Below, piece after piece: positions 1-33,131 of a stretch of DNA of 33,131 bases (position 1 is the stretch's first letter; every line of letters starts with the position of its first letter). A program made the position numbers and the translations under genes. Origin of the DNA: a virus. The stretch covers positions 1-33,131 of the IMG/VR virus record IMGVR_UViG_3300007523_000043; one strand, written 5' to 3'. The notes beneath the pieces are model-generated. The model did not search any database. It saw only the letters and a program-made list of their open reading frames with translations, and was not told the DNA's origin.

Positions 1-81
1 ACCTGCACCACCTGCACCACCTGCACCACCTGCACCACCTGCACCACCTGCACCACCTGTAGTACCTGTAGTACCTGTAGT
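1..81. repeat. 9-nt tandem repeat (6 + 3 units)
   Basis: Six perfect copies of acctgcacc fill bases 1-54 and three copies of the related unit acctgtagt fill 55-81. On the coding (minus) strand they encode Gly-Ala-Gly and Thr-Thr-Gly, so changes in copy number keep the frame. The array reaches the window edge and its full length is unknown. Confidence 0.95.
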
Positions 82-369
82 ACCCATTCCTAGGATGCCA
101 CCTGTAGCACCTCCTGAAGTTCCCCAATTAGACCAATCTGTTTTTTGGTATCCTATAGAAGGTGTACCTGTAATACCACCATAAGCCATATCTATTTGAT
201 CGGTTTGCCTTGGGGTCCCGTAGATCTTTTTTACTTGTTCTTCAAGATTTAAGTTGTTTCTATATTTTTCTAAAAACTCTTTTAAAGAGTCGTAGTTTCC
301 ATAACTTCCTTTTACAGAAGTTTTTCCCCCTTTAGTTTTTATGTTTATAGTCTTTTTATTATCTGGCAT
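1..369 (-). CDS. N-terminal part of a Gly-rich probable cargo/tail protein (runs off the window)
   Basis: An open frame of 123 codons starts at the ATG at 369-367 and is still open at base 1. The protein begins MPDNKKTINIKT, has a charged helical stretch (about residues 20-50), and then turns into Gly/Ala/Thr-rich low complexity: three Thr-Thr-Gly units followed by at least six Gly-Ala-Gly units reaching the window edge. It is the next gene after the muzzle-like protein. In crAss-like phages that position is usually held by very large capsid-cargo or RNA-polymerase-related proteins, so a cargo protein is a positional inference; no catalytic domain is visible in this part. A good Bacteroidetes-type -7 box lies 25-34 nt upstream, so the gene may be transcribed separately from the ring/muzzle genes. 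The start is the first ATG after a stop in frame. Confidence 0.7.
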   Translation of the reverse strand, partial: MPDNKKTINIKTKGGKTSVKGSYGNYDSLKEFLEKYRNNLNLEEQVKKIYGTPRQTDQIDMAYGGITGTPSIGYQKTDWSNWGTSGGATGGILGMGTTGTTGTTGGAGGAGGAGGAGGAGGAG

Positions 370-393
370 GAGTTAGTCATTTTAGCCCCTATT

Positions 394-427
394 TACAAAG
401 GTACATAATTATTATGAACAATTAAAG
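394..427 (-). promoter_or_regulatory. Bacteroidetes-type promoter for the partial Gly-rich gene
   Basis: The minus strand carries TACCTTTGTA at 403-394, a match to the Bacteroidetes -7 consensus TAnnTTTG. The region about 20 nt upstream is T-rich (CTTT/TTTA) but not a clean TTTG. It lies in the short gap between the muzzle gene and the next gene. The same 10-mer occurs at three other places in the window, two of them in gaps ahead of genes. Confidence 0.65.
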
Positions 428-458
428 GGTGTTAGGTCTTTTTTCTTAAGTAGTTGTG

Positions 459-3400
459 TTAAGTCTCTTTAGGCTTATTGTTAGTATAAGGCATAAAAGA
501 AGTATCCTGAACGTGGGAGATTAAGTCGTGACAAATAAATCTTTTGTTTTCATTATTCTGGTACCCCAATTCTAAAAATATCCAAGGGTTTCTTATGCGA
601 GCGCTCTTACCTTCTGTAAGGTCTCTAGGTACAACAGTTCTCCAAGTCCTCCAAGTCCTCCTAAGAGGGTTTATAGGGCTGATATCACCCGTATCTTGCA
701 CTTCAGTATTTATACTAAGCCTAGAAAAAGTCTCGGATATATCTAACCCATCAGGGCCAATACACTCACTGTTCCACTCTAAGTTATTCCACTCTTTACT
801 AAAGTCGTTTTGACCATTTATAATAAGGGTTATATTAGATTCTACAGGTGGTTTATCAAAATACACTCCATAATCTCCTGTATCTTGTATGTACACCTTA
901 TTACCACTTGTAGGGTCTAGTGAGAATATCCTAGAGTCGTCTTTAAGATATAGTAGGGGCTTATAAGAGTAGAATCCCTCAAAAGAGTCTAGTAGTTCAT
1001 TAAAGCTTATAGTAAAAGATTTAACACCAGATGTAACAGTCCACAACACTCTATTGTTTTTTTGGTCGTATACGGATTGTATATTGTAGTTGGAGTTTGG
1101 TACTCCAGATATATCTATACTCTCATTAAGAATAAGCTTACCATCTATATTTTTACTAAAGAACTCAGTAAGACCCTTTACATCAGAAAGGGGGGCACTA
1201 CTTCCAAACTTGTATATCTTTTTTAATCTAGAATCTAAGTGATAAAGAAACTCAGTAGTACTTACTATAGCATTTCTGTGTTGAACCCCAGTTTTTGTGG
1301 AAATATATTTAAAATTAGAGACCACATCTCCTGTACCTAATCTTATTGGGGAGGAATCAGGACTAGCAAGGATAAGCTTCTCATTAATGGGTATTGTACC
1401 AAAAGCTCTGTCTTGGTAAAATACTAATTGGTCTGCATGAGTAATTAGTTTATTAACTTCTCCGTATACCCCTTCTACATCTATTACGTTATTGGGTAGG
1501 AATACTCTCCAAGCATCTTCTAATTCACCGTCTAGTTTTTCTTCACTTACAACTATTCTATGTGGGAATTCAGTAGCAAGCTCTATATTAATCGGTAGTG
1601 ACTCTAGAGAAGTTATACTAGAACTTTGGTTGTATACTGGATTATAAATAACTACAGAATTTGTGAATTGGTCTTGAAAGACCACAGCTGTTCTCCTATC
1701 ATTAAAAGTCTCATGTTGTCTTAGTCCTACGTTAAAAGAACTTTCTACAGGAAATGCTATACCCACAGAAACCTTCGATGTAGCTAGAGCGAATTCTACA
1801 CTAGACTGAAGTTCGTAGTCGAAATAATTTATATAGGTATCCCCACCAAAAACTTTTAGGTTTATATTGCTATTAGATTTAAATGTAGGTACGTAGTCCG
1901 AACAAGGTATATATATACTAATACTTCTGTTAAAATAAGTGTCACCATCATATTGCACTACATCTTTTTTAATATAATTAACATAAGAAGGCCTAAAGGT
2001 GTCAAAGATGGGCCAATCCAGAGTCTTTACTATGTGTCTTTTAGTTACCGCAGTTTGAGTGGAGTAAGTATCTCCATCTAAAGTTGTTTCAGTGTTTTTG
2101 TAGATAAGCTTTTGGTGTTTTATCTCCTTAGGCTCATAATCTATCCAAGATGGTATGTAGGGAGTCTTTAGTGTATATACATTCAGACGTTGGCCGTCTA
2201 CATCAGGATTAATGTACTTAGCTTGATTTATGGTCAAAAAATTAAACTCTTCCTGTAACAAAACAGATCCAGAAAAGTCATAAGAAGTCCCCTCAAGCAT
2301 CGTCAACGGAGAAATAAGTGCAAATTTATTTTTTTGCCTGATATAACCACTATCTTCACCCGCTGCAAAGGGGGTAGCAGGGCATTGGAATATCCCATTA
2401 ACTTTGGATATCTTAGTCCTCAAAGCACCACCTAAGACTCTTTTGTCTTTCTCCTTTCTTTCTACCCTGACTATACGATACCCTATAATATTATCTCTTA
2501 TTTCCTCTATATTTACAGAAAACTCTATACCTAAAGTCTTACCCCAAGTTACGGGCCCTATCGAAGATGTGGCTGTAAAACAGAAGGGTATACTTAGTAT
2601 AGGAGGAAACCTTATGTCTCCTATCCAACTGACAGGAGAAATACCACCACTTCTTAAGTAAAACACTATTCCAAACCTATATACTTCGTCTCTGGTGTAA
2701 CCTGTGTACAAAGAAGTAAAAACTGGGTCTTTGTGAGAGGGTAGTGTGTGAGCTAGGAGGTGTGCCCTACCAGTTATGCCGTTACTCTCTGTTCTGTAAA
2801 ATCTAAAGGTCTCATTCACATTTGCTATAGGAAATCTTTCTGTGCCTGTACCCAACACTGGGTCCTCCACTAAAGTTGGCCACACATCTCCTATATTTTT
2901 AGAGTCTAGTATCATATCTTCAGTCACGAATCTATAAGATATATTTTTACCACTACCCCCCAATTCTCCATTTATATTGTACTTATACTGAGCTACATTT
3001 TCAGGTGTGCCAAGATTGACCCTAGTTTGTTCATCCTCACTATTATAAGGGCAAATACAATCTGCTTCTTTATCTATAAGATCAAACCACAAGGGGTCTG
3101 GAAAAAAAGGGTGTTGATAAGTCCCACCTAAATTTCCTTCCAGCAGGAGTGATTCGTTTGCATCGAACCTGTAAGACCTAGTATCAAAAAGTTCTATTTT
3201 TTTATAGTCAGTGTCTTTAAGATTACCTGCTATAAGTCTTTTATCTTTATAAGATAAGGTTTTTGCAGTAGTGAATCCTATGTTTATAGTAGTTACATCA
3301 GCACTTTCCAGTATAGCTACAGGGTCTTCATTACCTACATAAATAATCTCTTGTGTATTATTAAGACTTTCTTTAAATACAACTATATTAGGCACGTCAT

Positions 3401-4592
3401 TATTTACATAATATATAGCTATATGTTGCATTATGTCATACTCTCCTGGTACTTTCTTAACCCTATACCTAACCCCCCTACCTTTATTGTTCGCGTTGTT
3501 GGGGGACCCTTTGTACTTCCAGTGGGGTGTTTCTTGTGGATTAAACTCGGTAAGTTGTAGTTGGTTACTAACAGGAGACATTTGACTTAGTTTACCCAAA
3601 GCAGTGGATTTCATTCTGTATGCAAACGAAACAACAGATCCTGTTGGTATTTCCCCTGATCTAATCTCTAGTATTTCAGGCTGGTCCCACAATGTATAAC
3701 TATTAATCTCCAAATCCCTAGGTAGTAATCCCATTAGATTCTTTCCTACTATATTTAGAGCCCTAACAGCATTAAGATTGTCAGTCCAATAAACTCTTTG
3801 GGTTCTTGAGTTCTCATACCTACCTATAACTTCATTTTGTATAGGAGAGCTTATGGAAAAATTAAGCTTCTCATAGTATAGTAGGTGGTCCTTTATAGTA
3901 AGAAACCCATCTTGTAAGTCTTTTATAACTTCTAGCTCTTCATCGTAAGAGACTTTCCAAATCTGACCATCTCCTACCCCTCCTGTAGTAAAAAGAATAA
4001 GGTTATTACGTAAATTACCCCATCCTATAACTTTTACTTTTGGTATGTCGGGTATATACTCTTCAGATGTAAAAGGTGGGTTTATACTAAGGCCCGAAGA
4101 GTCTATAATAAATTGTTGTTGTGCAGTAAGAATAGACTGTATTGCTAAAGTGGGTGCAGAGGTTAGTGTGTAAAAATATATGCCATCCTCTTTGTTATAC
4201 ACACTATACTCTCCATTTAATATACTTAGGGCTACTCCTGGCTTTCCTATGATACTGTTGTATATAGCCTCTTGGTTAGACGTCTCATCACCATAGAAAG
4301 TAGATGGCTCACCATTAATCAATATAGAATAGTGAAGTTGCACAGGTGGGTTTAGAGTACCTGCTAGTATGTTTGAACCATCGCTTACTATAGTAACTTT
4401 TTGTATACCACCTATGCTTGGAAACTCAAATTGAAACTTATTACCACGCTCTGTCTCTAAAGCAAAAGAGGATAGACCACCTTCAGTGGCTACCCTAAAA
4501 TCATTTAGCTCAAAATACCTATTTGGTTGAAACTTAGCTTTAGATGTGTCTTTATCTATACCACCATCATATGTGTTTTTAAATGTTGCCAT
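459..4592 (-). CDS. Large tail (muzzle-like) protein
   Basis: This 1377-aa protein is the largest in the window. Its N-terminus (about residues 4-40) has a layout I recognise from crAss-like muzzle/tail proteins: an F-x-x-x-Y-D-G-G-I-D-K-D segment, then a QPNRYFELNDFRV segment and a Gly-rich turn. The rest is beta-rich with no signal peptide or membrane segment. It follows the ring-protein genes and precedes the probable cargo gene, as for the muzzle protein of characterised crassviruses, which forms the distal end of the short tail. The ATG start overlaps the previous gene's end by 14 nt, so translation is probably coupled. It ends in TAA with no clear terminator. The muzzle assignment rests on recalled family resemblance and position. 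Confidence 0.8.
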   Translation of the reverse strand: MATFKNTYDGGIDKDTSKAKFQPNRYFELNDFRVATEGGLSSFALETERGNKFQFEFPSIGGIQKVTIVSDGSNILAGTLNPPVQLHYSILINGEPSTFYGDETSNQEAIYNSIIGKPGVALSILNGEYSVYNKEDGIYFYTLTSAPTLAIQSILTAQQQFIIDSSGLSINPPFTSEEYIPDIPKVKVIGWGNLRNNLILFTTGGVGDGQIWKVSYDEELEVIKDLQDGFLTIKDHLLYYEKLNFSISSPIQNEVIGRYENSRTQRVYWTDNLNAVRALNIVGKNLMGLLPRDLEINSYTLWDQPEILEIRSGEIPTGSVVSFAYRMKSTALGKLSQMSPVSNQLQLTEFNPQETPHWKYKGSPNNANNKGRGVRYRVKKVPGEYDIMQHIAIYYVNNDVPNIVVFKESLNNTQEIIYVGNEDPVAILESADVTTINIGFTTAKTLSYKDKRLIAGNLKDTDYKKIELFDTRSYRFDANESLLLEGNLGGTYQHPFFPDPLWFDLIDKEADCICPYNSEDEQTRVNLGTPENVAQYKYNINGELGGSGKNISYRFVTEDMILDSKNIGDVWPTLVEDPVLGTGTERFPIANVNETFRFYRTESNGITGRAHLLAHTLPSHKDPVFTSLYTGYTRDEVYRFGIVFYLRSGGISPVSWIGDIRFPPILSIPFCFTATSSIGPVTWGKTLGIEFSVNIEEIRDNIIGYRIVRVERKEKDKRVLGGALRTKISKVNGIFQCPATPFAAGEDSGYIRQKNKFALISPLTMLEGTSYDFSGSVLLQEEFNFLTINQAKYINPDVDGQRLNVYTLKTPYIPSWIDYEPKEIKHQKLIYKNTETTLDGDTYSTQTAVTKRHIVKTLDWPIFDTFRPSYVNYIKKDVVQYDGDTYFNRSISIYIPCSDYVPTFKSNSNINLKVFGGDTYINYFDYELQSSVEFALATSKVSVGIAFPVESSFNVGLRQHETFNDRRTAVVFQDQFTNSVVIYNPVYNQSSSITSLESLPINIELATEFPHRIVVSEEKLDGELEDAWRVFLPNNVIDVEGVYGEVNKLITHADQLVFYQDRAFGTIPINEKLILASPDSSPIRLGTGDVVSNFKYISTKTGVQHRNAIVSTTEFLYHLDSRLKKIYKFGSSAPLSDVKGLTEFFSKNIDGKLILNESIDISGVPNSNYNIQSVYDQKNNRVLWTVTSGVKSFTISFNELLDSFEGFYSYKPLLYLKDDSRIFSLDPTSGNKVYIQDTGDYGVYFDKPPVESNITLIINGQNDFSKEWNNLEWNSECIGPDGLDISETFSRLSINTEVQDTGDISPINPLRRTWRTWRTVVPRDLTEGKSARIRNPWIFLELGYQNNENKRFICHDLISHVQDTSFMPYTNNKPKET

Positions 4593-5316
4593 TACCGTTA
4601 CTTTTTCTTAAGTTATGCAAAGTCCTACTTTCGGGGTATCCTAGAGTTTTGAACCCTTGCTTGTGCATATTTATCTTTGTTATTAGTCTTAACTTAGCAT
4701 TTTTCATAGCCTCCATGAGGTCTACAGAAGGTATTTCAGCTTTATTTCTAGCTTGTGCTACATACCAAGCTGCCTCCTGCTTTAATTCAGTGTACTTCTC
4801 CCTAGAGAGGTTATCTGAAAAATAGGCTTTTTGCCCAAGTCTTTTAGCACAATAATACTCTATTGCCATTTTAAATGATTCGTCATCTGGAATAAGGGGG
4901 AACCCCTCTTCATCCACTGCAAACCCTTTATAAGACATATCAATAGTACCCTCTTTAAAAGAAGTGAGTATGAAATTGGGGTTTATCCTGTAGGTGTCAG
5001 GGCAAGTACAAAACCTATTTACAGAGTCATCACACACTAAGTATGAGAAAGTATCTGTAGTGTACGTTAAAGGGGTCAAAGAGCAGTGATCTCTTACTGC
5101 CACTACCTGAACTAGGTTAGAGGGGAGTTCTGCTCTATATTCAACTATTTTTAATTCTAGGGTGTCCTCTAATAAAGTCCCTCTAGAAGATAGTAACCCC
5201 AAGATTTCTCCTGCAAGGTTAGCTACATCAGACTTACTTACGTCTTTTACAAACGGGTAAAGATCGTAGAGTCTTTCTACAATCTCGTCTATTTTTATAA
5301 ATTTACCTGATATCAT
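4579..5316 (-). CDS. Ring / tail-adaptor protein
   Basis: A 245-aa soluble protein directly upstream of the muzzle gene. It is helical at both ends with a beta-rich middle, and a segment around residues 145-165 (IPDDESFKMAIEYYCAKRL) resembles the helical part of tail-tubular/adaptor proteins of short-tailed phages. It holds five cysteines, three of them clustered near residues 94-106. Its ATG overlaps the TGA of the preceding gene (ATGA), so the two are translationally coupled. By position it should be one of the stacked ring proteins between portal and muzzle in crAss-like tails. Which ring it forms cannot be told from sequence alone. Confidence 0.65.
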   Translation of the reverse strand: MISGKFIKIDEIVERLYDLYPFVKDVSKSDVANLAGEILGLLSSRGTLLEDTLELKIVEYRAELPSNLVQVVAVRDHCSLTPLTYTTDTFSYLVCDDSVNRFCTCPDTYRINPNFILTSFKEGTIDMSYKGFAVDEEGFPLIPDDESFKMAIEYYCAKRLGQKAYFSDNLSREKYTELKQEAAWYVAQARNKAEIPSVDLMEAMKNAKLRLITKINMHKQGFKTLGYPESRTLHNLRKSNGNGNI

Positions 5317-5825
5317 TTTCCAAAAAAACTTAAATCTTTATGCACATTTTTTAATGCTTTGGCTAATTGCCGCTTCATATTTCTACAAGGTATGAACTTG
5401 TATAATGAAAAATTCTTTCTTGTATTCCTATGCCAGTGCCAAGTGTACCTCCAACCATTAGTGTGGTCGTTACTAAAAAATACTAGCCTTTTACTTTTTG
5501 CCGCTACTGGGTCTCTTTTCCAGAGTTTAAGTGTTTCGTTATAATCTACTGGAAGATTGTATGTTCTTAGTCTACCATCAGGTTCGAACCTAATTTTTAT
5601 TTTTCTCCTCTTTACTGCTATAGTCCCCATACCTGGCATACTAAATATATATGCCTCTTGTATCATCTTATTCAAGAGTAGTATGTGAAACTGGTGTAAT
5701 ATCTTACTGTGGAGTTCTGGAGTTACCTTACCCTTTAATTCGGGGTTGTTTTTAATTAGATTTTGGTATGCTAGTGTAGTACCAAAATCTGTATTTGTCT
5801 TCCCCTCACCCCTTAAGTAACTCAT
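5313..5825 (-). CDS. HU/IHF-fold virion protein
   Basis: A 170-aa strongly basic protein. Residues about 38-80 fit the N-terminal half of an HU/IHF domain: two helices followed by F-S-M-P-G-M-G-T-I-A-V-K-R-R-K, the hydrophobic-P-x-x-G-x-beta step at which HU proteins enter their sheet. The C-terminal half is rich in W, H, R and K and is not HU-like. crAss-like phages are known to carry IHF-like proteins in the structural module; this one lies among ring-protein genes and is joined to both neighbours by ATGA overlaps. It may be a tail/ring component using an HU-like fold or may contact the packaged DNA. A second HU/IHF-like gene lies at 29504. Confidence 0.65.
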   Translation of the reverse strand: MSYLRGEGKTNTDFGTTLAYQNLIKNNPELKGKVTPELHSKILHQFHILLLNKMIQEAYIFSMPGMGTIAVKRRKIKIRFEPDGRLRTYNLPVDYNETLKLWKRDPVAAKSKRLVFFSNDHTNGWRYTWHWHRNTRKNFSLYKFIPCRNMKRQLAKALKNVHKDLSFFGK

Positions 5826-6499
5826 GCAGGTTCAGTGTTCTGTGAGTTAGCGTCATTAGCTTTATCCGAGGGTATTTGAGAGTCAAACTTAAGGTATATC
5901 TCCTTAATCTTGTTTATAATTATAGGCTCCATCCATTTGTTTATAGGAAACTTAGAGTCTGCATTATAACAAGACTCTCCCTTAAAAACTTCTGTAGGAT
6001 CTTCTAGTACCATTGATATACTTATATTGCATAGAAATACATTAAGATCTGAGTTACTTTTAAAAAAGAGATATCCATCCCTAAAGAATGGGTACACAGT
6101 TTTTTTATTAAATCTCCTACTGCCTGAGTGTATTGCTTGGTTATAGTCAACTAAGTTATAAACCTCCCCTAGTACATCTGTATTAGAAATTCTTTGAATA
6201 GCCCTGCCGTAATGGAGTTCTATCGCTACAGGGATTTTATCTTTAGACCTTTTTACATAACAGTCTAAAGGAAGCTCTGGGCAGGTAGAGCGATCCACAT
6301 CAATCAACTCTACACAATCCAAATAGCTTAATAAATTATCATCTATAGACCTATTTTTATCTAGATCCATTTTTATAAGTGCTGCTCTTTCTGAGATAAC
6401 ATCAAACTTGATTTTATCTAAAGATATACTTTCATCGTCAGATATGTGAGGTCTGATAGAACTGTATATATTATATGCTATCTCATTTAAAGTGCTCAT
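5822..6499 (-). CDS. Conserved crAss-like ring/tail protein
   Basis: A 225-aa protein with N-terminal helices followed by a beta-rich body. It has the features I associate with a conserved tail-ring family of crAss-like and marine Bacteroidetes phages: a D-D-E-S-I-S-L-D-K-I-K-F segment near residue 21, N-R-S-I-D-D-N near 49, and E-D-P-T-E-V near 165. No enzyme motif, signal peptide or membrane segment is visible. The start is the ATG at 6499, and its TGA overlaps the next ATG. The family call is from memory and position. Confidence 0.7.
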   Translation of the reverse strand: MSTLNEIAYNIYSSIRPHISDDESISLDKIKFDVISERAALIKMDLDKNRSIDDNLLSYLDCVELIDVDRSTCPELPLDCYVKRSKDKIPVAIELHYGRAIQRISNTDVLGEVYNLVDYNQAIHSGSRRFNKKTVYPFFRDGYLFFKSNSDLNVFLCNISISMVLEDPTEVFKGESCYNADSKFPINKWMEPIIINKIKEIYLKFDSQIPSDKANDANSQNTEPA

Positions 6500-6502
6500 T
6501 AT

Positions 6503-7648
6503 TTATTTGTTTTTTCCTGTTCTTATTCTTGCATTAGCTGTGGCCACAAAGCCCTCAGTCTTGCTGTATACATTTGCATGAGAGTCTCTTACACTATTGT
6601 ACCCCATTGCCTTATGCCAAGTATCTTCATCACAAATAGAAGGTAGGAATCTTATTTTAGTGCTTTGAATGTCATCAACTACCTTAAGTAGTGTCATCTC
6701 TTTGTGGATGTGACCTAAGTGCCATTCAGTGTACTCACTGTACGCGTAGTTGTACTTATCCTCCCTAGCCATTATTGTGGTGAGATCAGCGGGCTTTTCT
6801 TTTTCTCCATGTGCAAACCCTATAAAAGTTGCACCATACCTGTAATATTTCCTAGGGTGTAGGCTGTTGTCTACAGTTACATTTGGGTCGTTTTCAAAAA
6901 ATGCCGATACAACTTCACCTACATAAAATGCACGGGCTTCATCATGATTACCCGGAACTACTACAACATCCACAGGGGCTATCTCTGCTAGGGTATTAAC
7001 TATATCTACCATTAACTGCCAAGCTTTCCTAAAACTCTCTTGATACTCTACCACATCAAACTGTGGGGTACCTTTAGTTGTAGTATAGTTAGAGTCGGAG
7101 TTTAATAAGTCGTTACCTATTGGTAGTAAGAACCTGTCTATTTTAGCACTTGCAGGAAGTCTTGATAGCAGTGTGTTTAAACAATGCATAGCTTCTTCTT
7201 TTTGCTTATCTGGACTAAACTTACCTATGTGCAAATCTGGTAAAGATATCTCTACTAGGCAATCCCCTGTTTGATATGGGGCTCTTTTTCCAAATGGTGT
7301 GGGAGAAAACTTCTTAAAATCTTTAAGTGACTCTAATATAAAATCTTCTCTATCTAATTCAGATAGTGTAACCCCCACTGCTTTGTAGCTTTTTAACCAC
7401 TCCCCACTGGCTGATTGCCACATAGAGTTAAGTGCTAAGCCTTCAGTGCTAATAGCAGTTGACTTATCTTGTATAACTACTATAGTACCATTTAGCTCTT
7501 CTCGTACATCTCGTATTGCTTCGGCGCATAGATCTGTAGAAATGTTTTTACCAAACTGTTTTTCTAGTATACTTGATAGTCTTGATTTACCCTCTTTAAG
7601 GTAACCAGGTTTATCTCTTAAGAATTGTTTTACTTCTTTTATATTCAT
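6503..7648 (-). CDS. Calcineurin-like metallophosphoesterase
   Basis: A 381-aa protein with the complete metallophosphoesterase motif set: D138-x-H140 (LPDLHIGK), G178-N-D, G-N-H-D at 233-236, H280 in FAHGE, and G-H-I-H at 312-315. These residues bind the two metal ions of the family, so the protein should be an active phosphodiesterase or nuclease; the substrate cannot be read from the motifs. The ~100-residue N-terminal part is helical and could be a DNA-binding or docking domain. The gene sits between the lysis-like genes and the ring genes, an odd place for an enzyme, so either a virion-associated enzyme or a late DNA/nucleotide-processing role is possible. No signal peptide is seen, which fits cytoplasmic action. 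Confidence 0.85.
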   Translation of the reverse strand: MNIKEVKQFLRDKPGYLKEGKSRLSSILEKQFGKNISTDLCAEAIRDVREELNGTIVVIQDKSTAISTEGLALNSMWQSASGEWLKSYKAVGVTLSELDREDFILESLKDFKKFSPTPFGKRAPYQTGDCLVEISLPDLHIGKFSPDKQKEEAMHCLNTLLSRLPASAKIDRFLLPIGNDLLNSDSNYTTTKGTPQFDVVEYQESFRKAWQLMVDIVNTLAEIAPVDVVVVPGNHDEARAFYVGEVVSAFFENDPNVTVDNSLHPRKYYRYGATFIGFAHGEKEKPADLTTIMAREDKYNYAYSEYTEWHLGHIHKEMTLLKVVDDIQSTKIRFLPSICDEDTWHKAMGYNSVRDSHANVYSKTEGFVATANARIRTGKNK

Positions 7649-7651
7649 TTA

Positions 7652-8107
7652 TTATGGATTTAGTGAAGACTTGATTAAAAGAGCTACGGTTGTAGTAAGT
7701 GCAATACCTACTCCAGTACCTACAAAAAACTTTCTATTTCCCCTAGAGGCTTTTCTTCTTAGTTTTTTATTTTCTCCCCTTAACTCTTCATTACTAATTA
7801 TGAGGACTTTTACTGAATTAATAAAATCTTTTTGATTACTCTCAAGATCTTTTATCAAACTTTGCTTAACTACTAAATTAATTTCTAATTCATCTATTAA
7901 GTCCCTACATAAAAGAGCAGCATCTTTATATTGAAGTGCCCTTACAAAACCTTCTAGTATAAGTGCTTCTTGTTCAGTTGTGAATACTATCACGGCTTTG
8001 TTGTTGTACAGCATCCTGACGGGAACTAATGATAAACTGCCCGACACTTGCCCAAAGGCTGTCCCTAGAATTAGAAGGAAGCTTACGAATATTAGGAATT
8101 TTTTCAT
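7652..8107 (-). CDS. Secreted coiled-coil protein with C-terminal membrane anchor (spanin-like partner?)
   Basis: A 151-aa protein with a clear signal peptide (residues 1-20, ending GTAFGQ), a Glu/Lys-rich helical or coiled-coil middle (about 44-118), and one C-terminal membrane segment (about 126-145). There is no lipobox cysteine, so it is not a classical outer-spanin lipoprotein. Its first 45 codons overlap the end of the preceding membrane-protein gene in the +1 frame, an arrangement reminiscent of Rz/Rz1. Predicted topology puts most of the chain in the periplasm, tethered to the inner membrane. A role in lysis is inferred from the neighbours (amidase and a holin-like gene just upstream). 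I do not recognise the family. Confidence 0.7.
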   Translation of the reverse strand: MKKFLIFVSFLLILGTAFGQVSGSLSLVPVRMLYNNKAVIVFTTEQEALILEGFVRALQYKDAALLCRDLIDELEINLVVKQSLIKDLESNQKDFINSVKVLIISNEELRGENKKLRRKASRGNRKFFVGTGVGIALTTTVALLIKSSLNP

Positions 8108-8369
8108 TTATTTCTTTTTCTAAACTTTTTATCTTCTTTCTATAAGATTCTATATCCTTAAGATTTTGATTATTTAAACCCTCTATTATGCTAAGATCTT
8201 CTAAAGTAGATTCTGATTGGTCTGCAATATCTATTAAGTTCTCATGCTCCCTAAGCTTCTTTGAAAAATCATCTTTTTCAGAAGTGGGTTCTAAATAGAT
8301 ATAAAGAAGGGCTAGTCCTACTAAGACTAGCCCAATCTTCACAAGTGTTTTTATATTAATCCCTAACAC
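7974..8369 (-). CDS. Small membrane protein with coiled coil (inner-spanin-like)
   Basis: A 131-aa protein starting at GTG (8369), which overlaps the end of the previous gene by 14 nt; no ATG is available near the N-terminus. Residues about 8-26 form one membrane segment, followed by a long charged helix/coiled coil (about 30-95). That is the inner-spanin layout: N-terminal anchor in the inner membrane and a periplasmic coiled coil. The last ~44 codons are shared out of frame with the following secreted protein. An i-spanin role is inferred from topology and the overlap; the sequence family is not recognised. Confidence 0.65.
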   Translation of the reverse strand: MLGINIKTLVKIGLVLVGLALLYIYLEPTSEKDDFSKKLREHENLIDIADQSESTLEDLSIIEGLNNQNLKDIESYRKKIKSLEKEINEKIPNIRKLPSNSRDSLWASVGQFIISSRQDAVQQQSRDSIHN

Positions 8370-8643
8370 CTACCAGGGTGTTTATCTTGTTCATAAAGGT
8401 TTGTTTGTACCCTATTACTTGCATAAGAAGGTTATCATTATCTAAACAACCTTTTTTAGCCAACTCAAAAATCTGGGTTATAACAGTAATATCTGAACTG
8501 TTTATAGTATAGTCTTCGCTATAGGCAGATTTTTGTTCAGACTTTGTAATATCTTTTGATTCTACACTAGTCATGCTGCCCGTTACTTGTTCATAATCTG
8601 TAACATCTTTTTTATTCTCTTCCATTTTTACTTTATTTGCCAT
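8356..8643 (-). CDS. Small hydrophilic protein, function unknown
   Basis: A 95-aa soluble, charged protein, rich in Ser/Thr/Lys/Glu in its first half and helical in its second half. It has no membrane segment, signal peptide or recognisable motif. It is the first gene behind a good promoter core at 8671-8662 and overlaps the next gene by 14 nt, so it probably opens the transcript that carries the spanin-like pair, the phosphoesterase and the ring/muzzle genes. Its position in the lysis-like cluster does not by itself show a lysis function. Confidence 0.6.
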   Translation of the reverse strand: MANKVKMEENKKDVTDYEQVTGSMTSVESKDITKSEQKSAYSEDYTINSSDITVITQIFELAKKGCLDNDNLLMQVIGYKQTFMNKINTLVGVRD

Positions 8644-8661
8644 ATTATTATATTATATACC

Positions 8662-8671
8662 TACAAAGGTA
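8662..8671 (-). promoter_or_regulatory. Promoter core TACCTTTGTA ahead of the spanin/ring operon
   Basis: TACCTTTGTA is read on the minus strand at 8671-8662, 19 nt upstream of the ATG at 8643. It matches the Bacteroidetes -7 box TAnnTTTG. No clean TTTG is found at -33. The 27 nt upstream (AAATTAGGTTT and following) match the equivalent stretch upstream of the 31844 promoter at 19 positions. Confidence 0.65.
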
Positions 8672-8687
8672 TAAAGAATTTCTGAGG

Positions 8688-8709
8688 AAACCTAATTTAT
8701 TTTAGGTTT
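8688..8709 (-). terminator. Hairpin behind the amidase gene
   Basis: The inverted repeat AAACCTAA / TTAGGTTT (8-bp stem, 6-nt loop) begins 2 nt after the amidase stop codon. The T-tract is better on the plus strand (seven T) than on the minus strand (TTTCC), so termination of the minus transcript would be weak. The stem partly overlaps the upstream part of the next promoter. Confidence 0.45.
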
Positions 8710-8711
8710 TT

Positions 8712-9350
8712 TTAACAGGGGTCCCCATCTATAAACGCTTCCTCTGAGTCATTACAACTATTCATTAGGCGTTTGTCCATCTTTTCTAACCAGGGTTGCA
8801 TCTCTTCTCTAGTCTTGAAAAAGTAAGGTGTGAGTTCTTTTTCTAGTTTTATTCCGGGACAGTCTGTAGCAGAGTATGTATTTTTATTGTGTGGCCTAAC
8901 CCACTTAATATGTGGGAAACATTTTAAAGTTGAATATAACATAATCTGAAATTGCTGCACATCTCTAGGGTCTGGAGTATCTTTCATGTAATTACCATTA
9001 AAAACAAAACCTCTGGAAATAGTATTTTGCTTAGACGCCTGAGATTTAAGTACATCCCATGGGCTCACGTACTGTGTTGTCCCGTCATCAAAGTAGAGTT
9101 GGTAAGAGATACCCCCACCATTAAATTTCTTTTTGTGGAAATCGTCAACCTGTTTAGGGGTCATATCACCAGCTATGTGGTGTATATAAATACCTTCTAT
9201 TTTAGCTGTTTCGGAGTATCTAAACTTAAGTTTATCCCCAAGTTGTTCTTGAGTGTTTTGCACATCATTATATTCAAAATAAGTAGCTGTACCAACAACA
9301 GAGGCTGCTCCTATACCTAAAGCTGCGAGAATGTTTTTAATATAATTCAT
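8712..9350 (-). CDS. Membrane-anchored N-acetylmuramoyl-L-alanine amidase (endolysin)
   Basis: A 212-aa protein from the ATG at 9350; a TTG three codons upstream is less likely. Residues about 5-24 form a signal-anchor/membrane segment. The rest fits the zinc amidase (Amidase_2/PGRP, T7-lysozyme-like) fold: H57 in YIHHIAGD, Y83 in G-I-S-Y-Q (equivalent to the catalytic Tyr of T7 lysozyme), H154 and C164 in an H-x9-C-P-G stretch. Two His and one Cys are the T7-type zinc ligands. It should cut the amide bond between MurNAc and the stem peptide. An N-terminal anchor suggests a signal-anchor-release endolysin exported by the host Sec system. It is one nucleotide behind the holin-like gene. Confidence 0.85.
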   Translation of the reverse strand: MNYIKNILAALGIGAASVVGTATYFEYNDVQNTQEQLGDKLKFRYSETAKIEGIYIHHIAGDMTPKQVDDFHKKKFNGGGISYQLYFDDGTTQYVSPWDVLKSQASKQNTISRGFVFNGNYMKDTPDPRDVQQFQIMLYSTLKCFPHIKWVRPHNKNTYSATDCPGIKLEKELTPYFFKTREEMQPWLEKMDKRLMNSCNDSEEAFIDGDPC

Positions 9351-9351
9351 A

Positions 9352-9717
9352 TTACGCAAAGAATTTAGCTACTGTGTACACAAGAGAAATGATTACACCT
9401 AATATACCCAGACTCCAGTATATAGTGTTAAGCAAGTCTTTTTGTTTTTCTTTTTTAATATTTTCTAGTTTCATTGTAACACCTTCTTGTTGCTCCCTAT
9501 CTTTTCTTATAATCTGCTCCTCGTCATAAACAGCTTTTAATTGTAGGGTGATTATAACCATATCTTCAAACCTCTTTTCAAAAGATGCTATATATATTTT
9601 CTCAGCTTTGGTTTTAGCTTCTTCTTTTACTTGGGCCATAGACAATTCTAATGTTTTCATTTTCTCTATAAGAACAAACATAAATTCTTGTACGCTCTCG
9701 GGTCTTGGGTAGTCCAT
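9352..9717 (-). CDS. Coiled-coil protein with C-terminal membrane segment (holin-like candidate)
   Basis: A 121-aa protein: residues 1-95 are a charged helix/coiled coil, and about 98-120 form one hydrophobic membrane segment at the C-terminus. This topology recalls XhlA-type holin accessory proteins and other single-pass phage holins. The gene lies directly upstream of the amidase, where a holin would be expected. No family signature is recognised, so the holin role rests on topology and position. Confidence 0.6.
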   Translation of the reverse strand: MDYPRPESVQEFMFVLIEKMKTLELSMAQVKEEAKTKAEKIYIASFEKRFEDMVIITLQLKAVYDEEQIIRKDREQQEGVTMKLENIKKEKQKDLLNTIYWSLGILGVIISLVYTVAKFFA

Positions 9718-9731
9718 ATTATTTAACTAAA

Positions 9732-9845
9732 TTAAGGGAATAATTTTATAGCTTGTCTTAGCAACATACTATACTCTTGCTCTATATCTTCAAGCATTTG
9801 GGGGAGTAGTAACTCTGGTTTTTCATTATTCTCTGTAAAGTACAT
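9732..9845 (-). CDS. Small 37-aa protein
   Basis: An ATG-to-TAA frame of 37 codons fills the gap between the lipoprotein and the holin-like gene (MYFTENNEKPELLLPQMLED...). It starts 4 nt after the end of the lipoprotein gene and ends 15 nt before the next ATG, so it fits the gapless operon exactly. It is amphipathic and helical with no membrane segment or motif. Function unknown. Confidence 0.6.
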   Translation of the reverse strand: MYFTENNEKPELLLPQMLEDIEQEYSMLLRQAIKLFP

Positions 9846-9848
9846 AGT

Positions 9849-10883
9849 TTATAGTGCATTAAAGGTTGTAGCAGCACCCCTATTAGAACGATGCTTTATT
9901 CTAGTAAATTCTGACATGGGTATATTTATTAACCCGTTAGGGCCAATCCCTTGTACATAGGTTCTACAGAGTCCTGTTTGGCCTTGTGCAACCCCTGGGA
10001 TTACATCATAGAAATTTTGCCCTATTACAAAACTATTCATAGACTCTGGGTACACAGCTACTTCTACTTCTTGCCCTTGGTATTCTATAGTATATAAGGG
10101 TGAGTCATAAAGAGGTGTACTTAAAGGTGTTAAGCTTGTAGGGAAACTGTTGAGGACTCCTTGACCTTGAAATAAAGATTGGCTTAACCCCTCTCCATTT
10201 CTAATATAAGAGTAGCAACGACCTTTTAATATAGCACCAGAATTATGTGTTAGTATTATTTCGTGGTCCCACCTAGCTGCTGTATACAACCTATTTTGAG
10301 TATCCTTAAAGGGATTGACATCCCAAGAGCCTATATTAGGTACATTAGGTACACCAAAAAGCCTTAAAGAGCCATATTGATTATAGGGGGTTGTAGAAAA
10401 ATCTTGTGTAAAAGTCTCTCCCTGTATTTGAACTATTGTATTATCAGTATTATTGATTACATACACCCAATTCTGCGAGTAGTCTGTGCGTAGGGTGTAG
10501 ATAATAACGGATAGTTCTAGACCTTGATAGGTAGTATCAAACCAATAGGCCCCGTATATATTACCATTAGTAGTATCAAAAGCTACCCTAAGATCTCCAT
10601 AAGGATTGCCTCCATGTACTAAATTACCTATATTAATAGGATCTTGGGGGGTACTATATTCCACATAGGGAAAATACTCTGCAAACCCTTCATAGTAGTC
10701 GGCTATATTAGTATCTAACTGCTCATACCTATTTTGGTATGAGTAATCCCAAAGGTCATCTGGCCTGTATGATTCAGCTACATCCGCAAAAGTTTTCTTT
10801 GCAGGTACTTCTGTTTTACTACAGCTTAAAAGGCTTAACACCACCAAGCCCATAGCTATTATTATGTTATTTTTTATACTCAT
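9849..10883 (-). CDS. Phage-encoded lipoprotein
   Basis: A 344-aa protein from the ATG at 10883, which overlaps the previous stop (ATGA); a GTG nine codons upstream is less likely. The N-terminus is a lipoprotein signal: K5, a hydrophobic core, then L-L-S-C with the lipidated cysteine at residue 21. The mature part is beta-rich, with many Y, W, N and G residues and no enzyme motif I can name. It would be attached to a membrane of the infected cell, not simply built into the virion. Placed just behind the fibre genes, it could be a receptor-masking (superinfection exclusion) lipoprotein, as with the small T5 Llp, or a lysis factor. Its large size and unknown fold leave the role open. Confidence 0.75.
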   Translation of the reverse strand: MSIKNNIIIAMGLVVLSLLSCSKTEVPAKKTFADVAESYRPDDLWDYSYQNRYEQLDTNIADYYEGFAEYFPYVEYSTPQDPINIGNLVHGGNPYGDLRVAFDTTNGNIYGAYWFDTTYQGLELSVIIYTLRTDYSQNWVYVINNTDNTIVQIQGETFTQDFSTTPYNQYGSLRLFGVPNVPNIGSWDVNPFKDTQNRLYTAARWDHEIILTHNSGAILKGRCYSYIRNGEGLSQSLFQGQGVLNSFPTSLTPLSTPLYDSPLYTIEYQGQEVEVAVYPESMNSFVIGQNFYDVIPGVAQGQTGLCRTYVQGIGPNGLINIPMSEFTRIKHRSNRGAATTFNAL

Positions 10884-11482
10884 ACTATTGTTGTAGTAAT
10901 ATTGTGCCACACCCCATTCTTAACTACCATAAGCTGTTGGCTATTTGTGTCAAATTTAATCATACCCTCTACACGCTCTACATTATTAGCCACAGCTTCA
11001 GACCTAGGTAATATAAGACCCCCTATAAAGGAAGTTTGTAGGGTTATGTTATCTTTCATTATTGATAGTTCTACAACACCATCTACAAGAAAAGATACAC
11101 CATCCTTATTAGTTATTTGAGTATAGTAATCTAAAGCTCCACCCCAAGTGATAGTACCACTACCATCATCTATAAGACCACTGGTAAATACATTCTTATT
11201 AGCAAACAGATTATCAATTGCGCCTTGAACATTTGCAGGTAAGCCAGTAAGTGTTCCATCAAAAGGTATTTCGAGTGCATTAAGGGTTACTATACCTATT
11301 TTAGCATTAACAGACTCAACTGCTCCAGAGCCCGTTGACAAATCTGTTGATAATAAGCTTAATAGAGTTTTATAACTAACCCTAGCAAGCCGTGGAGTAC
11401 TCTGGTGTATATTAATACCTATCAATAAGGAATCTTCTTTTCTTAGGTTGTATATTTCTTTGTATGAAAGTGAGTTTGACAT
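10880..11482 (-). CDS. Tail-fibre / appendage protein
   Basis: A 200-aa protein. Its N-terminal part looks like a docking segment (about 1-45), followed by a stretch typical of fibre proteins (V-N-A-K-I-G-I-V-T-L-N near 59, then P-x-N-V-Q-G-A-I-D-N-L) and a beta-rich C-terminus with the R-x-E-G-M-I-K-F-D-T-N-x-x-Q-L-M-V-x-x-N-G-V-W ending found in many phage fibre tips. It lies directly downstream of the long fibre gene and ends in an ATGA overlap with the lipoprotein gene. Probably a trimeric fibre part or an accessory fibre; no enzyme motif. Confidence 0.7.
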   Translation of the reverse strand: MSNSLSYKEIYNLRKEDSLLIGINIHQSTPRLARVSYKTLLSLLSTDLSTGSGAVESVNAKIGIVTLNALEIPFDGTLTGLPANVQGAIDNLFANKNVFTSGLIDDGSGTITWGGALDYYTQITNKDGVSFLVDGVVELSIMKDNITLQTSFIGGLILPRSEAVANNVERVEGMIKFDTNSQQLMVVKNGVWHNITTTIV

Positions 11483-11484
11483 TT

Positions 11485-13803
11485 TTAATATATATATTTT
11501 AACACTCCATCGGTGTGGTACATTTGTCCATAAGTTAGTCCTGCTGCTATAGCAGTGCCTTGGTCTGGGTGGTTTGAAAGGGTAGTAAAAGGTGACTTAA
11601 AAAAATACCAAGTTACATCAGGCTCTACAAATACACTTGCAGTAGAGCCTGCATTTGATAAATCAGCTCTAAAAGTTAATTCCCTATTACTACCCACACT
11701 TGGGGTACCAAAATCAAAAGAAAACCCAGCTTCACTTCCAGGGCCAATACCTATATATGTTAAATCAGTAAAGGTTTGAAAAGTAACTGGAGAGGTTATA
11801 CCAGAAATAGTGTCTAAAGACCTCATCCTGTTGTAAGCTACATTTGCACTACCCGCCCCTCTATCAGAAGAGTTTTGTATTAAACCAGAGTTTACTGTAT
11901 AGTCTATAATAGAAGTAGTTGAATATTTTTGAGATTCACTACTAATAGTTTTAAACCCTGCGTTATTTCCATCTACTACAAGAGACAGTGCGCCCGTTCC
12001 TACACTAAAAGAAAAAGAGGATGTGTCTATTAATGTATTTTGTGATAAAGTGCCACCAAGTTTTACACTGCCTGAGATATCAGTTAAACCACTAGAAAAA
12101 GTATAGGCCCCACCACCACCTGGAGCTGCAAAAGCATAGACCCCTGGACTTACTATTTTAAGTGTATCCCCTGTAGACGTACCTGTTGTATCTAAATCTA
12201 TTGTAAAAGTATCCGAGGCTAAAGAAACTGTTAAAGCATTTGAACCCCTTATAGTAAGAGTCTCCAGGTTAGTTATACTTTCTGTAGTACTTTCATCTGA
12301 AATGCTAAAGCTAGTCATACTAGATCCACCACCAGAGAGTCCTATTGTAACAGTAGGTCCATCATCAGTTATGGTTATACCACTTGCGCCTAAAATAGAT
12401 TTAAACTGTAAGTCGTCACCAACCTCAGAAGAAAATATATTTACTCCACTTCCTATATTACTTGCTGTGGTAGATTCACTACCCCCAGGAGGTGATACAG
12501 TACCTGTAGTACCTTCTGCAATGATTATCCAACTGTTTGAGGAGTACACTACTACTATAGACTTACCTGGGTTAAAGTCTTCTATTGTAAACACATTAGT
12601 ACCATCTGTAAGAGAAAACTCTATTCCATTACCATCTAGTGTATATGTACCTATGCCAGAATTTCTTATAATATGCATTTGACCCTCTTTGGGGTTATTT
12701 GGCATATTTACAGGGCTTGCTGGGGAGCTGTTAGCATTAAGTATACATATAAACTCAGTGTTTTGTATATTACCACTATCAGTAAACAGCCTAGGATTAG
12801 TTTGAAGCCCCCCATAAAACCTTAAACTCTCCATATAGGTTGTTAGGGACTGTTCAGAAGATCTTCCTACAGTTCCTAATACTATTGCCCTTTCGGCAGT
12901 GATAATCCCTCCAGAGGCTTGTATTGCTATCGAATAGTTACTGCTGTTAAATGTAGTAGTGGGAGAAAACAGTGAAAATACTTTACCAGAGTTAAATATT
13001 TGGTAACCACTTAGAGTGTCGTATATATTAGTGCCTATAGAACTAAATACTAATCTAGAATCTAGGTGTGTTTTAAGAGTTAGGGGGGTAACTGCTCTAC
13101 TATAGTCAGTACCTATATTAACCTCTGCTTGGGTAGCTATCTCAATAAGACCCCTTACAATATCTGTAGATATCGACACGTTAGAGTTTATAGCCATCCA
13201 GTTAGCTAATACTACTCCTGGAGTATCTACTAATGCTATGAGAAAATCTCCTTCTTCTAAAAAGAATAACCCACTTAATGTACCTGCATTTATTATGTTA
13301 AAAGAGTTTCCTTTTTGTATGCTAGATCCAGCATATGTAGTGGGTATAAGGTTAGAAGAAGCATCATAAATTTCTGGTATATGTATAAACCCCACAGGTA
13401 GTTCTCCTACATAACTTTGTAGGTACTGTAGTGTTACTGGGTGTAACCCCTCTGTAGGATCTGCATTTAATTTTATATACCCTGACATATTACCCCCTGA
13501 GAGTTGAAGGTATTCGTTTAACCTTTGACCAAGGTAGGTATAATCTATTGCGTTGCGACCCGAGTAAGGACCCCCTGTAAGGTCTATGTGACCCGTAACA
13601 GTACCACCTGTTTTCAATAGGTAGTTGTTAGAAAGAGTAACTACTTGACTAGTAAGGCTAGTAACACTATCTTCAATAGGGTCTATCCATTGTGTCTTAA
13701 GGTCCCCTAATAGTATGTACCCGTCAGAAGTATTCCTATCTACAGGGACAGCATCAGTAATACCTATTACAGGGAAATTCGGTTGTTCTTTTATCTTAGT
13801 CAT
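11485..13803 (-). CDS. Long tail-fibre protein
   Basis: A 772-aa protein with two fibre repeats near the N-terminus, L-x-K-T-G-G-T-V-T-G-H-I-D-L (about 62-75) and L-Q-L-S-G-G-N-M-S-G-Y-I-K-L (99-112), followed by N-A-D-P-T-E-G-L-H-P-V-T-x-Q-Y, the typical tail-fibre/collar repeat of many phages. The rest is Ser/Thr/Gly-rich and beta-structured, with several short Gly-rich linkers around 440-500, and ends in a compact C-terminal domain. It should be a trimeric receptor-binding fibre. No peptidase, lyase or hydrolase motif is seen. The ATG follows the preceding stop directly. Confidence 0.8.
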   Translation of the reverse strand: MTKIKEQPNFPVIGITDAVPVDRNTSDGYILLGDLKTQWIDPIEDSVTSLTSQVVTLSNNYLLKTGGTVTGHIDLTGGPYSGRNAIDYTYLGQRLNEYLQLSGGNMSGYIKLNADPTEGLHPVTLQYLQSYVGELPVGFIHIPEIYDASSNLIPTTYAGSSIQKGNSFNIINAGTLSGLFFLEEGDFLIALVDTPGVVLANWMAINSNVSISTDIVRGLIEIATQAEVNIGTDYSRAVTPLTLKTHLDSRLVFSSIGTNIYDTLSGYQIFNSGKVFSLFSPTTTFNSSNYSIAIQASGGIITAERAIVLGTVGRSSEQSLTTYMESLRFYGGLQTNPRLFTDSGNIQNTEFICILNANSSPASPVNMPNNPKEGQMHIIRNSGIGTYTLDGNGIEFSLTDGTNVFTIEDFNPGKSIVVVYSSNSWIIIAEGTTGTVSPPGGSESTTASNIGSGVNIFSSEVGDDLQFKSILGASGITITDDGPTVTIGLSGGGSSMTSFSISDESTTESITNLETLTIRGSNALTVSLASDTFTIDLDTTGTSTGDTLKIVSPGVYAFAAPGGGGAYTFSSGLTDISGSVKLGGTLSQNTLIDTSSFSFSVGTGALSLVVDGNNAGFKTISSESQKYSTTSIIDYTVNSGLIQNSSDRGAGSANVAYNRMRSLDTISGITSPVTFQTFTDLTYIGIGPGSEAGFSFDFGTPSVGSNRELTFRADLSNAGSTASVFVEPDVTWYFFKSPFTTLSNHPDQGTAIAAGLTYGQMYHTDGVLKYIY

Positions 13804-14181
13804 TTAATTATTCCATTGGTAAGCCTCTCCAGTAGTGTCGTCTATGGGTAGTAAATCCACCCACTGTATGACATCCCCTGTAAGGGTGTTAAGTATTGTT
13901 GTTTCGTCTTGAATACAAAGATTCCACCTTATGCACAAAAGGTCAGCAATCTTGTCAAATATTGTATAAAACTGTTCTTCTGTAAAGTTGGATTTAAGTA
14001 TACCCTCTTCTTCACATACATTATTAGTAATAAAACTTATTAGTAAAGATGCATACATTTGTTTTTCGCACACGTCCATACCTGCACACAACCTATTAGC
14101 CCATATGGTACTATTGGGTGTGATGCAGCATATTGCCTGTGCAACTCTGGATCTGACTATTATCTCAAGTATCCCAGTCAT
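13804..14181 (-). CDS. Small protein of the fibre cluster, unknown
   Basis: A 125-aa mostly helical protein with seven cysteines and several Trp residues. No recognised domain, signal peptide or membrane segment. Its start overlaps the previous stop by one base and its own stop abuts the fibre gene, so it is translated with the appendage genes. It may be a fibre-assembly chaperone or a fibre-adaptor protein; this is a positional guess. Confidence 0.6.
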   Translation of the reverse strand: MTGILEIIVRSRVAQAICCITPNSTIWANRLCAGMDVCEKQMYASLLISFITNNVCEEEGILKSNFTEEQFYTIFDKIADLLCIRWNLCIQDETTILNTLTGDVIQWVDLLPIDDTTGEAYQWNN

Positions 14182-14654
14182 TAGCCTATGACTACTACAC
14201 TAAAATGACCCTCTCTATTAAAAGCCAGGGAGATACCAGATGTATTTACTACAACATCTTTTAAGACATCTCCAGTTTCATTATAACCTATATTACCGTA
14301 ATTCGGTGCTATGAGCCTCCAGGGGTCTGTTATACGAGATCTGAAGTATATAGTCATTACGCACAATAGTGGGTTTGAGGTTACACCTTGTAGAGCTAAA
14401 TCAGCTGCAGAAATATCAAAAGTTAACCCCGAAGAGCTACCATGCGTCGCTGAGGTGGTAAACCCTCTAGTATACTTACTTATAGGGCACACACAGTCAG
14501 CTCCTATAAGGGTGTCTAAAAAGATTTGTTCGCCACCAGTATTACCCAAGGCCAACCAAATAGCATAAGCTGAAAGGCCATCTTGACCAGTTGGTCCAAC
14601 AGGTAGGGTCATAGAACATTTACCCGAACATTTAGTAGAGCTACAATTACACAT
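14181..14654 (-). CDS. Collagen-like appendage protein
   Basis: A 157-aa protein with a Cys-rich N-terminus (four Cys in the first 13 residues), then a short collagen-like run G-P-T-G-Q-D-G followed by L-S-A-Y-A-I-W-L-A-L-G-N-T-G. That resembles the widespread fibre motif DGLSAYEIAVANGFTGTEAEW of phage and Bacteroidetes appendage proteins. The remaining part is beta-rich. It is likely a trimeric decoration or fibre-base protein. One-base overlaps join it to both neighbours. Confidence 0.65.
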   Translation of the reverse strand: MCNCSSTKCSGKCSMTLPVGPTGQDGLSAYAIWLALGNTGGEQIFLDTLIGADCVCPISKYTRGFTTSATHGSSSGLTFDISAADLALQGVTSNPLLCVMTIYFRSRITDPWRLIAPNYGNIGYNETGDVLKDVVVNTSGISLAFNREGHFSVVVIG

Positions 14655-15163
14655 TAACAGTTACATTTTTTAGAGGCCATATCACACAATTCTTTTAATC
14701 TCAGCCTGTGTTTTTCTGCTGATTCATAATTACCACAATATTCTAGTTCCCACAAAAACATGTTAAACATTTGTAGCATTACTATATTAGATTCATCATC
14801 TATATCTTTTGTGATACAGTTCATTAAACATTCTTTTATATCACAATAAAAGTACATAAAACTAGAGTTTTGGTATAAAACACTACTATCGGTAGCTGTG
14901 ATTCTATACACAAACCTGTATATACCGTCAGGAAGTGGTGTTAGAATTACTTCTGTACCCAACCCATCAGGAATTATAGTATAAGTTGCTATAGGATTGG
15001 TGGAGTCTGTTTTTTTAAAAACAGAAAGTTCTCCTGTAAAAAAGCTTGAAGCTTCGTTAGGAGAACCATACCCACCTAAATTGGTGGCACTATAGATACC
15101 TGTAGCTTCTGTAAACACTAGAGTGTTACAGTCATTACATATGTCAAAGGATAGTGATATCAT
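14654..15163 (-). CDS. Cys-rich virion/appendage protein, unknown
   Basis: A 169-aa protein: an Ig-like, beta-rich first two thirds (about 1-105, with the V-Y-R-I-T-A-T-D type of strand pattern), then a helical Cys-rich C-terminus ending K-K-C-N-C. It is the first gene behind the terminator-like hairpin at 15214-15184 and has no visible promoter of its own, so expression depends on read-through or RNA processing. Membership in the fibre/appendage cluster suggests a structural role. Family not recognised. Confidence 0.6.
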   Translation of the reverse strand: MISLSFDICNDCNTLVFTEATGIYSATNLGGYGSPNEASSFFTGELSVFKKTDSTNPIATYTIIPDGLGTEVILTPLPDGIYRFVYRITATDSSVLYQNSSFMYFYCDIKECLMNCITKDIDDESNIVMLQMFNMFLWELEYCGNYESAEKHRLRLKELCDMASKKCNC

Positions 15164-15183
15164 AGGTATGTTCCCTTTTAGGT

Positions 15184-15214
15184 AAAAGAAAGGGGAGAGA
15201 AGGGCACTCTCCCC
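15184..15214 (-). terminator. Rho-independent-type terminator behind the 443-aa virion gene
   Basis: On the minus strand an 8-bp perfect stem GGGGAGAG / CTCTCCCC with a 7-nt loop is followed at once by TTTCTTTT. It begins 26 nt after the stop codon of the 443-aa gene. It is the best-formed intrinsic terminator in the late block and probably lowers transcription into the appendage genes. Confidence 0.8.
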
Positions 15215-15239
15215 ATCTTAGTTTATTGGTTAGTTCTAA

Positions 15240-16571
15240 TTACAAATCTGTACCTACTAAAATAGTAGCACCGTTTGAACGGGTTTTAAGTACAGAAGCT
15301 ATGTTTGGTATGGCATTAATTGCATCTACAAGAGCAAGCCCTGATTTAGTTGCAGCAAGTGTACCACCACCAGCATTTAGTTTAGCTTCATTATAGCCTG
15401 CTGTACCAGCATCATCTGCAAGCCTGCTACCAGCTGTAAGCTCAAAGTTCAAAGTGAGAGCTTTAGGAGAAACTGGACGAGGTCCTATTCCACCTTGAGT
15501 GGTTTCTGAATACTCAATAGTAAGGGAGCTGTATTCCGCCCCTATTACAACTGATGGTGTAAACCTGTACTGAAAATCCTTCCTGTAATAGTGGAAGTTG
15601 TTTCCTTCAGACCAAAGTTCTAGCTCAGCGACTTGCTCATACCTTCCGATACCAGGATCACCTTTAGAAACTTCTCTTACTGGTGTATCTCCAAAATCCT
15701 GTAGACCCACTTTAAAACGGGTTACACGGAAATACTCGTCTCCTGCTCGGAAAGAGTTTGGTGTTCCTGTGATGCGAACACCACAAGGTACAGAAGTAGA
15801 GGTTACTTGAAAGCTGTTTGTTATAACAACAGTTGCACTGGCTCCAGTAAACAGACGATCTAAGATCATTACATTACTAACTACAGATTTAACTTGGTAT
15901 ATAACATTACTTACAGATATATACTCACCTATAGCAGCTGTACCTGCGAAGGTAGCAGCATTTGAGCCATTAGTAAATATAGTACTTCCTGGAGCTGCGC
16001 CTGTAGTTGCAGTCGACAAATCACCAGTAGCTTCTACCAATAGTTTCCTATCAGCTTTACGCTCGTTGTTTGCAGCAAGAATGTCTACTAGCTTAACTGC
16101 TATCTCAGCCTGAGTTGCGTTGGCATCAGAGGTCATATGAGATTGAATTATATTTTGACTTGCAAAACCCAAACGAGAGTCTGCTTGGTCATAAACTCGA
16201 AGGTAGTAGGTGTTTAGATTAAGTACATCAATTGCACCAGTACTAGTTGTAGGGTCAAACCCTATAACAGTCTGCTCCTGAGTAACATCCCTAAAAGGGT
16301 AGCAACTTACAGATTTAATAGTACCTAGATCCACTACATCAGAGGAGCGAGTTGATCCATCAGCCCTAAATTGGGTAAAACGGACTTTTTGGAAGTTGGC
16401 TATAGTACCAGCATCCAATAGTGTGCCTGACTCTGAAGTAACCACTACCTCACCAGTGGCAAAAGCCGCACTTGAGATTTTATCGGTTCCAGCAGTTAGT
16501 CCAGATACAGTATCCACTGCATTCCCCACAATAAGGGAGCGAAGGATATTTGATTGTTGTTTTGAGAACAT
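15240..16571 (-). CDS. Virion structural protein (auxiliary capsid-like)
   Basis: A 443-aa, Ala/Thr/Ser/Gly-rich, beta-structured protein lacking any signal peptide, membrane segment or enzyme motif. It reads like an abundant virion protein: even composition, few long charged stretches, and a strong terminator directly behind it. In crAss-like genomes an auxiliary capsid protein or a head-decoration protein lies a few genes after the major capsid gene, which fits, but I cannot exclude a tail-sheath-free tube or collar protein. The start is the ATG at 16571, preceded by a 21-nt gap. Confidence 0.65.
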   Translation of the reverse strand: MFSKQQSNILRSLIVGNAVDTVSGLTAGTDKISSAAFATGEVVVTSESGTLLDAGTIANFQKVRFTQFRADGSTRSSDVVDLGTIKSVSCYPFRDVTQEQTVIGFDPTTSTGAIDVLNLNTYYLRVYDQADSRLGFASQNIIQSHMTSDANATQAEIAVKLVDILAANNERKADRKLLVEATGDLSTATTGAAPGSTIFTNGSNAATFAGTAAIGEYISVSNVIYQVKSVVSNVMILDRLFTGASATVVITNSFQVTSTSVPCGVRITGTPNSFRAGDEYFRVTRFKVGLQDFGDTPVREVSKGDPGIGRYEQVAELELWSEGNNFHYYRKDFQYRFTPSVVIGAEYSSLTIEYSETTQGGIGPRPVSPKALTLNFELTAGSRLADDAGTAGYNEAKLNAGGGTLAATKSGLALVDAINAIPNIASVLKTRSNGATILVGTDL

Positions 16572-16592
16572 GCGTTTTCATTTAAAAATTAA

Positions 16593-17330
16593 TTATTCAA
16601 TATTCTGGTTTTGTATTTTCATTGATTGGAAACGTCTGTCTGCTACTGTTTCCAATGCTAGCTCTACTGCTATATCTACAATTTCTCTGTGGAGTGTATC
16701 ATCCAGTTCGGAATCTACTTGAGTAGTTGGATCTTCAGTATTCACTACGATATTATTCATCTTCTTTATATACCTTACATGATATTGCACTAATGGTACA
16801 TCGGCTATAATTTCATGGTACCTTACACCTGCATCAGTAGTTATATCAAGTCTCCAAGCTTTACCACATTTAGGTTTATTAAATGGGTTACTTTTTTGTA
16901 TGTTGTACTCATCATGAGTTATAGGAATTACATCATACCTAGGCTCTAGAGGTTTAGGAGGCCTTGCAGTAGTATCTTCTTTTGAAAAACCCCACTCCAC
17001 TATTGATAGCCAAAAGTCGTCAGGTAAAGTAAAGTACCTACTAGTAGAACTTAAGCCACCACTACTACCCGGGACTAACACACATTTTGGGGTACCATCT
17101 GGAAGAACCGAAGTTCTTACTAACCTAGAAAGGTCTTTCCTACGTTTCTCTGTACCTTCAAATCCCTTCTTGTACTTATTTCCTTCAGGGTTGTAATAAG
17201 ATTTGACTAACCTCTCTTGAGCTAAATTAAGAAACAAGGATTTCTCCGAGTCTATATATCCAGGCAAGGATAATGTAGATATGGCATCATACCTAACATC
17301 AAAACTGTAAGCCATCTCATTAGCTGTCAT
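16593..17330 (-). CDS. Head-tail adaptor (P22 gp4 / T7 gp11-like)
   Basis: A 245-aa protein. An N-terminal helical part (E-M-A-Y-S-F-D-V-R-Y-D then S-L-F-L-N-L-A-Q-E-R-L-V) and a late helical segment (L-H-R-E-I-V-D-I-A-V-E-L-A) flank a beta-rich insertion (about 95-200, with F-T-L-P-D-D-F-W and Y-I-K-K-M-N-N-I-V-V). This is the build of adaptor proteins that bind below the portal in short-tailed phages, such as P22 gp4 and T7 gp11. In crAss-like virions it would be the ring next to the portal. It overlaps the preceding stop by one base. The fold call is pattern-based. Confidence 0.7.
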   Translation of the reverse strand: MTANEMAYSFDVRYDAISTLSLPGYIDSEKSLFLNLAQERLVKSYYNPEGNKYKKGFEGTEKRRKDLSRLVRTSVLPDGTPKCVLVPGSSGGLSSTSRYFTLPDDFWLSIVEWGFSKEDTTARPPKPLEPRYDVIPITHDEYNIQKSNPFNKPKCGKAWRLDITTDAGVRYHEIIADVPLVQYHVRYIKKMNNIVVNTEDPTTQVDSELDDTLHREIVDIAVELALETVADRRFQSMKIQNQNIE

Positions 17331-18268
17331 TACTTAGAGTCATTGGTCATTTCTATCTGTGTTTTTACAGACAGGTACCTTTCAGAGTTGTTTATTGGGT
17401 CCAACTCTTCTAGTATCTCAGTTGCTGTAAAAACAGTTTCTGCGTTACCTATAAAGAAGAAACCTCTTCCTTTCTTTTTAACTACCCCTGCATTTACAGC
17501 TTTTTCTAGGAATACTTTAGTCCTATAAGTTGGGTCATTAGCTAGGCTCATAAACCTAGTCATATTTTCGTTAACACACTTACCTAGTTGACCCCTTAGC
17601 CATTTTACAGAGCTGTCAGCAGGTATTTTTTTATTGTGGAACACTGCTAAGAAATCTTTCATCTCTTCTTCAGAACTCCCCATTTCATAGTACTTCTGCC
17701 ATGCTTCAGCTTCAGCTTCTGCTTTTCTAAAGTCCGTAAGCTCTTCATGTTGATTATCCACCATAGCATACCTATAGGTAGCTTTATTGTTCCTATCGTC
17801 CCAAGAAGGGGCTATAAGATCACTGTGGGACAACAGCATTTTATAATGAGCATAGTCTTGTGGATTAGCTAAATCGAGTGTTTTTCCATCTCTATCCAAA
17901 GATACTGAGGTGGTCATAGGACTCCAAAAAGAATACTTTTGACCTCTAGCCGAAGATTTAGAGTAGTGGCTCATTGCTCCAGGAAGGAGGTTTAGCTTTT
18001 TTTCTAAAAACAGCCTCTCTTCCTCACTCAACACTTTTGCAAAGTTTCCTGTTGAATCTATGGGACAAGAGAACAGCTCTTTTGTATGACTCAAGAGAAA
18101 TTCTCCATCATGTCCTTCTGGTAGCCAATTCTTACGTACTATCGGTTTAATTCTTACTATTCTGTTTGGTAGTGAAAAACTTGGTATAGGTTTATGTGTG
18201 GTGGGTATTACCACACTAGGTACCTCTTCAAAATTCATATCCCTACTCTCTTTTTTATTATTTGCCAT
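17330..18268 (-). CDS. Conserved late protein, unknown
   Basis: A 312-aa soluble protein with a disordered N-terminus (about 1-45, Pro/Ser-rich), a mixed middle, and a charged helical part (about 175-215, Ala/Glu-rich). Nothing identifies a known fold. Its place directly behind the capsid gene and before the adaptor suggests a head or head-vertex protein. There is no promoter match in the gap upstream, so it is probably transcribed through the hairpin behind the capsid gene. Confidence 0.6.
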   Translation of the reverse strand: MANNKKESRDMNFEEVPSVVIPTTHKPIPSFSLPNRIVRIKPIVRKNWLPEGHDGEFLLSHTKELFSCPIDSTGNFAKVLSEEERLFLEKKLNLLPGAMSHYSKSSARGQKYSFWSPMTTSVSLDRDGKTLDLANPQDYAHYKMLLSHSDLIAPSWDDRNNKATYRYAMVDNQHEELTDFRKAEAEAEAWQKYYEMGSSEEEMKDFLAVFHNKKIPADSSVKWLRGQLGKCVNENMTRFMSLANDPTYRTKVFLEKAVNAGVVKKKGRGFFFIGNAETVFTATEILEELDPINNSERYLSVKTQIEMTNDSK

Positions 18269-18310
18269 AATCTTTGTTATATTTTGCCTTTTTGTTCTTA
18301 AACTAGTAAT

Positions 18311-18331
18311 GGAGGGGGAAAAACCCCCTCC
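18311..18331 (-). terminator. Strong stem-loop behind the capsid gene
   Basis: A perfect 8-bp stem GGAGGGGG / CCCCCTCC with a 5-nt loop (TTTTT on the coding strand) starts 22 nt after the capsid gene's stop. No U-tract follows on the minus strand, so it is more likely an RNA-stabilising 3' end or a partial attenuator than a full intrinsic terminator. Confidence 0.6.
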
Positions 18332-18353
18332 TATACCTATATCTATTTTACGC

Positions 18354-19868
18354 TTAGTAAGCGCCTACTCCTGTGAGTATTGATGGTATAATAGCTACTG
18401 TTCTAGTAGGGTCTTTTACCATTGCTCCTAGTTCGCACATTCTGTGAACAGTGTAACCGTCCGTAGAGTGAGCCATTCTAGTATTCCTTGTCTTGAGTTT
18501 ATCTGGACTTCTTAGTCCTTCAATAACACCCCAGATGTCCTCAGATCCACGCTTGTAGACCTTACGGATGTTAGGCTCTCCGTCAGAAGTACCTACGTCC
18601 AAGATGTCATATCGGTATGACTCAGCAAAACCACGCTTAGGGTGGTAAACTTTATTCCTCTCTGGATTATCATACATAGGCTCGTGAGAGACGGTAATCT
18701 CTACACCATTAGGTCCTATGTAGTTAAGGAACTGACCTTTGTATGTCATTGAGTTATCCTTGCCAGCGACTACACGAGTCTGGTCCAACAAGGGGGTATA
18801 CAATGCTACATAATCTTCAAGGGCTTCAGAGAATTGGTACATACCCCACTCTCCTGTCCTCCAAATAAACTTACGTTTATCTTTAGATAGTTTACCTACA
18901 GATAGATCCAACATCCTTTCGGTAGCCCACTTGATGTCAAATTCACCATAGTATGCTGTGTTACTGGCCTCCATCTGTTGACGGATACCTGCTCCTTGGA
19001 TTATCTCGTACCCACTGATTCCTTTCTTTTTGAAAGTACCATCAGAAGATTTCATTGTACGTGCGAAATACAACAGTTTATTTTTCTCTTCTCTAAATTG
19101 AGTTTCGAACTCCCAGTCTGCATATTGCATCCAAGTACTCATAGTATCAGTTTTACCTGGTGCTGAACCCGACTTGGTATAGTCTGGTCCTGTAGGTACT
19201 TGCCAGCTAAACGCAACTGGTTTGTCGATCATATCTCCAGGACGAGTATCTTCCATACGTATCATGGAGAAGTCGTTAATCATAGAGAAGGGAGAGGTGT
19301 AAGTCACAAGACCACCTTTAGTAGAGAGAGTTCTTTCTACTGGGGTCCACTCACGAGACCACCTTGTACCATTTTGAAGTTCTTCAAAAGGGATAAATAC
19401 TGTTTCATCTGGGTGAAATAATTCACAGAGATAGTGGTATTCATTAGGGCCTACTGGAGTTGGTTCTTGTACGATACGTACAGGGTACGCTTCATTCTTA
19501 TTACCTACAATCAAGTTTTGATCGGAGAAATAGGGCTCACCATATATAAGGGTAAACCTAGAACCATACTTACCTACTTGGTCTGCTGGTTGGGATGGGA
19601 CTCCATCTACTTCACAACGAAGCAATGGAATGTTTTTTCTACTATTACCTTGGAGCATCCAACGGAAGCTTTCATTCGTATCCAAAGTCAAGGAGTCGAA
19701 TTGATTCAAAAAAGACTCAAGATCGTTTCCAAAATTAATCTCTAGAAGTCTAGAAACTAGTTTAGTAGCGTACTGAGGCTCTAGTCCATAAATTTGGCCT
19801 ATATGATTAGCTGTCGTCAAACCCGTCCAATCAGTAGGCAAATATTCTACAAAATCACTTATTTTCAT
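18354..19868 (-). CDS. Major capsid protein
   Basis: A 504-aa protein in the place of the capsid gene: behind terminase, portal and scaffold-like genes. Length and general character fit crAss-like capsid proteins (around 500 aa, HK97 fold). The N-terminal region is helical (about 1-65) and is followed by mixed alpha/beta sequence, with a beta-rich C-terminal half and many aromatic residues. Its codons look well adapted, and a strong stem-loop lies right behind the gene, both usual for the most highly expressed virion gene. There is a 15-nt gap to the scaffold-like gene and no Shine-Dalgarno sequence. HK97 folds cannot be proven by eye, so the call is by order and size. Confidence 0.8.
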   Translation of the reverse strand: MKISDFVEYLPTDWTGLTTANHIGQIYGLEPQYATKLVSRLLEINFGNDLESFLNQFDSLTLDTNESFRWMLQGNSRKNIPLLRCEVDGVPSQPADQVGKYGSRFTLIYGEPYFSDQNLIVGNKNEAYPVRIVQEPTPVGPNEYHYLCELFHPDETVFIPFEELQNGTRWSREWTPVERTLSTKGGLVTYTSPFSMINDFSMIRMEDTRPGDMIDKPVAFSWQVPTGPDYTKSGSAPGKTDTMSTWMQYADWEFETQFREEKNKLLYFARTMKSSDGTFKKKGISGYEIIQGAGIRQQMEASNTAYYGEFDIKWATERMLDLSVGKLSKDKRKFIWRTGEWGMYQFSEALEDYVALYTPLLDQTRVVAGKDNSMTYKGQFLNYIGPNGVEITVSHEPMYDNPERNKVYHPKRGFAESYRYDILDVGTSDGEPNIRKVYKRGSEDIWGVIEGLRSPDKLKTRNTRMAHSTDGYTVHRMCELGAMVKDPTRTVAIIPSILTGVGAY

Positions 19869-19883
19869 ATTTTATCGGGGGTG

Positions 19884-20966
19884 TTATAGTTTGTGGCGAA
19901 GACCGTCAATTAACTTTTTAGTTTGTGCGTTAACCGACATCTCCTGGGTTTGATTTCCCGCTTTCCCAGTACTTCTAGCACTGTTGTATAGAGAAGTTTC
20001 AAATTCTTTAGTTGCTTGTGTTTTTGCCACTTTCATTATAGAGTCCCATTTACCAGAGAATACTCCTTGGTTAATGAGGTAGGCCAGGGTGATATCAAAC
20101 TTCATTGGGTCCTCTTCTCTGGTTTTTTGAATAGCATTCACTATTCCACTCTCTGTTTTGATAGGATTTACTATCATGTCAAACAACTTCTTGCGTTGAG
20201 CAAGTGGTATTTTTCGTCCTGGTATTACCTCTTCAGTACTTTCTGCTTGAAGTCTCAGGTCGTCTAGTATTTTTTGATTACTAGCTTTAATCTGTGCAGC
20301 CTCACTAGCCCTAGTTTGTGCAATTTCTTGCATTTCATCTTTAAGGTTCTCTTTCAGTGCACTAAGAGCCAATAAAGACTCTTCTTTTATTTCAACCTCA
20401 TTTACATTGAGAAGCTTTTTAATGTGCTTGTCTGAGTAATTTTGGGTTTTTAAATATACTTCATACACAGACCTTTGTAGGTCAAAGGACTCTTCTAAGT
20501 CCTCTGGACTTATATTAGCCAATGTCATTTCATTAGTCTTATACTCCCTTATCTCCTGAGAGGTAAATCCCTTTTCTAAAAGATCTTGGATATCTCTATG
20601 TGGATCTGGTAAAGAGTTTTTATACTTTTCATTCTCAGACTGTATCTGTGCAGATACTAAACCTATAAGGTCTCCTGAGTTTTTTATAGTTTTAAAATCA
20701 GCATCAGGGAGAACACCGTTCTCTTTTAACAATCGGGCAAAATTGAGTAAAGGGGAGTCGTCATCTTCCTCATCTTCCTCGTCTTCCTCATTTCCCTCTG
20801 TAGAGATTGGGTCTCCCTGAGCTGTTTTTATAATTTTTTCCTCTTCCTCTTCTTCCTCATCTAAAGGTTCATCAAGAATTATTTCTTCTTCTTCCTCTCC
20901 TTTTTCAACTTTCATACCCAGTTTCCCAAGTAAATCTAAGTCAAATAAATCTACATCATTTGCCAT
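19884..20966 (-). CDS. Scaffold-like acidic protein
   Basis: A 360-aa, highly acidic protein. The first 75 residues contain several Glu/Asp runs (for example E-E-E-E-E-E and D-E-E-D-E-E-D-D-D), and the remainder is predicted to be long helices/coiled coil (about 100-260), ending in a basic helix (D-G-L-R-H-K-L). Position between portal and capsid genes and composition are those of a capsid-assembly scaffold, whose basic C-terminal helix usually binds the capsid protein. No protease motif is visible. The start is the ATG at 20966, seven bases after a good -7 box, so the mRNA may have almost no leader. Confidence 0.7.
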   Translation of the reverse strand: MANDVDLFDLDLLGKLGMKVEKGEEEEEIILDEPLDEEEEEEEKIIKTAQGDPISTEGNEEDEEDEEDDDSPLLNFARLLKENGVLPDADFKTIKNSGDLIGLVSAQIQSENEKYKNSLPDPHRDIQDLLEKGFTSQEIREYKTNEMTLANISPEDLEESFDLQRSVYEVYLKTQNYSDKHIKKLLNVNEVEIKEESLLALSALKENLKDEMQEIAQTRASEAAQIKASNQKILDDLRLQAESTEEVIPGRKIPLAQRKKLFDMIVNPIKTESGIVNAIQKTREEDPMKFDITLAYLINQGVFSGKWDSIMKVAKTQATKEFETSLYNSARSTGKAGNQTQEMSVNAQTKKLIDGLRHKL

Positions 20967-20973
20967 TGTTATA

Positions 20974-21005
20974 CAAAATTAATCATCAAATTATTAACTA
21001 ACAAA
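20974..21005 (-). promoter_or_regulatory. Promoter for the scaffold and capsid genes
   Basis: On the minus strand TTTG (21005-21002), a 20-nt spacer and TAATTTTG (20981-20974) match the Bacteroidetes -33/-7 pattern with the same spacer length as the promoter at 30323-30292. It lies in the 62-nt gap ahead of the scaffold-like gene. The start codon lies only 7 nt past the -7 box. Confidence 0.7.
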
Positions 21006-21028
21006 AAATACTATTCATTCTTAAAGCT

Positions 21029-23443
21029 TTATGTTGCTTTTTTATGGCTTTTAGAAGCTGCTATTTTTTTAAGTTCTATTTCTTTTTTATCTATACGCTC
21101 CTTATCTCTAAGTACTAATTCTTTCTCTTGTATTCTTGTTTGCTGACCAGCCATTTCTAATTCAAGTTGGTCTGGTATCTTGTCATTATCTGCATCTATC
21201 ATACTCATTTCAGACTCTAGTGCGATCTTAACTTGCAGTGTCTTTCTATCTTCTTCCCCTTTAATTCTTATCTCCTCTAAAGCATCTGCATGATCTAACC
21301 TTTTACTTTCATCCTCTCTTATCCTAGTTTGTTCTGCTGCTGCAAGTGCTGACTCTTGAATCTCTTTATTATTCTTAAGTTCTCTTTCCTGGGCTTTTTG
21401 AGCTTCTAGTTGTTTTACTTTTTCTGCGTCTTCCAACTCCTTAGCCATCTTAACCATTGAGGTGGCATTCCAGATCTTAATTAGTTTGGATACATCCATT
21501 TGTTGGTTTTGGACTGCTGCATGGGAGAGTTGTTTAATAGATTGCTCTATTTCAAAAGTCTTAGAAGAACTAGAAATAAATATAGAAAAGTCACACTCTG
21601 CTAATGCTTCTCCATCTATTTTTAAAGTTCTTACAGACATGTCATCTAGTACGTACTGAATAGTTTTATCTGTCTCGTTCCTATAGCAATGTTTAGCTGT
21701 TTCTAAAAGAACAGTTAGTACTCTTAGCTTAGTATCGTCATGCAGGGCAAAGTAGGGTTCTGTTATGTGAGAAGATTGAGTTACCGCCCTTTCTGTACTA
21801 CCCACTAAATCATTAGGACCCACTTGACCCTCTCTTTGTTGTGACACACCAGAGACTCTCCCTATTTGACCTTCTATATAGGAGAGCATGTCTACATTAG
21901 ACCTTATAAAGCCACTTATATCAGCATTCATGACCCTACCACCCATACTATTGAAGTTGCCTGATAGTACTCCTTGTGCTGCACCTTTATTACCCTCGTT
22001 GAATCCGTCTACTATAGACCAACCCATAACCTCTGCATAGTATAACCACTTTTCGGTTTCCCAGTCTGCAGGTTTCTTAGAAATGTCAAGTTCGTATATA
22101 GGTCCCTTATATTGAGCAAAAGCTAATTCTAACCTTCGCATAAAAATATTGTAGAGGTACTGATAAGGCTTCATTTGGTCAAACATAGACCTTGCCTTAC
22201 TAGTATTAATATTATAAACAGTCCCTACGTAACCAGGGTGGCATTTAGAAAGGTTGTTGAGGCTTCTCAGTTGTACAGGCTTAGCTTGCACTTTAACATA
22301 AATATCATCACCTATCCTAGTCCCCTCCCACCATTCGTTTACCCAAAATACAGTTAAGGACTCACCATCTCCTAGCTTATACTCCTCTGTTCTAATATCT
22401 TCGTATGGGTTACCCTCCTCATCATGACCAGTTACTTTTTTAAGCTTAATCCTAGACTTCCACACAACTTTAGTAACTCTTATATTACCCTCACTATCAA
22501 AACTAGATGTAAGACTGGATGTACCAGACCCTGGGGACATAAAGTGGCCACTATTAAATATCTCTGCACTCCAAGAGGGTTCTGGGTTGGGGTAGTCTGG
22601 TGTGTGGTTTATATTTCTACCGCCACCACTAGTACGAGAGCTACCTTCTAGATACGTAATATCTTCGGGTTTAAGGTCTTCATAGTACTCATCAATTACC
22701 TGCCCTGTAGATAAATAACCGTCTTCGATTATGATATCAGAGTCTTCTACATAAGGGGATTTACCCATACCATAAGTATAAAAAGTAAGGGGGTCTACCT
22801 TCCTTACTTTAGGCTCTCCTGCTACTATATCTATAGCATAAGACTCCTCAGCTGCAATAAGTACATCATACATACCCTTATTAAAAACCCTTTTTAAATT
22901 TTGTTTGTGCCACTGATAAGCAAGTATATCAGATGCCATCATCTCCCTAAAGTCTTGGTACTCGTAAGAGTAGAAAGATTCAATTTTTTCTAAATTAGCC
23001 TGACCCTGCTCCTCGCTTTGGTTTGGGGTAGTAAGAGACTGTGCTAGGGATTTTATAATCTCCGCTTTTTTACTCTCTTCTTTTTCAGAGTTACTTTCTG
23101 AGGAAGTAGATATAACTTTGTATTCAAATCTTCTCTTCTCCTCTTCTCCTATCAAGAGGTTTAATTTAGGTATAGCAATAGGGTAATTCTGCAATGTAGC
23201 AGGAAAGTCCCCCTCAAACCCCATAGGGTTACATACCTTTTCTAGGTCCCCTATATTTAGTATGCCATTAGCTAGATCGTAGTTTATAGCCTTATTATAC
23301 AAACTCTCTCTGATAAGATCTCTGGAGTAGATAGTAAGGGCCTCAGCTCCATCTATACATGCTTTTTGCCAGTTCTTGTCATTGACTTTAGAACTGGTAG
23401 ACCTATTTTGGGACGGGAATGTTTGAACCGATCTTCCTCTCAT
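21029..23443 (-). CDS. Portal protein
   Basis: An 804-aa protein directly downstream of the terminase gene, the usual place and size for the portal of crAss-like phages. Roughly the first 620 residues are mixed alpha/beta, with a W-x-D-x-x-K-W type wing/stem region. From about 630 to the end the chain is a very charged Glu/Lys/Arg-rich coiled coil. Inside it, D750-A-D-N-D-K-I-P-D-Q-L-E forms a DxDxDxxxDxxE calcium-binding-type loop as in EF-hand/TSP3 repeats. The portal is the 12-fold ring through which DNA is packaged and ejected. The ATG at 23443 follows the terminase stop by 32 nt. The call rests on order, length and general similarity. Confidence 0.8.
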   Translation of the reverse strand: MRGRSVQTFPSQNRSTSSKVNDKNWQKACIDGAEALTIYSRDLIRESLYNKAINYDLANGILNIGDLEKVCNPMGFEGDFPATLQNYPIAIPKLNLLIGEEEKRRFEYKVISTSSESNSEKEESKKAEIIKSLAQSLTTPNQSEEQGQANLEKIESFYSYEYQDFREMMASDILAYQWHKQNLKRVFNKGMYDVLIAAEESYAIDIVAGEPKVRKVDPLTFYTYGMGKSPYVEDSDIIIEDGYLSTGQVIDEYYEDLKPEDITYLEGSSRTSGGGRNINHTPDYPNPEPSWSAEIFNSGHFMSPGSGTSSLTSSFDSEGNIRVTKVVWKSRIKLKKVTGHDEEGNPYEDIRTEEYKLGDGESLTVFWVNEWWEGTRIGDDIYVKVQAKPVQLRSLNNLSKCHPGYVGTVYNINTSKARSMFDQMKPYQYLYNIFMRRLELAFAQYKGPIYELDISKKPADWETEKWLYYAEVMGWSIVDGFNEGNKGAAQGVLSGNFNSMGGRVMNADISGFIRSNVDMLSYIEGQIGRVSGVSQQREGQVGPNDLVGSTERAVTQSSHITEPYFALHDDTKLRVLTVLLETAKHCYRNETDKTIQYVLDDMSVRTLKIDGEALAECDFSIFISSSSKTFEIEQSIKQLSHAAVQNQQMDVSKLIKIWNATSMVKMAKELEDAEKVKQLEAQKAQERELKNNKEIQESALAAAEQTRIREDESKRLDHADALEEIRIKGEEDRKTLQVKIALESEMSMIDADNDKIPDQLELEMAGQQTRIQEKELVLRDKERIDKKEIELKKIAASKSHKKAT

Positions 23444-23475
23444 AACTTACAATAATACGATATTTATTTTAATAC

Positions 23476-25710
23476 TCATTGAATTCTTGGGGGTATATTA
23501 AGTAATTTGTGCATATTATTATGGCTTTTCCCTTTAAAGGGTCTGTCCCAAAATGCATCCGCAGATGCAGAGACTTTATTAACAACAGACTCTGTACTCA
23601 TCATTTCTTGGTCTGATAAAAGTATCATTAACATACCCAAAGCAGACACCCTATCAAAGTTAGCTTCTGGATTCCAAAACAAGAGTTCCAGTACCATACC
23701 TAGAGACCTTATAGTAAATACATTGTTGACTTCAGGATTTTTATAAGAGTTATCTAAAAGGTAAGTTTTAAGAAGATCTCTACCAAACTTATTGACTTCT
23801 TTACTAGCTAGAGTGCCATAAGACTTGTTGAGGGCCGATTGAGTTTTAAGCATGTTTTTATCATGCAGTATTTTAGGGGTTTCACATAAAAGATGTAATG
23901 ACCTCTTATTCTGAAAGTATGCAAACAATCCTTTTTTATTACTTTCGTAATTACATTTAGCATTATAGTAAATAAGGAGCTTTCTAAGGTTCTCGTAATA
24001 CTCTGCTACTGTAGCATGTCTAGCTGTATACTCTGCTACTATTCGCCTAGTAAGCCTATGCATTATAAATGCTGACTGAAGAGACCCCTCAAAGCCATCA
24101 TCATCTACAGGGTCACAACCTGCTATGTAAATTCCACCTGGAACCTCCCCCATTATCTCTACAGGATGCTCGAATATCTCTACACAACCTTGGTGGGCTG
24201 CTGTAGATTTATAGGGGTATTTTCTTATAGGCTCGTCACCTGTTATTTGAAACTCTACATTATCTGCCCTTACTCTACAGAAACCCCTCCAGTGGGCGTA
24301 CTCATACCTTTTAGGGTCTGATTCTATATCCCCCTTTTGCATTTTGAGATCTATAGTAGGAAAGAAGTTAGAGTCTTGGTTATAAAAGATCTCACTAGGC
24401 ACTAGTGGCCTATTGATTATACGACCTGCGTAAAGCTCTTTGTTTTTTTCTACCTCTTTTCTATACTCAGTTACCCAATCCTCTGCTCTCTTAAAGTTTG
24501 TTTCTAAGTTAAACCCCTCTTTAAACTGGTTAAGTACCATCGTCCCAGGTACAAAATACCCTATAGGACTATCTCTATTTTCCCACTTATCAGGGAACCC
24601 TAAACAATTATATGCTAAGGGGTCAAACATAATATCCATTGTGTGGATTGCAGCTAATCCTTTTGACAGTCCACCCGTTCCAAACATATGGATGACTCCA
24701 TATTGCTCTCCACTGGCAGACACTACGTCCTTTAGCCCCGCTAAAACATCTTTAATATTATTCATGTACCCCACCTCTTCTAGAAATACCTTAGAACAAC
24801 GGAGTCCAGCTGCAACTCCTGGATTATCTTTAAAGGTTACATGGATTACCTGAGACCCAGAATCTTCGTTTACAAACCTCATCCCAGACCTAAGAGACCC
24901 TGAGGTACTAACAGAAAATGGTGAGGGGTACTCCACACCATTATACAATACCTTTCCTGGCATTAAGGCTAACATATCTTTGAACTTCTTAAGTAGGGCA
25001 TTACCATAAGTAGCATTAATCGAACCCACTAAGATTTGGGTTACACCTGCCTTACCTTCTTTTTTACCCTCTAGGTACTCATCATAGTATAGTGCACCAT
25101 CAAATAAAAAGTCGTGTGTTATTTCCCCTGCTGCATTAAAGGATTTACCACCATCTCGTGATTCAAGATCTATAAGATTGTGAGCATGGTTTAACCATAC
25201 AGCTCTCCCCTTATTTTCATTGTGTAACTTCCTTAAGTATACCCTAGGGTTTACATAAGCTTTCCTTTCCCCTTTCTTATTAAATAAGTTGTTGTAGGAC
25301 CTGGTATTTATTTTTTGGGTGTCTTGGTCTATAGTATGATATTTCTTCAGTTCATCATCTGATAAATCACCTTTTAATAGGTGGTTACAAGAAAAATCTT
25401 GGTCATCCTCGAACCCCGAAAAGCCCATAGCCTCTGCTTTCACAAAGGCCTTGTCCCACTCAAGATCTCTCAACCAAGGGGCTACCATCTTTTTACTTTT
25501 ATCGTGGGACATCTCTATCTTACAGAAATTCACATAAAAATAAAGAAGGCCTGGCATCCATTTTCCAGAATGCCAGAACCCCTCAATACTTCTCCTCTTT
25601 TGCTCCTTCCACCACGAGGCCCTTTTATGGGATTGTGATACAGGATTAAAATAAGGAATTTCTTTTAGAAGAAAGTCTTTAGAATTGTATTGCTCTTTCG
25701 TCTCCTGCAA
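23476..25710 (-). CDS. terL: Terminase large subunit
   Basis: A 744-aa packaging motor protein. N-terminal ATPase: Walker A S-R-D-G-G-K-S (about 185-191), Walker B K-V-F-L-E-E (307-312), and a G-T-G-G coupling segment near 324. C-terminal RNase H-like nuclease: G-C-D-P-V-D-D-D-G at 531-539 provides metal-binding aspartates, followed by further acidic residues. The N-terminal F-W-H-S-G-K-W-M-P-G-L-L-Y-F segment is common to terminases of this group. The only near start is the TTG at 25710, two codons after an in-frame TAA and overlapping the previous gene by 32 nt; the first ATG is codon 52, which would remove conserved sequence. A TACCTTTGTA box lies about 130 nt upstream in the preceding gene. 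Confidence 0.92.
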   Translation of the reverse strand: MQETKEQYNSKDFLLKEIPYFNPVSQSHKRASWWKEQKRRSIEGFWHSGKWMPGLLYFYVNFCKIEMSHDKSKKMVAPWLRDLEWDKAFVKAEAMGFSGFEDDQDFSCNHLLKGDLSDDELKKYHTIDQDTQKINTRSYNNLFNKKGERKAYVNPRVYLRKLHNENKGRAVWLNHAHNLIDLESRDGGKSFNAAGEITHDFLFDGALYYDEYLEGKKEGKAGVTQILVGSINATYGNALLKKFKDMLALMPGKVLYNGVEYPSPFSVSTSGSLRSGMRFVNEDSGSQVIHVTFKDNPGVAAGLRCSKVFLEEVGYMNNIKDVLAGLKDVVSASGEQYGVIHMFGTGGLSKGLAAIHTMDIMFDPLAYNCLGFPDKWENRDSPIGYFVPGTMVLNQFKEGFNLETNFKRAEDWVTEYRKEVEKNKELYAGRIINRPLVPSEIFYNQDSNFFPTIDLKMQKGDIESDPKRYEYAHWRGFCRVRADNVEFQITGDEPIRKYPYKSTAAHQGCVEIFEHPVEIMGEVPGGIYIAGCDPVDDDGFEGSLQSAFIMHRLTRRIVAEYTARHATVAEYYENLRKLLIYYNAKCNYESNKKGLFAYFQNKRSLHLLCETPKILHDKNMLKTQSALNKSYGTLASKEVNKFGRDLLKTYLLDNSYKNPEVNNVFTIRSLGMVLELLFWNPEANFDRVSALGMLMILLSDQEMMSTESVVNKVSASADAFWDRPFKGKSHNNMHKLLNIPPRIQ

Positions 25711-26011
25711 GGCTTAATTTTATTTCTCCACTAACAGAAAAGTACTTACCTTCTACCCAAGACTTTTTTTGTGTTAGTTCTAATTCTTTTAAATCTACTA
25801 CAGTACTTTTCCAAAACCTCCAACCCTTGGGCCTAGTTTGGTACAAAGGTACTTTGTAGGGACTTTTTCTGCTTTCTACCATGTGGAACAACACCGTGTC
25901 CCCATCAACCATAGAAAACTTTTTTATTACCTTAGTTTGCAACTCACCAAAAGATTTAGGTGTGTTATTGTGTATAAACACTACATGTGTTTTATTTTCT
26001 TTACTGTTCAT
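25679..26011 (-). CDS. Small basic protein upstream of the terminase
   Basis: A 110-aa protein, basic and beta-rich with several aromatic residues; no membrane segment or motif. The start (ATG) overlaps the previous gene by 11 nt and the end overlaps the terminase gene by 32 nt. Such tight overlap argues that it is real and co-translated. Function unknown. Confidence 0.6.
   Translation of the reverse strand: MNSKENKTHVVFIHNNTPKSFGELQTKVIKKFSMVDGDTVLFHMVESRKSPYKVPLYQTRPKGWRFWKSTVVDLKELELTQKKSWVEGKYFSVSGEIKLSLAGDERAIQF
25842..25851 (-). promoter_or_regulatory. Possible internal promoter core
   Basis: TACCTTTGTA is read on the minus strand inside the 110-aa gene, about 130 nt ahead of the terminase start. 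No TTTG is found 20 nt upstream, so only the -7 part matches. It may be a terminase promoter or chance codon content. Confidence 0.3.
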
Positions 26012-26201
26012 CGACTAAATTTATAAATCTACTTACTACTTCTTCTACTTCTATACCAAAAGATTCAAAGACCTCCTCGAAGTCATCTTTGAGTACACCA
26101 ACTTCACTAGTTCTGAGATTTCTTTTTACCCTATAAGTTTTACTGTCAGGCCCCTCCACTTTCATTAATAAGTGCACCCTGTATTTTTTTTCTTCATTCA
26201 T
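26001..26201 (-). CDS. Small 66-aa protein
   Basis: A charged 66-aa protein: a beta-rich first half (Y-R-V-H-L-L-M-K-V-E and T-Y-R-V-K-R) and an acidic helical second half. An ATGA overlap joins it to the gene upstream and an 11-nt overlap to the gene downstream. No recognisable domain. Confidence 0.6.
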   Translation of the reverse strand: MNEEKKYRVHLLMKVEGPDSKTYRVKRNLRTSEVGVLKDDFEEVFESFGIEVEEVVSRFINLVDEQ

Positions 26202-26734
26202 ATTTCATTAGAGCTAGAAAGGGATTGTATTTTACCACCCCTACCTAGTTTGTTTAACTCTTCTTTATAAGCTTTAGCAACCTTCTCATAGTCTGCATAG
26301 AACTTAGCTGTATTAGCTAAAATGCTGTCTAAGGTTTTTATAGCGTCTAAATCTCCTGATTTAAGTGCCATCTTGTAAAGGTTTTTTACCTCTTTATCCC
26401 TCATTGCCATAGTTTCGTTCCATGTGACTAAGCTTCTTTCTGCTTGAGAGAGTGCCATCTGTTTAAATTGGTGTATCTCTTCCAAGTAGTCCTCCCAAGA
26501 AAACTTTGAGTCCTCTAGAAAGTCTGTAGCCAACACTTGCATTTTTTCATCCTCAGGAATATTCCTGTAAATATTACTTTCAGAGGGGTCACAAAGGAAT
26601 GCTATAGCCCACATTATTTTAGAGCTGTGCACAGGATCCTTTTTATAAAGATCCTTGTACAATCCCATTATTTTAAATTGCGGATATACATTCCAAAAGT
26701 TCTCCTCTTCATCAAATGTCGACAGTAGCCCCAT
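26198..26734 (-). CDS. Helical protein, candidate terminase small subunit
   Basis: A 178-aa, almost fully helical protein with a charged central coiled coil (about 95-165). It lies three genes ahead of the large terminase. Phage small terminase subunits are usually helical proteins of this size placed just upstream, so it is the best candidate in the window, but I see no clear helix-turn-helix and the family is not recognised. The ATG overlaps the upstream stop by one base; an ATGA overlap leads to the next gene. Confidence 0.55.
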   Translation of the reverse strand: MGLLSTFDEEENFWNVYPQFKIMGLYKDLYKKDPVHSSKIMWAIAFLCDPSESNIYRNIPEDEKMQVLATDFLEDSKFSWEDYLEEIHQFKQMALSQAERSLVTWNETMAMRDKEVKNLYKMALKSGDLDAIKTLDSILANTAKFYADYEKVAKAYKEELNKLGRGGKIQSLSSSNEI

Positions 26735-26922
26735 TAATATACTATCTTTTCAGTTATAAGTTCCTTATCTGTACAAGGAAATGATTGTCCCGGGCCCCAT
26801 GTAACTTCATACACTATTGTATTTGAAGTAAAATAGTAACACCAATCTAGTACAATACCTTGTTCTCCCCCTGGTAGATTATAGTATACTTTATCTCCTA
26901 CGTTATATTTATTTTTAATCAT
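26734..26922 (-). CDS. Small SH3-like protein
   Basis: A 62-aa protein beginning M-I-K-N-K-Y-N-V-G-D-K-V-Y-Y, with a G-x-Q-G-I-V turn, and rich in beta-forming residues. The pattern is that of a small SH3/KOW-type barrel found in many short phage and Bacteroidetes proteins. It abuts the GroEL stop with no gap. Function unknown. Confidence 0.6.
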   Translation of the reverse strand: MIKNKYNVGDKVYYNLPGGEQGIVLDWCYYFTSNTIVYEVTWGPGQSFPCTDKELITEKIVY

Positions 26923-28527
26923 TTAACTAAAATTAGATGAATTATCTTTACTACCTCTTTGCAACTGGGCCAGATCATTTTCATTCAAATGGTTCACTAT
27001 TGCACACTCTGTAGTCATTAGAAGACCCGCTATAGAACAAGCTGCTTCTAGTGCCACTCTTGTCACCTTCATTGGGTCTATGATACCTGAATCTAAAAGA
27101 TTACAGTGTTCCCCCTTTCTGGCGTCAAACCCTTGCTCTAGTTTAAATACTGAGGGGTCATAACCACCATTCAAAAGAATGTTATTAAATGGGGCTGCAC
27201 AAGCTCTGTACAAAATACTACCCCCTGGAGTTTTTGGTATAAACTCTCTTATTACCATAAGTGTATGACCACCACCAGGGACTATACCCTCCTCTAGTGC
27301 AGCTTTAGTTGCCTGGAGAGCGTCATCGACACGATCCTTTTTTTCTTTTAGGGCAACTGTTGTAAAAGCACCTATATAAACTCTGGCAACCTTACCCTCA
27401 AGTACGGCTATCCTATCTGCATATCTTTTTTGCCCCCACTTATCTTTACCCATAGTGGTAATATTCTCTTTAATGATATCAATTCTCTGTTTAAGAGCTT
27501 CTTTATCACCACCGCCACCTATAATAGTAGTCTTATCCCTAGTTACAATCACTCGTGTGGCTGTACCTACGTAAGTATTTTTGAGTTTGTTAATAGGAGT
27601 CCCCTCTTTAGCACTCATTACATGAGCCCCAGTTATTACAGCCAAGTCTTTAAGTATCTCTTGCCTAAGGGTAGCAACTGATGGGGCTCTTACACAAACA
27701 ATCCTAAGACTATTCCTCAGTCTATTATCTAATAGAGTGTGCAAACCTGCATAATCAAACTCTTCTGCTATAAAAAGAACTGGTCGACCTTTCTTGTGGG
27801 CCTCTTGTAGGAATGGCATAATACCCTGTACTTGTTCTAAAGTCTCAAATTTATCAGAAGTAATTAGAACATAAGCATCTTCAAAATTAACTACACCTTT
27901 ACCCTCATCTTCTGCAAAGTATTGAGATACGTACCCCTGCTCTATACTAGTACCCTCTGTTATTTCATACCAAGACCTTTCAGTAGAAGAATCCTCTACC
28001 GTAATAGAACCATCCTTACCAACTTCGTGGTACACATTAGATATTAAAGAGGCCACTTCTTTATCCCCATTAGAAGATATAAGAGCTACAGAATAGAGAT
28101 CTTCTTTATTCTTTATAGGAGTTGCTATCTCTAACAACTTCTCTTTCATAATATCTTTTGCAAGCAGAATCTCTTCATACAGCTGGATAGTATTAGTATC
28201 ATCCCTATCCCTTAAGGACATAGACTCCTTAAGTATAGCTTGGGCTAGTACTATAGCCGTTGTAGTACCATCCCCAGATTGATCTAGGGCTTTAGTAGCT
28301 ACATCTTGTAGCATAGAGACACCCATGTTCTCAAAACGATCCTCAAGAGTTATACTCCTAGCCACCGTAACTCCATCTTTTGTAATATGGGGAGTTATAT
28401 AGTTTTTATCTATTATAACATTCCTACCTTTAGGACCAAGGGTAGACTTAACTGCATCTGCAACTATATCTACACCCTTCTGAAGCCTATCCCTTACATC
28501 TTTGCCAAAATGTACTTCTCTTATCAT
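26923..28527 (-). CDS. groL: GroEL-type chaperonin (60-kDa class)
   Basis: A 534-aa group I chaperonin that aligns by eye with E. coli GroEL over the whole length. The nucleotide site is intact: L-G-P-K-G-R-N (30-36), K-D-G at 50-52, G-D-G-T-T-T at 85-90, the hydrolytic Asp at 402 in V-D-D-A-L-Q-A-T, and V-P-G-G-G at 416-420. T-T-E-C near the end also matches. Differences: the bacterial A-P-G-F-G-D-R-R segment of the apical domain reads A-P-S-V-A-T-L-R (281-288), and the Gly-Gly-Met tail is replaced by a polar end. It would fold phage (and perhaps host) proteins with the GroES-like partner encoded just upstream through an ATGA overlap. Rare among phages. Confidence 0.95.
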   Translation of the reverse strand: MIREVHFGKDVRDRLQKGVDIVADAVKSTLGPKGRNVIIDKNYITPHITKDGVTVARSITLEDRFENMGVSMLQDVATKALDQSGDGTTTAIVLAQAILKESMSLRDRDDTNTIQLYEEILLAKDIMKEKLLEIATPIKNKEDLYSVALISSNGDKEVASLISNVYHEVGKDGSITVEDSSTERSWYEITEGTSIEQGYVSQYFAEDEGKGVVNFEDAYVLITSDKFETLEQVQGIMPFLQEAHKKGRPVLFIAEEFDYAGLHTLLDNRLRNSLRIVCVRAPSVATLRQEILKDLAVITGAHVMSAKEGTPINKLKNTYVGTATRVIVTRDKTTIIGGGGDKEALKQRIDIIKENITTMGKDKWGQKRYADRIAVLEGKVARVYIGAFTTVALKEKKDRVDDALQATKAALEEGIVPGGGHTLMVIREFIPKTPGGSILYRACAAPFNNILLNGGYDPSVFKLEQGFDARKGEHCNLLDSGIIDPMKVTRVALEAACSIAGLLMTTECAIVNHLNENDLAQLQRGSKDNSSNFS

Positions 28528-28910
28528 AGAGGGGGGTTTTTAACTATAGCTAGCAATTGATGCTCCTCTAGTACATGATAAAAACAGTCGTCTATCATAA
28601 GTGGTTTTGTAGGTGGCATATACACCCCATTTTCATGGAACTGAAACCTAGGTATTACGTAGTCTCCCTTTTTAACTTTCAAGCAATTTTCTGCCGCAGC
28701 TAGTATTTTAATATACTTCCTCCCACCCCTATGCTCATTTTCCAATGACTCCATTTCTAGAGTGGTATCTTCCTCCTCTTTCTTAGGTTCTATGTAGAAT
28801 ATCACTGAGCTTGTTATAGGTTCTAAACCTATTTTGTCGAGGAGTGCTTCTGCTTCCTCCTCTGTGTAATGTTTTACTTCCTGTTCTCCGAACTTTAAAT
28901 CTTTATCCAC
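28524..28910 (-). CDS. GroES-like co-chaperonin
   Basis: A 128-aa protein joined to groEL by an ATGA overlap. Residues about 33-128 fit the GroES barrel: a first strand S-S-V-I-F-Y-I-E-P, a long charged loop where GroES has its mobile loop, then Y-I-K-I-L-A-A-A, V-K-K-G-D-Y-V-I, and a final strand H-Q-L-L-A-I-V. About 30 extra helical residues precede the barrel, and the mobile loop is more acidic than in bacteria. It should be the lid of the phage chaperonin. The start is GTG, overlapping the stop of the upstream gene; no ATG is available nearby. The pairing with groEL supports the call, since sequence similarity alone is weak. Confidence 0.75.
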   Translation of the reverse strand: MDKDLKFGEQEVKHYTEEEAEALLDKIGLEPITSSVIFYIEPKKEEEDTTLEMESLENEHRGGRKYIKILAAAENCLKVKKGDYVIPRFQFHENGVYMPPTKPLMIDDCFYHVLEEHQLLAIVKNPPL

Positions 28911-29293
28911 TATTTTATTTTTTTTAATTCTTCCTTCTTTCTTTCAATAAGAATCTTCTCAAAGTCTTCTATAAGACTCATATGATCTTTTTTCTTACTT
29001 TCATCCTGCACTTTCTTAGGTCTCCTATAGGTTACCCCTTTGGATTTACCCTTATAAATAATGTTAGATTTACCATCCCTCAGTATCTTACCATCTTCAT
29101 CAATCGAAGGGATCAAGAAACTTGATATGTGGATAAAGTCCTTCTTCTTTGCCCTCATCTCGTTTAATTTCCTCCGTAGGATGTACTGCTCCCTGGTCTC
29201 TTTCTCTAACCTCTGATTCAGTATTGAATCGTATATCTCCAGATCTTTGCCGTCCTTCTGTAGGATTGTTAGTATTTTGTATTCTCCACTCAT
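28910..29293 (-). CDS. Lys/Arg-rich protein, possibly the second half of the upstream IHF-like gene
   Basis: A 127-aa basic, charged protein. Codons are of the type used in neighbouring genes (ATA, CTA, AGG, AAA), so the frame appears to be real. Its ATG lies within the end of an A7 run and an in-frame TAA lies three codons before it. Its first 65 codons overlap the upstream IHF-like frame, whose own continuation there looks like a shadow (CGG/CGA codons, Arg-rich). Either it is a separate gene with a 194-nt overlap, or one gene is split by a frameshift at the A7 run. The protein has no recognised domain; the C-terminal third is a Lys/Glu-rich helix. Confidence 0.6.
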   Translation of the reverse strand: MSGEYKILTILQKDGKDLEIYDSILNQRLEKETREQYILRRKLNEMRAKKKDFIHISSFLIPSIDEDGKILRDGKSNIIYKGKSKGVTYRRPKKVQDESKKKDHMSLIEDFEKILIERKKEELKKIK

Positions 29294-29504
29294 CTTTTTT
29301 TAGTTTGGGTTTAAACTTTAATGTGAATTTACCCAGACTGGGTATTAAAAAAGTCTTGTAGTCCCATATATTTTCTTGTGCTACTATATCCTCCTTTATC
29401 ATCTTATAGTAGTTTTCTACTATTGTGTACACAACACTTTTAGGTTGGATCTTTTCTATGGATATCTTGTTAGCTATGTTTCTTATTGTCTGGTCCTTCC
29501 TCAT
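29100..29504 (-). CDS. HU/IHF-like protein (frame possibly broken at the C-terminus)
   Basis: A 134-aa open frame. Residues about 13-70 match an HU/IHF domain: a helix-turn-helix (I-Q-P-K-S-V-V-Y-T-I-V-E-N-Y-Y), then F-L-I-P-S-L-G-K-F-T-L-K-F-K-P-K, the strand entry with conserved Pro and Gly. Such proteins are recurrent in crAss-like genomes and bind or bend DNA. After K-L-K-K (about residue 72) the frame overlaps the next ORF for 194 nt, and its product becomes Arg-rich and unlike neighbouring proteins. The real product may therefore continue into the other frame. It overlaps the upstream gene by 35 nt and starts with ATG. Confidence 0.65.
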   Translation of the reverse strand: MRKDQTIRNIANKISIEKIQPKSVVYTIVENYYKMIKEDIVAQENIWDYKTFLIPSLGKFTLKFKPKLKKDEWRIQNTNNPTEGRQRSGDIRFNTESEVRERDQGAVHPTEEIKRDEGKEEGLYPHIKFLDPFD

Positions 29505-29856
29505 TTATTGTAAACTTAAAAGTAAGTGTAGTATCTTTACTGTTACCTATAAGATACGGGTGTACTATTCTATTGTCTACTATAACCCCCCTCTTTCTCA
29601 AGGATGTAAGTATATTAGCGTGAGAGTTAAAAGAAATGTCTCCTAAGGACTCTCTCACCCTCATCTTAGCATCGTAATCCATAGATAACCTCCAAGCTAT
29701 ATCCTCCTTACCAATTGCTTCGTAGTTGATCCAGTATTCCTCAGCTATTAGTGCTAAGGCCCTTCTTTCTAAAGGGGGTAAATTAAAAAAAGGATTCATT
29801 AACTCGTAATACCTCAAGAAGTATCCCTTCTTATCTGTTTTTATATTAATAGTCAT
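29470..29856 (-). CDS. Winged-helix-like protein
   Basis: A 128-aa protein, mainly helical, with L-P-P-L-E-R-R-A-L-A-L-I-A near residue 27, then a helix-rich core, H-A-N-I-L-T-S-L-R-K-R-G-V-I-V-D-N-R-I-V (about 80-100) and a beta-rich end. The last segment reads like the recognition helix plus wing of a winged helix, as in replication-initiation and Rep-like proteins. In crAss-like phages such small proteins lie at the head of the late block. It may be a DNA-binding late regulator; this is inference. It overlaps the neighbouring genes by 11 and 35 nt. Confidence 0.6.
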   Translation of the reverse strand: MTINIKTDKKGYFLRYYELMNPFFNLPPLERRALALIAEEYWINYEAIGKEDIAWRLSMDYDAKMRVRESLGDISFNSHANILTSLRKRGVIVDNRIVHPYLIGNSKDTTLTFKFTINEEGPDNKKHS

Positions 29857-30172
29857 CTTCTTCGTAATCGAATTCCCTTATTATCTCTACAGAGGAAAAA
29901 CCATTATGAAGTAGCACTTCTAAACCAGAGGGTGTTAGGGCCACTACAGTCCTATTTCTCACCCCAAACCCAATTTCCTCTAGTTTTTCTGGTGTATCAA
30001 ATATAGAGGCCACATCTGCCATATCAAACATATCTCCGTTAGTACAGACGTGTATTTCATAGTGCCCATTAGAGTGAAAGTCTTTTACTAAGTCTGATAC
30101 CCCCTCGAAAAAAGAGTCTTCATACACTTCATCATCGTTCACCTCATCATCATAGTCGTCATAGTCAATCAT
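29846..30172 (-). CDS. Acidic protein, unknown
   Basis: A 108-aa protein from the ATG at 30172, which overlaps the stop of the zinc-ribbon gene by 8 nt. An alternative upstream TTG at 30211 would lie inside that gene and is unlikely. Both ends are strongly acidic (D-Y-D-D-Y-D-D-E and E-E-D-D-Y); the centre has a compact alpha/beta pattern (residues ~35-95). Function unknown; acidic phage proteins of this sort can mimic DNA or interact with basic partners, but nothing here proves that. Confidence 0.6.
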   Translation of the reverse strand: MIDYDDYDDEVNDDEVYEDSFFEGVSDLVKDFHSNGHYEIHVCTNGDMFDMADVASIFDTPEKLEEIGFGVRNRTVVALTPSGLEVLLHNGFSSVEIIREFDYEEDDY

Positions 30173-30287
30173 CTTTTTTATTTTCACTTTCAAGCTCCCA
30201 CCTCCAGCCAAAAGTACATTCTATGCACTTTCCTGATAGGTACGTAAACCTTTGTTCCTCACATATTATACATTTACTTGTATCCAC
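30165..30287 (-). CDS. 40-aa zinc-ribbon protein
   Basis: A short frame starting at GTG (30287) and ending in TGA (30167-30165) encodes a 40-aa protein with C-I-I-C, an 11-residue spacer and C-I-E-C, a CxxC...CxxC zinc-ribbon arrangement, followed by an aromatic F-G-W-R-W segment and a charged tail. The four cysteines, the 8-nt overlap with the next ATG, and the promoter right upstream support a real gene. The GTG lies only 4 nt after the -7 box, so either the mRNA is leaderless or nearly so, or the actual start is another non-ATG codon. Function unknown; small zinc ribbons often bind RNA polymerase or nucleic acid. Confidence 0.6.
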   Translation of the reverse strand: MDTSKCIICEEQRFTYLSGKCIECTFGWRWELESENKKDD

Positions 30288-30291
30288 TGTA

Positions 30292-30323
30292 CAAAGGTAA
30301 GTAAAATTTTTGTAATAACCAAA
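30292..30323 (-). promoter_or_regulatory. Bacteroidetes-type promoter at the head of the packaging operon
   Basis: TTTG (30323-30320), a 20-nt spacer and TACCTTTG (30299-30292) on the minus strand match both the -33 and -7 boxes of Bacteroidetes vegetative promoters. It lies in the 37-nt gap behind the glycosidase-like gene. Confidence 0.75.
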
Positions 30324-30324
30324 T

Positions 30325-31296
30325 TTAATTCACCCATATACTTCCCTCTACAAGAGCTTCTGATTTAAGACTCTTAGCAAACACCCTTTTCCTTCCGTCA
30401 GAAAGGTCATACAACCCGTACGAATAGATACCTGAGATCCAAGCTGGAAATAGGTAGTGCACGTAAACTACCCTCACTACAGGGTCTCCTGGCTCTTCAC
30501 CATTAATATATAATCCGTTTATCCACTCTCCTAGAGGAGTAAGAGCACCGTTAAAAACTAACCCTATATTAGAAGTTAGGTTTTCCATAAGCTGTAGACC
30601 AAACTCATCTATAGACCTCATCTTAGCTCTAATCTTAGTCCACAAGCCAACTGTAATAGTGTAAACATCCGTAGAAGCTGTGATAGTAGAGGATGCTACC
30701 CCAGACTCTATAATAACTACCCCGTTAGGCCAAGTTGCTACAGTATCAAAGTAGGACAAATCTATTTCAACCTTACCATAGTTTTGATATATGTGCATGT
30801 CTAACCTATCAGTAGGCCCCATAAGGCTTATAAGCTTAGAGTTCCAACCCTCTCTAAATAGTTTGAACCTAACTCCTTGTTGGTTAGAGGGAAACTCACC
30901 AGAATATATCTTAGAGTAGGGCAGCACTGCTGAGTACAGTTGTGCTTTATTAAAATAAATCTCAGCTTCAGACTCCCCAAAAGCAAATGCAGCATTTTGC
31001 CAAACCCCATCTAGAGAAGAGTCTTGGCTTTCTTCATTACCAAGTCGAACACTGTTTATAGTGATACCCTTTGAAATATATCTATTCACCTCGGCCAATT
31101 CTTGTGCAGGGGTTCTTTTTAAACAAACAGAGTAGACTACTTCCTTCCCAGAAGCAGCCAATGCGTTTAATTGTGCGTCTGTAGCAAAGTTGTTAGGATC
31201 CTCAGACCAAGTTCCTCCATTACAAACCTTAGTAACTTTCGATAGGTTCCATGTACCTATATTCACCCCAGAACGGAGTGGTGCATTTATTATCAT
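30325..31296 (-). CDS. Clan-A glycosidase-like TIM-barrel protein
   Basis: A 323-aa protein without signal peptide. It has the order of motifs of retaining glycosidases of the clan GH-A type: a strand V-V-Y-S-V (53-57), R-L-G-N-E88 (Asn-Glu as acid/base), M-H168-I-Y-Q, V-V-I-I-E197-S-G (candidate nucleophile on strand 7), and a late I-G-L-V-F-N-G strand. A beta-rich C-terminal domain follows (about 265-323). If active it would split a glycan, for example of the host capsule or wall, as a virion part or during lysis. Its place at the head of the late block, away from fibres, is unusual. It starts at an ATG directly behind the stop of the 53-aa gene. The fold is inferred; an inactive, binding-only role is possible. 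Confidence 0.6.
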   Translation of the reverse strand: MIINAPLRSGVNIGTWNLSKVTKVCNGGTWSEDPNNFATDAQLNALAASGKEVVYSVCLKRTPAQELAEVNRYISKGITINSVRLGNEESQDSSLDGVWQNAAFAFGESEAEIYFNKAQLYSAVLPYSKIYSGEFPSNQQGVRFKLFREGWNSKLISLMGPTDRLDMHIYQNYGKVEIDLSYFDTVATWPNGVVIIESGVASSTITASTDVYTITVGLWTKIRAKMRSIDEFGLQLMENLTSNIGLVFNGALTPLGEWINGLYINGEEPGDPVVRVVYVHYLFPAWISGIYSYGLYDLSDGRKRVFAKSLKSEALVEGSIWVN

Positions 31297-31458
31297 TTAA
31301 TTTTCGTTATACCATTTATCATTAAAAGTGGACACACCCTCAAGGTACTCCACCTCATACTCCCACACATTATTTCCCAGCAATACTGGGTCGCCCAGTA
31401 TCCTAAACCTACTAGGGTTTGGTGTATAGTTTCCACTATATCTTAGTTTAAACCTCAT
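31297..31458 (-). CDS. 53-aa protein
   Basis: An ATG-to-TAA frame of 53 codons. It overlaps the stop of the 21-aa frame (ATGA), and its TAA abuts the ATG of the glycosidase-like gene. The product is beta-rich with many aromatic residues (R-F-K-L-R-Y, N-V-W-E-Y-E-V-E-Y, D-K-W-Y) and looks like a small beta-sandwich or a fibre accessory piece. Unknown function. Confidence 0.65.
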   Translation of the reverse strand: MRFKLRYSGNYTPNPSRFRILGDPVLLGNNVWEYEVEYLEGVSTFNDKWYNEN

Positions 31459-31520
31459 ATATCCTCAGGGATATCTTGACTATCGTCTATATCATCCCAC
31501 TCAAAGTCTTTATCTTTCAT
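31455..31520 (-). CDS. 21-aa acidic leader peptide or minigene
   Basis: A 21-codon frame (M-K-D-K-D-F-E-W-D-D...) ending in TGA and overlapping the next ATG. It is the first frame of the minus-strand block. Very short and acidic; it could be a leader peptide that couples translation of the 53-aa protein, or a small protein. The exact overlap is the only support. Confidence 0.4.
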   Translation of the reverse strand: MKDKDFEWDDIDDSQDIPEDI

Positions 31521-32010
31521 TTTTGTTATTAACTGAACATAAAAAATCCTTTACAACACAGTATTTTTTTTTTTGTGTCGTTATTGTTTGTTTAACAGCG
31601 ATTTTCCAGTAGGCAGTGATTCTCTAGCTCGGGATGATTTCTTTGGTGTTACTTCACCAGACTACTTCTGTCTAATCCATCCACGCACCTACCTTTATAT
31701 CAGTGTCGTTTTTGTTCTGCCAAGGTAACTTTTTTCACCATCCTATCTACTTAAAGATGAGGCTACTAATAAAACTCGGTTTTTCCTGGAGCTTAATTCT
31801 CGTTAGGTTGCTATTCCCAGGGAAGCTGAACAAATGCAAAGATAGGCAATATTTTTCAGAAAACCTAATTTTTTTAACTTTTTTTATTTTTTCTGGTTTT
31901 TGTACGGTTTCAGTATCCTATAACCTATTAAGCACCCCTCCTAATTTTTAGCCTAGAATCCCCGAGGGGGTTTTCGAAGCTATTTATTAACATTTAAATC
32001 TTTATCAGAC
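31521..32010. other. 490-nt non-coding divergent region
   Basis: This gap separates the minus-strand late block from the plus-strand block. It holds the -7 box at 31844-31835 (minus), a run of eleven T at 31564-31574, long T-rich tracts at about 31868-31900, and a short C4/G5 pairing at about 31963-31973. A weak plus-strand box TACCTTTATA lies at 31690-31699. I see no tRNA, repeats or convincing gene. Such a divergence point is a natural place for control sites or a replication origin, but no origin-type repeats are visible. Confidence 0.7.
31835..31844 (-). promoter_or_regulatory. Promoter core TATCTTTGCA of the late block
   Basis: TATCTTTGCA on the minus strand is a match to TAnnTTTG. If used, the transcript would have a leader of about 310 nt before the first small gene. 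No TTTG at 20 nt upstream; instead the 27 nt upstream resemble those of the promoter at 8671. Confidence 0.6.
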
Positions 32011-32538
32011 ATGGTCACAATTGAAGGCAAATTGACAGACGGTGAAATTACCGTCATCAACAGAATAAACGATACTGAGGTGTTCAGTATCATGGTCCGC
32101 GAAGTAATAGCTCAGGAGGATTACTTCGGGGAAAAGGCATTTGTTAAAAGTGCAGCCGTTGCTTTCCTTAAGGGTACAGAGGAGCAATTGCAGGGCTACT
32201 TAGATAAGTTCAAGCTCGAACACGGCTCTACGATTAAGGGCCACATTAGGGTGCAGAGGAGCAACCAGCCCTTCCACGCAAAGGATAAGCAGGTGCAAAT
32301 AGGCACTACAGGCAAGGGCTATTTCATGAACGGCCACCCTGTCTATCGTTCTGCGGAGTTCGTTGGTAACTCGGAGGGCAGTAGCTTGCCAACTTGGGTG
32401 CCACAAACACAGTTCGGCATTAGCATAGGCATGGCTGAGCCAGTTGTTACGTTGGCAGTAGTAGCTGCTGCTGAGCCACAAGTGCTAGTTGCTTTGGTGC
32501 CAAATCCAGCATTCGAGGCAGCAGGGCCTGGGCTCTGA
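32011..32538 (+). CDS. First gene of the plus-strand block, unknown
   Basis: A 175-aa protein starting at ATG 32011 and ending in TGA. The first ~110 residues are mixed beta/alpha (M-V-T-I-E-G-K-L-T-D-G-E-I-T-V-I-N-R, then an F-L-K-G-T-E-E-Q-L helix and T-I-K-G-H-I-R-V-Q-R strand) and could be a small OB-type nucleic-acid-binding fold. The C-terminus is Ala/Val/Pro-rich and low in complexity. Codons are richer in G and C (GCT, GTT, GGC, AAG) than in the minus-strand genes, which suggests different expression timing or origin. A strong hairpin follows directly. Probably an early gene; the function is not recognised. Confidence 0.6.
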   Translation: MVTIEGKLTDGEITVINRINDTEVFSIMVREVIAQEDYFGEKAFVKSAAVAFLKGTEEQLQGYLDKFKLEHGSTIKGHIRVQRSNQPFHAKDKQVQIGTTGKGYFMNGHPVYRSAEFVGNSEGSSLPTWVPQTQFGISIGMAEPVVTLAVVAAAEPQVLVALVPNPAFEAAGPGL

Positions 32539-32554
32539 CAGTAGTAGGACGGTA

Positions 32555-32580
32555 GGACGGGGGGCTTCGGCTCTTCGTCC
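32555..32580 (+). terminator. Strong UUCG-capped hairpin
   Basis: An 11-bp stem (GGACGGGGGGC / GCTCTTCGTCC, with three G-T pairs) closes a TTCG tetraloop with the favoured C-G closing pair. It starts 17 nt after the stop of the 175-aa gene. No T-tract follows, so it may block 3' exonucleases or act as a weak terminator. A direct repeat (gtaggacg, twice) covers its 5' side. Confidence 0.6.
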
Positions 32581-32625
32581 CATTATCCTGTTATATACAG
32601 ACAGCCTTTGTCAAAATAAGTCTTC

Positions 32626-32742
32626 ATGAAACAGTTTTTAATCGAGATCGTTTGGATTATATGTGGTTTTGTTTGGGTTGTGTTTGGGTTGTTTATACTA
32701 ATACTTCCTTTCTTAATCCTCTCCAAGAGCAAAAAGAATTAA
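32626..32742 (+). CDS. 38-aa single-pass membrane protein
   Basis: ATG-to-TAA frame of 38 codons. Residues about 6-32 are almost entirely hydrophobic with two Trp and the C-terminus is basic (S-K-S-K-K-N), the layout of a small N-out or N-in anchored membrane peptide. It lies between the UUCG hairpin and a further membrane protein. The repeat tttgggttg occurs twice in the coding stretch. Function unknown; a small membrane modifier of the host is possible. Confidence 0.55.
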   Translation: MKQFLIEIVWIICGFVWVVFGLFILILPFLILSKSKKN

Positions 32743-32780
32743 ATATCCAATTAATTGGGTACCACAATAGCTTATACCTA

Positions 32781-32838
32781 TGTAACTACTAATTTATAGG
32801 CACACTAGTTACACGTTAAATTAGGTCTTCCAAACCTA
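32781..32838 (+). other. Two adjacent short hairpins in the 219-nt gap
   Basis: TGTAACTA (32781-32788) pairs with TAGTTACA (32806-32813), and TAGGT (32822-32826) pairs with ACCTA (32834-32838) around a 7-nt loop. The gap 32743-32961 holds no gene I can support. Further on, GCTTAA (32874-32879) / TTAAGC (32896-32901) followed by a CTCTTCTTTTT tract could be a weak terminator. These are small structures and may be chance. Confidence 0.3.
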
Positions 32839-32961
32839 GCCTGTATGGTAAATTGGTGTCTTAGCTTCAACCTGCTTAACGGTCAGTGAGGGTAATTAAG
32901 CCTCTTCTTTTTAAGTTAGCATCTAGTTCTTTCATTTACACTCATCCTAAACCCAACAGCC

Positions 32962-33131
32962 ATGAGATTGCTTATCAGATTCCTTTACCTAATAGTGTTC
33001 CCACTTCCTGGAATACTCTTAATGGGTAGCTATACTTACCTATTCTACTACACATGTGAATTCACTCCAAATATTGGAACTGATGTTTTTACCTACGGAT
33101 TAGGTATACTTTCACTATTTGTATCCATACT
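32962..33131 (+). CDS. Small membrane protein, N-terminal part (runs off the window)
   Basis: From the ATG at 32962 the frame is open to the window end (56 complete codons). It starts M-R-L-L-I-R-F and contains two hydrophobic segments (about 4-30 and 43-56) separated by a short polar loop with one Cys. It is the second small membrane protein in a row on this strand. Function unknown. Confidence 0.6.
   Translation, partial: MRLLIRFLYLIVFPLPGILLMGSYTYLFYYTCEFTPNIGTDVFTYGLGILSLFVSI

Follow-up and report, generated by a model that had tools for sequence, protein, structure and literature searches.

A divergent GroEL gene and an overlapping GroES-type lid gene form a probable chaperonin pair in a crassvirus

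The stretch of viral DNA analysed here in full (33,131 nucleotides, IMG/VR record IMGVR_UViG_3300007523_000043; "the window") encodes a divergent GroEL, whose gene directly follows that of a 128-residue GroES-type lid and overlaps it in the sequence ATGA. We consider it likely that the phage barrel and lid make up a working, encapsulating group I chaperonin pair of a crassvirus that acts on phage proteins. The pair is real and belongs to an already known type, phage GroEL/GroES pairs having been known before. Its lid represents a rapidly evolving form of a co-chaperonin gene, which in gut relatives usually occurs with no barrel gene close by.

The overlapping genes and their neighbourhood

The window belongs to a crassvirus, with a PF23898 major capsid protein and PHROG matches for terminase and portal; among named phages, Cellulophaga phage phi14:2 has the closest terminase. 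Scans of viral contigs for further relatives of the pair returned only one locus, L003, in which GroEL is 72% and the lid 62% identical to the window proteins, and the order and overlap of the genes are alike. The genes considered below are as follows.

18354..19868 (-), crassvirus major capsid protein, possible client (PF23898, 5.1e-132)
23476..25710 (-), terminase large subunit (PHROG 6681, 1.4e-81)
26198..26734 (-), 178-aa gene, counterpart of phi14:2 g095 and, by position, of crAss001 gp16 (blastp 2e-22)
26923..28527 (-), GroEL, group I chaperonin, 534 aa (Pfam, PHROG)
28524..28527 (-), ATGA overlap of 4 bp, lid stop and GroEL start (sequence; a 4-bp overlap also in L003)
28524..28910 (-), GroES-type co-chaperonin (lid), 128 aa, GTG start, crAss001 gp15 counterpart (synteny, L003 copy, model)
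28910..29293 (-), 127-aa gene between the HU-like and lid genes, in the window and L003 only
29100..29504 (-), HU-like protein, crAss001 gp14 counterpart (blastp 2e-4 to crAss001 HU, 9e-36 to L003)
29470..29856 (-), VpsT-like gene, counterpart of crAss001 gp13 and phi14:2 g098 (0/1000 shuffles; blastp 8e-15 to g098)

The larger reading frame of the pair matched Pfam Cpn60_TCP1 (7.7e-50) and PHROG 5725, groEL (1.8e-136), and the Cpn60 domain spanned the full length of the protein in the Pfam, PHROG and PDB (phmmer) comparisons, which identifies a group I chaperonin. The order in the window is the gp13-like gene, the HU-like gene, the extra gene at 28910-29293, lid, GroEL, the 178-aa g095 homologue and then terminase, which lies about 1.2 kb downstream of GroEL with four small genes in between. 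In crAss001 the order is VpsT-like gp13, HU gp14, gp15 (annotated 'putative 10kDa chaperonin'), gp16, gp17, an intron endonuclease and terminase, and the core order in cr85_1 and cr111_1 is the same. The window lid occupies the slot of gp15, between the HU-like gene and terminase and with the gp13-like gene upstream.

Two further observations concern this region. The HU-like frame of the window extends beyond its HU-like part and overlaps the following gene by 194 bp; the HU frame of L003 is short (88 aa). Upstream of the module, a 323-aa gene (30325-31296) has 55% identity in L003.

Conserved and altered residues of the barrel and lid

The ATP-site residues of the window GroEL are intact (D51, D86 and D402, corresponding to E. 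coli D52, D87 and D398), and the alignment shows that T29-P32 and T88-T90 (tested as E. coli T30-P33 and T89-T91), G418-G419 and D484 are kept as well. Among nine apical residues that contact substrate or GroES, six are identical (Y199, S201, Y203, F204, L237 and L259) and three are changed (L234M, V263L and V264D). Other sites of the two proteins depart from the E. coli or host pattern.

27664..27681 (-), GroEL SVATLR (residues 283-288) replacing GFGDRR (E. coli 280-285) (alignment)
27937..27939 (-), GroEL Q197 replacing the salt-bridge residue Arg197 (alignment)
27358..27360 (-), GroEL T390 replacing the salt-bridge residue Glu386; Glu kept in L003 (alignment)
27151..27198 (-), GroEL equatorial segment of ring-ring contacts, with R452N, E461D and V464S and without S463 (alignment)
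26926..26994 (-), GroEL C-terminal tail without GGM repeats; NENDLA-LQRG common to L003
28827..28910 (-), lid N-terminal extension, residues 1-28, predicted helix at 17-27 (alignment, model)
28722..28778 (-), lid mobile loop, residues 45-63, disordered in the model (alignment, model)
28683..28688 (-), site of the roof hairpin of host GroES, absent in the window lid (alignment)

At the apical motif, five of the six letters differ and the final Arg is kept; SVATLR is also found in L003, while the motif was retained, with PGFGDRR-type letters, in 80 of 80 sampled host GroELs. The phage GroELs compared differ at this site to a varying degree. In E. coli GroEL, E386 is listed as pairing through salt bridges with R284, R285 and R197 during the T to R transition (PMC2664929), and the R197-E386 bridge is also given elsewhere (PMC3326522). 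The residues at R197, R284 and E386 are Gln, Leu and Thr in the window, with R285 kept, and Gln, Leu and Glu in L003. Because the arginines of the motif pair with E386, and because R197 and E386 are changed too, altered ring allostery appears to explain the motif change better than lid tuning alone, which is only a possible reading. The ring-ring residues K105, E434, R452, E461, S463 and V464 are altered or absent. The GGM tail, a common but not defining feature, is missing, and the other phage GroELs in the comparison likewise lack it or have a reduced one. Separately, the hinge residue Gly375 (window residue 379) is Lys in the window and L003, Ser in cr111_1 and Gly in all others compared.

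The mobile loop of the lid reads DTTLEMESLE, whereas 73 of 78 host GroES have loops of GG-I-I-I-P types. Where GroES has its hydrophobic triplet the lid has L-E-M, and the loop is flexible in the model. By alignment, the roof hairpin is missing from the crAss001 gp15 family also.

Most of these features had been described in a first-pass annotation of the DNA, and the comparisons agreed with it on the full-length GroEL with an intact ATP site (Pfam, PHROGs and alignment), the ATGA overlap (seen in L003 as well), the replaced apical segment, the missing GGM tail, the unusual mobile loop and an N-terminal lid extension put at about 30 residues, of which we count about 28 before the start of GroES. 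Each residue that it had named was found at the stated position. Its proposal that the apical change tunes the barrel to its own lid was not supported as put: the segment holds R284 and R285, which pair with E386, both R197 and E386 have changed too, and most contacts to the mobile loop and substrate are kept.

We propose the following cycle for the pair. With the GroEL gene placed directly after the lid gene in ATGA overlap, translation of the two could be coupled. Unfolded phage proteins would be bound by the apical domains of the barrel, ATP bound at D51, D86 and D402 would drive ring opening, and the phage lid would then close the barrel, its missing roof hairpin perhaps making the cavity roomier or opening the dome, by analogy with T4 gp31. 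The likely client, judged solely by size and position, would be the major capsid protein of about 56 kDa. Loss at GFGDRR, R197 and E386 would remove the inter-subunit salt-bridge switch, and the rebuilt ring-ring contacts might make the rings separable; with both changes, the cycle is probably unlike that of E. coli GroEL, with weaker cooperativity. Since V264 has become Asp in the window GroEL and the middle loop residue of the lid is Glu, the predicted binding of the lid is not guaranteed. A more specific form of this proposal, in which a lid-using chaperonin lacks the salt-bridge switch (R197, R284 and E386) and the usual ring-ring contacts, encapsulates in rings that are single or readily separated, with a roofless crassvirus lid, and is dedicated to the capsid protein, is offered tentatively, as one possibility that we would not bet on.

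It is in our view unlikely that the two proteins do not form a pair, the lid serving the host GroEL as T4 gp31 does and the phage GroEL working lidless. The distribution of the genes lends this some weight, as gut crassviruses usually have the lid without a GroEL in reach: none was found near the gp15-type gene in 48 IMG/VR viral loci (the fetched stretch reached at least 3 kb on both sides in 34 of the 48), nor in the whole records of crAss001, cr85_1 and DAC15. GroEL is likewise missing from the whole records of FpV4 and cr50_1. Loss of R197-E386 has moreover been reported for the chaperonins of phages EL and OBP, and those of EL, OBP and AR9 were reported to work without a co-chaperonin (PMC7185714, PMC9598537). 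Against this, the 4-bp gene overlap is retained in both the window and L003, the apical lid contacts are mostly kept, and the lid loop (L-E-M) and helix I (V264 to D/A) are both changed, as partners might be. We favour a barrel and lid that act together.

Identity of the lid and origin of the pair

That the partner of GroEL is GroES-like had been proposed on first reading, and this stood by gene order, relatives and guided fold, although the sequence libraries did not recognise it. The window lid had no match in Pfam, PHROGs or a PDB sequence search (phmmer), it was unmatched when the genome was searched with PF00166, and a profile of the window and L003 lids aligned to GroES (hhalign) with a probability of only 0.8-3%. 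As PF00166 does not match the lid, its assignment to GroES comes from its relatives, the order of the genes and the fold.

The relatives lead to GroES stepwise. The gp15-family profile matched the GroES profile with an hhalign probability of 97.7 (E 2.5e-12), and phi14:2 g096, whose gene occupies the gp15 slot, gave 90.7% against GroES and 85.1% against the gp15 family. The L003 lid is collinear with g096 over nearly its whole length (0/3000 shuffles; 64/3000 for the window lid), and against the gp15-family HMM the scores were low, 6.6 bits for the window lid (3/2000 shuffles) and 8.9 bits for the L003 lid (0/2000). When the phi14:2 proteins were compared, g096 came first for the L003 lid and was outscored by g106 and g098 for the window lid. 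The link from the L003 lid through g096 to GroES supports transitive homology. We also note that g096 (L008:7767-8156) is annotated 'hypothetical protein'; being GroES-type by profile comparison, it gives phi14:2 both chaperonin parts.

A model of the window lid, built from an alignment that combined rows of the gp15 family with rows of host GroES, had a pLDDT of 79.4 and a pTM of 0.73 and took the GroES fold; its top Foldseek PDB hits were all GroES, its best matches overall were GroES, Cpn10 and gp31 chains and a single chain from a Clp complex of chloroplasts (7ekq), VIA Z reached 8.2, and phi14:2 g096 was first among viral models. The GroES rows in its alignment make this model partly circular as evidence, and a model made without them, from two sequences, had a pLDDT of 33 and was unusable. 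Gene order, homology through relatives and the alignment-guided fold agree, so far as alignments and models can tell, that the 128-aa protein is a GroES-type lid. An unrelated small neighbour of GroEL could equally lack library matches and yield an unusable unguided model, but this explanation is very improbable given the position of the gene, which is that of crAss001 gp15, the transitive homology and the full-length collinear alignment.

The window and L003 GroELs share a long stem of their own in GroEL trees, inside no host genus or phylum. Their deep placement is subject to long branches, and the trees rejected neither grouping with phi14:2 in a crassvirus clade (AU p 0.18) nor placement with Bacteroidota (p 0.33). 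GroEL and lid diverge at the pace of terminase and portal, and third codon positions change far more than first and second positions; these codon-position differences were used instead of dN/dS because dS is saturated. Such a pattern agrees with purifying selection that keeps pace with the structural genes. The lid looks like a standing crassvirus gene of the gp15 family, usually without a nearby GroEL, rather than one member of an operon taken from a host. Recent capture of a host groES-groEL operon, which the bacterial order of groES then groEL might suggest, is hardly credible and already contradicted, as the window GroEL is at most 43% identical to its best 80 host matches and lies on a long separate branch, and the lid, which synteny places with the crassvirus type, has no roof hairpin.

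Relation to known systems

T4 gp31 is, like the window lid, a phage lid, and it matches the lid model in structure (Z 5.6-6.6). Its roof is shortened, and it works with the host GroEL to serve the 56-kDa capsid protein gp23; T4 is not known to encode a GroEL of its own. The chaperonins of Pseudomonas phages EL and OBP and of Bacillus phage AR9 are, like that of the window, divergent phage GroELs, but were reported to be lid-independent.

Complete phage pairs, which the first-pass annotation had held to be rarer still than phage chaperonins, are less exceptional than that, as GroEL/GroES pairs also occur in immuto, phi38:1, SJC03 and elemoB. In Flavobacterium phage immuto, Cellulophaga phage phi38:1 and Bacteroides phage SJC03 the two genes are adjacent or close, as in the window; unlike the window lid, their lids match PF00166, and the gene neighbourhoods differ and the phages are not crassviruses. 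In addition to its Cpn10 gene, phi38:1 contains another GroES-like stretch within a 198-aa frame (KC821614.1 50246-50428 (+), locus L020), and in the human faecal phage fragment MT837166 (L114:6663-7547) GroES adjoins a cut GroEL.

Among crassviruses, the gp15 family of the Steigviridae shares with the window lid the slot from HU-like gene to terminase, the GroES-type core and the absent roof hairpin, whereas its gut members have GGIID-type loops and a long insertion preceding the final strands and lack the N-terminal extension; in crAss001 and cr85_1, unlike in the window, GroEL is absent altogether. Chaperonins go unmentioned in the main text both of the crAss001 paper and of Yutin 2021, and gp15, an annotated, little discussed gene, is here tied to GroES by several lines. 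Some crassviruses carry a barrel gene too. The whole records of phi14:2 and cr111_1 (Lahndsivirus rarus) contain GroEL upstream of the lid and not adjoining it, and viral-contig scans with these two GroELs returned phi14:2 itself only. Phage phi14:2 resembles the window in having both genes (g105 for GroEL, and g096) and in the N-terminal extension and LLEI loop of its lid, and differs in that g105, a protein of 490 aa with 37-38% identity, retains PGFG and is encoded some 2.3 kb upstream of the lid. In cr111_1, GroEL and a 10kDa chaperonin are both present and the motif is changed too (APYSNERQ), but GroEL is about 1.3 kb upstream of the lid and on a very long branch. Lid and GroEL overlap only in the window and L003 among the crassviruses compared. 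The natural series that results, from a lid without a nearby GroEL through both genes apart to both overlapping, asks how abundant gut phages supply the folding of their capsids.
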